A stretch of 64,000 bases of DNA from Paenibacillus sp. RC334. Lineage in GTDB: Bacteria; Bacillota; Bacilli; Paenibacillales; Paenibacillaceae. The stretch is taken from assembly GCF_030034735.1 (NCBI RefSeq), contig NZ_CP125370.1:1178001-1242000 (forward strand). The letters run 5' to 3'. The position numbers and the translations under genes are program-made. Shown in pieces: positions 1 to 64,000 of this stretch; positions within the stretch are counted from its first letter, which is position 1; the number at the start of each line of letters is the position of its first letter. A model generated the notes under the pieces. The model ran no database searches and was not told the origin of the DNA. It saw nothing but the letters and a program-made list of their open reading frames with translations.

Positions 1-1248
1 CTACTAGATGGCGGTAGAATCACCAAAGTGAATAACGTAGTGTCGGGAACGGGTTTCAAAGTCCTCTATCCTGTAGTGCCCGATGTAAATTATGCATTTG
101 TTGGCAATGGCACGGCAGTAAAATTTGATGGCAAAATATTGTTGTGGGGCGGGCAAGACACTTCAACCGACAGATGGGCTATAGACGCGACCGCATCCAA
201 TTTTGCTGTTTCTGTCTCTGTGGCAGACAGCGGATGGGCTGACAGCTACGCACCGACGTTAGACGACATCAAAGCCTACTTTTACGGGTACAAAGCATAC
301 GATGCTAACACCATCACGCCAGCACAGGCACAAGCGGCAACAACGGCAACATGGACAGGTACGGGTACTAAGTATTGGGTACAACGTGTAGGCGCAGCTA
401 ATTTCACGCAAACCGTTCCGCAAACGTCATATGCGGGGTACACGCCGTATCAACTTGTATACCAGCTTGCAACGCCTACCGTGGAGCCTATCGTTTCAGA
501 GGGTCAGCTATCCTTTGTGGAGGGAGACAATCAGGTTGAAGTAGGTACGGGTATTGTGTTGCGTGAGCGTGCTAAGCCTGCCAAGTATGATAACTACGAC
601 ATCAATACTGGGAAATCACAAGGCAATGCCCTTGCTCAGCGTGTAGCTTCTTATATCGGCCTGTACGAGAACGGTAATCGCAAGTTACGCGGGTGGGGCG
701 TGTTTAATGGTATAGATAACGGTCAAGCCATAGCGATATATCCTGACAGCTATGTTTCGGATGCTTCTTACAGTGTCACATATCTGATGCTGGATAAATC
801 TCCTTTAGCATCCTTTGTCGGCAGTTATGCCGCAAACGAAAAGACGCTACTCCTCGACTTGGTAGATAGCGTACAGCAGAATACGGCGCGTGTGTCGGTG
901 CTGGAGAATAAGAAAGTTGACAAAGACAATACCACATGGATTAAACCTACGCTGCTTAATGGGTGGTCTTCTGGACAAGTAGGTTACCTTAAAATGAGCG
1001 ATGGACTTGTCCTTTTTAGGGATAGCATAACGGGAGGCGCGGTGGCACCAGGGACATTATTGTTTACCTTGCCCAAAGGATATAGACCTGGGAAACTGAC
1101 AGAAATAAGGGTGCGGTCTAGCAACGGTGGAGGGGTTGAATCTAATAATTCCACGATCATGGTAGATGCCTTGGGACAGGTAAAAACGCAGAACACAACC
1201 TATATGACAATTTGGCTCGACGGTGTTTCATTTTTGGCTGAACAATAA
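1..1248 (+). CDS. Phage tail fibre / tail protein, 5'-truncated by window edge
   Basis: The reading frame is open to the first base, so the N-terminus is missing; a GTG at 28 lies in frame but has no need to be the start. The visible 415 residues are rich in Gly, Thr, Asn, Tyr and Val with few charges and no catalytic motif, as in beta-rich phage tail fibre or baseplate proteins. A short heptad-like stretch near visible residues 285-310 (LLLDLVDSVQQNTARVSVLE) could be a trimeric coiled coil before a C-terminal beta domain that would contact the host surface. It is followed by small phage genes, a holin and an endolysin, the usual order at the end of a Gram-positive late operon. Family assignment is by composition and context, not by a signature. 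Confidence 0.7.
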   Translation, partial: LLDGGRITKVNNVVSGTGFKVLYPVVPDVNYAFVGNGTAVKFDGKILLWGGQDTSTDRWAIDATASNFAVSVSVADSGWADSYAPTLDDIKAYFYGYKAYDANTITPAQAQAATTATWTGTGTKYWVQRVGAANFTQTVPQTSYAGYTPYQLVYQLATPTVEPIVSEGQLSFVEGDNQVEVGTGIVLRERAKPAKYDNYDINTGKSQGNALAQRVASYIGLYENGNRKLRGWGVFNGIDNGQAIAIYPDSYVSDASYSVTYLMLDKSPLASFVGSYAANEKTLLLDLVDSVQQNTARVSVLENKKVDKDNTTWIKPTLLNGWSSGQVGYLKMSDGLVLFRDSITGGAVAPGTLLFTLPKGYRPGKLTEIRVRSSNGGGVESNNSTIMVDALGQVKTQNTTYMTIWLDGVSFLAEQ

Positions 1249-1261
1249 AGGAGGGCACACC

Positions 1262-1873
1262 ATGAAAGTAGTACCTAAAGTAAATACAGACGGTCTCTAT
1301 CTGGAGGACGAGTTGGTGGACGATGCCTTTTCTGGCGTCGTCCCTTTTTATGCTCCATCTTCGCTCCCAATATCTGATACGGACCAGCAGTTAGGCACCT
1401 ATCAGCTTATTGCAGATAGTTCGAGTGCCACAGACGAAGCGAACTCAAAAACTATCCCTACTGGCTATACCGTTGGTATTCCAGTGCCACCGGGCTTATA
1501 CCATCCCCGTTTTGACATCCAAGGCTGGCTGACCTATGAAGCAGAATATGACGAAAAGCTGCTAGAGCCTCAAAACGCGCACGAGCAGTTGAACAAGGAA
1601 TCTCATGCTTCATTTCAGAAGCTGCATGATGAATGGCAAAGCAAGCCAGAAAACGAACGTGGGGAAGAACCCGTATATTCTGTACCAAATTTTACAACTC
1701 CAGAACGAAAAGACCCAACGACATTCTGGGGTGAAGGATTAAGTGACGAAGCGATCAAGGAGCTGACACAAAAAACGGAGCAACAGCCAAGCGAGGCAGA
1801 CCAATTGAAGCAGCGTATTGCAGATCTGGAAGTAACGCTGATCCAACTCATGCTTGGTAACACAGGAAAATAA
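1262..1873 (+). CDS. Small phage structural/accessory protein, tail-fibre neighbour
   Basis: The start is the ATG at 1262, preceded by AAGGAGGG at good spacing and 13 bases after the tail gene stop; an upstream in-frame GTG at 1223 lies inside the tail gene. The 203-residue product begins MKVVPKVNTDGLYLEDELV, has a central stretch rich in Glu, Pro and Trp, and ends in a short predicted coiled coil (EADQLKQRIADLEVTLIQLM) that is common at the C-terminus of small proteins encoded after tail fibre genes in Firmicute phages. I recognise the type but not a named family. A tail-fibre chaperone or fibre accessory subunit would fit the position; this is inference. Confidence 0.65.
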   Translation: MKVVPKVNTDGLYLEDELVDDAFSGVVPFYAPSSLPISDTDQQLGTYQLIADSSSATDEANSKTIPTGYTVGIPVPPGLYHPRFDIQGWLTYEAEYDEKLLEPQNAHEQLNKESHASFQKLHDEWQSKPENERGEEPVYSVPNFTTPERKDPTTFWGEGLSDEAIKELTQKTEQQPSEADQLKQRIADLEVTLIQLMLGNTGK

Positions 1874-1933
1874 CGTGTACTGACTATTATATACAGTAGC
1901 AAAAATCTATATAAAAGAGGTGAAATCATAACC

Positions 1934-2200
1934 ATGGCAGCTTTAACAGAGGCTCAATTGCGTATTTGTGCTCATGCCTGCATCACCCGCTATGATCGGG
2001 GAGAGGGCGATGTAGCTACGATCATTGGAAGCTATGTTTTGGATGAACAACAGCGTGACGAGGTCATGGAGATTATTTTATCCAAACGTTCCGATCTAGT
2101 GCCGGGTAACGTAGAAGATTCGTCATCTGAGGATATTTTGAATGAACAGGAAGAAACGGTTCCTTGGTACAGCTCTATTTTTCGCAAGAAAACAGTATAA
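1934..2200 (+). CDS. Small hypothetical phage protein (88 aa)
   Basis: This is an 88-residue acidic protein starting MAALTEAQLRICAHACITRY. The start at 1934 follows AAGAGGTG with about 10 bases spacing. The first half looks helical (TEAQLRICAHACITRYDRGEG and QQRDEVMEIILSKR) and the tail is acidic and then basic. It lies between the tail region and the holin, where many phages carry XkdX-like or XhlA-like small proteins, but the sequence matches neither clearly. Function unknown. Confidence 0.55.
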   Translation: MAALTEAQLRICAHACITRYDRGEGDVATIIGSYVLDEQQRDEVMEIILSKRSDLVPGNVEDSSSEDILNEQEETVPWYSSIFRKKTV

Positions 2201-2337
2201 CGATTAGGAAAATAAATATATACACGAATCTACAAATTCCACTGTATAGATGTGCTGGTGACGTTATAGGACATCGTTGTAAAAATTTCGGTTTTATAGA
2301 GAAAGTGAAAAGCATAGCGCACAGCAGGTGATACTAT

Positions 2338-2364
2338 GATGCCCTTGGACCAACCAAGGGCATC
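2338..2364 (+). promoter_or_regulatory. Strong stem-loop before the holin gene
   Basis: A perfect 11-bp stem (GATGCCCTTGG paired with CCAAGGGCATC, 5-base loop) stands 34 bases before the holin start. No T run follows, so it is not a standard intrinsic terminator. It may protect or pause the lysis transcript. The rest of the gap from 2201 to 2398 shows nothing else I can identify. Confidence 0.5.
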
Positions 2365-2398
2365 CATTAGATAAGTTGGTTCAAAAGGGGGAACAAGC

Positions 2399-2845
2399 AT
2401 GCATGAAAAGGTCGATCAGATTTGGCTGGGGTTTTCCACGGGGACCTTGATCGGTTATTTTTTCGGGGGGTGGACGACGATGTTGACGTTGTTGTTATGG
2501 ATGGTCATTATCGACTTTTTTACCGGCTGGGCGGCGGCCTGGATTAATGGAGCATTGAAAAGCCGAGAGGGCTATTACGGTATTTTTCGCAAGGTTACAG
2601 TGTTTTTGATGATTACGGTAGCTCATCTGATCGACGGTATTCTGGGGGATGCACATTATTTCCGGGATGCCGTTGTTTTCTTTTATTTGGCGAACGAGCT
2701 ATTGTCGATTATTGAAAATGTGGGCCGAATGGGAGTGCCAATGCCGGATATTTTGCGAAATGCGGTAGCCATTTTTGAATCCAAGTCGGTCGGGGAAAAG
2801 AAAAAGCCAACAGACCCCTCCGACAAAAGAAATAAAGCTTCATAA
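2399..2845 (+). CDS. Phage holin (phage_holin_4 / TcdE-like)
   Basis: This 148-residue membrane protein has hydrophobic segments at about residues 13-45 and 60-100. It carries the pattern of the toxin-secretion/phage-lysis holin family: a GWTTMLTLLLWMVIIDFFTGW segment, then KSREGYYGIFRK, then a second membrane region. The C-terminus is short, charged and Lys-rich (KKKPTDPSDKRNKAS), typical of a cytoplasmic holin tail. The start at 2399 has AAAGGGGG upstream. Holins form membrane lesions that let the endolysin reach the wall; the endolysin gene follows directly. Confidence 0.85.
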   Translation: MHEKVDQIWLGFSTGTLIGYFFGGWTTMLTLLLWMVIIDFFTGWAAAWINGALKSREGYYGIFRKVTVFLMITVAHLIDGILGDAHYFRDAVVFFYLANELLSIIENVGRMGVPMPDILRNAVAIFESKSVGEKKKPTDPSDKRNKAS

Positions 2846-2979
2846 GGTGAGCAGAATGCACCTTTGCCCCATTTTCAGCACCAAGTTGGAAAAGCCCGGA
2901 CCACGTCAATGGTCCAAGCATAGTTATAACAGTAACATCATCGGTTACAACATTATGAATGACAAGGAGGGATCGACTT

Positions 2980-3945
2980 ATGCAAGATCGCAGTCCTAAC
3001 GCTGCCGAGGGCATTGACGTGTCCCGATACCAGGGAAATATTGATTGGAAACGTGTACGAGCCGATGGCAAATCGTTTGCCTTTATAAAAGCGAGTCAGG
3101 GACAGCGTTACGTCGATCCGACATTTATCACCAACGCCAAAGGGGCCAAGGCAGCAGGGGTATTGCTGGGAGCTTACCATTTTGTAGATGCAACCAGCGT
3201 TGACGCGGCCAAAGCGGAGGCCAGACATTTTGCCGAGGTACTGGATCGGGTTGGAGGTGCAGAAGCGCTGGACTTTCCAGCGGTCATGGATTATGAGAAT
3301 AATCCGGGTGGACTTAGCTCTGCCGCGATCCATGACGTAGCCATGGCGTTTTTGACGGAATTTGAAAGGGTAAGTGGTCGCAAGCCGATGGTATATACGG
3401 GAAACGCTTTTGCAGCCCATTTCAAAGCGTCGCTGGTAGCTTATAAGCTGTGGATTGCGCGCTATAGCACACGAGTGCCCAATGATACCACAGCATGGAA
3501 GCTGTGGGACTTCTGGCAATACAGCGACAGTGGACGAGTTGATGGGATTCAAGGGCCAGTTGACCTGAATGTATACGCCGGAACTGAGGCAGAGCTGCGC
3601 CAAGCTTTTGCAGGAGAAGAGGGGGATGAGCCGATGACAGCAGAGGAAAAAGCGGCATTTAAAGCCTTGCAGCAGCAGGTTGCCGCACTTGAAAACAGCA
3701 AGGATGTGCTCAAACAGACATTGAACGAACAGACCGCTTATATTAAAAAAGTGGATCAGCAAGTAGCTGACCTGGAGGCGCGTCAGGCTATGCCAGTGCC
3801 AGCTTGGGCAAAGGAAGCCGTAGCCGCAGCCGTTGCTTTTAATCCGTCGAGTCCGATTGTGGATGCCAAGCAGCCGAGCAGCTATGATTTTTATCGCCTG
3901 CTCGTAGTCTTGAACCGTCTGGGTGTGTTTAAGAAATCGTCGTAA
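2980..3945 (+). CDS. GH25 endolysin (N-acetylmuramidase)
   Basis: The ATG at 2980 is chosen because AAGGAGGG lies just before it; an in-frame ATG at 2959 overlaps that signal. The N-terminal 200 residues are a glycoside hydrolase family 25 lysozyme domain: EGIDVSRYQGNIDW at the start with the catalytic-type Asp, FAFIKASQG, LGAYHFVD, a VMDYEN acidic motif, VYTGN and FWQYSDSG. A coiled-coil linker follows at about 215-260. The end, from about 265, is a small helical domain (VPAWAKEAVAAAVAFNP, then YRLLVVLNRLGVF) resembling the wall- or surface-anchoring tails of Paenibacillus phage lysins. It cleaves the muramic acid-glucosamine bond of peptidoglycan and partners the upstream holin. Confidence 0.9.
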   Translation: MQDRSPNAAEGIDVSRYQGNIDWKRVRADGKSFAFIKASQGQRYVDPTFITNAKGAKAAGVLLGAYHFVDATSVDAAKAEARHFAEVLDRVGGAEALDFPAVMDYENNPGGLSSAAIHDVAMAFLTEFERVSGRKPMVYTGNAFAAHFKASLVAYKLWIARYSTRVPNDTTAWKLWDFWQYSDSGRVDGIQGPVDLNVYAGTEAELRQAFAGEEGDEPMTAEEKAAFKALQQQVAALENSKDVLKQTLNEQTAYIKKVDQQVADLEARQAMPVPAWAKEAVAAAVAFNPSSPIVDAKQPSSYDFYRLLVVLNRLGVFKKSS

Positions 3946-3988
3946 ACTACTGAACAAACAGGAACTAAGTAGGAGAATTGGATCTTAC

Positions 3989-4030
3989 AAAAAGGACGCG
4001 AGCAGCTGTTACAGCGGCGTTCTTTTTTGT
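3989..4030 (+). terminator. Intrinsic terminator after the endolysin
   Basis: AAAAGGACGC pairs with GCGTTCTTTT around an inner GCTG-TTA-CAGC hairpin, ending in a T run. It closes the phage late operon. Confidence 0.75.
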
Positions 4031-4262
4031 ATATTTGTAGATATTTCCCTGTGATATTAACTAACATTACTCTCCGAAAACGTTCGGAAATTTAAAAAGA
4101 TCTATGAAAACGCTCTTGTCTACCATCTCATTTTATAGTAAAGTATCCAGTAATCACTCTCCATTCATGTAATCACTTGTATATACTGTGAGTATATATG
4201 ACATTTTTCACTATGATTCAACAAAAGCTGAATGCTTGGAGATAGCAATCTTCCTCATAACC

Positions 4263-4373
4263 TCACAGACCATCGCATCGGGTACGAGACTTTAGGCATA
4301 CATCACGGAGGCCGATTGAATTGAACCACAGGGTGTTGATATCTACTTCTACATATAAAATTACCTTACACAC
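4263..4373 (-). pseudogene. Second short decayed minus-strand frame
   Basis: Immediately downstream of the decayed frame at 4366-4805 (minus strand) a 36-codon open frame reads ...LYVEVDINTLWFNSIG...; it lacks a good start codon (the ATG near its start is followed at once by a stop in its own frame) and, after a TGA, the same frame stays open for another 14 codons. An AGGAGGTG sits at the junction, as if two genes had been translationally coupled. The protein is not recognised. The call rests on protein-like composition only. Confidence 0.25.
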
Positions 4374-4805
4374 CTCCTACTTGAGCATTTTGCAACAATC
4401 CCAAGAGCGATTTCAAATCAGCAATATATAGATCGAAACGGTTTAGTTCGTCTATCTATTGTACTTTCGAGCGTTGGGAATCGAATGATGCAAAGTGCTG
4501 ACTTATGAAATAGCTTCCATCAGAGAAAATGATATCACTCGGTAATAGGCTAAAAATCAGCTTGATTCCCTCATACTCACGCGAAATAATGAACATGCAA
4601 CCCAGAAGAAGTCTATTTTTCTGTTGAATATAAAGGGAGATTCATTTTAGCAATTTGTCCTCCATCATTTGATAATACCTTACGATTGGTGATAGATATT
4701 TGCTGTGTAAGCTTACGTAACTGTGTGTCATCGGGTTTAATTTGGACCCTGTGTCCATTAGATCATAGAGATTATCCGGGCATCCATCTGGTATCAACGA
4801 ACTAA
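4366..4805 (-). pseudogene. Decayed gene of unknown family in the prophage-flank gap
   Basis: On the minus strand, fragments in different frames join into one protein-like reading: ...SLIPDGCPDNLYDLMDTGSK, then after a frame change DDTQLRKLTQQISITNRKVL and AKMNLPLYSTEK followed by TAG, then in another frame EYEGIKLIFSLLPSDIIF, SYFISQHFASFDSQRSKVQ, an in-frame TAG, and DELNRFDLYIADLKSLLGLL, ending at a TAA at 4366-4368. The fragments are collinear and of normal amino-acid composition, so I read them as a gene destroyed by at least two frameshifts and stops. The IPDGC motif recalls some AraC-type regulators but the rest does not. The other sequence between 3946 and 4836 holds a terminator and nothing else recognisable. 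Confidence 0.45.
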
Positions 4806-4836
4806 CAATATATGAGGTGTGAAAGGGGTCTGCTGC

Positions 4837-6492
4837 ATGAGGAAAAAGTACGTAAAGAACAAAGCTTGGACCGTCCTACTGGTGCTTGCATTGGGGGCTG
4901 TTCTGGCACTTTCCGGCTGTGGAGGTTCCAATGAAGGCGCAAAACCGGAGGCAGGAAAAACGCCAGGCGGCGCAGGAGAGGGCAAGCAGGATACATTAAT
5001 TTATGGACGCGGTGGCGATTCCGTGGCGCTGGACCCTGCGATTGTGACCGAAAGTGAATCGCTAAAAATTGGAATGCAGGTGTTCGATACCTTGCTGGAA
5101 TACAAGGAGAGCACCACGGAGATTCAGCCGGGGCTTGCAGAGAGCTGGGAAGTATCACCGGACGGACTGATTTATACGTTCAAGCTGCGTCAAAGTGTAA
5201 AATTCCATGATGGAAGCGACTTTAATGCAGAAGCCGTTGTATTTAACTTTAACCGCTGGTCTGATCCGAAAAGTCCATACAAATTTGAAGGGGACTCGTA
5301 TGATTATTATGACTCCATGTTCGGCCCAGAAGGGAGTCGGGTGATCAAGGAGGTCAAAGCGGTAGCTGCGAACACTGTCCAGTTTAAACTGACCAAGCCG
5401 CAGGCGCCTTTTTTACAAAATATCGCTATGCCATCCTTTAGTATTGCAAGCCCTAAGGCTATTCAGGAGAAAAAGGCTGATTTCAAGAGCAATCCGGTCG
5501 GTACGGGACCCTTTGTATTTAAGGAATGGAAACGAAATGATACCATCACGCTGGAGAAAAATCCAAACTATTGGAAAGAGGGACAGCCGAAGCTGGCCAA
5601 GATCATTGTTCGTTCTATTCCCGACAATACCGCGCGATTTAATGCTCTGCAAAACGGAGAAATTGATCTGATGGAGGATCTGAACCCGGACGATGCGAAG
5701 CAGCTGGAAGGCAATAACGAACTGCAAAAAATTGAACGCCCATCCTTTAATGTGGCGTATATTGGATTTAATTTAAAGAAAAAGGTATTCAATAATCCTA
5801 AGGTACGGCAGGCGCTTAATCATGCGGTGAACAAGCAGGCCATTATTGATGCATTGTTTGCGGGACAAGCCAAGCCTGCGGTCAATCCGATGCCACCTAC
5901 GTTATGGGGATATAACGATAGCATTCAGGATTATGCCTACGATCTGGATAAGGCTAAATCCTTGCTGGCGGAAGCGGGCTATCCTAATGGGCTTACCGAG
6001 CCGTTAACCTTTTACGCGATGCCTGTATCTCGTCCGTATATGCCTGACGGCAAAAAGGTAGCGGAAGCCATTCAAGCTGATTTTGAAAAAATAGGTGTGA
6101 AAGTGAACATTCAATCGCCGGAATGGGCCACTTATCTGGATGATGTCAAGGCGGGCCAGAAAGATGATTTGTATATGCTGGGATGGAACGGAGATAATGG
6201 CGATCCGGACAACTTCCTGTACACCCTGCTGGACAAGGATACGATTCCGGGCAATAACCGTAGTTTTTATGTCAATGAGAAGCTGCATAAAATATTGGTG
6301 AAAGCTCAGGTTGAGGTCGATCAGAACAAGCGGGCGGAAATGTACAAACAAGCACAAGTGATTATTAAACAGGATGCGCCGTGGATTCCACTGGTTCACA
6401 GCACACCACTGATGGCAGGTAAAGTGAACCTCAAGGGCTTCGTGCCTTCTCCGGCAGGTATTGAATCGTATGGCAACGTTTATTTTGAATAG
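4837..6492 (+). CDS. ABC transporter substrate-binding lipoprotein, family 5 (peptide/nickel type)
   Basis: The start is the ATG at 4837 with AAAGGGG upstream; a GTG at 4819 is in frame but lies before that signal. A lipoprotein signal (MRKKYVKNK, hydrophobic run, LSGC lipobox at about residue 28) is followed by a Gly/Lys linker and a full SBP_bac_5 domain of about 500 residues: DTLIYGRGGDSVALDPA, the family signature region FHDGSDFNAEAVVFNFNRW, VGTGPFVFKEWKRND and the C-terminal DAPWIPLVHSTPL. It captures oligopeptides or similar ligands outside the membrane and feeds the two permeases encoded next, 38 and 78 bases apart. The ligand cannot be told from sequence. It is first gene of a three-gene operon. 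Confidence 0.93.
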   Translation: MRKKYVKNKAWTVLLVLALGAVLALSGCGGSNEGAKPEAGKTPGGAGEGKQDTLIYGRGGDSVALDPAIVTESESLKIGMQVFDTLLEYKESTTEIQPGLAESWEVSPDGLIYTFKLRQSVKFHDGSDFNAEAVVFNFNRWSDPKSPYKFEGDSYDYYDSMFGPEGSRVIKEVKAVAANTVQFKLTKPQAPFLQNIAMPSFSIASPKAIQEKKADFKSNPVGTGPFVFKEWKRNDTITLEKNPNYWKEGQPKLAKIIVRSIPDNTARFNALQNGEIDLMEDLNPDDAKQLEGNNELQKIERPSFNVAYIGFNLKKKVFNNPKVRQALNHAVNKQAIIDALFAGQAKPAVNPMPPTLWGYNDSIQDYAYDLDKAKSLLAEAGYPNGLTEPLTFYAMPVSRPYMPDGKKVAEAIQADFEKIGVKVNIQSPEWATYLDDVKAGQKDDLYMLGWNGDNGDPDNFLYTLLDKDTIPGNNRSFYVNEKLHKILVKAQVEVDQNKRAEMYKQAQVIIKQDAPWIPLVHSTPLMAGKVNLKGFVPSPAGIESYGNVYFE

Positions 6493-6530
6493 TCCAAATA
6501 GCACATACGCAAGCAGGCGGTGATTTTGGT

Positions 6531-7535
6531 ATGAACTCATATATTGTAAAAAGACTGGCCGTTTTGATTCCGGTATTACTGGGCATGACGCTCATCGTTT
6601 TTTCGATTATTCATGCCATTCCGGGGGATCCGGCGGAAACGATACTGGGAGACAAGGCCACAGAGCAGTCCAAACAGGCACTACGTGAGCAGTTGGGGCT
6701 GGACAAGCCGTGGTTACAGCAATATGGAACTTACCTGGGTGAGCTGGCCCATGGCGATTTGGGTGATTCGATCCGCACCAGACAGCCGATTGCCCGGGAA
6801 ATGCTGCCTTACTTGGCGGCTACGCTGGAGTTGACGGTGGCGAGTATGTTTTTTGCCGTTGTTGTTGGAATGAATGCGGGTATCGTGAGCGCCTGGAAGC
6901 GGAATTCCTGGTTCGACTATGTCAGCATGGTCATTGCCCTTGTCGGGGTGTCGATGCCCATTTTCTGGCTGGGTCTGATGGAGCAGTGGATTTTTGCCAA
7001 TAAGCTGCATTGGCTTCCTTCTATCGGACGTATGAATTCCCGTGATCCGGTGGAGGCGGTAACGCATTTGGCGGTTATTGATGCGATGATTGGTGGACGT
7101 ATGGAGCAGGTATGGACGGTCATCAAGCATTTGATTTTGCCCAGCATCGCACTGGGAACCATCCCGATGGCGGTCATTGCCCGCATTACCCGTTCCAGCA
7201 TGCTGGAGGTTATGGATTCGGATTATATCCGTACAGCCCGAGCGAAGGGACTGGCATCTTTTCAAGTCGTGTACAAGCATGCACTTAAAAATGCCGCCAT
7301 CCCCGTGCTTACCGTCATCGGTCTTCAGACGGGCTCGCTACTGGGCGGCGCGGTGCTGACAGAGACCATTTTTGCATGGCCCGGCATCGGACGCTACATT
7401 TTTGAAGCGATCAGCTCGCGTGACTATCCTGTCATTCAAAGCGGGATTCTGATCATTGCGTTCCTGTTCGTCATCATTAATCTGATTGTCGATTTACTGT
7501 ACGCGGTTCTGGACCGGCGTATCCGTTATCAGTAA
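6531..7535 (+). CDS. ABC transporter permease, DppB/OppB type
   Basis: This 334-residue permease has six predicted membrane segments. The N-terminus MNSYIVKRLAVLIPVLLGMTLIVFSIIHAIPGDPA is diagnostic of the DppB group (PGDP motif). The EAA loop that contacts the ATPase reads YIRTARAKGLASFQVVYKHA at about residues 230-249, and the end is the usual AWPGIGRYIFEAISSRDYP segment. It forms the channel with the permease encoded 35 bases downstream. Length and motifs are normal. The partner ATPases (DppD/F type) are not in this window. Confidence 0.93.
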   Translation: MNSYIVKRLAVLIPVLLGMTLIVFSIIHAIPGDPAETILGDKATEQSKQALREQLGLDKPWLQQYGTYLGELAHGDLGDSIRTRQPIAREMLPYLAATLELTVASMFFAVVVGMNAGIVSAWKRNSWFDYVSMVIALVGVSMPIFWLGLMEQWIFANKLHWLPSIGRMNSRDPVEAVTHLAVIDAMIGGRMEQVWTVIKHLILPSIALGTIPMAVIARITRSSMLEVMDSDYIRTARAKGLASFQVVYKHALKNAAIPVLTVIGLQTGSLLGGAVLTETIFAWPGIGRYIFEAISSRDYPVIQSGILIIAFLFVIINLIVDLLYAVLDRRIRYQ

Positions 7536-7570
7536 TCAAGTCGTCAATGGGTCAAGGGGGAGCTTGTCCG

Positions 7571-8482
7571 ATGTCACAATTTTCGATGGAACCCAACAAT
7601 ATACCGACGACACGCCATACGCTGGCTCATGTGCCTGTCGTTTCCGGCCCTTGGAGAGACGCGTGGAGGGCTTTCCAACACAATAAAATGGCGCTCGTCG
7701 GCCTCAGCATTATTATCTTCTTTGTCATTATCGCTTTGATCGCTCCGTGGATTGCTCCTTTTGATTATAAAGCGCAGAATTTGGTGGGTCGCTTGCAACC
7801 CCCTTCCGCAGAGCACTGGTTTGGGACGGACGATCTCGGCCGGGATCTGCTGACTCGTACACTATATGGAGCCAGAATCTCGTTGTGGGTCGGTTTTTTG
7901 TCCGTCATTGGTTCGATGATCGTAGGAACGGCCTTGGGTTTAATTGCGGGATTTTACGGAAAATGGGCAGACATGCTCATCTCGCGGCTGTTCGACATTT
8001 TACTGGCATTTCCGGGGATTCTGCTGGCGATTGCTATCGTTGCTATTTTAGGGCCTTCCCTGGAAAATGCACTGTATGCCATTGCGATCGTCAACGTACC
8101 GACATACGGACGGTTGGTGCGCTCCAAAGTGCTCAGTGTCAAAACCGAGGAATACATCACTTCTGCCAGAGCGCTTGGGGCGAATAATGTTCGAATCATA
8201 CTCCGATATATTTTGCCGAACAGCCTGACACCGATCATCGTACAGGGCACGCTGGGGATAGGAACGGCGATCATTGAAGCGGCAGCGCTTGGATTTCTCG
8301 GCTTGGGCGCACAACCTCCTGAACCGGAGTGGGGGAAAATGCTGTCGGATTCACGCCAATACATCCAGAATGCACCATGGACTGTTATTTTTCCGGGTAT
8401 ATCCATTATGCTGACTGTATTGGGCTTTAACCTGATGGGTGACGGCTTGCGGGATGTGCTGGACCCGAGGGCGAAGCGCTAG
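7571..8482 (+). CDS. ABC transporter permease, DppC/OppC type
   Basis: The ATG at 7571 follows AAGGGGGA; an upstream in-frame ATG at 7547 precedes that signal. The 303-residue protein has the DppC N-terminal OppC_N segment (AWRAFQHNKMALVGLSIIIFFVIIALIAPWIAPFD), the motif HWFGTDDLGRDLLTRTLYGARISL, and the EAA loop YITSARALGANNVRIILRYI at about 200-219, then a GFLGLGAQPPEPEWGKML end. It pairs with the upstream permease. The operon stops at a strong terminator with no ATPase gene. Confidence 0.93.
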   Translation: MSQFSMEPNNIPTTRHTLAHVPVVSGPWRDAWRAFQHNKMALVGLSIIIFFVIIALIAPWIAPFDYKAQNLVGRLQPPSAEHWFGTDDLGRDLLTRTLYGARISLWVGFLSVIGSMIVGTALGLIAGFYGKWADMLISRLFDILLAFPGILLAIAIVAILGPSLENALYAIAIVNVPTYGRLVRSKVLSVKTEEYITSARALGANNVRIILRYILPNSLTPIIVQGTLGIGTAIIEAAALGFLGLGAQPPEPEWGKMLSDSRQYIQNAPWTVIFPGISIMLTVLGFNLMGDGLRDVLDPRAKR

Positions 8483-8520
8483 AACAAAAGTAGTTTAGCT
8501 TATATACTTCTAATATTATT

Positions 8521-8572
8521 AAAAAAAGGTGTTCCCCGGCCTGAATCCTAATGGCTGGAGGAACACCTTTTT
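8521..8572 (+). terminator. Intrinsic terminator after the ABC importer operon
   Basis: AAAGGTGTTCC pairs with GGAACACCTTT around a 27-base loop, flanked by A and T runs, so it can work in both directions. Confidence 0.85.
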
Positions 8573-8650
8573 CATATGACATTTTTCGTGTAATGAACTT
8601 CGATTCATTCAACTGTGACATACAATCTTCTCAATGCAAGTCATGTCAGC

Positions 8651-8679
8651 TTTCCTGAGACGTGAAAAAAATGTATAAT
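8651..8679 (+). promoter_or_regulatory. Probable sigma-A promoter of the dGTPase-like gene
   Basis: A perfect TATAAT at 8674-8679 lies 33 bases before the start codon, with a poor -35 (TTTCCT at 8651-8656) at 17 bases spacing. The -10 carries the call. Confidence 0.5.
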
Positions 8680-8711
8680 CACTCCAATTGAGTACGTTGG
8701 GAGTGGGCTTT

Positions 8712-10127
8712 ATGACATGGCAAAATAAGAGAGAGCATCGGCAGTTTCCGGAACAGACACGAAGCGACGCTTCACGGGCAGCATATGAACGGGATTACTC
8801 CCGATTGATCCATTCACCGACCTTTCGTCGGCTGCAAGGCAAATCTCAGGTTTTTGGCGCAGGCACGGGTGATTATTATCGCACACGGCTGACGCATTCG
8901 CTGGAGGTAGCGCAGATTGCACGCGAAGCGGCACGCAGCTTGCTGCGGCGGCATCCCGAGGTGGAGCTGGGGCAGGCTGATAACGCCGGGCTGATTATTG
9001 ACCCCGAGGTGGTGGAATGTGCGTCCATTGCGCATGATTTTGGCCATCCACCGTTCGGACACAAGGGCGAAGAGGTACTGGACGGCATTTTGGATCAGTT
9101 GATCGAGACGAAGGTGGAAAAGATAGCGGCCGCTGGAAGCTTCACGCCTGATTCCAGGCAGGGGCTGGAGGCATATGCACGCGAGCGGCAAATCTACGAG
9201 CATTTTGAGGGGAACGCACACAATTTCCGACTAATTATGTTTTTGGAGAAGCGTGAGAACGTAGATGGTTTGAATTTGTCGGACGCTGTTTTACTGGGGA
9301 TCAACAAGTATCCGTATCCGGGGATTTTGAACAAAAAAGGGATGTATCTGCATGAGTGGGAATACATTCGTTCCATCCGCGAGGATTGGGGAATTCCTGA
9401 TGGTCAAAAGACGCTGGAGGCCCAGCTTATGGACCTGTGCGACGATATTGCGTATTCCGCGCATGATCTGGAGGACGGAATTAAGGCAGGGAAAATTGAG
9501 GTGCACGAGCATTTTTTGTATGATCCGTACTTGATCCGTCTGATTACAGAAAAAATCACCACGTTGGAGGATAGCTTCTGGCAAGGCTGGCAGCTGGCTC
9601 AGATCGAACAGAAGGTGGCGGCTGTGCTCAGTGAATTTTTGAAGGTATGGAATGGCAAGATGCCTATGTGTGAACACGATTATTCCCGTACCCGTCGTGA
9701 GGTGAAAGCGTACTGGGTCAGTCTGTTCGTCAGCAGCTTGGGTGTAATTGATGTGGGTGATTGGAAAAAGGTTACTTTTGTGCGGGATGGAAGCGAGGAT
9801 CTCGATATGCTTCGTACCGTGAGTGTGCTGAAAAGCTTTGCTTGGGTCACGATGATCCGTGATCTGCGCGTGCAGCGGCTGCAAAAACGGAGTGAATGGA
9901 TGCTCAGACGCCTGTGGCTGGCTTTTCTCGATCCAGAGACATCCAAGTCCATTATTCCGAGTGATTGGCTCCAACGCTTTGAACGTGATCAGGGCAAGGC
10001 AAAACCGATTTGGACATGGGAGCATATGGTCATTGATTATATTGCAGGGATGACCGATGCGTTTGCCGAGAAAATCTATAATGAGCTGTATGGTTTGAAG
10101 GTGGGTTCCATTTACGATTTGGACTAA
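8712..10127 (+). CDS. dgt: HD-domain dGTPase-like triphosphohydrolase
   Basis: The ATG at 8712 is preferred over the in-frame TTG at 8688; a GGGAGTGG sits between them. The 471-residue protein has the deoxyguanosinetriphosphate triphosphohydrolase pattern: SPTFRRLQGKSQVF, RTRLTHSLEVAQIAREAARS with the first metal His, ECASIAHDFGHPPFGHKGEE with the HD pair, a long substrate-side helical region, NAHNFRL, and a late LCDDIAYSAHDLEDGI Asp motif. The family hydrolyses dNTPs to deoxynucleosides and tripolyphosphate, cytosolic, and tunes dNTP pools. Dgt and dGTPase-like proteins of other specificity are not separable here. It has its own promoter and is a single gene. Confidence 0.9.
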   Translation: MTWQNKREHRQFPEQTRSDASRAAYERDYSRLIHSPTFRRLQGKSQVFGAGTGDYYRTRLTHSLEVAQIAREAARSLLRRHPEVELGQADNAGLIIDPEVVECASIAHDFGHPPFGHKGEEVLDGILDQLIETKVEKIAAAGSFTPDSRQGLEAYARERQIYEHFEGNAHNFRLIMFLEKRENVDGLNLSDAVLLGINKYPYPGILNKKGMYLHEWEYIRSIREDWGIPDGQKTLEAQLMDLCDDIAYSAHDLEDGIKAGKIEVHEHFLYDPYLIRLITEKITTLEDSFWQGWQLAQIEQKVAAVLSEFLKVWNGKMPMCEHDYSRTRREVKAYWVSLFVSSLGVIDVGDWKKVTFVRDGSEDLDMLRTVSVLKSFAWVTMIRDLRVQRLQKRSEWMLRRLWLAFLDPETSKSIIPSDWLQRFERDQGKAKPIWTWEHMVIDYIAGMTDAFAEKIYNELYGLKVGSIYDLD

Positions 10128-10195
10128 CATTTCATGTTGGCCCTATATAGTAGAAGAAACTGGTTTTTAAGTATGGAAAAGAAGGGGGGATATCA

Positions 10196-11140
10196 ATGGG
10201 TTCTCAGTCTATACCTGCCAAATCACTGAATTTGGGGGTACTGGATATGGTGCCGTTATTGCCCGGAAACCGACCGGAGCAGGCCGTTCAATGGGCAGGA
10301 GAGCTGGCCAGACGTGCAGAAGCGTGGGGCTATACGCGCTACTGGACCTCGGAGCATCATGATATGAAGGGGCTAGCTTCCTCCAGCCCGGAAGTGTTGC
10401 TGGCTCACATCGGGGCGGTGACCCGGCAAATCAAGCTGGGGGCAGGCGCTATTTTGCTTCCGCATTATAGTCCGGTCAAGGTCGCAGAATGGTTTCATCT
10501 GCTGGCGGCTCTATATCCGGGCAGAGTCGAGCTGGGTCTCGGGAGAGCACCCGGTGGAGGACCACATGCTTCGATGGCGCTGAGCGGCAACTTTCTCCAG
10601 CATGTGGCTGAACTGCCACAGACGATGGAAGCGCTGCTGGCTTTGCTGGAAGGTACCTACGAGTATGAGCAGGTGCCTGTGTTTGCCCGCCCGATGCCTG
10701 AACAGCCACCTGCGCTGTGGATGCTGGGTACAAACCGTAAAAGTGCCGAATACGCCGCCCGGTATTCAACTGGCTATGTGTTCGGTCAATTTATGAGTGG
10801 GCAGGATACGAGAGATATGCTGAGCATGTACCGTTCCGGCTTTCAGCCGTCCAAACGAATGGACAAGCCCCGTACGATGGTTGCTGTAGGGGCCATAAGT
10901 GCCTCAACGAATGAACAGGCGCAGCGGTGGGCTGCACAGATTACGATGGGTGACCCGGCGATGCGGGCCAATTGGCTGGTGGGAACACCATCGGATGTTG
11001 CCGAACGGTTGCGCAGCTTGCAGGTTGAGTACGATAATGATGAATTTTTGTTGGTCACACCCATTCCCGATTATGAGCAGCGGCTTCAATCCTACCGTCT
11101 TATAGCAGAGGCCATAAATTCTAGCTATGATTCTAAATGA
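10196..11140 (+). CDS. LLM-class flavin-dependent oxidoreductase (luciferase-like, MsnO8 type)
   Basis: AAGAAGGGGGG precedes the ATG. The 314-residue protein is a single bacterial luciferase-like TIM barrel: LGVLDMVPLLPG at the start, YWTSEHHDMKGLASSSPEVL, LGAGAILLPHYSPVKVAEWF, LYPGRVELGLGRAPGG, and the C-terminal VGTPSDVAERLRSLQ. These match the MsnO8/YhbW/YwcH group of FMN-dependent monooxygenases, which use reduced flavin supplied by a separate reductase. The substrate is unknown. A methyltransferase-like gene starts 13 bases downstream and is probably cotranscribed. Confidence 0.9.
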   Translation: MGSQSIPAKSLNLGVLDMVPLLPGNRPEQAVQWAGELARRAEAWGYTRYWTSEHHDMKGLASSSPEVLLAHIGAVTRQIKLGAGAILLPHYSPVKVAEWFHLLAALYPGRVELGLGRAPGGGPHASMALSGNFLQHVAELPQTMEALLALLEGTYEYEQVPVFARPMPEQPPALWMLGTNRKSAEYAARYSTGYVFGQFMSGQDTRDMLSMYRSGFQPSKRMDKPRTMVAVGAISASTNEQAQRWAAQITMGDPAMRANWLVGTPSDVAERLRSLQVEYDNDEFLLVTPIPDYEQRLQSYRLIAEAINSSYDSK

Positions 11141-11153
11141 AAAGAGATCTGAC

Positions 11154-12143
11154 ATGAACCGACATGAAATAAATAGTTCTGCTATGAATATGCAAAGATA
11201 CATATATACCTACGCGTGTCATGAAACCGAGCGAGAGCTGTGTCTTTTGGAGTTGAAAAGCTTTTTCGGCCAGCCGCCTGCGCATGATTCCATGCTGTTG
11301 TCCTATCGGCGGTTGGAGCCGGGCACCAGCCCGTTCATCCATCTTCGGCTGGATGTGACCGCAGATGCGGGTACGTTGGATGAGCTATGCGAAGCAGCTT
11401 CCGCAATTCACCTTGAAGAAGGGAAGACCTTCAAGGTCCTGTGCCTTAAGGAAGGCGACAACGTGGCTGACTATGACGAGCGTCGCGGTATAGAAAGACG
11501 CATTGGCGCACGTATTCGAGGACAGGCGCAAATGAAAGAACCGGATGTCACCCTGGGTGTCATACGGGTAGGAGAGCGATGGCTGCTTGGCAAGTGCATA
11601 TACAGCGACAGATCGTGGCTGGAGCGCCGTCATAAGCCGCAAAACTACTCCACCGGACTACCAGTGCTGGTAGCCAAAGCGCTTGTGAATTTAGCAGTGC
11701 ATGACATAGCAGCACAGGATATAGATGTGGGCCGATTGAAGTTGCTGGACCCGTGCTGTGGCATGGGTAATGTGATGATTGAAGCATTGAGCATGGGAAA
11801 AGATATTCGCGGTTGTGATATTAATCCGCTGGCGGTACGCGGGGCACGCGTGAATTTGCGTCATTTTGGATATGAAGAGGATCGGGTGAAGCTGGGAGAT
11901 ATGAATCTGCTGGAGGGAACCTATGATGCAGCGATATTGGATATGCCCTATAACCTGTGCTCCGTGCTCCCTGCCGATGAACAAAAGCAGATGCTGCGCA
12001 GCCTGAGGCGCTTGGCCGCACGAGCGGTAGTCGTAAGCACGGAGCCGATGGCAGCATTGCTGTCCGAGTCAGGCTGGACCCTCACGGAGCAATGCCGCAT
12101 ACACAAGACAGGTATGAGCCGGGAAATATGGATCTGTGAATAG
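11154..12143 (+). CDS. Putative RNA methyltransferase (UPF0020 / Trm11-like)
   Basis: The start is taken at ATG 11154 (AAAAGAGAT upstream), just after the previous stop; ATG 11127 is also in frame but lies inside that gene. The N-terminal about 170 residues contain weak THUMP-like features, for example ERELCLLELKSFFG. The C-terminal half is a Rossmann SAM domain: KLLDPCCGMGNVMIEALSMG (motif I) and the catalytic-type AILDMPYNLCSVLP, a DxPY variant of the (D/N)PPY loop used to methylate exocyclic amines. By family it should methylate a guanine or adenine in tRNA or rRNA. The tRNA target of Trm11 relatives is known; the target here is inference. It ends 4 bases before a convergent gene. Confidence 0.75.
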   Translation: MNRHEINSSAMNMQRYIYTYACHETERELCLLELKSFFGQPPAHDSMLLSYRRLEPGTSPFIHLRLDVTADAGTLDELCEAASAIHLEEGKTFKVLCLKEGDNVADYDERRGIERRIGARIRGQAQMKEPDVTLGVIRVGERWLLGKCIYSDRSWLERRHKPQNYSTGLPVLVAKALVNLAVHDIAAQDIDVGRLKLLDPCCGMGNVMIEALSMGKDIRGCDINPLAVRGARVNLRHFGYEEDRVKLGDMNLLEGTYDAAILDMPYNLCSVLPADEQKQMLRSLRRLAARAVVVSTEPMAALLSESGWTLTEQCRIHKTGMSREIWICE

Positions 12144-12147
12144 TTTG

Positions 12148-13104
12148 TTAATACTGAGTTTTGTAGTTAACCAAATTCAGCGGCAGCTCCTGATCGGCTG
12201 CGTAGGCTTTCAAATTGGTGAGGAAAATATCTACCGCCCGTTCAGCGTAACGGTCCGTGTCGCCTGCAATATGCGGCGTAATCAGGACATTCTCCAGACT
12301 CCACAGTGGATGTGACGCGGGTAGCGGTTCTTCCTCGAATACATCCAGTCCGGCAAAGGCAATATGCTTTTGCTCCAGAGAGCGCACAAGTGCATCCGTA
12401 TGGACAGTGTTGCCACGACCTACATTAATGAAGAAAGCTCCCTTACGCATGGCTGCAAATGCCTTTTCGTCAAAGAAGTGACGGGTTTCCTCGGTGAATG
12501 GCAGAATATTTACCACGATATCCGCCTCTCCCATCGCTTCATGTAATTGCTCATTTGTGTACATGCGCTTCACATGAGGGGCATCCTTGCCGGAACGACG
12601 AACTCCGATCACCCGCATGCCGAAGGCTTCTGCGATCCGGGCCGTTTCACGACCGATTTCGCCCACGCCCGTAATCAGCAGCGTTTTACCGCGTAATTCC
12701 GTTAGGTCGCCTTCCGGTGGCTGCCATGTTTTCTGACGTTGCAAGAGAACTGCTTGCTGTAAATACCGTGTATGCGACAGCAGCATCCCGAAGATTTGCT
12801 CCGTAATCGGAACGGCATGAACGCCGCTTGTATTGGTGAGTAAAATATGACGCTTTTCCAGCTCTGCAAGTGGCAGCTTATCAATGCCCGCCGACCAGGT
12901 CTGTATCCATTTCAGTTTGCTGTCAGGATGCAAAGCCGCTTCGGAAATATGCTTGGACCAGCCTAAAATGACCTCTGCCTGTCGGATTTGTTCAGGCTCC
13001 AGCTCTTGGGCTTTACCAATGAACAGCTCATAGCCCGGAGCTGCTGCACGAATTTGCTTTTCTTGCTCTGCGGTAAGCTGGTGTAAACTTACGATGGTTC
13101 CCAT
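12148..13104 (-). CDS. D-2-hydroxyacid dehydrogenase (NAD-dependent)
   Basis: The start has GAGGAGGT upstream on the minus strand. The 318-residue enzyme has the two-domain fold of the SerA/GhrA superfamily: a short N-terminal substrate domain, TNTSGVHAVPITEQIFGMLL, the dinucleotide motif LLITGVGEIGRETARIAEAFG at about 143-163, INVGRGNTVHTDALV with the catalytic-type Arg, the Asp/Glu motif AGLDVFEEEPLP, and LITPHIAGDTDRYAE with the His. It would reduce 2-ketoacids to D-hydroxyacids or the reverse in the cytosol. It lacks the ACT domain of true phosphoglycerate dehydrogenase. Substrate unknown. Confidence 0.9.
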   Translation of the reverse strand: MGTIVSLHQLTAEQEKQIRAAAPGYELFIGKAQELEPEQIRQAEVILGWSKHISEAALHPDSKLKWIQTWSAGIDKLPLAELEKRHILLTNTSGVHAVPITEQIFGMLLSHTRYLQQAVLLQRQKTWQPPEGDLTELRGKTLLITGVGEIGRETARIAEAFGMRVIGVRRSGKDAPHVKRMYTNEQLHEAMGEADIVVNILPFTEETRHFFDEKAFAAMRKGAFFINVGRGNTVHTDALVRSLEQKHIAFAGLDVFEEEPLPASHPLWSLENVLITPHIAGDTDRYAERAVDIFLTNLKAYAADQELPLNLVNYKTQY

Positions 13105-13283
13105 GATTCATTACCTCCTCGGTTTTTGATTCTTTGGAGCTTCCAATATATTCTGCTGAATCATCCTTTCAAGGATAACAGATTGGTGAAAAGATTGCAT
13201 AAATAGGGGTAAAAGCGAGCTTGCTGTGTCACTATAGATAACAACGAATGACTGTAGCTCCGATTAGGGATGAAAGGAAGACC

Positions 13284-13892
13284 ATGACGATGAACGGATT
13301 ACCGCTGGTAGTACCGCAAACAGCACAAACACAAAGACTTTTTACCGCGATTGCTCTCCCGAGCGAGCATAAGAAGGAGTTACGCCGCTGGGTGGAACAG
13401 GATGTTAACGAGCTTTCTTTTCGCAAATGGACCGATTTCAGGGATTACCACGTGACACTTCAGTTCCTGGGGGATGTGGCGACCAAGGATATACCGGAAC
13501 TGGAACAGGCTTTATTTCAGGCGGCCGCTGCACATTCCCCGTTCACTCTCGGGCTTGGCGAACCGGGGACTTTTGGACGAGATGGATTTCCGCGTGTGCT
13601 ATGGAGGGGAGTTACGGGGCAGAAGGATTCTTTGAACCAGCTCCACCAATCCATAGTTGAGGCTACCGAACCGCTTGGTTTTAAGCCCGAGGAACGGCCT
13701 TACAGGCCCCATATCACAGTAGCACGTTCGTATACAGGGCAGGAGCCTATTCCGGCGTCTATGTTTCAGTCCAATGACCGGATAGGCGAGCCGTGGGAAG
13801 TGGGAGAATTTGTTTTGTACGCGACCCGAATGGGCCAAAAACCAATGTACCAAATAATTCAAACAATCCCATTATCAAGGTGGAACCCTTGA
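13284..13892 (+). CDS. thpR: RNA 2',3'-cyclic phosphodiesterase ThpR (2H family)
   Basis: The ATG at 13284 follows AAAGGAAG; an in-frame ATG at 13248 has no such signal. The 202-residue product has the two His-x-Thr/Ser-type motifs of the 2H phosphoesterases, DYHVTLQFLG and YRPHITVARS, with RLFTAIALPSEHK at the N-terminus and FVLYATRMGQKPMYQ at the end, all at normal spacing for LigT/ThpR. The family opens 2',3'-cyclic phosphates or ligates tRNA halves in vitro. It is alone, with about 180 bases of leader from the divergent dehydrogenase gene. Confidence 0.9.
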   Translation: MTMNGLPLVVPQTAQTQRLFTAIALPSEHKKELRRWVEQDVNELSFRKWTDFRDYHVTLQFLGDVATKDIPELEQALFQAAAAHSPFTLGLGEPGTFGRDGFPRVLWRGVTGQKDSLNQLHQSIVEATEPLGFKPEERPYRPHITVARSYTGQEPIPASMFQSNDRIGEPWEVGEFVLYATRMGQKPMYQIIQTIPLSRWNP

Positions 13893-13994
13893 TCTATCAG
13901 CGATTTTAGTGATATAGTATTTCAGCGTTATTCAAAAGGCGCATTTTGGGTTACATATCTGAGGAATGTGCCTAAAGTTAACAGGAGGAACATT

Positions 13995-14807
13995 ATGGAA
14001 ATCGTTAAAGAACATCGTTGGTTTGCACCTCTTTTGAGTGTGCTGCTTGTTTGTATATTGGGGGTAGGCCTCTACGCTGAGGTTCAACAAACACAAAAAA
14101 ATCATAAAAATGCACCTATGCAATCTCTGAGCTGGTCAGGGAATTCTTCGGCTCCTTCACACGGGGACAGGATGGAGACCCATAACGGGTCAAACAGGAC
14201 AAGTCCCATCTTTGCCAAGGCTCATGGGCAGCCGAGCTGGAAACAAATCATGCCGACTCCGTTACCCGCTTCCCAGATGAAGCAGGCGGGACAAGCCCGG
14301 AGCAATGTTGCAACCGGCGTGAAAAAACCTGAAGTCCAGCATAGCAAGTCCGCAATTCTTCCCCCTCCTACAACCATCTACTTTACGAAGACACAAATGC
14401 TCTCTCAGGATGACAAGGCGTTGTCTACCTGGAGCTATCCTGTCTCCGCTAAAGAACTGCTCCTGCTACAAAAAATAGTCATGGCAGAAGCAGAAGGCGA
14501 ACCGTACGAAGGCAAAGTGGCAGTTGCCAACGTTGTCTTAAACCGGCTGCGGTCAGCCCCATTTCCCGATACGATTCAGGCAGTGATTTATCAAAAAGCG
14601 CAATTTAGTCCGGTTGCGAACGGGCGTCTTCGTCGTGTCCACCCCAACCAGGACAGCATTCGTGCGGTTACGGCTGCTTTGAATGGCCATAAAGCCGTGC
14701 CTGATAATACCTGTTTTTTCCTGTCGCTGACGTTGGCTCAGGATCTTACGGTTCATCATTCGCGTACCAAAGTGAAAACAATCGGTCATCATACCTTTTA
14801 CAAATAA
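13995..14807 (+). CDS. SleB-like cell-wall hydrolase, membrane-anchored
   Basis: ACAGGAGGAA before the ATG at 13995 sets the start. The 270-residue protein has a single N-terminal membrane segment (residues about 10-28, WFAPLLSVLLVCILGVGLYA), a Ser/Pro/Lys-rich spacer of about 130 residues and a C-terminal Hydrolase_2 domain: ELLLLQKIVMAEAEGEPYEG with the catalytic-type Glu, VAVANVVLNRLRSAPFPDTI and AQFSPVANGRL. SleB relatives cut spore cortex or vegetative peptidoglycan as lytic transglycosylases. A peptidoglycan-binding repeat as in SleB itself is not seen, so a vegetative or YkvT-like role is equally possible. Confidence 0.85.
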   Translation: MEIVKEHRWFAPLLSVLLVCILGVGLYAEVQQTQKNHKNAPMQSLSWSGNSSAPSHGDRMETHNGSNRTSPIFAKAHGQPSWKQIMPTPLPASQMKQAGQARSNVATGVKKPEVQHSKSAILPPPTTIYFTKTQMLSQDDKALSTWSYPVSAKELLLLQKIVMAEAEGEPYEGKVAVANVVLNRLRSAPFPDTIQAVIYQKAQFSPVANGRLRRVHPNQDSIRAVTAALNGHKAVPDNTCFFLSLTLAQDLTVHHSRTKVKTIGHHTFYK

Positions 14808-14828
14808 CAGCCCTTTCTAAACAACAGG

Positions 14829-14854
14829 GTTCAGCTTTGTGAACGTATTTTTTT
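14829..14854 (+). terminator. Weak intrinsic terminator after the SleB-like gene
   Basis: GTTCA pairs with TGAAC (6-base loop), followed by GTATTTTTTT. The stem is only 5 bp. Confidence 0.35.
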
Positions 14855-14887
14855 CGTGTACAGATGAAGCTTGTATGCAAAAAGCGG

Positions 14888-14893
14888 TATAAT
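14888..14893 (+). promoter_or_regulatory. -10 element of the UPF0173 gene promoter
   Basis: A perfect TATAAT stands 54 bases before the start codon; no convincing -35 is found at 16-18 bases. Confidence 0.4.
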
Positions 14894-14947
14894 GGGTAAA
14901 TGAAAGGTACCTAAGTTCTGAAAGTGACAATGGAGGTGGCAGATGAT

Positions 14948-15631
14948 ATGAAAATCACATATTACGGGCATTCAGCTGTGCTGGTGGAGGAAGAGGGCAA
15001 ACGGATTATTATTGATCCTTTTTTGACCGGGAATCCTAAAGCGGTAGTAAAAGCTGAGGATATTCAGGTGGATGCAGTGCTGTTGACGCATGGTCATGCG
15101 GATCATTTTGGAGATGCTGTTGAAATTGCCAAGCGCAACGATTGCCCTGTAATCGCGGTGGCGGAATTGGCTGACTATTGTTCATCTCAGGGAGCCAAGG
15201 CTCACGGCATGAACCTTGGCGGTGGTCACCAATTTGACGGATTCCATGTAAAATTCACGCTTGCGTTCCACAGCTCCTCTTTAAATGTGAATGGACAAAC
15301 GATATATATGGGTGAGCCTGCGGGCATTTTATTGACCATAGGCGGCAAAACATTTTTCCATGCTGGCGATACCGCCCTGTTTGGCGATATGCGTCTCATT
15401 GGGGAAACTAACTCGATAGATGCTGCGGTATTACCGATTGGTGACGGCTATACCATGGGACCGGAGGATGCGCTGCTGGCAGCTAAATGGCTCCGGGCAA
15501 GCCGCGTGATACCAGTGCATTACAATACATTCCCGGGCATTGAGCAGGACGGGAACGCCTTCTGTGACCGTCTGCACAAGGAAGGGATTGAGGGGAAAGC
15601 CCTGAATCCCGGTGAAAGCCTCGAATTTTAA
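14948..15631 (+). CDS. UPF0173 metal-dependent hydrolase (metallo-beta-lactamase fold)
   Basis: The ATG at 14948 follows GGAGGTG with 8 bases spacing; the GTG at 14924 precedes that signal. The 227-residue protein shows the metal-binding pattern of the fold: YYGHSAVLV, IIDPFLTGNP, the VLLTHGHADHFGDA HxHxDH motif at about 50-60, FFHAGDTALFGDM with the bridging Asp, and VIPVHYNTFPGIEQD with the last His. The length and motifs match UPF0173 (YtkL of Bacillus), whose substrate is not established. Single gene with its own promoter and terminator. Confidence 0.92.
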   Translation: MKITYYGHSAVLVEEEGKRIIIDPFLTGNPKAVVKAEDIQVDAVLLTHGHADHFGDAVEIAKRNDCPVIAVAELADYCSSQGAKAHGMNLGGGHQFDGFHVKFTLAFHSSSLNVNGQTIYMGEPAGILLTIGGKTFFHAGDTALFGDMRLIGETNSIDAAVLPIGDGYTMGPEDALLAAKWLRASRVIPVHYNTFPGIEQDGNAFCDRLHKEGIEGKALNPGESLEF

Positions 15632-15691
15632 CCTGCACTGCCGAATTGCAGGGATACGTCTGAGAGTCAGAATGTTCAACAGATATCCTTT

Positions 15692-15738
15692 ATCAGCCTT
15701 TTTTGTTCCTTCGGGAATGGGAAAGGCTGGATTTTTTA
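15692..15738 (+). terminator. Intrinsic terminator after the UPF0173 gene
   Basis: ATCAGCCTTT pairs with AAAGGCTGGAT around a TTCG-capped inner stem and is followed by TTTTTT. Confidence 0.75.
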
Positions 15739-15833
15739 AAGTGAATATTTATACATAAAAACAGTATATTTTTGCATGTAACATTGAAGCTGTAATGTAA
15801 AAGATTTATTATCACAATCATAAAAACTTTGAA

Positions 15834-15862
15834 TTGCTAACATGGTAGGTCAATGATAAAAT
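15834..15862 (+). promoter_or_regulatory. Sigma-A-type promoter of gltB
   Basis: TTGCTA (15834-15839), a 17-base spacer and TAAAAT (15857-15862) make a good promoter. It implies an untranslated leader of about 225 bases. Confidence 0.6.
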
Positions 15863-15868
15863 GATAGA

Positions 15869-16093
15869 ACTAATTAGATTCATCAGTAGATCCGACGTGT
15901 TTTTCAAGTCAAGCTATTGCATAATTATTGAAAAGCATTCGCATTCGGCGGACCGTACCGCCTTGAATACGTCACATGTTTTGTCCCCCAATCCTCGTAG
16001 TTGTTCTTTGAGTTACCTCTTGTTGCCACTGTCTTCTATTCGGCCGCCTGTATTTCAGGCCAGCATGACTTTATAACAGAAAGGTTGCGTTCC
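15869..16093 (+). promoter_or_regulatory. Long 5' leader of gltB with two hairpins
   Basis: The stretch between the promoter and the gltB start holds no credible gene. It has two stem-loops: GGCGG/CCGCC around 15950 and GCCTG-TATTT-CAGGC at 16049-16063, the latter about 20 bases before the weak Shine-Dalgarno AGAAAGG. I do not recognise a riboswitch class. The layout would allow control at the level of the leader. Confidence 0.35.
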
Positions 16094-19000
16094 ATGAGAC
16101 AGACAGGTTTACCACCCAAACAGGGATTATACGATCCCCAATTCGAAAAAGACGCCTGCGGCATGGGCTTTGTTGCCCACATCAAGGGAAAACCATCGCA
16201 CGATATCGTAAGTCAGGCTTTGACCATGCTCGTAAATATGGAGCACCGGGGCGGTCAGGGAAGTGAACCGAACTCCGGTGACGGAGCGGGGATCATGATT
16301 CAGGTACCGCATCTGTTTTTTCAAGAGGAAGCGGAGCGACTGGGCTTCAAGCTGCCAAAGGCTGGACATTACGGCGTGGGGATGCTTTTTGTATCCAATG
16401 ATCCGAAGGTTCGTGAAGTTCATGAGCAGAAGCTGAGAGATATTATCGTAGATGAGGGCCAGAATTGTCTGGGCTTCCGTGATGTTCCGACTTATGACGA
16501 AATGCTGGGCAAATCGGCGAAAGCGGCCAAACCGGGCGTACGTCAGGTGTTTATCGGTCGAAGCAGCGATTTGAAGGAAGAGCTGGACTTTGAACGGAAA
16601 CTGTATGTTATTCGTAAACGGGCGGAGCTTGCCATTCGCTATAACGAAGAGGACCAGAACCGTGAGTCGTTTTATATCCCGAGTTTGTCATGCCGCAAAG
16701 TTGTATACAAGGGTATGCTTACAACCGAGCAGGTAGGCAAATTTTATCTGGATTTGCAGGATGAGCGGGTGACTTCGGCAATCGCGCTGATCCATTCCCG
16801 TTTCAGTACCAACACGTTCCCGAGCTGGGATCGTGCGCATCCTTATCGTTTTATGATTCACAACGGTGAAATTAACACGATGCGCGGTAACGTGAACTGG
16901 ATGCATGCACGTCAGGCCCAGTTTGAAAGTGAAGCGTTTGGCGAAGATATCGGCAAGGTAAAACCGGTCATTAACCCGGATGGTTCAGATACAGCCATGT
17001 TTGATAATACACTGGAATTTCTGTATTTGAGTGGACGTTCCCTTCCTCATGTAGCCATGATGATGGTGCCGGAGCCTTGGAACAAACACGAGACGATGGA
17101 CCCGAAGAAGCGGGCATTTTATGAGTATCACAGCACGATGATGGAGCCTTGGGATGGACCGGCTGCGATGGCGTTTACGGACGGTGTTCAGATCGGGGCG
17201 ATTCTGGATCGCAACGGCCTGCGTCCTGCGCGTTACTATGTGACCAAGGATGACCTGATCGCATTGTCTTCAGAAGCGGGTGTACTGGATATCGCTCCTG
17301 AAAATGTACTTTACAAGGATCGTCTTCGTCCGGGACGGATGCTACTGGTCGATACCCAGGAGGGCCGCATCATTTCTGACGAAGAGTTGAAGGAGCGTAT
17401 CGCTTCCGAGGAACCTTATCAGGAATGGCTGGATGAGCATCTGGTCAATCTGGATGAGCTGCCGGAAGCTCTGGAGCAGCCGGAGCCGAAGCATGAGAAT
17501 GTAAACCAGCTTCAGCTGGCTTTTGGCTATACGTTTGAAGAACTGCGCAAGATTCTGGAGCCGATGGCGCTCACAGGTGCGGAACCGATTGGCTCGATGG
17601 GATATGATGCTCCATTGGCGGTGCTGTCTGACCGTCCGCAACGTTTGTACAACTATTTTAAACAGATGTTTGCTCAAGTCACGAATCCGCCGATTGATGC
17701 CATTCGGGAAGAGATCGTAACGTCCACGGCAACTACGATTGGACCTGAGCGCAATTTGCTGCATCCGGAACCTGAAAGCTGTCGTCAGATTCGTCTGGAT
17801 TCACCGGTGCTGTCGAATGAGGAATTTGCCAAAATTCGTCATGTACACCGTCCAGGCTTCAAGTCGATGACGATTCCGATCTTCTTTGAAGCGAAGGAAG
17901 GCGCAGAAGGACTGCGTAAGGCACTCGAAGGACTGTTTGAGGCTGCTGACCGTGTCATTGACAAGGGTCATAACATCCTGATTCTGTCCGACCGTGGCGT
18001 GGATGCTGAGAATGCGGCCATTCCGGCGTTGCTGGCTGTCTCCAGCCTGCATCACCACTTGATCAAGCAGGGTACACGCACACGTGTAAGTATTTTGCTG
18101 GAGTCCGGAGAGCCGAGAGATATTCATCATTATGCGGTGTTGCTTGGTTACGGCGTGAGTGCGGTTAATCCGTATCTGGCTTTCGAAACGCTGGATGTCA
18201 TGATTCAGCAGGGCTTGCTGCGCGGTGTCTCGCATGAAAAAGCAATTAAAAATTATATTAAAGCAGCTACCAAGGGTGTCGTTAAAATATTGTCCAAAAT
18301 GGGTATTTCCACGATTCAGTCGTACCGTGGAGCACAAATTTTTGAGGCCGTAGGTCTCAAACAGGATTTCGTTGATCGCTACTTCACCTGGACACCTTCC
18401 CGCATTGGCGGTATCGGTTTGGAGGAAGTCACGGTGGAAGCGCTGGCTCACCACAATCGTGCTTTTACTGACAAGGACGGCAACGACAAGGTGCTGGATT
18501 CAGGCGGCGAATATCAATGGCGTAACGATGGGGAAGAGCATTTGTTTAATCCGCAAACGATACATTTGCTCCAGCAGTCGGTTCGCTCGGGAGACTACAA
18601 GCTGTACAAGAAATACGCCAAGCTGGTTCAGGGTGAAACTGAACAGCATTTGACGATTCGCTCCATGCTTCAGTTGAAGCCTGCGGGTGAACCTGTGCCA
18701 CTGGAAGAAGTGGAATCCGCTGCATCGATTATGCGTCGTTTTAAGACGGGAGCTATGTCCTTCGGCTCAATCAGTCAGGAAGCGCATGAGGATATGGCGA
18801 TTGCGATGAACCGTATCGGCGGCAAGAGCAACACCGGTGAAGGTGGGGAAAACCCTGCACGTTTCATTCCGGATGCCAATGGCGATTCTCGCCGCAGCTC
18901 GATCAAGCAGGTGGCATCAGGCCGATTTGGTGTAACGTCGAATTATTTGGTGAACGCCGACGAAATTCAGATTAAAATGGCGCAAGGCGCGAAGCCGGGC

Positions 19001-20692
19001 GAAGGCGGACAGCTGCCAGGACGCAAGGTGTATCCTTGGGTGGCTGAGGTGCGTGGTTCTACGCCGGGCGTGGGACTGATTTCGCCGCCGCCGCATCACG
19101 ATATTTATTCTATCGAGGATTTGGCAGAGCTGATCTACGATCTCAAAAACGCCAATCCGCGTGCTGACATTAACGTGAAGCTGGTGTCGGAGGTAGGCGT
19201 AGGTACGATTGCAACAGGAGTGGCTAAAGGCCGCGCTGACATTATTCTGGTCAGCGGCTATGACGGGGGTACAGGCGCTTCTCCGCAAGGCTCCATCCGC
19301 CATGCGGGTATGCCTTGGGAGCTGGGTCTGGCCGAAACGCATCAGACGCTGATGCTGAACAATCTGCGCGACCGCGTGGTGCTGGAGACAGACGGCAAGA
19401 TGCTGTCTGGCCGCGATTTGGTGGTAGCTGCTCTGCTGGGCGCGGAAGAATACGGCTTCTCTACAGCGCCGCTTGTGGCGTTGGGCTGTATTATGATGCG
19501 GGTTTGCCAAATGGACACCTGTCCGGTTGGTGTGGCTACACAGAATCCGGAGCTGCGCAAAAATTATATGGGTGATCCTGCCCATGTGGTGAATTTTATG
19601 CGTTTCATCGCAGAAGATGTCCGCGAAATTATGGCGGAGCTGGGCTTCCGCACGATTCAGGAAATGATCGGACGTACGGACTGTCTGGATACCGTAAACG
19701 CCGATTCGCACTGGAAGAAGAAAGGCGTCGATCTGAGCTTGCTGCTGCATGTTCCTGAGTTGGAAGACGGTAGTGTACGTTACCGCGTACAACGCCAAAA
19801 CCACGGGCTGGAAGAAACGCTTGATATGCAGGAGCTCGTACCGATGGCTGCTGGGGCGTTGGAGAACGGAACAGCTGTAGAGGCTACCATGCCTATAACG
19901 AACGTGAATCGGGCCGTAGGTACGATTCTGGGCAGCGAGGTCACCCGCAAGTACGGAGCGGAGGGCTTGCCTGAGGATACGATTCGCTTTAACTTCATCG
20001 GATCAGCAGGTCAGAGCTTCGGGGCTTTTATTCCTAAAGGCATCACGCTGAGCGTTGAAGGCGACAGCAATGACTATGTAGGTAAAGGGCTATCCGGTGG
20101 TAAGGTTATTGTGAAGAAATCTCACAAAGCGACCTTTAAGGCAGAAGAGAACATTATTATCGGAAATACGGCTTTGTATGGAGCGACCAGCGGGGAAGCT
20201 TATATTAGCGGAATTGCAGGGGAGCGCTTTGCCGTTCGGAACTCCGGCGCACGTATCGTCGTCGAGGGTGTCGGCGATCATGGCTGTGAGTATATGACAG
20301 GCGGACGTGTAGCTGTACTGGGCGAGACTGGACGGAATTTTGGAGCCGGGATGTCTGGAGGTATTGCATACGTCTATGACCCTCAGGGGACGTTTCTGAG
20401 CCGTTGTAACCTGGAAATGGTGCTGCTGGAAGACGTGGAAGCCCCCGCGGAAGCAGCGGATCTGCGTGGTCTGATTCAGCGTCATGTCACGTACACAGGC
20501 AGCGAAGCGGGACAACGTATTTTGGATGACTGGCAGACTGCGATTCAGCAGTTTGTACGGGTGATTCCAAAGGATTACAAGCGTATGGTAGAACAGATAC
20601 AAAAAGAAGAGGCGACCGGCTTGAGCGGGGATGAGGCTCTGCTGGCTGCATTTGAAGCCAATATGCGTGAACTGGCGCGTGCCGGGGGTTAA
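16094..20692 (+). CDS. gltB: Glutamate synthase large subunit (ferredoxin/NADPH type)
   Basis: The ATG at 16094 gives a 21-residue propeptide before DACGMGF, whose Cys22 becomes the N-terminal nucleophile of the glutaminase domain after cleavage; an in-frame start at 16001 would add 31 residues with no support. The 1532 residues show the full order: class-II amidotransferase ([33 protein letters not shown]), central domain, the FMN/3Fe-4S synthase domain ([37 protein letters not shown], then [12 protein letters not shown] for the cluster) and the C-terminal GXGXG beta helix ([31 protein letters not shown]). It makes two glutamates from glutamine and 2-oxoglutarate. No gltD follows; Bacillus literature calls this gene gltA. 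Confidence 0.97.
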
Positions 20693-20715
20693 TGAAGCCC
20701 CTCACCAAATTCACT

Positions 20716-20776
20716 AAAAAAGGACTTGCTGAATACCGTTGTTAAGATCACGGTAGTACCAGCAAGTCCCTTTTTT
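20716..20776 (+). terminator. Strong intrinsic terminator after gltB
   Basis: AAAAAAGGACTTGCTG pairs with CAGCAAGTCC plus T run, and an inner TACCGT/ACGGTA pair extends the structure. A and T runs on both sides make it bidirectional. The remaining gap to 21016 is AT-rich and shows no gene. Confidence 0.9.
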
Positions 20777-21016
20777 AGTTCTTTGAAAACATGATTTATG
20801 TCCTTGACAAACGTTATAGTTTCTGACATTACCCCCAAAATGTTTTCCTGAAACGGTAAATATGTTATAAAAAGTGTCATTTTTTTTGGAATGTAACCGT
20901 TTACGTTAGAGTTTATGTCTTGTTATTTATTTTTGGATTGGTTATGATTTTTTTAGAGTACACATGCAAATCTAGTATGCCCATCGTCACTTCAAAACAC
21001 AGAATAGGGTGACAGG

Positions 21017-22654
21017 ATGAAGTTGAAGAAGTCAGCAGAAGACCAAATGATTTTTTTGTACCGGTATGTATCACTATCTTTAACGTCGCTTGTTTTTCTG
21101 TTCGAATCATCCGGATTAATCGTGTGGCAGAAGTTATTACTCATTGTGTTTCTATTTATATCTGTTACATTATTTACGTGGATTTACCGCAAGTACAGAC
21201 TTCATGAGATGGTACTGAAATGTTGCATTGCTCTGGAAACCGCAGGGATCATTTTGTTGCTGCTCCCGACGGGAGGGATGGATAGTCCGTTCAAATGGTA
21301 TGTGATTACCCCTATGCTGGTGGCTTGTGCTCATCTTTCTATGAGGTACAGTTGGACGCTCCTTCTTTCTTATATCGGCTTGGTACTCACATTTTGTTAT
21401 ATCTTTTTTACACCAGGTCAATATTTTTTGTGGGATATGGTGTTGCAAAATGCGAATTTATTTCTGGTGCTGATTGTGACCACGATGGCGATGCAGGTGA
21501 TCGGTGTCATGAAGAATGAGCTGAAGATGGCGAAGGAGCAAGCTAATGAGACGATGGAGCATATTAAGTCGATTTACCACATCATGGAGACGACCAGCCA
21601 CAACGAGGCATTGAATCTGGGGCAGGTCATCTCGGACTACACGGTTAAGCTGACGAAGCAGAGTCGCGCGTTTTTCTGGTTGGACAGTCAGGAGGAGGAT
21701 GCGCCGGAGAGCAGCCAGACAGGTTGGACGGTGGAGGAAGAGGAGCAGCTATTCGAGGAGCTGGGGAATTATCGTGAGGAATTCAGGGAAGAACGGGAGC
21801 CTTTTTTCAGGCATCTGCCGGAATGGGGCGATTTTCTCATGATCACGGTACCGATGACGACTCGATTTGTAGCGACCATCGGACTCAAGCTGGGCCCGGA
21901 TCAAAGTCTGACGGGAAGACGCTGGCTTGTGCAGCAACTGATATTCCTCGCTGAGCTGAGCGCCGTGTTTTTGGAGCGCTATGAGCTGGAGCGTATCGAA
22001 AATCAGTTGATTGTGACAAATGAGCAGAACCGGATTGCGAATGAAATGCATGATAATGTATCACAAAGTCTTTTTGGCATTGTGTACGCGACGCATTCAC
22101 TTCGGCAGACATGGCATGATCAGTCGAAGGAGCAGGTGGAGGAACAGATTGAGCTGATTCAGCAATCCGCTAATCAGGCAGTGAGAGAGCTAAAAGGGGC
22201 CATTCATAGCTTAAGCTCGAAAAAGAGCGGGGGCCCGACTTGGTTAGGAACAGTGAAAAGCCATCTGCATACGCTGTCCAAGCTGAATCATGTACAGATT
22301 GATTTTGATATTCATGGGGATCATTTTTCACTGCCGTACTTGTATCAAAAGGCTTTGTTTCGTATCATATCCGAAGCCGCAGGTAACGCAATCCGGCATG
22401 GGTTGGCGAAGCGGATTGATGTGAAGTTAAAATTGACGCCTCAAGTGATTAAATTGTCTATTCATGACGACGGAGTAGGGTTCGAGACAGCGAGAATGGT
22501 TGCAGGAGGTGAGGTGGTCAGTGCAGGCAGTGGCCTGGGCATGATGAATATGGAATATTTAGCTCAATCGATGGGAGGTGAATTTGATATTTCAAGTCGA
22601 ATCGGAGAGGGAACACAGATCCGATTGTCCATTCCGGTAAATGCTTATGAATAA
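21017..22654 (+). CDS. Membrane sensor histidine kinase (NarL-type, HisKA_3)
   Basis: This is a 545-residue kinase with about six membrane segments in residues 10-165, a cytoplasmic coiled coil (MKNELKMAKEQANETMEHIK), a GAF-like middle region, then a HisKA_3 dimerisation domain with His345 in NEMHDNVSQSLFG and a HATPase_c domain (EAAGNAIRHGLA N box, IHDDGVGFE, GSGLGMMNM). It resembles the DegS/LiaS/ComP class that phosphorylates LuxR-type regulators, and the gene for one lies 93 bases downstream. The signal is unknown; the six-helix membrane part suggests a membrane or lipophilic ligand. Its position directly before the EPS locus suggests control of EPS, which is inference. Confidence 0.92.
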   Translation: MKLKKSAEDQMIFLYRYVSLSLTSLVFLFESSGLIVWQKLLLIVFLFISVTLFTWIYRKYRLHEMVLKCCIALETAGIILLLLPTGGMDSPFKWYVITPMLVACAHLSMRYSWTLLLSYIGLVLTFCYIFFTPGQYFLWDMVLQNANLFLVLIVTTMAMQVIGVMKNELKMAKEQANETMEHIKSIYHIMETTSHNEALNLGQVISDYTVKLTKQSRAFFWLDSQEEDAPESSQTGWTVEEEEQLFEELGNYREEFREEREPFFRHLPEWGDFLMITVPMTTRFVATIGLKLGPDQSLTGRRWLVQQLIFLAELSAVFLERYELERIENQLIVTNEQNRIANEMHDNVSQSLFGIVYATHSLRQTWHDQSKEQVEEQIELIQQSANQAVRELKGAIHSLSSKKSGGPTWLGTVKSHLHTLSKLNHVQIDFDIHGDHFSLPYLYQKALFRIISEAAGNAIRHGLAKRIDVKLKLTPQVIKLSIHDDGVGFETARMVAGGEVVSAGSGLGMMNMEYLAQSMGGEFDISSRIGEGTQIRLSIPVNAYE

Positions 22655-22747
22655 AGATGTGTGAACATCCTGCAATACAAAATCTGCGGTAACAATCGGA
22701 TACATAGGGATTAAGCAAATCCTGAACTGTAGACAGGAGGCCGAATC

Positions 22748-23389
22748 ATGAAAATTGTCATTGTCGATGATCATCCTTTAGTACGGAAAGGACTCGCTGC
22801 GGTTATATCCATGCAGCCCAATGTTCAGTTTGCGGGAGAGGCCCAGAATCAACAGGAAGCACTTGTGGTTATCGAGGAAACGGATCCAGACCTGGTGCTG
22901 CTGGACTTGAAACTTGCCGACGAATCAGGTCTGGATATTATCAAAATAGCACGTGGACGCGGGTTCAGAAGCAAATTTATTTTGCTGACATCCTCAGCCA
23001 CACGAGAAGACTTCCTGAAAGCGGAGGAAGCTTCTGTGGACGGCTACGTACTCAAGGAGGCTTTGCCTGAGGAACTAATTTACGCGATTCATCTTGTCAA
23101 CAAAGGACGCAAATATTATGATCCTGCTATTCTGGAGAACAAGCTGCGGGAGGATGCGGGCAATCTGACAGACGACCTGACACCGAAGGAAAAGGAAGTA
23201 TTGGTCGAGCTGGGACAGGGAGCCTGCAACCGCGAAATTGCATCCCGGCTATTCATCAGCGAATTTACAGTCAAAAAGCATGTCAGTCAGATTTTGGCCA
23301 AGCTGCGGCTGGCGGATCGGACGCAGGCAGCGTTGTATGCCAATGCGATTGGGCTGGCGAAGTACGAGCCAAGGACATCTAGCGTGTGA
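22748..23389 (+). CDS. NarL/LuxR-family response regulator
   Basis: ACAGGAGG precedes the ATG. The 213-residue protein has a receiver domain (IVIVDDHPLVRKG, phospho-acceptor Asp53 in LVLLDLKL, LLTSSATRED, YVLKEA) and a C-terminal LuxR-type helix-turn-helix (LTPKEKEVLVELGQGACNRE, then SEFTVKKHVSQILAKLRLADR). It is the partner of the upstream kinase. Its operon ends in a terminator, and the first EPS gene begins 325 bases later behind a 22-base direct repeat that is a candidate binding site. Confidence 0.95.
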   Translation: MKIVIVDDHPLVRKGLAAVISMQPNVQFAGEAQNQQEALVVIEETDPDLVLLDLKLADESGLDIIKIARGRGFRSKFILLTSSATREDFLKAEEASVDGYVLKEALPEELIYAIHLVNKGRKYYDPAILENKLREDAGNLTDDLTPKEKEVLVELGQGACNREIASRLFISEFTVKKHVSQILAKLRLADRTQAALYANAIGLAKYEPRTSSV

Positions 23390-23483
23390 TACGCTGAAGG
23401 CGGTGGCAATGGAATGCCTGTCCGACTGGACAGTGCGCCCATGTAGCTTTCCAGTTCAGTTTATATACCGAGTAACAGAAGAA

Positions 23484-23524
23484 GCCTCAAAATCACCAGC
23501 CTCGGTGGTTTTGGGGCTTTTTTT
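23484..23524 (+). terminator. Intrinsic terminator after the two-component operon
   Basis: AGCCTCAAAATCACC pairs with GGTGGTTTTGGGGCT (6-base loop), followed by TTTTTT. Confidence 0.85.
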
Positions 23525-23558
23525 CGATTTATTTTTCCATAATCAACTAAGACTGGTA

Positions 23559-23591
23559 CAAAAGTATACCATGCCGTAGCCAAAAGTATAC
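23559..23591 (+). promoter_or_regulatory. Two direct repeats before the EPS locus, candidate operator
   Basis: CAAAAGTATAC occurs at 23559-23569 and again at 23581-23591, exactly 22 bases apart (two helical turns), 124-156 bases before the pepA start. Each contains the palindrome GTATAC. The spacing suits a dimeric DNA-binding protein on one face. No clear -35/-10 pair could be placed. Confidence 0.5.
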
Positions 23592-23714
23592 AAACTCATC
23601 CCCCTGTAGTGATGGAGAAAGTGCCGTCCGGTTCCATGTCGTTCCCACAGCAGCTTGTTACAATTAGATCATCATTAAAATAAGAAGAAAAATGGTATGG
23701 GAGGGAGGATTTTT

Positions 23715-24458
23715 GTGGAGAAAACCATTTTGGATTATCTGGTCCTAATCAAAAAAAGATTGTGGCTGATTGCGATTTTTGTCATTCTCTCATGCGTAAC
23801 GACTTACTTTGTGAGCGACAATGTCGTGAAGCCGGTCTATTCCGCATCAAGTCAGCTGCTGGTTAACCATATTTCCGGTAAGCAGGGGAGCAACAATCTG
23901 AACGACGTCAACACAAGTCTTAATTTGGTGGAAAGCTACAAGCAAATTCTCACTTCACCCAAAATTATGGAGGCTGTCGTAACGACCCATCCCGAATTCG
24001 GCTTGACGCAGCAAAAGCTGGCAGAAAAGCTACAGGTCAAAACCTCGGATAAAAGTCAGGTCATCGGCTTGACGTTTGAGGCAGGGAGTTATCCACAGGC
24101 CGCCGCTGTTGTCAACGCGGTAACCCAGAAATTCGTGCAGACGGTTCCGGGACTGATGGAATTGAATAATGTGAAAATCTTGAATGAGGCGGACCCGCGG
24201 GCCAATCCTGACCCGACCAATGGAAATCCGCTCATGAATATTGCGATTAGCTTTCTCGTATCGCTGATGATTGCGCTGGGCACGATTGTGTTTCTGGAAA
24301 GCATCAACGGTACGCTGCGCACGGAAAAAGAGGCAGATGCGGACATCGGTATTCCGGTGATTGCATCCATCCCGGTCATTCGCAAGAAGGACATCGACGG
24401 CGCAGCCGGAAATTCCAAAGAACGGGTAGGGGAGCGTAAATATGCTGCGATTGAATGA
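23715..24458 (+). CDS. pepA: Polysaccharide chain-length / BY-kinase adaptor (Wzz, CapA/YveK type)
   Basis: The GTG at 23715 is the likely start, because GGGAGGGAGG lies just before it and overlaps the ATG at 23697. The 247-residue protein has two membrane segments (about residues 19-35 and 171-193) around an extracytoplasmic Wzz loop with SSQLLVNHIS and NLVESYKQILTSPKIMEAVV, then a cytoplasmic tail. This is the activator half of a Gram-positive BY-kinase pair that sets polymer length. The tail ends in KYAAIE, close to QYAAINQ in PepO. The gene overlaps pepB by 17 bases. The letter follows the P. polymyxa pep order. Confidence 0.9.
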   Translation: MEKTILDYLVLIKKRLWLIAIFVILSCVTTYFVSDNVVKPVYSASSQLLVNHISGKQGSNNLNDVNTSLNLVESYKQILTSPKIMEAVVTTHPEFGLTQQKLAEKLQVKTSDKSQVIGLTFEAGSYPQAAAVVNAVTQKFVQTVPGLMELNNVKILNEADPRANPDPTNGNPLMNIAISFLVSLMIALGTIVFLESINGTLRTEKEADADIGIPVIASIPVIRKKDIDGAAGNSKERVGERKYAAIE

Positions 24459-25080
24459 CATGTTGATTACAGAAAGCAATCCTTCATCGTATGTCTCGGA
24501 ATCATTCCGGTCCCTCCGTACATACATCCGGCAGCAGGTCATCGGGCAGACGGACCGCGGGACGGTTCTGCTGCTGACCTCGCCAGAGAGCGGAGCAGGC
24601 AAAACAACGCTGCTCGCCAACATCGGCGTTTCCTTTGCACAAGAAGGCAAGAAGGTGGCTCTGGTGGATTGCAATCTCCATACACCAGCGTTGCACGAGA
24701 TATTCGGTTTGGAGAATACCGGAGGTTTATCGGCTTATTTGCACGGTGGAGCTTCTTCCAAGTCCATCGTCAGGCATGGCGTGCCAGAGCTGTCTATTAT
24801 TCCCGGCGGAGACATCTTGTACAACGCAGCTGACTTGCTCGGCAGTGAACGCATGGTGGAGCTGCTGGAAGAGCTAAAACGCGAATATGACATCATACTG
24901 CTCGACTCGGCTCCGGCGCTGAACTACACGGATGCCCGGCTGGTCGCAAGCTTGACGGATGGTGTGATTCTCGTCGCCAGACACGCCCGGACCAAACGGG
25001 AAGATTTACGCAAAACAAAGCAACTCATGGATCAGGCCGGTGCGACACTGGTTGGAATTGTGATGAATCAGGTGAAGTAA
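24442..25080 (+). CDS. pepB: CpsD/CapB-type tyrosine-kinase-like ATPase
   Basis: The 212-residue protein starts inside the end of pepA (GGGGAG upstream). It has SFRSLRTYIRQQV, a Walker A loop ESGAGKTTLLANIG, and Walker B IILLDSAPALNY. The Walker A' motif, normally DxDxR, reads VALVDCNLHTP, so the second Asp and the Arg are replaced. The C-terminus stops at GIVMNQVK with no tyrosine cluster. It should partner PepA in EPS assembly, but both the changed A' motif and the missing cluster make autophosphorylation of the usual kind doubtful. Compare PepP, which is changed at a different motif. Confidence 0.88.
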   Translation: MLRLNDMLITESNPSSYVSESFRSLRTYIRQQVIGQTDRGTVLLLTSPESGAGKTTLLANIGVSFAQEGKKVALVDCNLHTPALHEIFGLENTGGLSAYLHGGASSKSIVRHGVPELSIIPGGDILYNAADLLGSERMVELLEELKREYDIILLDSAPALNYTDARLVASLTDGVILVARHARTKREDLRKTKQLMDQAGATLVGIVMNQVK

Positions 25081-25119
25081 GCAACACCAAAATTCGATGA
25101 AGCAAGGAGAATGAGTGCG

Positions 25120-26013
25120 ATGACGAAAAGAGTGAAAAAGGCCATTATTCCAGCAGCAGGGTTGGGTACGCGCTTCCTACCTGCGACCAAAGCAATGCCT
25201 AAGGAAATGCTTCCGATTATCAATAAGCCCACAATTCAATATATCGTGGAAGAAGCAATTGCTTCCGGTATTGAGGACATTATTATCGTAACGGGCAAAG
25301 GCAAGCGTGCTATTGAGGATCACTTTGACAACGCATTTGAGCTGGAATCGAAACTGCTGGAGGACGGCAAGCTGAAGCTTCTGGAAGAGGTACAGCGTTC
25401 TTCGGGAGTAGAAATTCACTACATTCGCCAGAAAGAACCCAAAGGTTTGGGACATGCGGTATGGTGCGCAAGACGCTTTATCGGGGACGAGCCGTTTGGC
25501 GTACTGCTGGGTGATGATATCGTAACAGGTCAGAAGCCTTGCCTGCGTCAGCTGATGGATCAGTATGAGGAAACTCAAAATTCCGTCATCGGTGTACAGC
25601 GGGTACCGCAGGAATTCACGAATCGCTACGGCATCATTGAACCGGATCAACAGGACGGACGTCTGTATCGGGTAAATAATTTTATAGAGAAACCGGCTCC
25701 AGGCACAGCGCCTTCCGATCTGGCTATTATGGGCCGTTATGTATTCTCACCAAAAATTTTCAAGTATCTCGATCTTCAGGAAAAAGGGGCGGGCGGCGAA
25801 ATTCAGTTGACCGATGCCATCCAAAAGCTGAATCAAAGCGAGCGCGTGTACGCCTATGACTTTGAAGGAACACGTTATGACGTGGGCGAGCGTCTTGGTT
25901 ATATTTTGACCACACTTGAATTTGCACTCGCTAGCGATGATTTGAAGTATCCGGTTATAGAGGCCATGCACGAGTGGCTGAAAAAGACCGAGAAAGCAAC
26001 CACGGCAGGTTGA
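25120..26013 (+). CDS. galU: UTP-glucose-1-phosphate uridylyltransferase
   Basis: AAGGAG suits the ATG at 25120 (about 10 bases) better than that at 25111. The 297-residue enzyme has the nucleotidyltransferase signature [27 protein letters not shown], then [12 protein letters not shown], the sugar-nucleotide loop [24 protein letters not shown] and [10 protein letters not shown]. It makes UDP-glucose, the donor for glucose and, through the two UDP-glucose dehydrogenases of this locus, glucuronic acid. Its place as third gene is known for the P. polymyxa EPS cluster. Confidence 0.97.
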
Positions 26014-26029
26014 GAGGGGGTACGTCAGC

Positions 26030-26728
26030 ATGAGCATGGAAAATTTACCGGAGGACGGCGAGGCTGTCATGTCAGGTAAAGCGTTTTACATGCCATACGG
26101 AAATACACAAATTCAGGATAAAACGTCTTACCTGGTAACCAAGCGATTGCTCGACATGTTGCTGTCTTTCGTGGGTTTGATCGTATTACTGCCGCTTTTT
26201 ATCGTGGTGGGTGTTTTGATCAAGCTCGAAGATCCGAAGGGAAGCGTGTTTTTCAAGCAAATTCGGGTGGGCAAGAACGAGAAGCTATTCAACATGTATA
26301 AATTCCGTTCGATGGTGTCCAATGCCGAGGAGCTGAAAAAAGATTTGATGGAGCTGAATGAAGTGAGCGGCGCCATGTTCAAAATTAAAAACGATCCGCG
26401 GATTACGAAGATTGGCAGTTTTTTGCGCAAGACGAGTATTGATGAGATTCCGCAGCTGTGGAATGTGCTGGTCGGGGACATGACGTTAGTGGGTCCGCGT
26501 CCGCCATTGCCGAGCGAGGTTGAGCAATACTCCGATTATGACAAGCAACGCCTGATTGTCACACCGGGATGTACCGGCTACTGGCAGGTGAGCGCACGTA
26601 ACAGTGTAGGCTTCGAAGAAATGGTGCAAATGGATTTGAAGTATATTCATGTTCGCAATACGTGGCTCGATCTGAAAATCATCATGAAAACAGGCATTAA
26701 AATGCTGTTCTCCAAGGATGCTTACTGA
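26030..26728 (+). CDS. pepC: Initiating undecaprenyl-phosphate sugar phosphotransferase
   Basis: This is a 232-residue short-form bacterial sugar transferase: one membrane segment (LLDMLLSFVGLIVLLPLFIVVGVLI, about 41-65), then the catalytic domain with [68 protein letters not shown] and TPGCTGYWQVSARN. It loads the first sugar phosphate, probably glucose-1-phosphate, on the lipid carrier at the inner face of the membrane. PepQ is its paralogue in module 2. The downstream gene starts in its stop codon (TGATG), so translation is coupled. Confidence 0.93.
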   Translation: MSMENLPEDGEAVMSGKAFYMPYGNTQIQDKTSYLVTKRLLDMLLSFVGLIVLLPLFIVVGVLIKLEDPKGSVFFKQIRVGKNEKLFNMYKFRSMVSNAEELKKDLMELNEVSGAMFKIKNDPRITKIGSFLRKTSIDEIPQLWNVLVGDMTLVGPRPPLPSEVEQYSDYDKQRLIVTPGCTGYWQVSARNSVGFEEMVQMDLKYIHVRNTWLDLKIIMKTGIKMLFSKDAY

Positions 26729-27663
26729 TGGATGCATTCAAGCGGTGTCCCGCAGTGTCCGTCGTTATTTGCACCTATAACCGGGCGAACCTGCTGGAAA
26801 AAACGCTAATGTCCCTGCTGGAGCTGAACGACCTTGCGCTGGCTGAGATCATTGTGGTCGATAATCGCTCCACCGATCATACGGCGGCGACGATCAAAAG
26901 ATTTAGTGCCGCACACGGTCAGGATATTCATCTCCGGTATCATTATGAGCGCGAGCAAGGATTATCAGCTGCTCGTAATGCGGGCATTACGTTATCGAGG
27001 GCAGAAGTCATTGCTTTTCTGGATGATGATGCGATCCCGTGTGTTTCATGGCTGCAAACGATTATGTCGACCTTCGGGAACAACCCCGAGCTGACGGCCA
27101 TGGGCGGGAAGATAGATCCTTTGTTTGAAACGGAACGACCGGGTTGGCTGACAGGGCCGCTTGAGCTGCCTTACACGATTATTGACTTGGGAAAAGCCAT
27201 CCGCGAATATCCGGCGGGACTGAATCCGTTCGGAGCGAATATGGCCATGCGCAAAACGGCTTTTGCTGCCGTGATGTTCCCGCTCCATTTGGGAAGAAAG
27301 GGAGATATCCTCTTATCTGGTGAAGAATCGTGGGTTTTCGAGCAGATTCGTAAAAATGGCGGAACGATCATGTATCATCCTCACATGGCTGTGAAGCATT
27401 TTGTTCCGGCTGCACGGTTGACGAAGGAATGGATCATGAATCGTTACTACTGTCAGGGCATGTCTCACGCTGTTCAGGCCGCAGGCCTGCGCGGCAACGT
27501 GATGCTGATGGCGAAGACGGCAGCCAAATGGCTATACAACACGGTGGACTCCCTGCTGGCACGTACTGAGGGCAGAAAGCTGTTGAACCGGTGCAGATTT
27601 GAAAGTATACGGGGAACCCTGGATACGCTGCGCAACCGGAAAAGCGAGTCAGCTGCGGGGTGA
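26728..27663 (+). CDS. pepD: Family 2 glycosyltransferase
   Basis: The start overlaps the pepC stop by one base. The 311-residue protein is a GT-A fold enzyme: VSVVICTYNRANLLEKTLMSL, IIVVDNRSTDHT, REQGLSAARNAGI, and the DxD-type metal motif AFLDDDAIP at about 101. The acceptor-side half has GWLTGPLELPYT and a GEESWVFEQIRKNGG motif with an ED-like pair. No membrane helix is evident. It adds one sugar to the lipid-linked repeat unit in the cytoplasm. Donor and linkage cannot be read from sequence. Confidence 0.9.
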   Translation: MDAFKRCPAVSVVICTYNRANLLEKTLMSLLELNDLALAEIIVVDNRSTDHTAATIKRFSAAHGQDIHLRYHYEREQGLSAARNAGITLSRAEVIAFLDDDAIPCVSWLQTIMSTFGNNPELTAMGGKIDPLFETERPGWLTGPLELPYTIIDLGKAIREYPAGLNPFGANMAMRKTAFAAVMFPLHLGRKGDILLSGEESWVFEQIRKNGGTIMYHPHMAVKHFVPAARLTKEWIMNRYYCQGMSHAVQAAGLRGNVMLMAKTAAKWLYNTVDSLLARTEGRKLLNRCRFESIRGTLDTLRNRKSESAAG

Positions 27664-27672
27664 AGATTGATC

Positions 27673-29011
27673 ATGAGCAACTATCCTTGGACTTCGAGAA
27701 TAAACACAATACAGCATGTTTTCATTTTTCTTCTGGGCGCTCTTGCTGTAGGAGTTGCGGCTACTTATCAGCCGGTGGCCAGCATTGCGGCGGTATGCTT
27801 ACTGCTTCTGCTGGCCGTTTCTATCCATCATCCGGAGCGCATCAGCTATGCAGTTCTGCTGAGCACGGCGGTATCGGTGGATTCCTTGTATCAGGGTGGC
27901 GTATTCGGTATCGAGATTTTGTCATTATACAAATTGGGCATTTTGGCCTTGCTGGTACCGTGCATGCTCGTTTACGGCATACGCCTCAAATTTAGCTATC
28001 CGATCTGGGCATTGGTGATCATGCTGGGGATTACATTTGGATTTTCAGCATGGCTGCCTACGCTGACGACCTCAATTGCAGTGAAGGCGTTCGTCGGACT
28101 ATCGCTGCCCTTCTCTTTTTTACTGATCCAGTGGAAGAAGGAGGTGGCGGAAAAGCATATCCGGTTGATCAGCCTGCTGCCGATCATTAGTGTGGTCGTT
28201 GGACTCGGTTTACAGGTCGTAGGGCTGCATTCGTTTACCGATGTGGAATTTACGGGAGCGGTGAGAGTACAGGGGGGCGAACATTCCGCCGCATCTGGCG
28301 ATGCTCTCCTTTCTCGGGATTGCCGTCTCGCTGATTGAGGTCAAACGCAAGCCGCAGCAAGCTGCCTTTTATTATACGGTGCTGGCGCTGAACTTTTTGA
28401 TTCTGATTGCCACCGGTACACGCGGCCCGATTCTGGCACTGTTGCTAATGTTTGCAGTGTATCTGTTCGATATCGCCAGGCAGTATCTCAAGGGGAAAGT
28501 CAATTATTTGCTACCGCTGGCCGGATCGTTTTTGATTGCTCTGGGGGCGGTGGCCCTGCAATGGAACAATTTAAAAAAACGCTCCTTCGAGCGGGAGACC
28601 GATACGGGAATTGATCTGTCGGGACGCTCGGAGGCATGGGAATATTTCTTGAACAGAGTACAGGATTATCCGTGGTCAGGCAGGGGTCTTGGCGCGGTGA
28701 CGGTTGCGAACGACGGGACGTTATTCAAAGGCTTTGTCGTGCCGCATAACGAGTATATACGCTTTTATTTTGACACGGGATATATCGGTTGCGGGTTATT
28801 GATGCTTTCATTGCTGGTCGTGTTCGTTCTCATTTACCGGTCGCTTGCCAAGCCAATCAAACCTTATTTTGCAAGCTTGATTGCGGGCTTTCTGATTTAT
28901 TCGTTTTCAGATAACACGTTGTCGACGGTTCAGATGATTATTCCATTTTGCTGGTATTTGAACGCTTTATACCAGACATCTACTCAAACCGATTTTCGCA
29001 AAGAGAAGTGA
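27673..29011 (+). pseudogene. pepE: Wzy-like EPS polymerase / O-antigen ligase, split by one frameshift
   Basis: Two consecutive frames (27673-28338 and from about 28278 to 29011) together give a polytopic protein of about 446 residues with roughly ten membrane segments. The second part has the Wzy_C/ligase features TGTRGPILALLLMF, GRSEAWEYFLNRVQDYPWSGRGLGA and VVPHNEYIRFYFDTG. The break is at a run of six G (28272-28277): with five G the reading is RVQG-ANIPPHLAMLSFLG without interruption. So the gene is intact except for one extra base, which may be a sequencing error or a slippage mutation. It would polymerise repeat units on the outer face. The ATG at 27673 is preferred to TTG 27667. Confidence 0.85.
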
Positions 29012-29015
29012 TACG

Positions 29016-29786
29016 ATGAGCAGAGTGAACATGTTCGATGTCAACTTTGATAATTATGATTTTAACGATCTACTCGAATTTATAGATACTTCTATTGAGC
29101 ATCAGCGTCATTCCTACATTTTGACCTGTAATGTCGATCATGTGATCAAGCTTCGCAAGGATGATGAATTCCGCAAGGTATATTCCGATGCAGGAGCTGT
29201 GGTGGCCGATGGAATGCCAATTATATGGGCGTCCAGGTTGCTGAAAAAGCCCCTCAAGCAAAAGGTGTCAGGCTCCGATCTGTTCACCCGGCTGGGGGAG
29301 GCTTTTGAGGATCGAGGCTATCGGTTGTTTTTTCTGGGTGCGGCGGACGGTATTCCTGAGAAGGCGATGGTCAATCTTCAGGAGTCGTACCCAAACATGA
29401 ATGTAGTGGGTTGTTACTCTCCTTCCTATGGCTTTGAGAAAAATGAGGAAGAGAACAGACACATTGTCCAATTGCTGCAAGAGGCCCGCCCGGACATCGT
29501 TTTTGTCGGCGTAGGCGCACCTAAACAGGAAAAATGGATTTACAGATATTACGAGACATATCGCGCTCCGATTTCGATAGGGGTAGGAGCTACGTTTGAT
29601 TTTCTGTCGGGAAATGTGAAACGTGCACCGGAGCTGATGCAGAAGACGGGATTTGAATGGTTTTGGCGGTTGTCTCAGGAGCCTAAACGTTTGTGGAAAA
29701 GATACTTGATTGAGGATTCCCAGTTTCTCGTTCTGCTGTTTAAGGAAATGTTCAAGCGGAACCGGGTGAAGGGAGGTCAGGGGTGA
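29016..29786 (+). CDS. pepF: WecG/TagA/CpsF-family glycosyltransferase (GT26)
   Basis: The 256-residue enzyme shows the whole family pattern: NMFDVNFDNYDFNDLLEFI, SYILTCNVDHVIKLRKD, VVADGMPIIWASRL with the conserved Asp, RYRLFFLGA-type segment, YSPSYGFEKNEEEN, VFVGVGAPKQEKWIYRY and the amphipathic membrane-binding end PKRLWKRYL. Relatives add N-acetylmannosamine, mannosaminuronate or glucose to lipid-linked acceptors at the inner membrane face. The paralogue PepV lies in module 2. It starts 4 bases after pepE and overlaps pepG by 4 bases. Confidence 0.92.
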   Translation: MSRVNMFDVNFDNYDFNDLLEFIDTSIEHQRHSYILTCNVDHVIKLRKDDEFRKVYSDAGAVVADGMPIIWASRLLKKPLKQKVSGSDLFTRLGEAFEDRGYRLFFLGAADGIPEKAMVNLQESYPNMNVVGCYSPSYGFEKNEEENRHIVQLLQEARPDIVFVGVGAPKQEKWIYRYYETYRAPISIGVGATFDFLSGNVKRAPELMQKTGFEWFWRLSQEPKRLWKRYLIEDSQFLVLLFKEMFKRNRVKGGQG

Positions 29787-31234
29787 GAAATATGACTCGG
29801 CTGGCAGATCAGCAGGTTTCCGTTTGGTTAGGAAATCGGCGTGGAATCGGCATGATCGGCATGGGAGTGCTGGCTTGTATGCTGCCACTCGCCATCGGAT
29901 TTGTCAGCGCCAAGATGAATCCCACCATGAGCCAGCAGGGAGCCATATTGCTGGCGCTCGTTTTTCCGGCCTTTTTGCTGGCGATCATCCAATCGCGGAT
30001 GCTGATTCCGTACACACTGATGGTGTGGGCAGTAGGACCGGAAATCCGGCGCATTGCAGACTGGCTGGAGGGAACGTATCACTCGGTGTCCTTATTGAGC
30101 TTGGCACCGTTGCTGGTCAGCAGCATGTTGATTATTCCTGTGCTGCGTGGCATTCATCAGGCGGAAAAGCCATTAACCCGAATTGCTGTGTTTTTTGGTA
30201 TTGAACTGGCCTACGGAAGTGCGGTCGGCTTGTTCAAAAATGGTATCGTTTTTGCTTATGATTTGGCCAACTATGTGATTCCTTTGCTACTGCTGCCTTA
30301 TTTTGCGATTAAGCCCATGAAAGCGAAGGAGCTGGACCGTCTGCTGTATTCATATGCCAACATTGCCGTTCTCGTGGCGATTTACGGCATTATTCAGTAT
30401 TTGACGGTGCCTCCATGGGATGCGTTTTGGATGAATAACGTAGAGATGAATTCCATTGGTATACCAGAGCCGCTTCAAATCAGAGTTTTCTCATTGATGA
30501 ACTCGCCTGGTCCCTGCGCTATTTTTCTGGCAATGGCGCTCGTACCCATGATGATGGAAAAACGGTGGCGCGGCACATTGGGATGGATCGGGGTCCTGCT
30601 GACGGTCGTTTGTCTTTTGATCACGCTGGTACGTTCGGCTTGGCTGATTGCATTCGTTATGCTGCTGGCATATATCCTCACTTCATCCTCCAAGGGAAAG
30701 TGGAAAACCTTGTTTCAACTTGCTGTCGTTGGCCTCCTTCTCTACATCATTGTTCCGAAGCTGCCGGGGGCAGAAGGTCTCGTGGCCCGCATGCAAACGT
30801 TGACGGATATTCAACAGGATCATTCGTACAATGAACGCCTGGATCTGTTGCATACGATGCTTCCGGCCATTGTCGGTAATCCGGTGGGGCAGGGGATCGG
30901 GAGTGTAGGAATTGGAACCAAGCTAGATAACGGCGGCGATCTCGGTGAACTTGGGATTATGGATAATGGCTATATTGCCATTTTTCTCACCTTCGGTATT
31001 TTCGGAGCGTTCTTTTTCTTCGGTGGTCTGTTCGTTATCGTCAAGCGCCTCCTTGTGCGCATTGCCGAGCGAGATTCCAGCCAGCCTTATATCAGACTGG
31101 CGTTGGCTACGTGGGCCGGAGCTGTAGCCAGTCTCATATCGGATAACGGTTTTCCCGGTATGCGCGGCTATCTGATCTGGATGATGATCGGCATAGGACT
31201 GTGGGCGAAAGATGTCATCGTGGAAAGAAGGTAA
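29783..31234 (+). CDS. pepG: Wzy-like polysaccharide polymerase / O-antigen ligase family
   Basis: The GTG at 29783 overlaps the pepF stop (GTGA) behind GGGAGGTCAGGG. The 483-residue protein has about eleven membrane segments and, in the last third, the ligase/polymerase-type extracytoplasmic loop DHSYNERLDLLHTMLPAIVGNPVGQGIGSVG, followed by DNGYIAIFLTFGIFGAFFF. It is the second polymerase-like protein of the module; module 2 has none, so one of PepE/PepG may serve the second polymer. It is intact, unlike PepE. Confidence 0.88.
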   Translation: MRNMTRLADQQVSVWLGNRRGIGMIGMGVLACMLPLAIGFVSAKMNPTMSQQGAILLALVFPAFLLAIIQSRMLIPYTLMVWAVGPEIRRIADWLEGTYHSVSLLSLAPLLVSSMLIIPVLRGIHQAEKPLTRIAVFFGIELAYGSAVGLFKNGIVFAYDLANYVIPLLLLPYFAIKPMKAKELDRLLYSYANIAVLVAIYGIIQYLTVPPWDAFWMNNVEMNSIGIPEPLQIRVFSLMNSPGPCAIFLAMALVPMMMEKRWRGTLGWIGVLLTVVCLLITLVRSAWLIAFVMLLAYILTSSSKGKWKTLFQLAVVGLLLYIIVPKLPGAEGLVARMQTLTDIQQDHSYNERLDLLHTMLPAIVGNPVGQGIGSVGIGTKLDNGGDLGELGIMDNGYIAIFLTFGIFGAFFFFGGLFVIVKRLLVRIAERDSSQPYIRLALATWAGAVASLISDNGFPGMRGYLIWMMIGIGLWAKDVIVERR

Positions 31235-31239
31235 AGGCT

Positions 31240-32619
31240 GTGCAAAACTTACAAACATTATCCGCACCTGTCCGGACACTATGGTCCACGGTGGTTCGCT
31301 TTGCCAAGAGCAAGGATAGCAGCTCGGCAGCAGTCAAAACGATGATATTCAGCATGCTGATTCTCGTCGTAAACATGCTGACTGGCGTGCTGACGGCCCG
31401 ATTCTTGGGTCCTACCGGACGCGGGGAACAGACCGCGATGGTGAACTGGTCCCAATTTCTTGCCTTCTGCATGAGCTTCGGTGTCCCGTCCGCGTTGATT
31501 TACAATGCGAAAAGGAACCCGGAGGAAACAGGCAAGCTGTACGGCCTCGCCTTGCTACTGGCGACGATGTTCGGGGGCTTGGCGACACTTATCGGCGTGT
31601 TCCTGATTCCTTATTGGCTGCGCTCCTTTTCTTCATCGGTCATCCTGTTCGCCCAATGCTCCATGATGATGTGTCCGCTTATCGCGATCTCACAGATCAA
31701 TAATGCATTGCTTCAGGTCCGGTCGGAATACAAGCAGTACAATTTGTTTCGGTATCTTGTGCCGCTGAGTACGCTGCTGGGTCTGGCGATCCTGATCCTG
31801 ACGGGTCAAATGAATCCGTACACCTCAGCCCTGGCCTATTTGCTGCCAGGTTTGCCGATTTATATCGGTGTCACGATTCGAATGGTTCGGCTGTACAAAC
31901 CGAAGGTGAAGAACAGCTGGACGCAATTCAAAAATCTCTTTACCTACGGCATGGGCTCATACGGCAATGATCTCATGGGGCAGGTTTCTACTTACATTGA
32001 TCAGATCCTGATTGCGGGTCTGCTCAGACCGGCTGATCTCGGCTTATATGCGGTAGCGGTCAGCCTGGCCCGGATGGTGAATGTATTTTCAACCTCGATT
32101 ATCGTCGTGCTCTTTCCCAAGGCCTCCGGGTTAAACAAGGAGGACGCGGTTGCAATAACATTCCGGGCATTTCGGGTGACTTCAACAGCAACGATTCTGG
32201 CTGCCACGATGCTGATGCTGATTGCTCCGTTCGTATTTACATTGCTATATGGTCAGGAGTTTAAACAAGCGCTTACGGTATTCCGGTTACTGGTGCTTGA
32301 GGTTGCTATCAGCGGAGGAACCATGGTGCTGGCACAGCAATTCATGGCGCTGGGTAAGCCCAAGCTGGTTACCATCCTACAGGGTGTCGGATTGGCGCTC
32401 GTCATACCATTGCTGTCTATACTCGTTCCGAGATACGGCTTGACGGGTGCAGGGATAGCAATGCTGTCTTCGGGGATTCTACGGTTCGGTTTCATTTTAT
32501 GTAATGTTAAATTCGTTCTGAAAATGAAAATTCCGAGACTGCTTATTTCCAAACAAGATATTCAATGGCTCCGATCAACGATGTCACACTACATCCGGAA
32601 AAAGCCAGTTAACGGTTAG
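31240..32619 (+). CDS. pepH: Polysaccharide flippase (Wzx / MOP superfamily)
   Basis: The GTG at 31240 follows AAGAAGGTAAAGG and the pepG stop; an upstream in-frame start at 31201 lies within pepG. The 459-residue protein has 12-14 membrane segments and the Wzx pattern: TMIFSMLILVVNMLTGVLTARFLGPTGRGEQT, then SYGNDLMGQVSTYIDQILIAGLL at the middle and PFVFTLLYGQEFKQAL. It moves lipid-linked repeat units across the membrane. PepR is the counterpart in module 2. Confidence 0.92.
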   Translation: MQNLQTLSAPVRTLWSTVVRFAKSKDSSSAAVKTMIFSMLILVVNMLTGVLTARFLGPTGRGEQTAMVNWSQFLAFCMSFGVPSALIYNAKRNPEETGKLYGLALLLATMFGGLATLIGVFLIPYWLRSFSSSVILFAQCSMMMCPLIAISQINNALLQVRSEYKQYNLFRYLVPLSTLLGLAILILTGQMNPYTSALAYLLPGLPIYIGVTIRMVRLYKPKVKNSWTQFKNLFTYGMGSYGNDLMGQVSTYIDQILIAGLLRPADLGLYAVAVSLARMVNVFSTSIIVVLFPKASGLNKEDAVAITFRAFRVTSTATILAATMLMLIAPFVFTLLYGQEFKQALTVFRLLVLEVAISGGTMVLAQQFMALGKPKLVTILQGVGLALVIPLLSILVPRYGLTGAGIAMLSSGILRFGFILCNVKFVLKMKIPRLLISKQDIQWLRSTMSHYIRKKPVNG

Positions 32620-32641
32620 ATAAAGAAGGAGGCACCCCCTA

Positions 32642-33481
32642 ATGAACCACATGTCTAGCGTTCCCGCGGACAACCGGATATCCGTAGTTATTATCGCTCA
32701 GGATGATGGCACTCGAATCACAGCCGCCATTAAATCCTGCAAGCCCTTTGCGGACGATATCGTCGTCATTGACGGAGGGAGCAAGGACAATACGATTCAG
32801 GTAGCTGAATCATTGGGCTGTCGGGTGTTTTCCAACCCATGGCCCGGTTATGCGAAGCAGCGCATGTTTGGTGTTGAAAAAGCCGAATTTGATTGGATTT
32901 TCCTGATTGATACGGACGAGGTTGTAGATGCGGAGCTTCTTGGAGATTTGTTGAAGGTCAAGGAAACACTCCATGATCCGGCCAAAGCATATTCTGTGTT
33001 TCGAATTGGTGATTTTCTGGGCAAATGGATGAACAAAGGCGAGCATTTGGTTCGTCTGTACAATCGGCGTATTTACGGCATTACGAATAGTCTTGTTCAT
33101 GAAATGCCGGATGTAGCCTCTTCCCAGATCATTAAACTGGAGGGTGTGTTATGGCACTACGGCTTCCGCAGTATCAGTGATCATATGACCCGTTTTAACA
33201 AGTATACGGACCTCGAAGCTGAGACGGCCTTTAACAAAGGCAGATCCTTTCGGATTTCCAGGCTGTTGTTGCGACCTCCGGCCCGCTTTGTGCAGAAGTA
33301 TTTTGTCCAAGGCTTATACCGCAAGGGATTGGCAGGTTTTGCAGTAGCGGTCTTTTGGGTAATGTACGAGTTTCTGGTCTGCTTCAAGCATTATGAGCTG
33401 ACGAAGCGGCGAAAAAAAATAGAGATTGTGGAAGACGGACAGACCGAGCAGAAAGGAGAAACCAGCTATGTCGTACAATAA
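32642..33481 (+). CDS. pepI: Family 2 glycosyltransferase, WaaE/KdtX-like
   Basis: AAGAAGGAGG precedes the start. The 279-residue enzyme is a GT-A protein of the beta-glycosyltransferase group seen in LPS core and EPS clusters: VVIIAQDDGTRITAAIKSC, DIVVIDGGSKDNT, FSNPWPGYAKQRMFG, WIFLIDTDEVVD (DxD type), RLYNRRIYGITNSLVHEM and a Tyr/Arg-rich end. Near residues 235-255 there is an amphipathic or membrane-contact helix (GFAVAVFWVMYEFLVCF). It adds one residue to the repeat unit. It overlaps pepJ by 14 bases. Confidence 0.9.
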   Translation: MNHMSSVPADNRISVVIIAQDDGTRITAAIKSCKPFADDIVVIDGGSKDNTIQVAESLGCRVFSNPWPGYAKQRMFGVEKAEFDWIFLIDTDEVVDAELLGDLLKVKETLHDPAKAYSVFRIGDFLGKWMNKGEHLVRLYNRRIYGITNSLVHEMPDVASSQIIKLEGVLWHYGFRSISDHMTRFNKYTDLEAETAFNKGRSFRISRLLLRPPARFVQKYFVQGLYRKGLAGFAVAVFWVMYEFLVCFKHYELTKRRKKIEIVEDGQTEQKGETSYVVQ

Positions 33482-34655
33482 CGGATTTCGCATTGCAGCA
33501 ACAGGGCTTAGCTGGCCGTCCCTGCAGCCCGGCGGATTAAACACGTACTTCAAATCCATCTGTGAGCAACTGGCGGAGCAAAATACGCTGGATGCTTTAA
33601 TCTGTAGCGATGAGAAGCCGCAAGTACCTGAAAATATCCGAATTCATTCAATTGGCAGCAAGCAGCAATCCATCTGGAAGCGTCGAGAGCTGATGCAAAA
33701 ATATGCAGCAACGCTGTTCGACAAGCAGCCGATAGATGTGCTCTACTCCCATTTTGCCCCCTATGGTGTCGGCCCGGCGCTGGAGGCGAAAAAACGGGGA
33801 ATTCCGGTAGTCACCACCTTCCACGGCCCATGGACGGAGGAAATGAAGATTGAAGGGCAAGGCCTCAAGCATCTGCTGAAAACAACGTTGGCCAAATCCA
33901 TTGAAATGAAGGCTTATGGTCTGGCGGACAAATTTGTAGTGCTGAGCGAAACCTTTCGGGATATTCTGCATGAGCATTATAAGGTTCCACTCAGCAAAAT
34001 CCATATCATTCCCGGTGCGGCGAATGTAGAGAGGTTCCATCCGGCAGAGGATCGGGGGATGGTGCGGGAACGGCTGAATTTGCCACAGAATGCGACGATT
34101 GTGCTGACCGTCCGTCGTCTTGTTAACCGAATGGGACTGCTACAGCTGCTGGAAGCATGGCGGCGGGTAACCGAGCGTCATCCTGATCATCTGCTGCTGA
34201 TTGGGGGGAAGGGACCTCTGATGGAGGAACTGGCTTCCAAGGTGGCAGAATACAATCTTCATAATCATGTGAGATTGCTTGGATATGTATCGGATGAGGA
34301 ACTCCCCCTGTATCATCAGGCATCGAATATGTTCGTTGTGCCGACACAGGCACTGGAGGGCTTCGGCCTGATTACGGTGGAGGCGATGGCCTCGGGGTTG
34401 CCAGTGATGGCGACTCCTGTAGGCGGCAACAGGGAAATTTTAAGTGGATTCCGTCCGGAGCTGTTGTTCCGGGGAACGGACAGCGAAGCCATTGCGGAAG
34501 GACTGCTGCGTGTGCTGGATAACCGCGAAGCCCTTCCCAACGCACGGGAATGCAGGGACCATGTCCTGAGCAAATATACGTGGGGACATGTGGCGGAGCA
34601 GGTTGAAGATGTGTTCCGGCAGGTCCTTGACAGAAAGGCGGCTGCAAAATGCTGA
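33468..34655 (+). CDS. pepJ: Family 4 glycosyltransferase
   Basis: The ATG at 33468 follows AAAGGAG inside the end of pepI; the longer frame from 33426 has no ribosome site. The 395-residue GT-B enzyme has a glycine-rich N-terminal loop (WPSLQPGGLNTYFKSI), TTFHGPWTEEMK, VVLSETFRDIL, VNRMGLLQLLEAWR, LLIGGKGPL and the GT4 nucleotide site VPTQALEGFGLITVEAMASGLPVMATPVGGN with the E(x7)E pattern. It lacks membrane helices. It acts in the cytoplasm on the growing lipid-linked unit. It overlaps pepK by 7 bases. Confidence 0.93.
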   Translation: MSYNNGFRIAATGLSWPSLQPGGLNTYFKSICEQLAEQNTLDALICSDEKPQVPENIRIHSIGSKQQSIWKRRELMQKYAATLFDKQPIDVLYSHFAPYGVGPALEAKKRGIPVVTTFHGPWTEEMKIEGQGLKHLLKTTLAKSIEMKAYGLADKFVVLSETFRDILHEHYKVPLSKIHIIPGAANVERFHPAEDRGMVRERLNLPQNATIVLTVRRLVNRMGLLQLLEAWRRVTERHPDHLLLIGGKGPLMEELASKVAEYNLHNHVRLLGYVSDEELPLYHQASNMFVVPTQALEGFGLITVEAMASGLPVMATPVGGNREILSGFRPELLFRGTDSEAIAEGLLRVLDNREALPNARECRDHVLSKYTWGHVAEQVEDVFRQVLDRKAAAKC

Positions 34656-35797
34656 GAATAGCTTATATCGACCACACGGCAAGATGGAGCGGTGGCGAAG
34701 TTGCGTTGTATAACATACTGACGAACATCGGGGAACATATCGACCCGCTCGTGATTTTGGCGGAGGAAGGCGATTTGGCCGATCGTCTTCGGCAGCGCAA
34801 CATTGATGTACGTATCGTTCCACTGGATGATTCCATTCGCAATCGGGGGCGGAATGCCGTCAATCTGGGTGCGCCTGCGGCAGCCTACCGACTGTTGGCT
34901 TATGGGAAAAAGCTTGCGCCTTTGCTGCGCGAGGAAAAGGTCGTGTGTGTTCACACGAACTCGCTCAAGTCAGCGTTCTACGGCGCAGTAGCCGCGAAGT
35001 CAGCGAAGGTGCCGTTGATCTGGCATATCCGTGACCATATCGGTCCGCCGTACCTGAAGCCGATTGTGGCCAAAGGCATACGGCTGATGTCCCGCTTTTT
35101 GCCCAACGGCGTCATTGCCAATTCCAAGTCCACGCTGAGTGCGCTGGAGCTGCCCCCGGACAAAAAGACGCTCGTCGTCTACTCGGCATTTGCCAAAGCG
35201 ATTACAGCCCGTGATGCGACTGCAAATTCACGTGACGATGACTCGTTTAACGTCGTGTTGGTCGGTAGACTGGCAGAGTGGAAGGGACAGCACATTTTAC
35301 TGGAAGCGGCGCGCTCTTTTTTACCGGATAAGCGTGTGAAATTTTGGCTGGCTGGAGATGCGCTCTTCGGCGAAGAGGAATACAAACGCCGTCTGGAATC
35401 CACGATGCGCGAATACGGATTAGACAACGTTAATTTACTTGGACACGTCGATGACATTCAGGGCTTGATGCAGCGTTGTGATCTGCTGATTCACACCTCC
35501 ATCACACCGGAGCCGTTCGGGCAGGTCATTATTGAAGGCATGGCCGCAGGGCTGCCGGTGATTGCTTCGAATGAGGGTGGACCCAGGGAAACCGTCGTAC
35601 CGAACGAAACCGGGCTACTTATTGAACCGGGTGATCCGGCCAAGCTGGAAGAAGCCATCCGCTGGATGCTGGAGCATCCACAGGAACGTCAGCAAATGGG
35701 CGATAAAGGGATGGAACGGGTCAAGAAGCATTTTGTTATCGAGAACACGGTTAAGGATATAGTTCATTACTATAAGGGTTTGTTGGCAGGAGTCTGA
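34649..35797 (+). CDS. pepK: Family 4 glycosyltransferase
   Basis: This 382-residue GT-B protein has the N-terminal WSGGEVALYNIL loop, VHTNSLKSAFYGAVAAKSA, LIWHIRDHIGPPYL, IANSKSTLSALEL, FNVVLVGRLAEWKGQHILLE and the donor site HTSITPEPFGQVIIEGMAAG with E(x7)E, then VIASNEGGPRETVV. The middle is well conserved with EPS glycosyltransferases of Firmicutes. It starts inside pepJ (7-base overlap). Donor not assignable. Confidence 0.93.
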   Translation: MLRIAYIDHTARWSGGEVALYNILTNIGEHIDPLVILAEEGDLADRLRQRNIDVRIVPLDDSIRNRGRNAVNLGAPAAAYRLLAYGKKLAPLLREEKVVCVHTNSLKSAFYGAVAAKSAKVPLIWHIRDHIGPPYLKPIVAKGIRLMSRFLPNGVIANSKSTLSALELPPDKKTLVVYSAFAKAITARDATANSRDDDSFNVVLVGRLAEWKGQHILLEAARSFLPDKRVKFWLAGDALFGEEEYKRRLESTMREYGLDNVNLLGHVDDIQGLMQRCDLLIHTSITPEPFGQVIIEGMAAGLPVIASNEGGPRETVVPNETGLLIEPGDPAKLEEAIRWMLEHPQERQQMGDKGMERVKKHFVIENTVKDIVHYYKGLLAGV

Positions 35798-35825
35798 CCG
35801 ACATTCGCGTTAAAGGATGATTCAG

Positions 35826-36926
35826 ATGAAAATAGCGATAGCACACGATTACTTAATCCAAATGGGCGGAGCGGAAAGGGTGGTAGAGGTATTCCACGAT
35901 ATGTATCCGGAGGCTCCAATCTTCACAACGGTGTTCAGCGACGACCGCCTGTCGAACAACTTGAAGGATGCAGATATTAGAGCCACCTGGCTACAGAACA
36001 TCCCGGGAGTGAAGGCCAATTTCAAAGGAGTGCTGCCGCTGTACCCCATCGCTATCCGTGATTTTGATTTTAGGGATTTCGACATTGTGTTAAGCTCCAG
36101 CAGCGCATTTATGAAAAGCATCCAGGTACCTAAACATACGTTTCACATTTGTTACTGTCACACACCGATGCGGTTTGCCTGGGATTACGATACATATATG
36201 GCCCGGCAGTCCAAATCCAACCTGCTCAAAAGCATGCTAAAGCTTTACATGAATCGGTTGAAAACATGGGATGCCAAAACTTCTCGCAACGTAAACCAAT
36301 TTGTCGCCAACTCTTCGGTCGTCAAACGGAGAATCCTGCACTATTACCAACGGGAGTCGGATGTCATTTTCCCTCCTGTTAATACATCCCGTTTCCAACG
36401 TGCTACAAGCATCGGTGACTATTACCTGATCGTATCCCGGTTAGTGTCCTACAAGCGCGTTGACCTGGCGATTGAGGCATTCAAGCGCAATGGTCTCAAG
36501 TTGCGCATTGTCGGTGAAGGACCGGATCGCAAAAGACTGGAAGGCATGGCCTCCCCGAACATTGAGTTTCTTGGCAGACTTGAAGACGAAGAGGTCAACA
36601 AGCTGATGGCAGAATGCCGTGCGCTCGTTTTTCCGGGGGAAGAGGACTTCGGTATCACGCCTCTGGAGGCGAATGCAGCCGGACGGCCTGTTATCGCTTA
36701 TCAGGGCGGGGGAGCGTTGGATACCATTGTCCCTAATGTGAATGGTGTATTTTTCCGCAGACATCAGGTAGAGGATGTGCTGGAGGCGGTCGCCAAGGTC
36801 GAGCAGCATGCATGGGATGTGGACGGTATCATTAGCCATGCACGCAAATTTGATGAAGATACGTTCAAGGATCATTTCAAAAAGTATGTAGAGCAAGCCT
36901 ATGTGAACTTTCTAAAAGGAGGATGA
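35826..36926 (+). CDS. pepL: Family 4 glycosyltransferase, WbaZ/mannosyltransferase-like
   Basis: The ATG at 35826 has AAAGGA at 8-12 bases; ATG 35817 is too close. The 366-residue enzyme begins KIAIAHDYLIQMGGAERVVEVFHD and has FHICYCHTPMRFAWDYDTYM, FVANSSVVKRRI, YYLIVSRLVSYKRVDLAIEAF, VFPGEEDFGITPLEANAAGRPVIAY. This block structure is that of GDP-mannose:polyprenol mannosyltransferases such as WbaZ, which would fit ManC-supplied GDP-mannose; that donor is inference. Its stop overlaps the Shine-Dalgarno region of ugdH1. Confidence 0.9.
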   Translation: MKIAIAHDYLIQMGGAERVVEVFHDMYPEAPIFTTVFSDDRLSNNLKDADIRATWLQNIPGVKANFKGVLPLYPIAIRDFDFRDFDIVLSSSSAFMKSIQVPKHTFHICYCHTPMRFAWDYDTYMARQSKSNLLKSMLKLYMNRLKTWDAKTSRNVNQFVANSSVVKRRILHYYQRESDVIFPPVNTSRFQRATSIGDYYLIVSRLVSYKRVDLAIEAFKRNGLKLRIVGEGPDRKRLEGMASPNIEFLGRLEDEEVNKLMAECRALVFPGEEDFGITPLEANAAGRPVIAYQGGGALDTIVPNVNGVFFRRHQVEDVLEAVAKVEQHAWDVDGIISHARKFDEDTFKDHFKKYVEQAYVNFLKGG

Positions 36927-36931
36927 ACGGA

Positions 36932-38260
36932 ATGAAGCTGGCTGTAATCGGTACTGGATACGTTGGACTCGTCTCGGGCGTGTGTTTTGCACATAAAGGT
37001 AATGAGGTGATTTGTGTCGATCTGGAGCAGCACAAAATCGATATGCTGAACCGGGCGGAATCTCCTATTTATGAACCTGGCATTGAGGAATTGATCGCGT
37101 TAAATCTGGAAGCGGGTCGTTTGGAGTTTACTTCGGATTTGGCCGACGCGGTTCGCCGCTCGGATATCGTTATTTTGGCGGTAGGTACGCCGTCTCTGGC
37201 TAACGGTGAAGCTAATCTGTCCTACATTGAGCAGGCTGCTGCTGATGTCGGGAAGGCCATGAACGGGTATAAAATTATAATGACCAAGAGCACGGTGCCT
37301 GTCGGAACGAACGAAAAGATCAAGGACGTGCTGGCCCGTCATACGAGTTTGTCCTTCGATATTGTATCCGCTCCGGAATTTCTGAGAGAAGGCTCTGCTA
37401 TCAATGATACACTCCATCCAGATCGCATCATTATCGGTTTGGACAACACGGGGCTGCGTGAAACGATGGTTTCGCTGCATCAGGTGTTCACGGATAAAAT
37501 TTATGTAACGGATATCCGCAGTGCAGAGATGATCAAATACGCGTCCAACGCATTTCTGGCGACCAAAATCTCGTTTATCAACGAAATCGCCAATATTTGC
37601 GAAAAGGTAGGCGCGGATGTTACCTGTGTGGCTGACGGTATGGGGATGGACAAACGAATCGGGTCCTCTTTCCTGCAAGCTGGGATCGGGTACGGTGGTT
37701 CTTGCTTCCCGAAAGACACGAATGCGCTCATCCAAATTGCGGGTAATGTGGATTATGAATTTAAGCTGTTAAAATCGGTGGTCGAGGTTAACACTGACCA
37801 GCGTTTCATGATCGTATCCAAGCTGCGTGAATCGCTGGGTCAGCTGCACGGCGTGCCGATTGGCATTTGGGGCTTGGCCTTCAAGCCGAATACAGACGAT
37901 ATCCGCGAGGCTCCGGCACTGGAAATCGTTGAAACGCTGGTTCAGGCAGGTGCTATTGTGAAGCTGTATGATCCGATTGCAATGGAAAAATTCAAGGAGC
38001 GCGTGGATCATCCGAATATTGTATGGTGCTCCTCCCCGCAGCAAGCTGCCGAGGGAAGCGACGCGGTCTGCCTGCTGACCGATTGGGAAGAGTTCAAAAA
38101 CGTCAATCTCTTACAATTGTCTTCCATTCTGCACAAGCCAGTCCTGATTGACGGTCGTAACGTATTTACGGAGGAGCAGATTCAAGGCTCGGGGCTGGAA
38201 TACTATTCCGTGGGTCGTCCGCGGATGAGTGGGTGGAATCGGGATAAGGTGGAAGCTTAA
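36932..38260 (+). CDS. ugdH1: UDP-glucose 6-dehydrogenase (first copy)
   Basis: AAAAGGAGG fits the ATG at 36932 (9 bases) and not that at 36923. The 442-residue enzyme has the Rossmann motif KLAVIGTGYVGLVSGVCFA, VGTPSLANGEANLSYI, TKSTVPVGTNEKI, PEFLREGSAINDTLHPDR, KYASNAFLATKISFINEIANIC and the catalytic Cys in GIGYGGSCFPKDTNAL, then the C-terminal domain WGLAFKPNTDDIREAPAL. It oxidises UDP-glucose to UDP-glucuronate with two NAD+. A second copy (56680-58020) is very similar, most strongly around the catalytic Cys. It is the last gene before a 747-base repeat-rich gap. Confidence 0.96.
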   Translation: MKLAVIGTGYVGLVSGVCFAHKGNEVICVDLEQHKIDMLNRAESPIYEPGIEELIALNLEAGRLEFTSDLADAVRRSDIVILAVGTPSLANGEANLSYIEQAAADVGKAMNGYKIIMTKSTVPVGTNEKIKDVLARHTSLSFDIVSAPEFLREGSAINDTLHPDRIIIGLDNTGLRETMVSLHQVFTDKIYVTDIRSAEMIKYASNAFLATKISFINEIANICEKVGADVTCVADGMGMDKRIGSSFLQAGIGYGGSCFPKDTNALIQIAGNVDYEFKLLKSVVEVNTDQRFMIVSKLRESLGQLHGVPIGIWGLAFKPNTDDIREAPALEIVETLVQAGAIVKLYDPIAMEKFKERVDHPNIVWCSSPQQAAEGSDAVCLLTDWEEFKNVNLLQLSSILHKPVLIDGRNVFTEEQIQGSGLEYYSVGRPRMSGWNRDKVEA

Positions 38261-38326
38261 AAAAGTGACGGATTTAAAAGTGAAACATTAAAAAGTGACT
38301 GTGGTGGTTTTGGAGACGCTACGCGT

Positions 38327-38441
38327 GCAGATTGTTCTTCCGATTGCTGTTACCCCCGGATTTTCTTGATTGTGTAAAACATTCAAAGGTTAAAATCCGG
38401 GGATAAAGGCAAACGCTGCCGCTTCTTCAGAACAATTCTGC
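38327..38441 (+). repeat. Cloverleaf-like repeat element, copy C
   Basis: The ends pair (GCAGATTGTTCT with AGAACAATTCTGC, one bulge). Inside are the conserved box TCTTCCGATTGCTGTTA, a variable hairpin closed by CCCCGGATTTT/AAAATCCGGGG, and the box GGCAAACGCTGCCGCTTCTT, which itself can fold as GGC/GCC. It has the same order as copies A, B and D but different arm sequences. Confidence 0.75.
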
Positions 38442-38513
38442 CCGCTTCGCTGCTTTCCGCCGTGGAGTCACAATTTTTAACCTCCACCTTATGGGGGGAG
38501 GTAGGAAGGGCGT

Positions 38514-38552
38514 ATCCGAAGGAGCGGCGCGGGTGGTACCGCTCCTTCGGAT
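38514..38552 (+). repeat. Perfect 14-bp inverted repeat
   Basis: ATCCGAAGGAGCGG pairs exactly with CCGCTCCTTCGGAT across an 11-base loop. No T run follows, so it is not an ordinary terminator. Confidence 0.8.
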
Positions 38553-38646
38553 TAAGGCGCCATGCGGCTGCGCCGCACCGCTCCTTCGGAGCAAGGCTGC
38601 CATGCGATTGCGCTATGCTGCTCCTTCCGAGCAAGGGCGTGGCAGG
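38540..38646 (+). repeat. Short tandem repeat, 39-40 base unit
   Basis: Three imperfect units begin at 38540, 38579 and 38619. Each has GCTCCTTC(G/C)GA followed by (A/G)AAGG and the first two continue with CCATGCG. The last is partial. The unit start is also the right arm of the neighbouring hairpin. Confidence 0.6.
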
Positions 38647-38783
38647 GCCGACTGATACTTGAAGCCTGCAAGCACGGCAGGCAAGCGCGCGAGCGTCTTT
38701 ACAGGCTGACCGGACATGAATCGTCCGGTCGTGCTTTTTGCAATAAACGGTATGATTGGCATGATGCATATTTGAGTAGCGCA

Positions 38784-38943
38784 GGGATGGATTTGAAGCT
38801 GGAGAAGCGGAGCGTTCGCCTGAAAGCTTTCCAAAGGAAAGCTCGCATCGGAAGCATTAGCTTAGTGGGATTCTTACATCTAAATGTCTTACACAATCCA
38901 AAGAATCCCACGGCAACAGCGATCGTAAGATCAAATCCATCCC
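38784..38943 (-). repeat. Cloverleaf-like repeat element, copy D (inverted to copy C)
   Basis: A perfect 13-bp end stem (GGGATGGATTTGA with TCAAATCCATCCC) encloses, on the minus strand, TCTTACGATCGCTGTTG, the hairpin GTGGGATTCTT/AAGAATCCCAC, and GGCGAACGCTCCGCTTCT. It is longer than the other copies because of an extra 8-bp hairpin (AGCTTTCC-AAA-GGAAAGCT at about 38825-38843). It ends 64 bases before manC. Confidence 0.75.
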
Positions 38944-39007
38944 GTAGCGGGCTACTCGACCTTGCCCATCCGATCACCTACCCAAATTAGAGAGGAAGTG
39001 GAGAGTT

Positions 39008-40384
39008 ATGAAGCTCGTACTTTTGTCTGGTGGTTCCGGTAAGAGATTATGGCCTTTGTCCAACGATTCCCGTTCCAAACAATTTTTGAAGGTGCTGGAG
39101 AGTCCGGAGGGTAATTCGGAATCTATGGTGCAGCGGGTGTGGAGACAACTGGGGGATAACGGCTTGTCCGAATCCTCGTTTATTGCAACAGGGAGAGCGC
39201 AGGTTGAAATGATTCAGAGTCAGGTTGGGCAGGATACGCGCATCATTGTTGAGCCGGAACGAAGAGATACTTTTCCCGCGATTGCGTTAACAGCCACTTA
39301 TCTATATTCCATCGTGGGTGTTTCGCCCGATGAAATCGTTGCTATATTGCCGGTAGATCCCTATGTAGAGGATGCTTTCTTTGCTACAGTTGCCCAGTTG
39401 GAACATACTCTTCAGGAGAGTGAAGGCAAGCTTGCGTTAATCGGGGTTGTCCCTTCCTATCCTTCTGAGAAATATGGTTACATTATACCTAAAAATGATG
39501 CCACACAAGGTAGCACAGGCTACCGCAAAGTGAGCCATTTTCAAGAGAAACCCGACCGGGAGCAGGCGGAGCGTCTGATGGAACGCAATGCTCTATGGAA
39601 CTGCGGGGTTTTTGCATTCAAATTGGGTTACTTGCTCGATATCTTGGCATCCAAAGGATTGCCGTTGAACTATGAAGAAATGCAAAAGCAATATTCTTCT
39701 CTGGAAAAAATCAGCTTTGACTATGAGGTAGTCGAGAAGGAGAAGGATATCGTTGTTCTTCCATATGATGGATTCTGGAAGGATTTAGGTACCTGGAACA
39801 CCTTAACGGAAGAAATGTCCCATCAGCAAGTGGGCAGAGGCGTAGTAACGGAGGATTGCGTCAATACGAGCCTTATCAACGAACTGGATATCCCCGTGGC
39901 GATCATCGGAACGAATGATCTGATCGTAGCTGCCAGCCCGGATGGCATCCTTGTGACCAATAAGGCGGAAAGTCCGCGCATCAAGGAAGTGCTCAAGGCT
40001 CATAATCAGCGTCCAATGTACGAAGAGCGCCGTTGGGGTCATTATCGGGTAGTGGATTATGTGAAGTATGACGAGGGCAACGAGGTATTGACCAAGCGAA
40101 TCCGTGTGCTGCAAGGCAAAAATATCAGCTACCAACTTCATTTCAAACGGAGTGAAATTTGGACCATTATTAGCGGTGAAGCGGAAATTATTTTGAATGA
40201 AAAGCTGCATAAGGTGAAGGCTGGTGATGTGGTTCGCATTCCAGAAGGGACGAAGCATAGCATTTTAGCCGTGACCGATGTGGAATTGATCGAGGTACAG
40301 ACAGGTTCTGAGTTGATCGAAGAGGATATTGTCCGTTTTTGCATGGACTGGGATGAAATTTCCCGTCACCAGTTTATTTCATAA
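39008..40384 (+). CDS. manC: Mannose-1-phosphate guanylyltransferase / mannose-6-phosphate isomerase-like
   Basis: AGAGAGGAAG precedes the ATG. The 458-residue protein has the pyrophosphorylase signature KLVLLSGGSGKRLWPLSND, IIVEPERRDTFPAIALTA, FQEKPDREQAERLM, NCGVFAFK, and a C-terminal cupin of the type-II isomerase kind (VLQGKNISYQLHFKRSEIWTIISGEAEIIL, IPEGTKHSI). In bifunctional enzymes the cupin His box reads HHHRxEHW; here it is LHFKRSEIW, so isomerase activity is uncertain. It makes GDP-mannose for mannosyl and, through Gmd and Fcl, fucosyl residues. Its own transcription probably starts in the repeat-rich gap. Confidence 0.93.
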   Translation: MKLVLLSGGSGKRLWPLSNDSRSKQFLKVLESPEGNSESMVQRVWRQLGDNGLSESSFIATGRAQVEMIQSQVGQDTRIIVEPERRDTFPAIALTATYLYSIVGVSPDEIVAILPVDPYVEDAFFATVAQLEHTLQESEGKLALIGVVPSYPSEKYGYIIPKNDATQGSTGYRKVSHFQEKPDREQAERLMERNALWNCGVFAFKLGYLLDILASKGLPLNYEEMQKQYSSLEKISFDYEVVEKEKDIVVLPYDGFWKDLGTWNTLTEEMSHQQVGRGVVTEDCVNTSLINELDIPVAIIGTNDLIVAASPDGILVTNKAESPRIKEVLKAHNQRPMYEERRWGHYRVVDYVKYDEGNEVLTKRIRVLQGKNISYQLHFKRSEIWTIISGEAEIILNEKLHKVKAGDVVRIPEGTKHSILAVTDVELIEVQTGSELIEEDIVRFCMDWDEISRHQFIS

Positions 40385-40442
40385 ATGAGCATCTTGCAAC
40401 CATCCTGGAAGATAAAAAAGGACTCATTTATGAAGTTTTTTA
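40381..40442 (+). terminator. Probable terminator after manC
   Basis: ATAAATGAG at the manC stop pairs with CTCATTTAT 33 bases later and is followed by GAAGTTTTTT. The loop is long, so it is a moderate candidate. Confidence 0.5.
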
Positions 40443-40531
40443 GCCCGAACTGTCGAAAATACGCGAAAATCTGTAAATTCATGAACATGACCTATTAAAT
40501 TTTGGTAAAAAAAAGTCGATACTTAGGGTAA

Positions 40532-40551
40532 GAAGGAATCCAAACTCCTTC
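40532..40551 (+). promoter_or_regulatory. Anti-P1 hairpin upstream of the riboswitch
   Basis: GAAGGA (40532-40537) pairs with TCCTTC (40546-40551). The same TCCTTC is the left arm of riboswitch stem P1, so the two pairings exclude each other. This gives a simple switch: hairpin formed, ribosome site free; P1 formed, ribosome site hidden. Confidence 0.55.
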
Positions 40552-40640
40552 CACGATAAACGCAGCCCTGTTGAAAGGCAGGTACGCAAAGCTAAAGGGC
40601 CTTCCGTGAGGATGGCAGCCTGGCTACCGAAAGGAAGAGC
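40545..40640 (+). promoter_or_regulatory. Cyclic di-GMP-I (GEMM-I) riboswitch before the GH26 mannanase
   Basis: The core matches the GEMM-I pattern: CACGATAAACGCAG, stem P2 capped by the GAAA tetraloop (CCTGTT-GAAA-GGCAGG), the hallmark ACGCAAAGCTA, stem P3 with its GTGA loop, and GATGGCAGCC...GGCTACCG closing the aptamer. P1 pairs CTCCTTCC (40545-40552) with GGAAGAG (40633-40639), and this right arm contains the Shine-Dalgarno sequence of the GTG start at 40645. Ligand binding should therefore lower translation of the mannanase. The class is known to bind c-di-GMP; the off direction is inferred from the pairing. Confidence 0.9.
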
Positions 40641-40644
40641 GAGA

Positions 40645-42237
40645 GTGAGCCCCTATTTTACCCCTGTGTATCGATTGATACGCAGTGTACTCCCCGTTGT
40701 TATGCTTTTTTCCTTGTTGCCCGCCGGTTTTGGTGAATCTCTGTCCGTGGCGAATGCTGCCACATTACAGCCTGTTAATTCGGACGCTTCTGCTGAGGCC
40801 CGTGAACTATACAACTATTTGATCAGCATCTCGGGAAAAAAGATGGTCACAGGTCAACATGATTATTTGGAAAGTCCGGATGAATTAAGCAACAAGGTCC
40901 AGAAAATCAGTAAGGCGTATGCTGGTGTACATGGCTACGAGATGGGAGCCATCTCCGGCCAGTCCGCCGCTACGGAGGCAGCACAACGTAAAAATGTCAT
41001 CGATAGCGCCATACGTTGGAGTAGAGCTGGCGGAATGGTTACGATGACTTATCATGAACCGCTGCCGGGTAAACCACTGACTTGGGCCAATGTGCAGGCG
41101 AAAGTAAGCCAGGCGGAGTTCAATAAATACGTGACGCCGGGTACTACGCAGTATAATCTTCTCATTGCCGATCTGGATAAGGTCGCTGTATCGTTAAAGC
41201 AGCTTCGTGATGCAGGCGTTCCAGTATTATGGAGACCTTACCACGAAATGAACGGCGACTGGTTCTGGTGGGGAAACAAAAACAATTTCAATCAGCTCTG
41301 GAATATCATGTATGACCGTTTTGTAAACACGCATCAACTAAACAATCTGCTGTGGGTATGGAGTCCGAACGCGCCTAATTCGTACACTGTTCCATATACC
41401 CCGAAATATCCGGGGGATGACAAAGTGGATATTTTGGCTGTAGACATTTACAACCATGATTTTAAGCAAAGCCATTACGAAGGACTGCTCGGACTGGCAC
41501 GGAATAAGCCGATTGCCATTGGGGAACACGGTGAGGTGCCCAGTCCCGAGGTGATGCAGGCTCAGCCAAAATGGGTGTATTCCATGACCTGGGGCAAGAT
41601 GCTGACCGAAAATAACACGACGGATCAGATTCAGGATTATATGAATGATTCGACAAGCTTGACGCGGGATGATGTGAAAAAAGGGTTAGCTGCGATGAAA
41701 GAACCTGAGACGGAGCTACCGACCGTACCGGACACGGGGCCAAACGATCCAACTCCGGCTCCGCCAGTGGTAAGTAAACCAGCCCCGCCTTCCGTTCCGG
41801 ATATGGTCTACGTGAACGGGCTGCGGGGTGAATATTTTAACAGCATGGATCTGGACGGCACCGCTGTTTTGGTTCGTACAGACAGTAAGCTGGATTATAA
41901 CTGGCGTGCGGCCTCGCCTGATCCCGAGGTGAAGGCTGATCAGTTCTCGGTCCGCTGGACGGGCAAAATCAAGCCGCAATATAGTGAGACCTATACGCTT
42001 ACCACGATATCCGATGATGGCATTCGTGTATGGGTAGACGGCAAGCTGGTTATTGATAGCTGGTTCAAACAAAGCTGGACAGAACGCAAGGACAGCATTA
42101 CCTTGCAAGCAGGCAAAATGGCAGATTTGAAAGTTGAATATTATGATGAAAAAGGCGACGCAATGGCACGTCTGATGTGGGAAAGTCAGCATGAAGCGAA
42201 AGCGGTAATTCCCGGCAACGCTTTGTTTCTTCCTTGA
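40645..42237 (+). CDS. pepM: Secreted GH26 beta-mannanase with PA14 domain
   Basis: The GTG at 40645 has GGAAG at 7 bases; the frame is open back to a GTG at 40606, but that lies in the riboswitch. The 530-residue protein has a signal peptide (about residues 1-37, ending VANAA), a GH26 TIM barrel (GQHDYLESP, MTYHEPLP, WRPYHEMNGDWFWWGN with acid/base Glu201, WVWSPN, IAIGEHGEVP with nucleophile Glu294), a Pro/Thr linker at about 360-390 and a C-terminal PA14 carbohydrate-binding domain (GLRGEYFN, VRWTGKI, SDDGIRVWVDGKLVIDSW). It should cut beta-mannosidic bonds outside the cell, perhaps in the mannose-containing EPS made here. Control by the riboswitch ties it to c-di-GMP. Confidence 0.93.
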   Translation: MSPYFTPVYRLIRSVLPVVMLFSLLPAGFGESLSVANAATLQPVNSDASAEARELYNYLISISGKKMVTGQHDYLESPDELSNKVQKISKAYAGVHGYEMGAISGQSAATEAAQRKNVIDSAIRWSRAGGMVTMTYHEPLPGKPLTWANVQAKVSQAEFNKYVTPGTTQYNLLIADLDKVAVSLKQLRDAGVPVLWRPYHEMNGDWFWWGNKNNFNQLWNIMYDRFVNTHQLNNLLWVWSPNAPNSYTVPYTPKYPGDDKVDILAVDIYNHDFKQSHYEGLLGLARNKPIAIGEHGEVPSPEVMQAQPKWVYSMTWGKMLTENNTTDQIQDYMNDSTSLTRDDVKKGLAAMKEPETELPTVPDTGPNDPTPAPPVVSKPAPPSVPDMVYVNGLRGEYFNSMDLDGTAVLVRTDSKLDYNWRAASPDPEVKADQFSVRWTGKIKPQYSETYTLTTISDDGIRVWVDGKLVIDSWFKQSWTERKDSITLQAGKMADLKVEYYDEKGDAMARLMWESQHEAKAVIPGNALFLP

Positions 42238-42286
42238 TATATACTCTTTCCCCGCCAAAAATTTTGAGGAGAGAGGGTGGAGCACA

Positions 42287-44576
42287 ATGATGAAAAAATG
42301 GTTGACCCAAAGGTATATAGTATTATTGGCCGGGCTGCTGGGGGTCGCAGCTATAGCGATGATCGCCTGGTTTATTCATACGCCTCCCAAGAGTGAAGAA
42401 CTTCAGACGATTAAAGTAGCGGCGGCCAGTCCGGTATGGAAACTCGGTCAGCGGGATGACTCTTCAGCAGAATTTAAAGGTATGGTCGGTAAGGACAATG
42501 TCAATATTTCGGCGGCCTCCACCGAGTCGTCTGCTAAAGGAGCATCGTCAGCGATGTCCATAGCAGAGAGTACAACGGCTCCGGTATTGCTCAGCAGTGG
42601 AGATATTCCTCCCGGTTTAAATGCGTCCATGAATCCTGAACTATCACTCCAGTACAAGCTGGATCAGGTTCCTCCCAACGGGATGATATTCCGTGTACGG
42701 ATTTTGGATGCGGGCAAAGCCGTTCCCCAAATGGCTGTATTTTCAAATCATCAGCTGTCCGGTATCATTCAGATTGCCGGGGTTTCCGGCACAGGCAGTG
42801 CATATAATTTCAAAAACAACTACGAGCTGTATATCCCCAAAGAGCAATTGCAAAGCGGTGTTAACGTACTCAAGCTAAAGACAGCGCGCTGCCTATACTG
42901 CTCCTCTGCTGAAGATAAAAATGTGTGGTGGACTTGGGATGACTTGAGCTTGGAGACGTTAGCTTCACCTGCGACTGAGCCGATACACGGTAAATATATA
43001 CTGACCGGAACGAATGTGAACAATAAAGAATTTTATTATGATCAGGGTGCAGTAAAACATTTACCATACGTTCTCAAATGGCTGGGAATTGCATATAGCG
43101 GCAATGTCATGAGAGTCACATGCGCTAGTAATGTGAACAAGGCATGCACAGACGTGGAAGAGTACTACCAAACGTTGAAGCAGTATAATATGCAATCGTC
43201 GGCTTTGTATTTATATACGGGCGATATCAAGCTGCAAAAAGACGGCTCCCTGCCGGAGACGGCCAAGCAGAAATTGCGCGATTATGTAAAAAAATATGGT
43301 TCATACCTGCAATATTATGAAGTGGATAATGAACCGGGATTGTTTAACCGCTCGAAAGCGGTCAATCTGGCCGTGGCCCAAGTGGCTGAATACGGAAGGT
43401 AAGCAATTGGCGCCACATCTCAAAACGGTAGCGCCGGGCTGGGCCTACTGGCCGACGTATTCGACCAAGGCTTGTAAAAACCAAACCGGAGGTACGCTGA
43501 AATGCGGCGATCCGGATGGATGGGAGCGGGACCCGGCACAACGTAAACAGCTGGAGGATGTCACCGACCTGACTAACGGGCACGCCTACGGCGAATCGTA
43601 TAATGAAGAGGGCGGGGGCAGCTTCGTTCAAAATCTGAAAACCTTCGGCGGTTCAAGCAATGGGCTGGAGAAGAAGATGCTGAATACGGAGTTTGGTACG
43701 AACGATACGCATCGGGACAACCCTGATTACGGGGCCAGTCAGCCACAAGCAGCAGCATTCGACCGGATTATGCGTTCGCAGATCGGTTTTGCCAATATGT
43801 TTATCCAGCATGCTGCTTTTTATAAGGACTACACGCTGTTTAAAACCGGCTTTGACCTGCAAAATCACAATCCGGCGAATACGGAAATTTATCCGTTCGG
43901 ACAAGGGCAGGACAGCCGTGTAAACATCATGAGACGCTTGAGTCTGGCTTATGCCACACACGGGAAACCATTGACTTATACGGTCCTGAATCCGGAGGAA
44001 ACGAAGGATAAGATGGTCTATGTCCGTACAGTGGATACGTCTAAGCTTAAACCGCTGGCTGGCAGTGGGGCCACCTCGGACAAATTGCTAGTGAACCTGG
44101 TGAATTTTGAATCCACAGCACAGACGATCCGTGTACGGGTGACGATGCCGAAAGCCGGTTTGTACACGGGTGAACGCTTCGGAGCTGGCTCTACGTACAG
44201 CCAGGCACAGCGTTCCATATCCGGACTCAAGGCTTCGCCTGCCCTTGATTTTGAAGAAAAGCTGGGTCCCGGAGAGTCGGTGCAATACATTCTGGAACTG
44301 AAAAGTACAGATCAGACCGCAGCTTCGGCTCCTACAGAGGTGAAGGCCGCCTCTGTTCAGGAAGGCGCGGTAAAGATCAATTGGCTTCAGGCAGAAGGCG
44401 TATCCGCCTATGATGTACTGCGTGCGGACGGGACAAACGGGGCGTATCAGGTGATTGCATCGGAAGTAGTGGGAAGCGCGTATACGGACCACACGGTGAA
44501 AGCCGGAAGTCACTACGCTTACAAAGTCCGAGCGACTGGGGGCACCCAAGTGTCCCCGGCGGCCGAGGTCGCTTAA
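42287..44576 (+). pseudogene. pepN: Membrane-anchored clan GH-A glycosidase with Fn3 domain, split by one frameshift
   Basis: Two overlapping frames (42287-43402 and from about 43395 to 44576) join to one protein of about 760 residues. It has an N-terminal membrane anchor (about residues 13-32), a Ser/Ala linker, a beta-sandwich (GMIFRVRILDAGKAVPQMAV), then a TIM barrel with YYEVDNEPGLF (acid/base-type Glu) and MLNTEFGTND (nucleophile-type Glu), a beta domain, and a C-terminal fibronectin III domain (APTEVKAASVQEGAVKINW). The break near 43393-43402 needs removal of one base to read on to LAPHLKTVAPGWAYW. The GH family within clan A is unsure (GH5/39-like). It may trim or release EPS at the cell surface. 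Confidence 0.75.
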
Positions 44577-44642
44577 TCAGGACAGATACAGAGTAGGACC
44601 AGCGTCGAAGAATACCTTACATGCAACCGAAAATAGAATGCC

Positions 44643-44686
44643 AAAGAACCTATCAGGAGAAAGTAGGACCTGACAGGTTCTTTTTT
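44643..44686 (+). terminator. Intrinsic terminator at the end of EPS module 1
   Basis: AAAGAACCTATCAGG pairs with CCTGACAGGTTCTTT (one mismatch), followed by a T run. Confidence 0.85.
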
Positions 44687-44886
44687 ATCTGTAAATGGTT
44701 CTGATTTGGAAGTTCATTGCGTATATTTCAGAAGAAAATCCGAAAATCCTTTAATTTTCTCGCCATAAGACGACAACATTACAGGTATGTATTCATATAT
44801 AATAGTTTTGCTCATAACTATACATACATGGTTTGTGGGGATTCTCTTTCCAGTGACCAAGAATGATAAAGTGAGGTAAGTGCCGA

Positions 44887-45069
44887 ATGAACAAGGAGAC
44901 TGAATCAGGAATGGACAACCCTCTTCTACGAAACAACGAACGGAAAGCAGACAAACCTGTCGTCCACTTGGACATCCGGGATATTTTGCTTCAATGCGGC
45001 ATCACAATGCCGCATTGTCTACAGAGCGAAGCTGACGGAACCAAGGACCGAAAGGATAAGAGCTTGTAA
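44887..45069 (+). CDS. Possible small protein (60 aa) next to the XRE repressor
   Basis: An open frame starts MNKETESGMDNPLLRNNERK, with GTGAGG about 10 bases upstream, and ends in a Lys/Asp-rich tail. The middle (VVHLDIRDILLQCGI) could be a short amphipathic helix. It lies tail to tail with the XRE gene, with a small ACCGG-TTG-CCGGT-type hairpin (about 45073-45085) between them. No family is recognised. A small antagonist of the repressor, by analogy with SinI/SinR, is conceivable but unsupported by sequence. Confidence 0.35.
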   Translation: MNKETESGMDNPLLRNNERKADKPVVHLDIRDILLQCGITMPHCLQSEADGTKDRKDKSL

Positions 45070-45123
45070 AATACCGGTTGCCGGTACTGCTTAAAATAGG
45101 AGTGAACCGGCTCCCACCCTTCT

Positions 45124-45492
45124 TTATTCCATCATTCGTTCCATGCGGACAAACGCGATAAAACGCTTGGCTTCTTCCTCAGACAAAGTTCGTCCATCAA
45201 TGGTCAAATTAAAACGTTGCAGGATATCTTCATCGGACAGCTCCAACTGGTCCACAAATTCCCTCACAGCTGAATCCAAAATTGCTGCCGGATGGCTAGT
45301 GCGTCCTACCAAGTAATCAATGGATACCCCGAAAATGTCTGCAAGCTTGGTCAGTATCTCAAAATCTGGCTTGCGCCGGTTTTTTTCATAGTGAGAAAGA
45401 GCCGCCCGCGTAATTCCGAGGGATTGTGCTAGTTCCTCTTGTTTTAATCCCTTATATTCCCGTAATTCAGCGATGCGGGTGCCATAATTCAT
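45124..45492 (-). CDS. XRE-family repressor at the EPS module boundary
   Basis: AGGAGG on the minus strand precedes the ATG. The 122-residue protein has an N-terminal XRE helix-turn-helix (RIAELREYKGLKQEELAQSL, GITRAALSHYEKNRRKPDFE, LADIFGVSIDYLVGR) and a C-terminal oligomerisation tail (LTIDGRTLSEEEAKRFIAFV). This build is typical of small SinR/ImmR-like repressors. It is divergent from pepO, and two GATAC-N5-GTATC palindromes lie in the shared region, one inside the pepO promoter. The direct expectation is repression of module 2 and of itself. It is the only minus-strand gene in the EPS locus. Confidence 0.9.
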   Translation of the reverse strand: MNYGTRIAELREYKGLKQEELAQSLGITRAALSHYEKNRRKPDFEILTKLADIFGVSIDYLVGRTSHPAAILDSAVREFVDQLELSDEDILQRFNLTIDGRTLSEEEAKRFIAFVRMERMME

Positions 45493-45544
45493 CTGATATT
45501 CCTCCTGAATGCAAGGTTGAGAAAGAAAAAAAGCAAGTTTACGC

Positions 45545-45573
45545 TTGACAAGATACGTTTTGTATCATAAATT
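45545..45573 (+). promoter_or_regulatory. Probable promoter of EPS module 2
   Basis: A perfect TTGACA (45545-45550), 17-base spacer, and TAAATT (45568-45573) face pepO. The first XRE-type palindrome (45552-45566) fills the spacer, so a bound repressor would block RNA polymerase. Confidence 0.6.
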
Positions 45574-45598
45574 AGTTATGTAAGATACATAACGTATC
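45552..45598. promoter_or_regulatory. Tandem operator pair for the XRE repressor
   Basis: GATAC-GTTTT-GTATC (45552-45566) and GATAC-ATAAC-GTATC (45584-45598) share arms and spacer length, with centres 32 bases apart, about three helical turns. They lie between the divergent XRE and pepO genes. Confidence 0.7.
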
Positions 45599-45801
45599 TA
45601 TATTTTATAGTTTTAACCATATGTTATCGTTCATATACCCTGGGAGGCCACCGATGGTTTAGCACTTGTGCTTATTCGCTGGCTAGACCCTCTATGCGCT
45701 ATTATACAACATTTTACTATAGATTATATGGTCATGCTATGCAGAGGATCAGTACAAGCGTCATTGCATCGAAAACAAGTCAATCAGAGAGGACTGGTCT
45801 T
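45599..45801 (+). promoter_or_regulatory. Leader of pepO with a nested hairpin
   Basis: About 200 bases lie between the operators and the GTG start of pepO. An open frame from 45694 covers the second half but lacks a ribosome site before 45780, so I treat it as untranslated. GGTTTAGC (45656-45663) pairs with GCTAGACC (45682-45689), enclosing a small GCAC-TT-GTGC hairpin. No known riboswitch is recognised. Confidence 0.35.
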
Positions 45802-46551
45802 GTGCAGCTGAAAGAGTACATTCGTATGATCCAAAAAAGAATATGGTTGATTAGCGGTATCGTATTGTTGGTATGTGCTGTGGTGGGTGTGAAAAATGTA
45901 TATTTTACCCCTCAGATTTATGAAGCGACAGCGAAGCTTATTATCAACCAGACGCCAAGGCCGGATCGTGCGGGTGTCGTCGATTACAGTGTCGTTCAAA
46001 CGAATATAGCCTTAACGAACTCCTATAAGCAAATTATGATGTCCTCGGCAATTATGGACCAGGTGGTCGCCAGCTTCCCCGATCTCAAGGTCACTCCGTC
46101 AGCTCTGACGCAAAAACTAAGAGTAAATACCGCAGGTGATTCACAGGTCATGGATTTAACAATCCGTGATTTATCGTATACGAAGGCTGTCAAAACCGTA
46201 AATGCGGTAGCCAAAGTATTCAAACGACAAATTCCCTCTATCATGAAAATGGACAACGTCACGATTCTAAGCGAAGCCAGTCTGACTGAACCGGCTGTTC
46301 CTGTGAACAGTAATCCCGCTATACAGATGCTTATTGCTTTTTCCGCCTCCTTGTTGCTGGGTATAGGCTTGGCGTTTTTGCTGGAAGTGCTGGACGATAC
46401 CTTTAAAAATGAAGAGGATGTTGAAAAAGAACTCGGCCTGCCTACCCTGTCCCTGATTACGAAAATGAAAAAAGAAGACAAACGCTCCGACGGTTCAGCT
46501 ACAACTCCCAAACAGGTAGGTGAAGGACAATATGCCGCGATTAATCAATAA
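45802..46551 (+). CDS. pepO: Polysaccharide chain-length / BY-kinase adaptor (Wzz type), module 2
   Basis: The GTG at 45802 with AGAGAGGA upstream gives VQLKEYIRMIQKRIWLI, in register with PepA; upstream in-frame ATGs have no ribosome site. The 249-residue protein has two membrane segments (about 16-34 and 175-195) around a Wzz loop (ATAKLIINQ, TNSYKQIMMSSAIMDQVV) and a cytoplasmic tail ending GQYAAINQ. It is a paralogue of PepA, and like pepA its last codons overlap the kinase gene (20 bases). First gene of the second EPS operon. Confidence 0.9.
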   Translation: MQLKEYIRMIQKRIWLISGIVLLVCAVVGVKNVYFTPQIYEATAKLIINQTPRPDRAGVVDYSVVQTNIALTNSYKQIMMSSAIMDQVVASFPDLKVTPSALTQKLRVNTAGDSQVMDLTIRDLSYTKAVKTVNAVAKVFKRQIPSIMKMDNVTILSEASLTEPAVPVNSNPAIQMLIAFSASLLLGIGLAFLLEVLDDTFKNEEDVEKELGLPTLSLITKMKKEDKRSDGSATTPKQVGEGQYAAINQ

Positions 46552-47218
46552 CCAGCTCGTCACATCCCTGCATGCCCAATCTCCTGTTTCGGAGGAGTAC
46601 CGTATGCTTCGCACGAACATCCAGTTTTCTTCTGTAGATGAGCCGATTGAGGTTATGATGGTCGCATCAGCTCAGGCGGGTGAAGGCAGGACGGTCACGA
46701 TTAGCAATTTGGCTGTAACGTATGCGCAAGAGGGGAAAAAGGTGCTGGTCATGGACATGGATTTGCGCCGCTCTTCCTTGCACCACATGTTCGGCTTGCG
46801 TAACCATACCGGTCTGACGCGTGTCCTTGCCAACCAGCAGCCATGGCAGGAAGTGGTTCAGGAAACAGGGATCGATCATCTGTATACCATTACAGCCGGA
46901 CCGACTCCGCCGAATCCGTCCGAAATGCTCAGTTCCCGCAGAATGAACGCTCTAATGTCTGAGCTGAAGGAGCATTATGATGTGATTTTAATGGATACGC
47001 CGCCATTGTTGTCCTTTCCAGATGGCCTCATTATAAGCGCCATGTGTGACGGAGTAATTTTGGTGGTGCAGGCAGGGAAGGTCAAAAAGGATCTCGTCAA
47101 GAAAGCGAAAGCCAATTTGGAAAGAGTAAAGGCACGTATTTTGGGCGTGGTGCTCAACAACGTGAAACGGTCGGATACTCGTGCGGAGCGCGGCATGGAG
47201 GAACGCAACCTGACATGA
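46532..47218 (+). CDS. pepP: CpsD/CapB-type tyrosine-kinase-like ATPase, module 2
   Basis: The ATG at 46532 follows GGTGAAGGA within pepO. The 228-residue protein has EEYRMLRTNIQFSS, a Walker A loop that reads AQAGEGRTVTISNLA where the invariant Lys is replaced by Arg (AGG codon), a normal A' motif VLVMDMDLRRSS, and Walker B VILMDTPPLLSF. The C-terminus (SDTRAERGMEERNLT) has no tyrosines. Loss of the Walker Lys usually abolishes ATP use, so this may be an inactive or unusual partner. PepB has the opposite defect pattern. Confidence 0.88.
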   Translation: MPRLINNQLVTSLHAQSPVSEEYRMLRTNIQFSSVDEPIEVMMVASAQAGEGRTVTISNLAVTYAQEGKKVLVMDMDLRRSSLHHMFGLRNHTGLTRVLANQQPWQEVVQETGIDHLYTITAGPTPPNPSEMLSSRRMNALMSELKEHYDVILMDTPPLLSFPDGLIISAMCDGVILVVQAGKVKKDLVKKAKANLERVKARILGVVLNNVKRSDTRAERGMEERNLT

Positions 47219-47233
47219 ACAGAAAGGAGGGAA

Positions 47234-47272
47234 ATGAGAGTTAATAAAATTCTTTTAACAATGAATAAATAA
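47234..47272 (+). CDS. Possible 12-codon leader peptide before pepQ
   Basis: A strong AAAGGAGGG stands 4 bases before an ATG that opens a 12-codon frame, MRVNKILLTMNK, ending in TAA 32 bases before the pepQ start. Such a good ribosome site with no long gene is unusual. It could be a translated leader or a remnant of a former gene start. Confidence 0.3.
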   Translation: MRVNKILLTMNK

Positions 47273-47304
47273 TACTTATCAATCGGAAACTGAGGTGATG
47301 AGCA

Positions 47305-48003
47305 GTGTCTTCTTCCCACTCGAACGAGGCCGAAGCTTTGAGTACATCAGTGGAAGTGTATTCGGCCGCTCATGGGCTTGAACGTCGGCAAGGATTGAGC
47401 GTATATCCGTTCGTGAAGCGAAGTATGGACATCATGCTGTCGTTCATTGGATTAATCGTGCTGTGCCCGGTATTTCTGCTCGTGATTTTGCTGATTAAGC
47501 TGGAGGACCCGAGAGGAAGCGCGTTATTTTATCAAGTTCGTATTGGTAAAAATGAGCGGCCGTTTCGCATGATCAAATTTCGTTCCATGGTGTCCGATGC
47601 CGAGGACAGATTGTCCACGCTGCTGCTGGAAAATGAAATCGAAGGTGCAATGTTCAAAATGCGGGATGATCCACGCATCACCCGTATTGGGCGCTTCCTC
47701 CGCAGAACGAGCATTGATGAGCTGCCGCAACTGCTGAATGTACTACGTGGGCAGATGAGTCTGGTAGGGCCCAGACCCCCGCTGCCCAGAGAAGTCGATG
47801 ATTATACGGTAAGGGATAAGCTGCGTCTGACGGTTACGCCAGGCTGTACCGGCCTATGGCAGGTCAGCGGTCGTAATCATCTGAGCTTTAACCAGATGGT
47901 AGAGCTGGATCTGGAATACATATCCAGACGCAGTTTACGCACGGATATTATCATCATGCTGAAAACGTTCCGGGTGCTATTGGGCTCCAACGATGCATAT
48001 TAA
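47305..48003 (+). CDS. pepQ: Initiating undecaprenyl-phosphate sugar phosphotransferase, module 2
   Basis: The GTG at 47305 follows GAGGTGA. The 232-residue protein is a close paralogue of PepC: one membrane segment ([19 protein letters not shown]), [87 protein letters not shown]. It starts a second lipid-linked repeat unit. PepC and PepQ are the two initiating transferases reported for the P. polymyxa cluster, which anchors the lettering used here. Confidence 0.93.
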
Positions 48004-48034
48004 ATTCACTCCAACAGGAAGGGTAGGGGAAAGC

Positions 48035-49983
<1,949 letters not shown>

Positions 49984-50106
49984 GACATGGAGGGACCGCC
50001 CGCCTGGCCGGGAGGTCTCTTCGCTGTACATTATTGTAGTCGCATCGGCAGAACAGCATGCTATGGAGCCGTGCGAAAGGTCATTTTCCAAGATGGAGTA
50101 GAGCTT

Positions 50107-51450
50107 ATGACATTAGTCAAAAATCGCGCCAAATCGCGCAGAAGTCTGCTGGCGAATACGTCTTGGCTGTTCGGTGACAAGATGATCCGCATGGTGTTTG
50201 GGCTGGCGGTCAGCATTATCATGGCGAGAGTGCTCGGACCGGAGGAGCTGGGGAAGTGGAATTATGCGGAATCTTTTTTCGGGATGTTTCTGATTTTCAC
50301 GACTCTTGGCTTTGATTCTATATTGGTGCGCGATCTCGTCAAGGACCCCAAGGATGAGCAGGAGTTATTGGGTACGGCGATTCTGCTGAAGCTGGCGGGT
50401 ACTTTGGTAGCCATTGTCTTGTCATGCTCCTTCATTTCGCTGCTCAGACCGGAGGATAGTTCCGTACGGTTGATCAATCTGATCCTGGCAACAGCCTCGG
50501 TGTTTCAGTTGTTTGATATCATCGACTACTGGTTCCGGGCGCAAATGTTGTCCAAATACACCGTCATTGCCAAGAACACAGCCTTTGTCCTCAGCTCCAC
50601 CGTTAAAATCATTTTATTGCTGTCCGGTGTCCCCATATGGGTGGTGGCGCTGTGCGCTCATGGCGAGTTTCTGCTGGGAAGTCTGATTCTGCTGTATTTC
50701 TTCCGTAAGGAAGAACGGCGTATGCACAAGTGGACGTTCAGCCTAACCACAGCACGACGAATCATGAATCACAGTTGGCCGCTTATTTTGTCATCCTCCG
50801 CTGTATATGTACAGGCACGGATCGATCAGGTCATTATCGGCGAGATGCTGGGGGATGCGGCGGTGGGGCAATATTCTGTTGCGCTCCGTCTTATTGAAGT
50901 GCTGGGCTTCATTCCGGTCGTTCTTACCACAGCATATGCCCCGGTGGTGACCCGTTCCAAGATGAAAGGGAGCGACGAATACAGACAGACGTTGTCCAAC
51001 GTGTATCGGCTGATGTTTATCTGCTTTCTTGTGACCTCAATACCATTATTTTTTCTGTCCCAATGGGTGGTGGTCGTGCTGTATGGGCAGGAATTTACCG
51101 AGGCAGGCTCGTTGCTGTCGCTGTTTGCGATTCGTTTGTTTTTCACCAATTTCAGTGTTGCCAAAAGCTTGTTTATCACGAATGAAAATTTGTTCAAATA
51201 TACGCTGCTGACCTCGATCGTGGGTGCGGTGACGAATGTGGCTTTAAATTATGCGCTTATCCCGTTACTTGGTGTTCGAGGTTCGTTGGTGGCGACCATC
51301 TTGTCTTTTACGATATCTGTATTTCTATTAGATTTGCTATTTAAAGAAGTAAAAGCCAATTTGGGCTGGATGATGAAGTCGATCCTGACCTTCTGGCGTG
51401 TTCATATTACAGTACCGAAAGTTGGAGAGAACAATCATGATACCCATTAA
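50107..51450 (+). CDS. pepR: Polysaccharide flippase (Wzx), module 2
   Basis: The ATG at 50107 follows ATGGAGTAG; the frame is open from 49987 but has no site there. The 447-residue protein has about 12-14 membrane segments: SLLANTSWLFGDKMIRMVFGLAVSIIMARVLGP, FDIIDYWFRAQML, SSAVYVQARIDQVIIGEMLG, VVVLYGQEFTEAGSLL. It translocates the module 2 repeat unit. The 123-base gap from gmd contains a GC-rich stem (GACC..CCCG with CGGG..GGTC) that could tune expression. The end overlaps pepS by 14 bases. Confidence 0.92.
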   Translation: MTLVKNRAKSRRSLLANTSWLFGDKMIRMVFGLAVSIIMARVLGPEELGKWNYAESFFGMFLIFTTLGFDSILVRDLVKDPKDEQELLGTAILLKLAGTLVAIVLSCSFISLLRPEDSSVRLINLILATASVFQLFDIIDYWFRAQMLSKYTVIAKNTAFVLSSTVKIILLLSGVPIWVVALCAHGEFLLGSLILLYFFRKEERRMHKWTFSLTTARRIMNHSWPLILSSSAVYVQARIDQVIIGEMLGDAAVGQYSVALRLIEVLGFIPVVLTTAYAPVVTRSKMKGSDEYRQTLSNVYRLMFICFLVTSIPLFFLSQWVVVVLYGQEFTEAGSLLSLFAIRLFFTNFSVAKSLFITNENLFKYTLLTSIVGAVTNVALNYALIPLLGVRGSLVATILSFTISVFLLDLLFKEVKANLGWMMKSILTFWRVHITVPKVGENNHDTH

Positions 51451-52705
51451 ACCGTTTGTTCAGCATGAGGGACAATGTCCGCATTGTGGAGGTAAGGTAC
51501 GGGGCGGAGAGGTGCTGTGGCAGGGAATTCATGTATGTGTCAGCACTTGGTGTGAGGGCTGTGGACGTGAATATATCGAGGATATGCGGGTCGGGCATGC
51601 GACGTATTCACCCTATCGGGTAGAAATGCCTAACTATACACTAACCGGAGATGCGAAATCGAGAAAATGGCTCGGAGAGCCCTTGCGGCAAGCGTTGCTC
51701 AGTCCTTCCTATGATTTGGCGGTTGGCATGACTGTGCATAAAATGAAACCCTTTAAGCGAATCATCATCGTCAATACGATTGATTATTTGTATGGTCACG
51801 CTTTGCTCAAGCTGCTGAATGTGCAGCGGGAATACGAACAATCGCCGGAGCTGGGTATCGTCGTTATTGTGCAAAAATCGCTGGAGTGGATGGTTCCCGC
51901 ATGTGTGGCTGAAATCTGGACAGTAGATGTGCCATTCAGCAAGGCCCGCAACTTTTATCCGGTGCTGCATCATCGGATGATAGAGGAACTGGTACGCTTT
52001 GATGAGGTCTATGTCAGTCCGGCGTATTCACACCCTAGTCAGTTCGATATAGAGCAGTTTACGGGCATCCCCCGTTATGAGGAGGGGCGCGAGTCGGAGC
52101 CGCGCATTACCTTCGTATGGAGGGAAGACCGCTTGTGGAGCGGCAGCCATCATATCGCACGGGCGGTGCAGAAATTTCCGCAGCTCAAGCGTTGGCTCAA
52201 ACCGCTGATTTATCATCAGCGCAGTAAAATTATCCAGTTGTTCCGCAGGCTGCGGGAATCCTTTCCGGATTATCGTTTTACAGTCGCCGGATTGGGTCGC
52301 ACCGGGAGCTTCCCGGCATGGATTACGGACGAACGTGTCGCACGCTTCGACCGGGAAAGCGAGCTAAGGGTATGCGAGGTGTACGCAGCCAGCCGATTGG
52401 TGATCGGCATTCACGGCTCCAATATGCTGCTGCCCTCCGCACATGCCGGTATGACGATTGACTTGATGCCCAAGGATCGTTGGGGCAACTACGCGCAGGA
52501 TATTTTATTTCACGAAACGGACCATCGGCTTACGGCCTACAAATACCGCTTTGTCCCGATGGAGTCGAGCGTGACATTGGTGTCAGATATGGCGGCTGCC
52601 CAGCTTAAAGGAGCGGACCATTTTAATATGCAGATGATGGAGGAAAGGCAGGGGCAGGGGGAAAGTTCGGTTTGGAGGGGGGAGGCCGCTTCGAGCAGGA
52701 TTTGA
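51437..52705 (+). CDS. pepS: Zinc-ribbon plus glycosyltransferase-like protein of unclear family
   Basis: The ATG at 51437 has GGAGAG upstream inside pepR. The 422-residue product starts with a four-Cys zinc-ribbon-like pair (CPHCGG at about residues 14-19 and WCEGCGREY near 40). The rest is reminiscent of a GT-B enzyme: RIIIVNTIDYLYGHALLKLL, YRFTVAGLGRTGSF and SRLVIGIHGSNMLLPSAHAG, which recalls GT61-like donor sites, but I cannot name the family. There are no membrane helices. Its last codons and stop lie inside repeat element A. In context it should add or modify a sugar of the fucose-containing unit; this is inference. Confidence 0.7.
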   Translation: MIPIKPFVQHEGQCPHCGGKVRGGEVLWQGIHVCVSTWCEGCGREYIEDMRVGHATYSPYRVEMPNYTLTGDAKSRKWLGEPLRQALLSPSYDLAVGMTVHKMKPFKRIIIVNTIDYLYGHALLKLLNVQREYEQSPELGIVVIVQKSLEWMVPACVAEIWTVDVPFSKARNFYPVLHHRMIEELVRFDEVYVSPAYSHPSQFDIEQFTGIPRYEEGRESEPRITFVWREDRLWSGSHHIARAVQKFPQLKRWLKPLIYHQRSKIIQLFRRLRESFPDYRFTVAGLGRTGSFPAWITDERVARFDRESELRVCEVYAASRLVIGIHGSNMLLPSAHAGMTIDLMPKDRWGNYAQDILFHETDHRLTAYKYRFVPMESSVTLVSDMAAAQLKGADHFNMQMMEERQGQGESSVWRGEAASSRI

Positions 52706-52810
52706 TCTTCCGATCGCTGTTGACGCGGGATTCCCTGATTGAATAAGCCCCTATAGGGGGCGGAATCCCACGTCAAAGGCGAACGCTTCGCTTCTACAGA
52801 TTCAAATCCT
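52698..52810 (+). repeat. Cloverleaf-like repeat element, copy A
   Basis: The ends pair (AGGATTTGATCT with AGATTCAAATCCT, one bulged A). Inside are TCTTCCGATCGCTGTTG, a hairpin closed by GGGATTCC/GGAATCCC with flanking GACG/CGTC, and GGCGAACGCTTCGCTTCT, which folds as GCGAA-CGC-TTCGC. The pepS stop codon (52703-52705) is inside the left arm. Confidence 0.75.
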
Positions 52811-53235
52811 ACCCTCCGCTACTTCCCGCCGCCGCCAAAAAGAATTTCCCCCAGCCCATAGGGTGGGGGAAGGTAAGAGCCGCCCGGCGATAGCTTCGCC
52901 TATCGCCGTGAACTTCTCTCGGACACGCATCCCAGCGTAGTCTACGGCTGCGTGCATCCGCCCGCGTAACCCGCGCAGCGGGGGCACTTCATGCCCTAAG
53001 TTCCCTTTTTTTAAATTAGGGTGACTTTATGGACACGGCGGTTAGCAGCGGAGCGGTCCATTTGAATCTGAAGAAGCGATAGCGTTCGCCTTTGCAGTGG
53101 GATTCTTACCTTGAAATGTTTTATATCATCCAAGAATCCCACTGCAACAGCGATCGGAAGATCAAATGGAGTGCGCAGCGGTCTCTAAACCCTCCGCGCC
53201 CCATAACTCACCCAATATGAAATGGCAGGAGTCTA
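52706..53235. other. Repeat-rich non-coding gap between pepS and pepT
   Basis: This 530-base gap has no credible gene. It holds the inverted pair of elements A and B and, between them, a near-perfect stem TTCCCCCAGCCC-ATA-GGGTGGGGGAA (about 52846-52871), a perfect GGCGATAG-CTTCGC-CTATCGCC hairpin (about 52886-52907) and more GC-rich inverted sequence. The first part of the centre matches the corresponding part of the gap at 38261-39007. Confidence 0.7.
53057..53170 (-). repeat. Cloverleaf-like repeat element, copy B (inverted to copy A)
   Basis: The end stem is TCCATTTGAATCT with AGATCAAATGGA. On the minus strand it has CTTCCGATCGCTGTTG, a 16-bp perfect hairpin arm (TTGCAGTGGGATTCTT with AAGAATCCCACTGCAA) and GGCGAACGCTATCGCTTC. 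It ends 65 bases before pepT, as copy D ends 64 bases before manC. Confidence 0.75.
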
Positions 53236-54477
53236 ATGATGATTCAAAAAATATTGTATCTTCGCAATTTTGCCAGCAAGGTGAACGGGGCCTCATACAA
53301 TTTGCAGGAAGTCGGCTTGGGCAAAGCACTCGTTCGGAAAGGCTTCGATTGCGACATTGTCTACTACAACGACCACAAGGAAACCCATCTGGAGCAGGTA
53401 TACCGTCACGAAGGCTGCACATTGCGCATCATCTGGCTCCACGGGTTTAAGTTCCTGAGCAACAGCATCTACAGGGATGTCCTCAATCATTCGTTTTTGG
53501 CTGCTTATGATTGGGTCATTTCCACAGAATACAACCAGATCATGACTTATCTGCTTTCCCGCAAATGTCCCGAAAAGCTGGTGCTGTATCATGGCCCGTA
53601 CCGCGATAACACACATGCGCTGATCCGAAGATTGTACGATACCCTGCTACTGCCGAAGGTGGCAAAGTCTCTACGCTGTACCTTTGTCAAATCCGATCTT
53701 GCCAAGCGCTATCTGGAGGATAAAGGCTTTCACAACGTCGTCACCCTTGGAGTCGGACTGGACCGCAGCAAGGTGGAGGGAAAGTTCAACAATGAGAACA
53801 ATGACAACAGCGGCAACGACAAAAGCGAAGACCGGGAGAAAAATCCTGAGGTCGCGGATGAGCTGAGGCGGCTCGGGGATCGTCCGGTGCTACTGTATGT
53901 CGGCGTGCTGGAGGAGCGGAGAAATATACGTTTTATGCTAGGCGTGTTCAAAAAGGTACTTCAAAAGCATCCCAGTTGCCTTTTGTTAATGGTCGGGGAT
54001 GGACGTAAGGCGGATACGGATCGCTATTGGGCCTATGCACATGAGCTTGGGCTGACGGACAGTATTTTGCATTTTTCAAGAGTGGAGCAGCGCCATCTGT
54101 GGCAGATTTACGGAGCAGCGGATGCGATGCTGTTTCCGACTCATTACGATATTTTCGGTATGGTTCTGCTGGAAAGTATGCTGTTTCGCGTCCCGATTAT
54201 CTCTTCGGTAAATGGCGGCTCGGTTACCTTGATCGAGGACGGGGTGAGCGGAGTGATCCTGAGAAGCTTTTCAGAGGAGGAATGGGTGAGTCGAGTCTCT
54301 GAATTGTTGGACAATGCTGAGCTGAGACAAAGTATGGCGGAGCAGGCGTTTCTTACAGTCGAGCGTATGTCGTGGGATCGTATTGCGGAAGAAATGCTAA
54401 GCCACTCACGGATACAACCGATGCAGCCTATGCACCATCCCATGCAATCTACGCAGGAACGAGGGACCGCCACGTGA
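53236..54477 (+). CDS. pepT: Family 4 glycosyltransferase
   Basis: GCAGGAG precedes the start. The 413-residue GT-B protein has KVNGASYNLQEVGLGKALVR, LVLYHGPYRDNTHAL, TFVKSDLAKRYLEDKGF, VLLYVGVLEERRNIRFMLGV, LLLMVGDGRKAD, and the GT4 site FPTHYDIFGMVLLESMLFRVPIISS with an E/x/E-like pattern. A low-complexity insert rich in Asn, Asp and Glu (about 190-210) separates the two domains, and the C-terminus is Met/Gln/Pro/His-rich. It adds a sugar in module 2. It overlaps pepU by 4 bases (GTGA). Confidence 0.9.
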   Translation: MMIQKILYLRNFASKVNGASYNLQEVGLGKALVRKGFDCDIVYYNDHKETHLEQVYRHEGCTLRIIWLHGFKFLSNSIYRDVLNHSFLAAYDWVISTEYNQIMTYLLSRKCPEKLVLYHGPYRDNTHALIRRLYDTLLLPKVAKSLRCTFVKSDLAKRYLEDKGFHNVVTLGVGLDRSKVEGKFNNENNDNSGNDKSEDREKNPEVADELRRLGDRPVLLYVGVLEERRNIRFMLGVFKKVLQKHPSCLLLMVGDGRKADTDRYWAYAHELGLTDSILHFSRVEQRHLWQIYGAADAMLFPTHYDIFGMVLLESMLFRVPIISSVNGGSVTLIEDGVSGVILRSFSEEEWVSRVSELLDNAELRQSMAEQAFLTVERMSWDRIAEEMLSHSRIQPMQPMHHPMQSTQERGTAT

Positions 54478-55841
54478 GCAAACAGATCAACATACAGACG
54501 GGGCCTCCAGTACATCTACAGGCTTCAAACCCAGATCATCATCATGTTCAGGGGGAGGTCCCTCAGTCCGACATATCATCACCATTAACGGATACAGCAA
54601 GCCATGTCCATCGACGTGAATATAACCAAAAAACGGTGGGCAAGGTGCTGGTCATCCACAACTTTTATCAGCAAAGCGGGGGAGAAGACAAGGTTGTTGA
54701 ACAGGAATTGGCTATGCTGCGCTCCAGAGGGATAGAGTCAGAGCATTATTATGTGCATAACGACAGCATCCAAAGCAAAGGGCTGGCTAACATGGCAAAG
54801 CTGGCGGTGGAGGCGGCTTGGTCCCTGCCAGAGTTCAAAAGAATCAAAAAGCTGCTTTTGCGGGTGAAGCCGGATGTGGTGCATGTGCATAACTTTTTTC
54901 CAGTTATATCTCCTTCCGTCTATCATGCCTGTGAACGGCTGGGGATTCCGGTCGTCCAGACGCTGCATAATTACAGGCTGATTTGTCCGGCGGCGACCTT
55001 TATCCGAGGGAATGAGGTTTGTGAAAAATGCCTGCACGGCACGCTGCTGCATTCCATCCGCCACGGGTGCTACCGGGGCTCACCGCTACAGACGATTCCA
55101 GTGGCGGCGATGATCAAGTTCAACGATCTGATCGGCACATGGCAGCACAAAGTAAGTCGATATATTGCGCTAACCGAGTTTGCGCGGGAGAAATTTGCTG
55201 AAAGTGGCATTCCACCGGATCGTATCGCGGTAAAGCCAAATTTCATCCAACGTAAAGAGGTGGAAGCCGTGTATGACCCGGATGATCGTTACTTGTTGTT
55301 TGTGGGGCGGATCTCTGCTGAAAAAGGGGTGCGTAATCTGCTGCAAGCCTGGATACAGGTGGAAGATCGGGGCGACTTGAGACTGGTCATCATCGGGGAT
55401 GGCCCGGAAAAGGCTGAACTGGCTGCCGCATATCCGCAGGAGGACATCCGTTTTCTCGGCAAGCAGGATGGAGACACGGTGCTGGATTGCATGAGCCGGG
55501 CCATGTATGTCATGGTTCCTTCCATTTGGTATGAAGGCTTTCCCATGACCATCGTAGAGTCCTATTCCGTGGGAACCCCGGTGTTGTGCAGCCGGATCGG
55601 GGCGCTGGAGGAAGTGGTGGAGGATGGAGTAACCGGGTTCCATTTTCAACATGATGATATGGAACATATAAGTGCCGTAATCCGTCGTGCGACAGCCTAT
55701 GAAAACTATCCAGCCATGAGACAGAAGGTATCGGAAATATATGCTGAACGCTACACGCAAGAAGTGAATTACGAGCAACTGATGGCCATATACAACGAGG
55801 CGATAGAGGAGCGTGCTTATGAAGCAACTGCCCCAGTATAG
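54474..55841 (+). CDS. pepU: Family 4 glycosyltransferase with low-complexity N-terminal extension
   Basis: The GTG at 54474 overlaps the pepT stop and has GAGGGA at 7 bases. The first about 50 residues (His-, Gln- and Ser-rich) do not look like a folded domain; the GT-B enzyme proper begins at KVLVIHNFYQQSGGEDKVVE and continues with VHNFFPVISPSVYHACERLG, VQTLHNYRLICPAATF, a Cys pair in RGNEVCEKCLHG, YLLFVGRISAEKGVRNLLQA and VPSIWYEGFPMTIVESYSVGTP. The Cys-containing loop is common in this EPS glycosyltransferase group. An internal start near 54636 would remove the extension but has no ribosome site. Confidence 0.88.
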   Translation: MSKQINIQTGPPVHLQASNPDHHHVQGEVPQSDISSPLTDTASHVHRREYNQKTVGKVLVIHNFYQQSGGEDKVVEQELAMLRSRGIESEHYYVHNDSIQSKGLANMAKLAVEAAWSLPEFKRIKKLLLRVKPDVVHVHNFFPVISPSVYHACERLGIPVVQTLHNYRLICPAATFIRGNEVCEKCLHGTLLHSIRHGCYRGSPLQTIPVAAMIKFNDLIGTWQHKVSRYIALTEFAREKFAESGIPPDRIAVKPNFIQRKEVEAVYDPDDRYLLFVGRISAEKGVRNLLQAWIQVEDRGDLRLVIIGDGPEKAELAAAYPQEDIRFLGKQDGDTVLDCMSRAMYVMVPSIWYEGFPMTIVESYSVGTPVLCSRIGALEEVVEDGVTGFHFQHDDMEHISAVIRRATAYENYPAMRQKVSEIYAERYTQEVNYEQLMAIYNEAIEERAYEATAPV

Positions 55842-56628
55842 AGTCGGAAGGATTGCGGACGCAGATATTGCGGCGCTTACGTTTCAGGAAACCGTACACA
55901 CGGTGGAGCAATGGGCAGTCGGACGCAAGGACAGCTATGTATGTATCTGTAACACGCATTCTATTGTTACAGCCGGAAATCAATCCGAGTTCCATGAAGC
56001 ACTTGCGCGTGCAGATTTGTGTACCCCGGATGGTATGCCGCTGGTTTGGGCGCTCAAGCTGTATGGATTTGAGCGTCAGGACCGGGTGGACGGCCCCAGT
56101 CTGATGCTCAAGCTGTGCGAACGCGCGCCGCAGACAGGATTAAGTATCTATTTTTACGGCAGCACGCCGGATGCGCTGGACAGCCTGAAGGAAAGAATGG
56201 AGCAGGACTACCCAGGAATTCGAATTGTAGGTGGCTTTTCACCGCCATTTCGGGAGCTTCGGCCCGATGAGGAGGAGCAGATTATTCATGACATCAATGC
56301 GTCAGGCGCGCATATCATCTTCGTCAGCTTGGGCTGTCCGAAGCAGGAAATATGGATGTATCGTAACAAAGACCGCATCCGTGGCGTGATGATTGGTGTA
56401 GGAGCGGCCTTTGACTATATCACCGGAAAGGTTCGCAGACCGCCGCTAATGATACAAAGGCTGGGGCTGGAGTGGCTGTACCGCCTGATCAGCGAGCCGA
56501 AACGGTTATGGAAGAGATACGCCTATAACAATCCGGTGTATGTATACCGATTTCTCAAATCCTATCGGCGGAACAAACGGCTTACGCTCCATCATAATCG
56601 GCATGCAGGGAGAGGCGTAGAGAAGTGA
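55819..56628 (+). CDS. pepV: WecG/TagA/CpsF-family glycosyltransferase (GT26), module 2
   Basis: The ATG at 55819 follows GAGGAG within pepU. The 269-residue enzyme has YVCICNTHSIVTAGNQ, LCTPDGMPLVWAL with the conserved Asp, SIYFYGSTPDAL, GGFSPPFRELRPDEE, IIFVSLGCPKQEIWMYRN and the amphipathic end SEPKRLWKRYA. It is the paralogue of PepF. A His/Arg/Lys-rich tail follows. It works on lipid-linked acceptors at the membrane. Confidence 0.92.
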   Translation: MKQLPQYRVGRIADADIAALTFQETVHTVEQWAVGRKDSYVCICNTHSIVTAGNQSEFHEALARADLCTPDGMPLVWALKLYGFERQDRVDGPSLMLKLCERAPQTGLSIYFYGSTPDALDSLKERMEQDYPGIRIVGGFSPPFRELRPDEEEQIIHDINASGAHIIFVSLGCPKQEIWMYRNKDRIRGVMIGVGAAFDYITGKVRRPPLMIQRLGLEWLYRLISEPKRLWKRYAYNNPVYVYRFLKSYRRNKRLTLHHNRHAGRGVEK

Positions 56629-56679
56629 AGCTGGTAAAAGCGTAATTCAGCGAGACAGTATGTAAAAGGGGGAGCCGCT

Positions 56680-58020
56680 TTGAAGCTATGTGTAATTGGT
56701 GCGGGGTATGTCGGACTGGTATCGGGAGTCTGTTTTGCCGCGCTCGGGAATACGGTTGTCTGTGTCGACCAGAATGAGGACAAAATTAGTCAGCTTCATG
56801 AAGGAAAAGTACCGATTTATGAGCCGGGCTTAAAAGGCTTGATCCAGGATAATGTCGAGCAGGGACGCCTGACCTTTACAACAGATACCACATCTGCGGT
56901 AGAGGGAGCGGAGATTGTTATTTTGGCGGTCGGTACGCCTTCGTTGCCGGGCGGGGAAGCGAACCTGTCCTATATTGAAGGAGCCGCACGCGAGGTGGCA
57001 GACGCCATGAATGGCTACAAAGTGATTGTCACCAAAAGCACGGTGCCTGTCGGAACCAATGATCGTATTCACAGCCTGATCGCGAGCCGCACGAACTACT
57101 CTTTTGGCGTGGCTTCGGTTCCTGAATTTTTACGCGAAGGCTCGGCGGTAGCAGATACGCTCCAGCCGGACCGCATCGTGATCGGGGCATCCGACCCTCA
57201 TGTCGCCGCTGTGCTGTGTACGCTGCATGAGCCGCTGACGACAAATATTTTGACCACAGATATCCGTTCGGCGGAGATGATCAAGTACGCGTCGAACGCT
57301 TTTTTGGCGACTAAAATTTCGTTTATTAATGAGATTGCGAATATTTGTGAAAAAGTGGGCGCAGACGTTACGCGTGTGGCACACGGCATGGGGCTGGATC
57401 AGCGGATCGGTTCCTCTTTTCTGTCCGCAGGCATCGGCTATGGCGGCTCTTGTTTTCCCAAGGATACACAGGCGCTGATCCAAATTGCGGGCAATGTGGA
57501 TTATGAATTCAAGCTGCTGAAATCGGTGGTGGAAGTGAATCAGGGGCAGCGCTTTAATGTGTTACGCAAGCTGGAAGAAGCGCTGGGTGATCTGGAAGGA
57601 GCCACGATTGGCATATGGGGGCTGGCGTTCAAGCCGAATACAGATGATGTAAGAGATGCTCCAGCGCTGGATATTATGCAGTCGCTTCTGGAAGCGGGGG
57701 CGCAAATTCGCGCGTATGACCCGGTTGCTACCGCCAACTTCCGCAAATTGCTGGACAGCTCGGAAGTGATGTGGGCCGATAGCGCACGAGAAGCGGCAGA
57801 AGGATGCGACGCGCTGTGTCTGCTGACGGAGTGGGAGGAATTTGGTGAGGTGGGGCTGGGTGAGCTGAACGAGCTTATGAAGCATCCCATTATGATCGAC
57901 GGACGCAATGTGTACCGTGAGGAGCAAATCAGACAGTCCGCCTTTGCATACTATTCTGTCGGCAGGCCGCAGATGAACAATATGGATATGGATCGTCATC
58001 GGTCTGTAATGAACCCGTAA
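56680..58020 (+). CDS. ugdH2: UDP-glucose 6-dehydrogenase (second copy)
   Basis: A TTG start at 56680 is well placed behind AAAAGGGGGAG and gives MKLCVIGAGYVGLVSG in register with UgdH1. The 446-residue enzyme keeps every key motif, including TKSTVPVGTN, PEFLREGSAVADTLQPDR, the catalytic Cys in GIGYGGSCFPKDTQAL and WGLAFKPNTDDVRDAPALD. Large stretches are identical to UgdH1, so it is a paralogue giving module 2 its own UDP-glucuronate supply. The use of TTG may lower its expression. The symbol follows the naming of the first copy. Confidence 0.94.
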   Translation: MKLCVIGAGYVGLVSGVCFAALGNTVVCVDQNEDKISQLHEGKVPIYEPGLKGLIQDNVEQGRLTFTTDTTSAVEGAEIVILAVGTPSLPGGEANLSYIEGAAREVADAMNGYKVIVTKSTVPVGTNDRIHSLIASRTNYSFGVASVPEFLREGSAVADTLQPDRIVIGASDPHVAAVLCTLHEPLTTNILTTDIRSAEMIKYASNAFLATKISFINEIANICEKVGADVTRVAHGMGLDQRIGSSFLSAGIGYGGSCFPKDTQALIQIAGNVDYEFKLLKSVVEVNQGQRFNVLRKLEEALGDLEGATIGIWGLAFKPNTDDVRDAPALDIMQSLLEAGAQIRAYDPVATANFRKLLDSSEVMWADSAREAAEGCDALCLLTEWEEFGEVGLGELNELMKHPIMIDGRNVYREEQIRQSAFAYYSVGRPQMNNMDMDRHRSVMNP

Positions 58021-58035
58021 AGGGGGAGGCTCTGT

Positions 58036-59014
58036 ATGAAACGATGGCTGAAAATAACATTAGGGGCCGCTGCATTATTGATGGTAGGTGCTTGTGCTTA
58101 CACCGCTTATGTATATCATTCCGTTCAAACGGCGGCAAATGCCATGTACCATCCGCGGAGTATCGTGCAGCCCGCCGCGATTTCTACCCTTGCAACAGGC
58201 GGAGCGGGACGCCCGGCAGTAACAAGCAACGGATCGGGCACACCCAATCCGGCGGCCATATCCCAATTCAAGCCGTTCACCGTGCTTGTGTTGGGGGTGG
58301 ACCAGCGTCCCCATGATCGGGGGCGTTCGGATACGATGATCGTCCTGTCCGTTAATCCCGCCGAAGGCACTGTGTTGATGTTCAACATCCCGCGCGATAC
58401 GCGAACGGAGCTGATCGGCAGGGGACGTGAGGACAAAATCAATCATGCCTTTGCCTTTGGCGGGGTGGACATGTCGATTCGTACGGTAGAGCATTTCTTG
58501 AATCATCCGATGGATTACTATGTGCAAATGAACATGGAAGGGTTTGCGAAAATGGTAGACCTTTTTGGGGGGAGTCGCGGTTAACAATCCGCTCGATTTT
58601 CAATATGAAGGACATCATTTTACACAGGGCAGCTTGAAACTGAACGGGACTGAGGCGTTGGCCTATGCCCGGATGCGTTTTGATGATCCGCGCGGGGATC
58701 TCGGGAGAAATGCCCGCCAGCGGGAGCTGCTCAAGCAAATTGTCGCACAGGCGATCAGCAAGGAAGGGCTGTTAAGGGGAAAATCGATATTGCAGGCAGC
58801 GGGGGAGCAGATCCGCACGGATATGACCTTTGAAGATATGACGACCTTCCTGACCCGGATCGGCCCGTCTCTACGGCAGACGGATATGATTGAGTTGAAG
58901 GGCCATGGAACCAAAATCAACGGAGTGTATTATTACATCGTGGATGATCAGGAACGCCAGCGTATCCGTGGACTGATGGAGAAGCATTTGCTTACCACAG
59001 CCATATCACCTTAG
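58036..59014 (+). pseudogene. LytR-CpsA-Psr (LCP) family ligase, split by one frameshift
   Basis: AAGGGGGAGG precedes the ATG. Two frames (58036-58584 and from about 58572 to 59014) join into an LCP protein of about 325 residues: membrane anchor at about 7-27, VLVLGVDQRPHDRGRSDTMI, NIPRDTRTEL, DKINHAFAFGG, ALAYARMRFDDPRGDLGR-NARQ. The break is in a run of six G (58567-58572); with five G it reads VDLFGG-VAVNNPLDF. LCP enzymes transfer lipid-linked polymers to peptidoglycan, so this is the candidate for anchoring EPS to the wall. The extra base may be a sequencing error. Confidence 0.85.
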
Positions 59015-59075
59015 GCTTGTCCCACATACATCTGTAGTGTTCAGTAGAATGTGCAACTGAGGGGAGGGGCGATTT

Positions 59076-59567
59076 GTGCTGTTCAGAAGAAGAGCGGTTT
59101 CCGCGTTCGTCCGCAAGCTGCTGTATTTTGCATTGATATGTGGGCTGTTATGGCTGCTGTGGCTGGGTCTGGGCGGGGTGATGTCTACGGGTGAGGGCGA
59201 TCAGGCGGTTGAAGCGCTGAATGAGTTCTATATGATGGAGCAAGCAGGTAATTTCGGAGGCTCCTGGGAGCTTTTTCATCCACAAATGAAGAAGAGATTT
59301 GAAAAATCCACGTATGTACAGCAGCGTGCGCATGTGTTTATGCAGGATATGGGGACGGATACGTTCACATTCGAGCTGGGAGAGCCGCAGGCTGAATATG
59401 ATATTCGCACAGAGCAGAGTGGAGACGAGTTGGGAAAGGCGTATCGCATTACGGTTACCCAGCATTACAAGACCCGGTTCGGCACTTTTGAAATCGTACA
59501 GCCTTGTTATGTGACGCAGGAAGGTGAAGAGTGGCGGGTACTCTGGATATACAAGGATAAGGAATAG
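59076..59567 (+). CDS. Membrane-anchored hypothetical protein (NTF2-like)
   Basis: GGGGAGGGG precedes the GTG start. The 163-residue protein has one N-terminal membrane segment (LLYFALICGLLWLLWLGLGG, about 15-34) and an extracytoplasmic domain beginning DQAVEALNEFYMMEQAGNFGGSWELFHPQM, with a helix-plus-beta pattern like small NTF2-fold domains, ending VTQEGEEWRVLWIYK. No catalytic motif is seen. It may be the last gene of the EPS operon or a separate gene; the -10-like TACAAT at about 59600 belongs to the next operon. Confidence 0.7.
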   Translation: MLFRRRAVSAFVRKLLYFALICGLLWLLWLGLGGVMSTGEGDQAVEALNEFYMMEQAGNFGGSWELFHPQMKKRFEKSTYVQQRAHVFMQDMGTDTFTFELGEPQAEYDIRTEQSGDELGKAYRITVTQHYKTRFGTFEIVQPCYVTQEGEEWRVLWIYKDKE

Positions 59568-59675
59568 ATGGACGCGGTGTTTCTAACAGGTTAAATATGG
59601 TACAATACTTCCAAAACCGGAAATGAACAGCAAAATAGAATAGAGCTTCACTCCGGATGGAAGGAGTTTCATAGC

Positions 59676-60596
59676 ATGCAGCAAGCGACAGGACAGCTTC
59701 CCGTCATACGTATGGAGGGTGTGAGTAAAATCATTTCTTCAAAAGCGATTGTGGACGATCTGACGCTGGAGGTTCCAGCGGGGCAGGTATTTGGTTTCCT
59801 CGGACCGAACGGTGCGGGAAAAACAACCACCATCCGTATGATGGTTGGCCTGATTTCGATCAGTAAAGGCGATATCCATATTTGTGGAGACAGCATCAAA
59901 ACCGATTTTGAAAAGGCTGTTTCCCACATTGGTGCGATTGTGGAGAACCCGGAGATGTACAAATTTCTGACCGGTTATCAAAATTTGCAGCATTTTGCGA
60001 GAATGTCATCGGGGGTGACCAGGGAGCGCATAGATGAGGCGATCCGTTTGGTAGGACTCGGGAACCGGATTCACGATAAAGTCAAAACCTACTCGCTCGG
60101 AATGCGGCAGAGACTCGGGGTAGCACAGGCGATCTTGCATCGGCCAAAGCTGCTCGTGCTGGACGAGCCGACCAACGGGTTGGACCCGCAGGGTATCCGC
60201 GAGCTGAGGGATTATTTGCGGCAGTTGAGCCGGAGCGAGGGAATTACAATATTTGTATCGAGTCATTTGTTGTCCGAAATGGAGCTGATGTGCGACCGTG
60301 TCGCCATTATCCAAAGCGGACGGCTGATTGACATCAAGCAGCTAAAGAGCACAGGTGGAGAGGCCCAGACGGCGGAAATTGCTTTTGAAGTGAATGATGC
60401 CCAGCAAGCCTATGCGCTTGCCGGTGCAGGGCGCGTCGAAGGCAACCAACTGCTGCTGCATCTGGAGCGGGAGCAGATAGCAGACATGAACAGCCTTCTT
60501 ACTGCAAATGGAGTCAAGGTATATGCGATTCGTCCGGTGGCCCGTACGCTGGAAGATCAATTCTTGGAAGTGACGGGAGGCGGGTCCATTGGCTGA
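59676..60596 (+). CDS. ABC exporter ATP-binding protein (CcmA/BcrA type)
   Basis: The 306-residue protein has a complete nucleotide-binding domain: Walker A FGFLGPNGAGKTTTIRMM, a Q loop at GAIVENPEMYKF, signature YSLGMRQRLGVAQAIL, Walker B LLVLDEPTNGLDPQGIREL, and the switch His in FVSSHLLSEME. The C-terminal about 85 residues are the usual regulatory end of drug- or antibiotic-type exporters. It overlaps the permease gene by 8 bases. Its substrate is unknown; bacitracin-type relatives act in peptide resistance. Confidence 0.93.
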   Translation: MQQATGQLPVIRMEGVSKIISSKAIVDDLTLEVPAGQVFGFLGPNGAGKTTTIRMMVGLISISKGDIHICGDSIKTDFEKAVSHIGAIVENPEMYKFLTGYQNLQHFARMSSGVTRERIDEAIRLVGLGNRIHDKVKTYSLGMRQRLGVAQAILHRPKLLVLDEPTNGLDPQGIRELRDYLRQLSRSEGITIFVSSHLLSEMELMCDRVAIIQSGRLIDIKQLKSTGGEAQTAEIAFEVNDAQQAYALAGAGRVEGNQLLLHLEREQIADMNSLLTANGVKVYAIRPVARTLEDQFLEVTGGGSIG

Positions 60597-61371
60597 CTTC
60601 TTCAAGCTGGTACATAACGAAAATCTTAAAATTTACTTGCGTGTACGGACGTGGATTATGCTAGGGCTGCTGGCGGTCATCACGGCTGTGATTCCGATGC
60701 TGATTGCCCTGGTTTCCGATCAGGTCAGCGTGTGGGATGGTATCGTGTTGACGGCGATGTTTACATTTTTCCTCAATACGACGTTTACGGTCATTGTAGC
60801 GGCTGATTCGGTGGCGGGTGAATTTACATGGGGAACCATCAAGCTGCTGCTTATCCGCCCTTGGACCCGCAGCAAAATTCTTTTGTCCAAATATATATCG
60901 GTCATCCTGTTCAGTTTGCTCGGAACGTTCATTTTAATAGCGATGGTTACGCTGTCCTCTTGGCTGATGTTATCCAAAGATACGCCAGCCGGTTCGATTC
61001 CGCCGTTCAGTGATCCGTTTTCTTATGTAACACTGAACTTCTTGTACAGCTATATCGCTCTATTCGTGACCATCGCCTTTGCTTTTATGCTGTCCGCTGT
61101 TTTTCGTTCCAGCGCCTTGGCGATTGGCCTGTCTTTGTTCATGATGTTCACCAAAACAATCTATAATTCAATCGGTTTGTTTAGTACAGATCGTTATGAA
61201 TGGACCAAATACGTGCTGTTTACGCATATGGACCTGAAAAAATATCTCGAAATGCCGCCGGGCACGGTAAGTTCTGGTTTGACCTTTTCGCTCACCGTGC
61301 TGGCTGCCTATTATGTAATTTTTATCGCAATTGCCTGGGTAGTTTTTGTAAAACGGGATGTTTCAACCTAA
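60589..61371 (+). CDS. ABC-2 type permease
   Basis: A TTG start at 60589 with GGGAGGCGGG upstream fits the overlap with the ATPase gene. The 260-residue protein has six predicted membrane segments: TWIMLGLLAVITAVIPMLIALV, the conserved VAGEFTWGTIKLLLIRPWTRSKILLSKYI coupling region, YSYIALFVTIAFAFMLSAVF and a last helix at about 235-252. It forms the exporter with the upstream ATPase. Confidence 0.92.
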   Translation: MADFFKLVHNENLKIYLRVRTWIMLGLLAVITAVIPMLIALVSDQVSVWDGIVLTAMFTFFLNTTFTVIVAADSVAGEFTWGTIKLLLIRPWTRSKILLSKYISVILFSLLGTFILIAMVTLSSWLMLSKDTPAGSIPPFSDPFSYVTLNFLYSYIALFVTIAFAFMLSAVFRSSALAIGLSLFMMFTKTIYNSIGLFSTDRYEWTKYVLFTHMDLKKYLEMPPGTVSSGLTFSLTVLAAYYVIFIAIAWVVFVKRDVST

Positions 61372-61385
61372 ATTCTGAAAGCAGT

Positions 61386-61428
61386 AAAAAGGACGTGTTA
61401 AATGGCTATCCATTTGCACGTCCTTTTT
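61386..61428. terminator. Bidirectional intrinsic terminator
   Basis: AAAAAGGACGTG pairs with CACGTCCTTTTT around a 19-base loop. It serves the ABC exporter operon and could also end the minus-strand bactofilin operon. Apart from the permease remnant, the gap from 61372 to 61790 shows nothing else. Confidence 0.85.
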
Positions 61429-61580
61429 GCACTGTTTTGGCGCTTGTATCTATACAATTACCGCTACAGATTATGCGTACCGGGGTATATTGCAACCTAT
61501 TTTCAGCAAGAATCAATCAATAGGGTCGTTTTGCGTTTAAAGAGGTAGAGAAAAACAGATCAGAAGGGGGTGCTGCATGA

Positions 61581-61784
61581 TATGCTGCCCTGCTGTTTAT
61601 TTTCTCATGGGGTGTATGGCCTACGCTGCGTGATCAGGTAACGAATTTATTTGAAAATGCGCCGAAGCTCATTAGCAGTCTGGTTGATCAATTGAGCCAA
61701 AGGCGGCATAATCAATCCTTGAGACAAGTGCTGCCTCTGGGTGAAGATCCGCTGTCACGACTGTCGGAGGATAGGATGGAGTAA
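61581..61784 (+). pseudogene. Remnant of an AI-2E-family permease
   Basis: After a TGA at 61578-61580 a 67-codon frame without a proper start reads YAALLFIFSWGVWPTLRDQ, VTNLFENAPKLISSLVDQLS, then an unrelated-looking end, to a TAA at 61784. The hydrophobic helix followed by P-x-L-RDQ and a NAPKLISSL amphipathic segment is typical of the region after the first helices of AI-2E (UPF0118) transporters. The rest of such a gene is absent, so I read it as a deletion remnant. Confidence 0.4.
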
Positions 61785-61790
61785 ATGGAA

Positions 61791-62252
61791 TTATCCCGTC
61801 TCTGATTGCAGGTTTGCTTGACTGGTATCTCTGTCTTTGCGAGTACCGGATTGTGTTTCAAGATCAGAACCGTCAGTTGAAGCAGACGGTTCTGCGTCTT
61901 TCGTGCGGATCATCTGACTCGTACCGTCCAGTACGCCGCCTTCGGAGATGACCAGCGCGGCGGCGGCTACATTACCGTACAGTTCGCCCGTAGGCGTGAT
62001 CGTCAGCCGTCCCTCTGTGGTGATGCTGCCGAATACCTTGCCGGCCAGGATGACGTCTTGTGCGATGATATCCGAACGCACAACAGCAGATTCCCCGATC
62101 ACGACGGCGTGAGTGCTGCGGATATCGCCCTGAAAATGGCCATCAATCCGAATATTGGCCTCAGCCTCAATCGTACCTTCAAAGCTGGTGCCGTTAGCCA
62201 ACAGCGTATCGGTCGCAGGAGCGGCCAGCTTTTTTTTGGAGTCCTTGAACAT
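61791..62252 (-). CDS. Bactofilin (polymer-forming cytoskeletal protein)
   Basis: The start at 62252 follows GGAGG with 8 bases spacing on the minus strand; a longer frame to 62285 precedes that site. The 153-residue protein has a short N-terminal tail, then the right-handed beta-helix bactofilin core (about residues 18-115: GTSFEGTIEAEANIRIDGHF, GDIRSTHAVVIGESAVV, DVILAGKVFGSITTEGRLTI, GELYGNVAAAALVISEGGVL), and a polar C-terminal tail. Bactofilins self-assemble into filaments and place wall-modifying enzymes; the M23 peptidase gene directly upstream is the usual partner. Confidence 0.92.
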   Translation of the reverse strand: MFKDSKKKLAAPATDTLLANGTSFEGTIEAEANIRIDGHFQGDIRSTHAVVIGESAVVRSDIIAQDVILAGKVFGSITTEGRLTITPTGELYGNVAAAALVISEGGVLDGTSQMIRTKDAEPSASTDGSDLETQSGTRKDRDTSQANLQSETG

Positions 62253-62297
62253 GTTGTTTTCCTCCAATCCTTTTATTGTAAGCATTTTGCAAAATCC

Positions 62298-63329
62298 TCA
62301 TTGTACATACAGTAACGGATCGACAGGCTGACTATGCTTGACGATCTGAAAATGAAGATGAGGCCCCGTGCTTCTTCCCGTGCTTCCCAGAAGGCCGATG
62401 GTCTGTCCTTTACGGACTCGTTCCCCCGGAGTCACCTGCATACCGCTCAGGTGCATATACCAGGACTGGAATCCGTCAGGATGCTGGATGATAATGCACT
62501 TGCCCCGTGCCCCGCTGGAGGCTGCCTCCAGCACGGTGCCCGCTCCTGCGGCATAGACGGGATCACCCGTTTGTCCGGCAATATCCATGCCCGAATGGAA
62601 AGCCGATTTGCCCGTAAACGGATCGCTGCGATAGCCGAAGCTGGAGGTCATCTGGCGTGAACTGACAGGCCAGGCCGAAGGCTTGCCTTGTTCGGCAAGC
62701 GCCAGTCTGCGGGTCTGGAGCAACTGTGCGGCTTGCTTCTGCTCAAGGTTCTGCTGTACGGCGTTCGCCTGCTGAATAGAGCGGGGAACCGTGCGCTCTA
62801 CCGTGTCCAGCAGGGATTCGATTTCCTGAAAATCATCCATGGCTTGACGAGTAAGCATGGCTGTATTTTCATGTACTGTAATCAATTCACCCCCGGTATA
62901 GCCGGAGGCATCCCAGGAGAGTGGGGTCATGGCCGCTTTGCTGCTACTGGTGGCAGAGGATTTTCCGTATTTACGAATAAATTGCTGCATTTGCTGCTCC
63001 AGTTCCGTTACACGCTGGAGGCGTTCGCGAATACTGGTGGCCTGATTCGTCAGCTTCATGACTTCGCGGCGCAGTCGCCCGATTGCCGCATCCTTGTCCG
63101 CTACCGTAACCTCCATCTGCAAGCTCTGGACAGCAAGATTCGTTTCCATTTGGGAGATAATATGGGAAGAACGGATTTGCAGCCCGATCACGAGTGTAGA
63201 GATGGACGCGATCACAAGGGTCGGGACGAGAATGACAGCGGCTGTAGAGCATTGTAGCTGCTTGGGCGGTTGCTGTGCATCTCGAATGACGAGCAAGGTC
63301 ATCCGGCGATTTAGGCTTCCTTTTTTCAT
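62298..63329 (-). CDS. M23-family endopeptidase with membrane anchor and coiled coil
   Basis: AAGGAG on the minus strand precedes the ATG. The 343-residue protein has a membrane segment at about 28-50 (AAVILVPTLVIASISTLVIG), a coiled coil at about 60-120 and a C-terminal LytM/M23 domain: FGYRSDPFTGKSAFHSGMDI with the zinc His and Asp, PVYAAGAGTVLEA, IIIQHPDGFQSWYMHLSGM, TGRSTGPHLHFQIV with the HxH. It is a zinc endopeptidase of peptidoglycan cross-links or an activator of amidases. It is cotranscribed with the bactofilin gene, 45 bases away. Confidence 0.93.
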   Translation of the reverse strand: MKKGSLNRRMTLLVIRDAQQPPKQLQCSTAAVILVPTLVIASISTLVIGLQIRSSHIISQMETNLAVQSLQMEVTVADKDAAIGRLRREVMKLTNQATSIRERLQRVTELEQQMQQFIRKYGKSSATSSSKAAMTPLSWDASGYTGGELITVHENTAMLTRQAMDDFQEIESLLDTVERTVPRSIQQANAVQQNLEQKQAAQLLQTRRLALAEQGKPSAWPVSSRQMTSSFGYRSDPFTGKSAFHSGMDIAGQTGDPVYAAGAGTVLEAASSGARGKCIIIQHPDGFQSWYMHLSGMQVTPGERVRKGQTIGLLGSTGRSTGPHLHFQIVKHSQPVDPLLYVQ

Positions 63330-63456
63330 AATCGCTCCTTTCTGGACATCGCTCCTATCCTATAGTGCTTGGTTACTATCTATTCAGCTTAAGGGGCAAA
63401 CATGTCAAAAAAATTGGAGCTTGGTATAAAACGTAGATGTATAAGGAGGCTTAAAC

Positions 63457-64000
63457 ATGCTGTGGTTGCTGTTGGTTTTAATTGTTTTTATTTTTCAGAC
63501 CGGGACGATCCTGCTCTTTGAATTTCGCAAGCCGTCCAAGGCGGTAGCCTGGCTATTTATTTTGTTCTGCTTCCCGCTTATCGGCTTTGTCGTGTACTAC
63601 TTTGTTGCACAGGATTATAAGAAGCGCAAAATGGTGCGAAAAGGGGGATCACAGCTGTTTCGTGAATTCCGCGAGCGCCTATGGTCGCAATCGAGGGTGA
63701 TTGAGAATGTGGAACAAATGCATAATCCTCATTTCAAGCAACAAGAGCGTCTCTTTAACCAGCTCATCCGTATGTCGGAAAATCCGTTGACCGGCTGCAA
63801 TCGCACACATGTGCTAACGAATGGGGAGGAAACCTTCGAGGCGATGCTGACAGCGCTGGAACGGGCGCAGCATCATATCCATGTAGAGTTTTACATATTC
63901 CGGGCGGACGACATCGGTATCCGGTTTCAGGAGGTCATGATCCGCAAGGCGCGCGAGGGTGTGAAGGTTCGATTCGTGGTGGACGGCGTGGGGAGCTACA
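63457..64000 (+). CDS. Cardiolipin synthase, 3'-truncated by window edge
   Basis: ATAAGGAGG precedes the ATG at 63457, and the frame stays open to the last base (181 codons visible). Two N-terminal membrane segments (LLLVLIVFIFQTGTILLF and AWLFILFCFPLIGFVVYYFV) are followed by NPLTGCNRTHVLTNGEETFE and the first phospholipase-D region HHIHVEFYIFRADDIG, IRKAREGVKVRFVVDGVGSY. This is the PLDNc/PLD pattern of bacterial cardiolipin synthases, which join two phosphatidylglycerols. The HKD motifs lie beyond the window. Confidence 0.93.
   Translation, partial: MLWLLLVLIVFIFQTGTILLFEFRKPSKAVAWLFILFCFPLIGFVVYYFVAQDYKKRKMVRKGGSQLFREFRERLWSQSRVIENVEQMHNPHFKQQERLFNQLIRMSENPLTGCNRTHVLTNGEETFEAMLTALERAQHHIHVEFYIFRADDIGIRFQEVMIRKAREGVKVRFVVDGVGSY

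Follow-up and report, generated by a model that had tools for sequence, protein, structure and literature searches.

Soil-dwelling members of the Paenibacillus family probably make one secreted-type glycoside hydrolase only on leaving biofilm building and starting to move. On balance, we favour reading the leader of its gene as a two-input gate, motility AND NOT c-di-GMP, on an enzyme that would trim the cell's own mannose-containing matrix. In the window (the whole 64-kb stretch of DNA analysed here), a sigma-D-like promoter, a 5′ hairpin, a c-di-GMP-I aptamer and a Shine-Dalgarno sequence stand in this order before a GH26 gene inside an exopolysaccharide (EPS) locus, and the arrangement recurs among relatives. 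A preliminary description had noticed the aptamer, the hairpin and the gene, and had read them as a c-di-GMP switch for matrix dispersal. Its observation is confirmed; its interpretation is partly supported and is enlarged here to a gate with two inputs.

Aptamer, GH26 gene and exopolysaccharide locus

The features of the locus, in window coordinates, are:

39008..40384, + strand: ManC (mannose-1-phosphate guanylyltransferase/isomerase), by Pfam NTP_transferase and MannoseP_isomer
40376..40441, + strand: terminator-like long A/T-rich stem followed by TTTTTT, after manC, by folding
40496..40521, + strand: sigma-D-like promoter TAAA-N15-GTCGATA, by pattern match
40532..40551, + strand: anti-P1 hairpin GAAGGA / UCCUUC, by folding and pair conservation
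40548..40552, + strand: P1 outer helix, 5′ strand CUUCC, pairing with 40633-40637
40551..40631, + strand: c-di-GMP-I (GEMM-I) aptamer, by RF01051 (55.9 bits)
40633..40637, + strand: Shine-Dalgarno GGAAG, which is the 3′ strand of the P1 outer helix, by sequence
40645..42237, + strand: GH26 glycoside hydrolase of secreted type with a C-terminal PA14 domain and a GTG start, by Pfam
42287..44576, + strand: second gene, frameshifted near 43380, as two overlapping ORFs

The RF01051 covariance model matches 40551-40631 (+) at 55.9 bits against a cut-off of 35 (E 3.1e-8 for 64 kb, both strands), the sole Rfam match above a cut-off within the window. The landmarks of the class are present: a GNRA-capped P2 (40567-40582, with GAAA at 40573-40576), the core ACGCAAAGC at 40584-40592, P3, the terminal GATGGCAGCC, and C40627, which we take to be the equivalent of C92. 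The model search thus upholds the GEMM-I assignment of the preliminary description. Nine GGDEF domains and two EAL domains were counted, in favour of the proposed gate. The genome that holds the window is a single contig of 5.98 Mb.

The gene behind the aptamer starts with GTG at 40645, 7 nt past the Shine-Dalgarno, and encodes a protein of 530 aa with Pfam matches to GH26 (191 bits) and PA14 (96 bits); its signal peptide was judged by eye from the N-terminus. The nearest solved GH26 structure is 6q75 (GH26A; 239 bits), with which it has the motifs RPYHEMN..WFWWG and GE..G in common. The glutamates of the HE and GE motifs are presumably the catalytic pair, and the family together with both motifs is what would be expected of a beta-mannanase. 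The PA14 part is closest to a domain of the anti-sigma factor RsgI3 (6qe7).

The pairing of aptamer and gene is widespread. RF01051 occurs in 35 of 75 genomes of the window's own genus and GH26 orthologs (at least 60% identity) in 18 of the 75, 16 with the aptamer directly before the gene. The two exceptions, G017 and G023, keep the promoter, the anti-P1 hairpin and GGAAG; their aptamer core is missing and they give no c-di-GMP-I match. Close GH26 matches (E <= 1e-120) were found in 87 of 394 genomes of the family: 18 in the own genus, 65 in a second, sister genus and 4 in a third. In the second genus another GH26 copy often follows, and the best-matching copy was used; all 62 leaders examined there score above a c-di-GMP-I-clan cut-off. 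No recognisable aptamer was found in the leaders of the third genus (0/4), and the gene is present in all four genomes. Altogether, the aptamer is present in 78 of the 84 orthologous leaders examined (all except those of G177, G245 and the first G224 copy), and these 78 come from two of the three genera.

ManC lies directly before the leader. The stem after manC folds at −18.3 kcal/mol (40370-40450) and was omitted by a terminator scan that considers loops of 3-8 nt only; among the relatives that were folded, its conservation is not clear. On the other side, the second gene is likely to share the GH26 transcript. Its two pieces align in one frame in 14/14 relatives, and in the one relative whose gene was read through it is open and encodes 762 aa; the relatives' protein gives only weak CBM-like and Fn3-like matches. 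We take the genes upstream of GH26 to be glycosyltransferases, a UDP-glucose dehydrogenase and ManC, and those downstream an XRE regulator, Wzz, an AAA/ParA-type protein, a priming transferase, a GDP-fucose synthase and a GDP-mannose dehydratase (GMD), several of these names being assumed from sequence features.

This setting is kept in relatives. In the own genus, 14/14 loci have glycosyltransferases, the dehydrogenase and ManC ahead of GH26 and the next gene behind it. XRE is found in 13/14 (locus L234 ends first) and the part from Wzz to GMD in 10/14, where L231-L233 cover only 0.3-3.6 kb past XRE, a stretch with no Wzz match. In the second genus, where ManC only was looked for, it precedes GH26 in 13/13 loci, which brings the total to 27/27 loci in two genera. 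Passages of PMC6878767 state that P. polymyxa EPS contains mannose. The placement of the aptamer directly before a GH26 gene in an EPS locus, as the preliminary description had it, is therefore borne out by the Pfam match and by its conservation.

The same switch could serve another purpose: motile rhizosphere cells would digest plant mannan or glucomannan, and the EPS placement would be historical. Among GH26 relatives in the PDB, several bear the name mannanase, foraging would suit a motility promoter, and the glycoside hydrolases raised in swarming P. polymyxa include plant-polymer enzymes, according to passages of PMC6878767. However, the linkage to ManC in all 27 loci speaks against this reading, and repression by the biofilm signal suits matrix turnover better. 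We regard the food reading as rather unlikely.

Sigma-D-like promoter and anti-P1 hairpin

The second proposed input is a promoter that is absent from the preliminary description. The sequence TAAATTTTGGTAAAAAAAAGTCGATA (40496-40521) ends 10 nt before the hairpin and holds the TAAA and CGATA boxes of the sigma-D (FliA) consensus at its spacing of about 15; the interval 40300-40800 gave no sigma-70-type site. A sigma factor of the FliA family is encoded in the genome (256.9 bits against a cut-off of 189.6). A strict motif, TAAA-N14-16-[CG][CT]CGATA, lies upstream of a flagellin gene and two MCP (chemoreceptor) genes, that is, in 3/26 flagellin/MCP upstream regions (0 for the reversed motif; 0.036 expected from shuffles), and a looser motif in 6/26 (reversed 0; 0.308 expected). 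Genome-wide, the promoter pattern is not enriched (58 matches, 72 for the reversed control). Among 52 distinct leader promoters, drawn from 82 leaders, GTCGATA or GACGATA forms the end of 49, and TAAA stands at a spacer of 14-17 in 31, compared with 11.5% in shuffles; as the promoters were anchored on CGATA, the upstream TAAA box is the only independent test. In the third genus, GTCGATA precedes the gene in 3/4 genomes, with TAAT replacing TAAA.

The preliminary description had called the arrangement a complete, one-gene logic. That was too strong: a second gene follows, and the motility-type promoter is an apparent second input. The promoter also bears on a further reading, in which the enzyme would serve EPS synthesis, through chain release or export clearing, and the switch would balance synthesis and not dispersal. 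The gene does sit between ManC and the chain-length genes, and EPS clusters elsewhere have hydrolases of their own. Yet a motility-type promoter and silencing through the aptamer in the biofilm would oppose what a partner of synthesis needs, and we consider this reading improbable.

The mRNA would begin with a hairpin whose arms are GAAGGA (40532-40537) and UCCUUC (40546-40551), with a loop of 8 nt in the window. It directly follows a GGTAAG-type 5′ end in 75 leaders, with loops of 3 to 8 nt. Pairs were counted on folding-anchored arms because a MAFFT alignment of 62 leaders misplaced the 3′ arm of one genus by two columns. In 18 distinct arm combinations, standard pairs fill 99 of 108 cells; re-dealing the 3′ arm gave a mean of 93.4 and reached the observed value in 62 of 5000 shuffles. 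The anchoring favours the hairpin, and the control re-deals the same arms; the shuffles ignore the relatedness of the leaders. Two-sided changes that keep standard pairs occur at four of the six positions: pair 3 is A-U or G-C, pairs 4 and 5 are G-C or A-U, and pair 6 is A-U, C-G or U-G. Left out before the hairpin count were L262 (contig end) and L268 (−10 box not found), and before pair counting L292, whose promoter and hairpin have been replaced; L304 and L306-L308 represent second copies, L305 is a second contig copy from a genome already counted, and L309-L310 are paralogs. Judged by these pair changes, the anti-P1 hairpin is a real conserved element, at exactly the place (40532-40551) where it had been proposed.

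The 5′ strand of the P1 outer helix, CUUCC (40548-40552), pairs with the Shine-Dalgarno GGAAG (40633-40637) of the GTG start, as previously described, and the arrangement is kept in relatives. P1 also has an inner CG:CG, and the RF03167 model shows the same P1 layout. Hairpin and P1 both use 40548-40551 and are therefore mutually exclusive. By folding, P1 sequesters the ribosome-binding site and has an exclusive alternative pairing, as in an OFF switch of the Vc2 type.

Covariation of P1 itself is only partial. Of the 75 leaders analysed, 66 have GGAAG as their Shine-Dalgarno and 9 have GGGAG. In a fixed register P1 does not covary: 82 of 90 cells are standard pairs, and shuffles reach the observed value in 5000/5000. 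Among five GGGAG leaders tested, three have a 5′ P1 arm that favours its own Shine-Dalgarno over the usual GGAAG by about 3 kcal/mol: L260 (−7.3 against −4.1/−2.5 kcal/mol), L261 (−5.9 against −3.3/−3.0) and L050 (−7.3 against −4.2). There is little advantage of the own partner in L256 (−4.9 against −4.2 kcal/mol), and in L282 the own partner pairs less well (−3.9 against −4.4). The comparison suggests that P1 arm and Shine-Dalgarno have in part been altered together, in some lineages. With own-partner pairing in three of the five GGGAG leaders and the conservation of the hairpin pairs, one 5′ arm seems constrained to match two partners, the hairpin and the Shine-Dalgarno, as a switch requires.

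A long-range clamp between GGGUAAG (40526-40532) and UUUUACCC in the coding region was also considered, and was dropped. It is strong in L048 and L050 (0/2000 and 12/2000 shuffles as good), middling in the window-type leader L033 and in L047 (133/2000 and 257/2000), and absent in L039 and L041 (1434/2000 and 1730/2000).

Sign of control and ligand pocket

These elements would work together as follows. Transcription from the sigma-D-type promoter would start at about 40526-40530 and yield an mRNA carrying, in order, the anti-P1 hairpin, the c-di-GMP-I aptamer and the Shine-Dalgarno that doubles as P1's 3′ strand. In the ligand-free state, the 5′ hairpin would hold the other P1 strand and the Shine-Dalgarno could be freed; with ligand bound, P1 would close on the Shine-Dalgarno and translation would stop. 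The GH26 enzyme, probably together with the product of the next gene, would then be made only with the motility programme on and c-di-GMP low. Once secreted, it would cut the mannose-containing exopolysaccharide made by the surrounding locus, and it may thereby serve dispersal or swarming.

No terminator-like site was listed at 40300-40800 by the scan for loops of 3-8 nt, and control therefore most likely acts on translation. Since P1 covers the Shine-Dalgarno, ligand should turn the gene off. Ligand-free folding alone leaves the direction ambiguous in these models. For RNA 40526-40644, the ensemble energies are −34.55 kcal/mol with the anti-P1 hairpin formed and the Shine-Dalgarno free, −34.79 with P1 and −35.28 with the P3 strand on the Shine-Dalgarno. 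The corresponding values are −38.98, −37.12 and −40.66 for 40526-40660, and −43.05, −46.72 and −44.71 for 40526-40680. The free, anti-P1 and P1 ensembles span about 4.4 kcal/mol, and their order varies with RNA length. In the window leader, the Shine-Dalgarno bases have an unpaired probability of 0.70-0.95 in RNA that stops at this site; an extension of 8 nt lowers it to 0.09-0.59, and one of 25 nt to 0.01-0.37.

These energies give some room to an ON or trapped switch, in which the P3 strand CUUCC would pair with the Shine-Dalgarno in the ligand-free RNA and ligand would build P3, raising translation. The P3 pairing is slightly better than either alternative in the shortest RNA and in the middle one leads both by more than 1.5 kcal/mol, and P3 and P1 pairings are roughly equal across most of the P. 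polymyxa/terrae clade. Outside that clade, however, it is weaker: over 61 leaders the mean is −4.8 kcal/mol, against −7.15 for P1, and P1 wins by more than 1 kcal/mol in 42, comes within 1 in 18 and is weaker in 1. By these models, pairing of P3 with the Shine-Dalgarno would be a feature mainly of the P. polymyxa/terrae clade. Closing the aptamer would, moreover, still put P1 over the Shine-Dalgarno. We give an ON switch very little weight and keep to the OFF reading.

The ligand pocket of the window aptamer departs from the usual one. C40561 presumably occupies the position of Vc2 G20, which contacts the second base of the ligand, and is thus neither the G nor the A that marks a standard pocket; at the base of P2 the aptamer reads GCAGCC/GGU where the consensus has GCAAACC/GGG. 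Both sites, position 20 and the P2 base, are tied to dinucleotide choice in GEMM-I RNAs. Among 76 leaders, 15, all from the P. polymyxa/terrae clade, to which the window belongs, combine C20 with a J1/2 of GC and a U ahead of ACGC; G20 goes with the consensus AA and G in 60, and with AC and A in the one remaining leader, L050. The aptamer on the same gene in the sister genus has an ordinary c-di-GMP pocket.

C20 also recurs elsewhere. A scan for C/U20 patterns returned 103 stretches with 105 matches, of which 76 have C20 and at least 5/6 P2 pairs; judged by record titles, they come from many phyla. Their J1/2 and J2/3 carry the consensus AA/G in 69 and GC/U in 7, and all seven of the latter are GH26-type leaders. 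According to passages of PMC9262584, Cd1 aptamers with A or C substituted at the counterpart of G20 were not greatly affected. Because C20 recurs and Cd1 tolerated C, we did not treat it as disqualifying, and its use as the mark of a new ligand class is weakened. With C20 scattered in nature and tolerated in Cd1 (PMC9262584, in passages), a retuned affinity would be expected, and affinity or ligand may have been retuned in the P. polymyxa/terrae clade. A bolder version is that the 'CAC' GEMM variant of this clade prefers another cyclic dinucleotide (e.g. 3′,3′-cGAMP) or senses only high c-di-GMP. We kept it because the GC/U combination was found only in the seven GH26-type leaders among the 76 C20 matches, and consider it a long shot. 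Upstream of a transglutaminase-like gene, the genome of the window also has a tandem pair of c-di-GMP-I aptamers, one with G20 and one with A20. With the C20 leader, three pocket types therefore coexist in one genome.

Relation to known systems

Neither the aptamer class nor the OFF mechanism nor GH26 is new. In the open literature searched, a scope without most subscription papers, no description of the module was found, and passages of PMC11007031, PMC11330790, PMC10766802 and PMC6274999 hold nothing on the GH26 gene. In swarming P. polymyxa several glycoside hydrolases are up and one EPS-synthesis protein is down, and self-digestion of EPS by glycoside hydrolases was proposed from these proteomics; GH26 is not listed among the GH families detected there, and the text does not mention c-di-GMP (PMC6878767). 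For an XRE gene in another Paenibacillus, an antisense c-di-GMP-I riboswitch was proposed (PMC9943018, in passages), and the role of c-di-GMP in Gram-positive bacteria was termed elusive in a 2025 abstract (PMC12029170).

The module offers a conserved link, within a single locus and in two genera, that would tie a secreted-type enzyme encoded beside matrix genes to motility and c-di-GMP. Nature also supplies variants that can serve as controls: the aptamer is absent in the third genus, its core is remodelled in G017 and G023, and the pocket is changed in the P. polymyxa/terrae clade. Production of Paenibacillus exopolysaccharide may be affected, as the enzyme could cut the product.

Several known systems resemble parts of this arrangement. 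The GH26 beta-mannanases 6q75 (GH26A), 3zm8 and 2whk belong to the same family, with the two glutamate motifs in common (by the 6q75 alignment); the enzyme described here differs in its PA14 domain, closest to that of RsgI3, and in its EPS-cluster setting. The RF03167 family (c-di-GMP-I-GGC) is the best-scoring model for 57 of the 62 leaders of the second genus, whereas the window copy scores best in RF01051; the RF03167 model has a G (ACGCGAAG) where an A stands here (ACGCAAAG), and the RF03167 label thus holds by score only. Cd1, which precedes the flagellar genes of C. difficile, lets c-di-GMP turn off a motility-phase gene set, as is proposed here. It works by transcription termination, whereas the short-loop scan listed no terminator-like site at 40300-40800 here.

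Competing strands usually lie downstream of the aptamer; here the competitor lies upstream. Passages of PMC9262584 report that P1 forms only with ligand in pilM and was not detected in Cd1. A further parallel is Vc2 of Vibrio cholerae, a translational OFF switch in which P1 acts as the switching helix (PMC9262584, in passages); the likeness covers aptamer class and P1 role, with Vc2's own layout outside the comparison. In the present leader, a hairpin that lies 5′ of the aptamer, where the transcript is predicted to start, supplies the competing strand; P1 uses the Shine-Dalgarno itself as one of its strands, and the controlled gene would be that of a secreted-type glycoside hydrolase.

Flanks of the GH26 gene

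42287-44576 of the window: gene 3′ of GH26, in two pieces, with the frame changing near 43380
40376-40441 of the window: terminator-like long stem, then TTTTTT, 3′ of manC

Both pieces of the split gene align in a single frame in 14 of 14 relatives, and the frame change may reflect a real inactivation or an assembly error. Read through, the protein of one relative spans 762 aa and gives CBM-like and Fn3-like matches, all weak. On the other side of GH26, the terminator-like stem is seen in the window strain and is not clearly conserved in the relatives folded.

Further GH26 gene and c-di-GMP-I aptamers in the genome

Genome 3574027-3575006, + strand: second GH26 gene
Genome 354684-354888 (L001 1376-1581), - strand: tandem c-di-GMP-I aptamers

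The second GH26 gene (51-62% identical) looks broken in this genome, because it falls into two pieces in separate matches, one with a counted stop. Other genomes of the genus carry a comparable GH26 in single matches with zero stops counted. The tandem aptamers precede a gene encoding a transglutaminase domain; at ligand-contacting position 20 (Vc2 numbering), the first has G20 and the second A20.

Leaders of other GH26 copies

L048 3079-3231 (G017): leader with no recognisable aptamer
L049 3079-3231 (G023): leader with no recognisable aptamer

These two leaders, from the window's genus, share the window-type promoter, hairpin and Shine-Dalgarno sequence and differ in the predicted core; neither has an Rfam match. 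This core reads as a decayed or converted aptamer.

In the second genus, g8, loci L306, L307, L308 and L311-L330 carry a first GH26 copy followed by another. Upstream of the second copy lies a conserved stem (e.g. GGCCCTGC..GCAGGGC) whose outer part reads CTTAGT/ACTAAG or CTTACT/AGTAAG; CTAT follows the stem. An Rfam scan of four second-copy leaders gave no match above cut-off. The stem core is present in all 23 second-copy leaders tested; L304, outside this set, seems to lack the stem. Possibly, the stem is an mRNA-processing or attenuation element.
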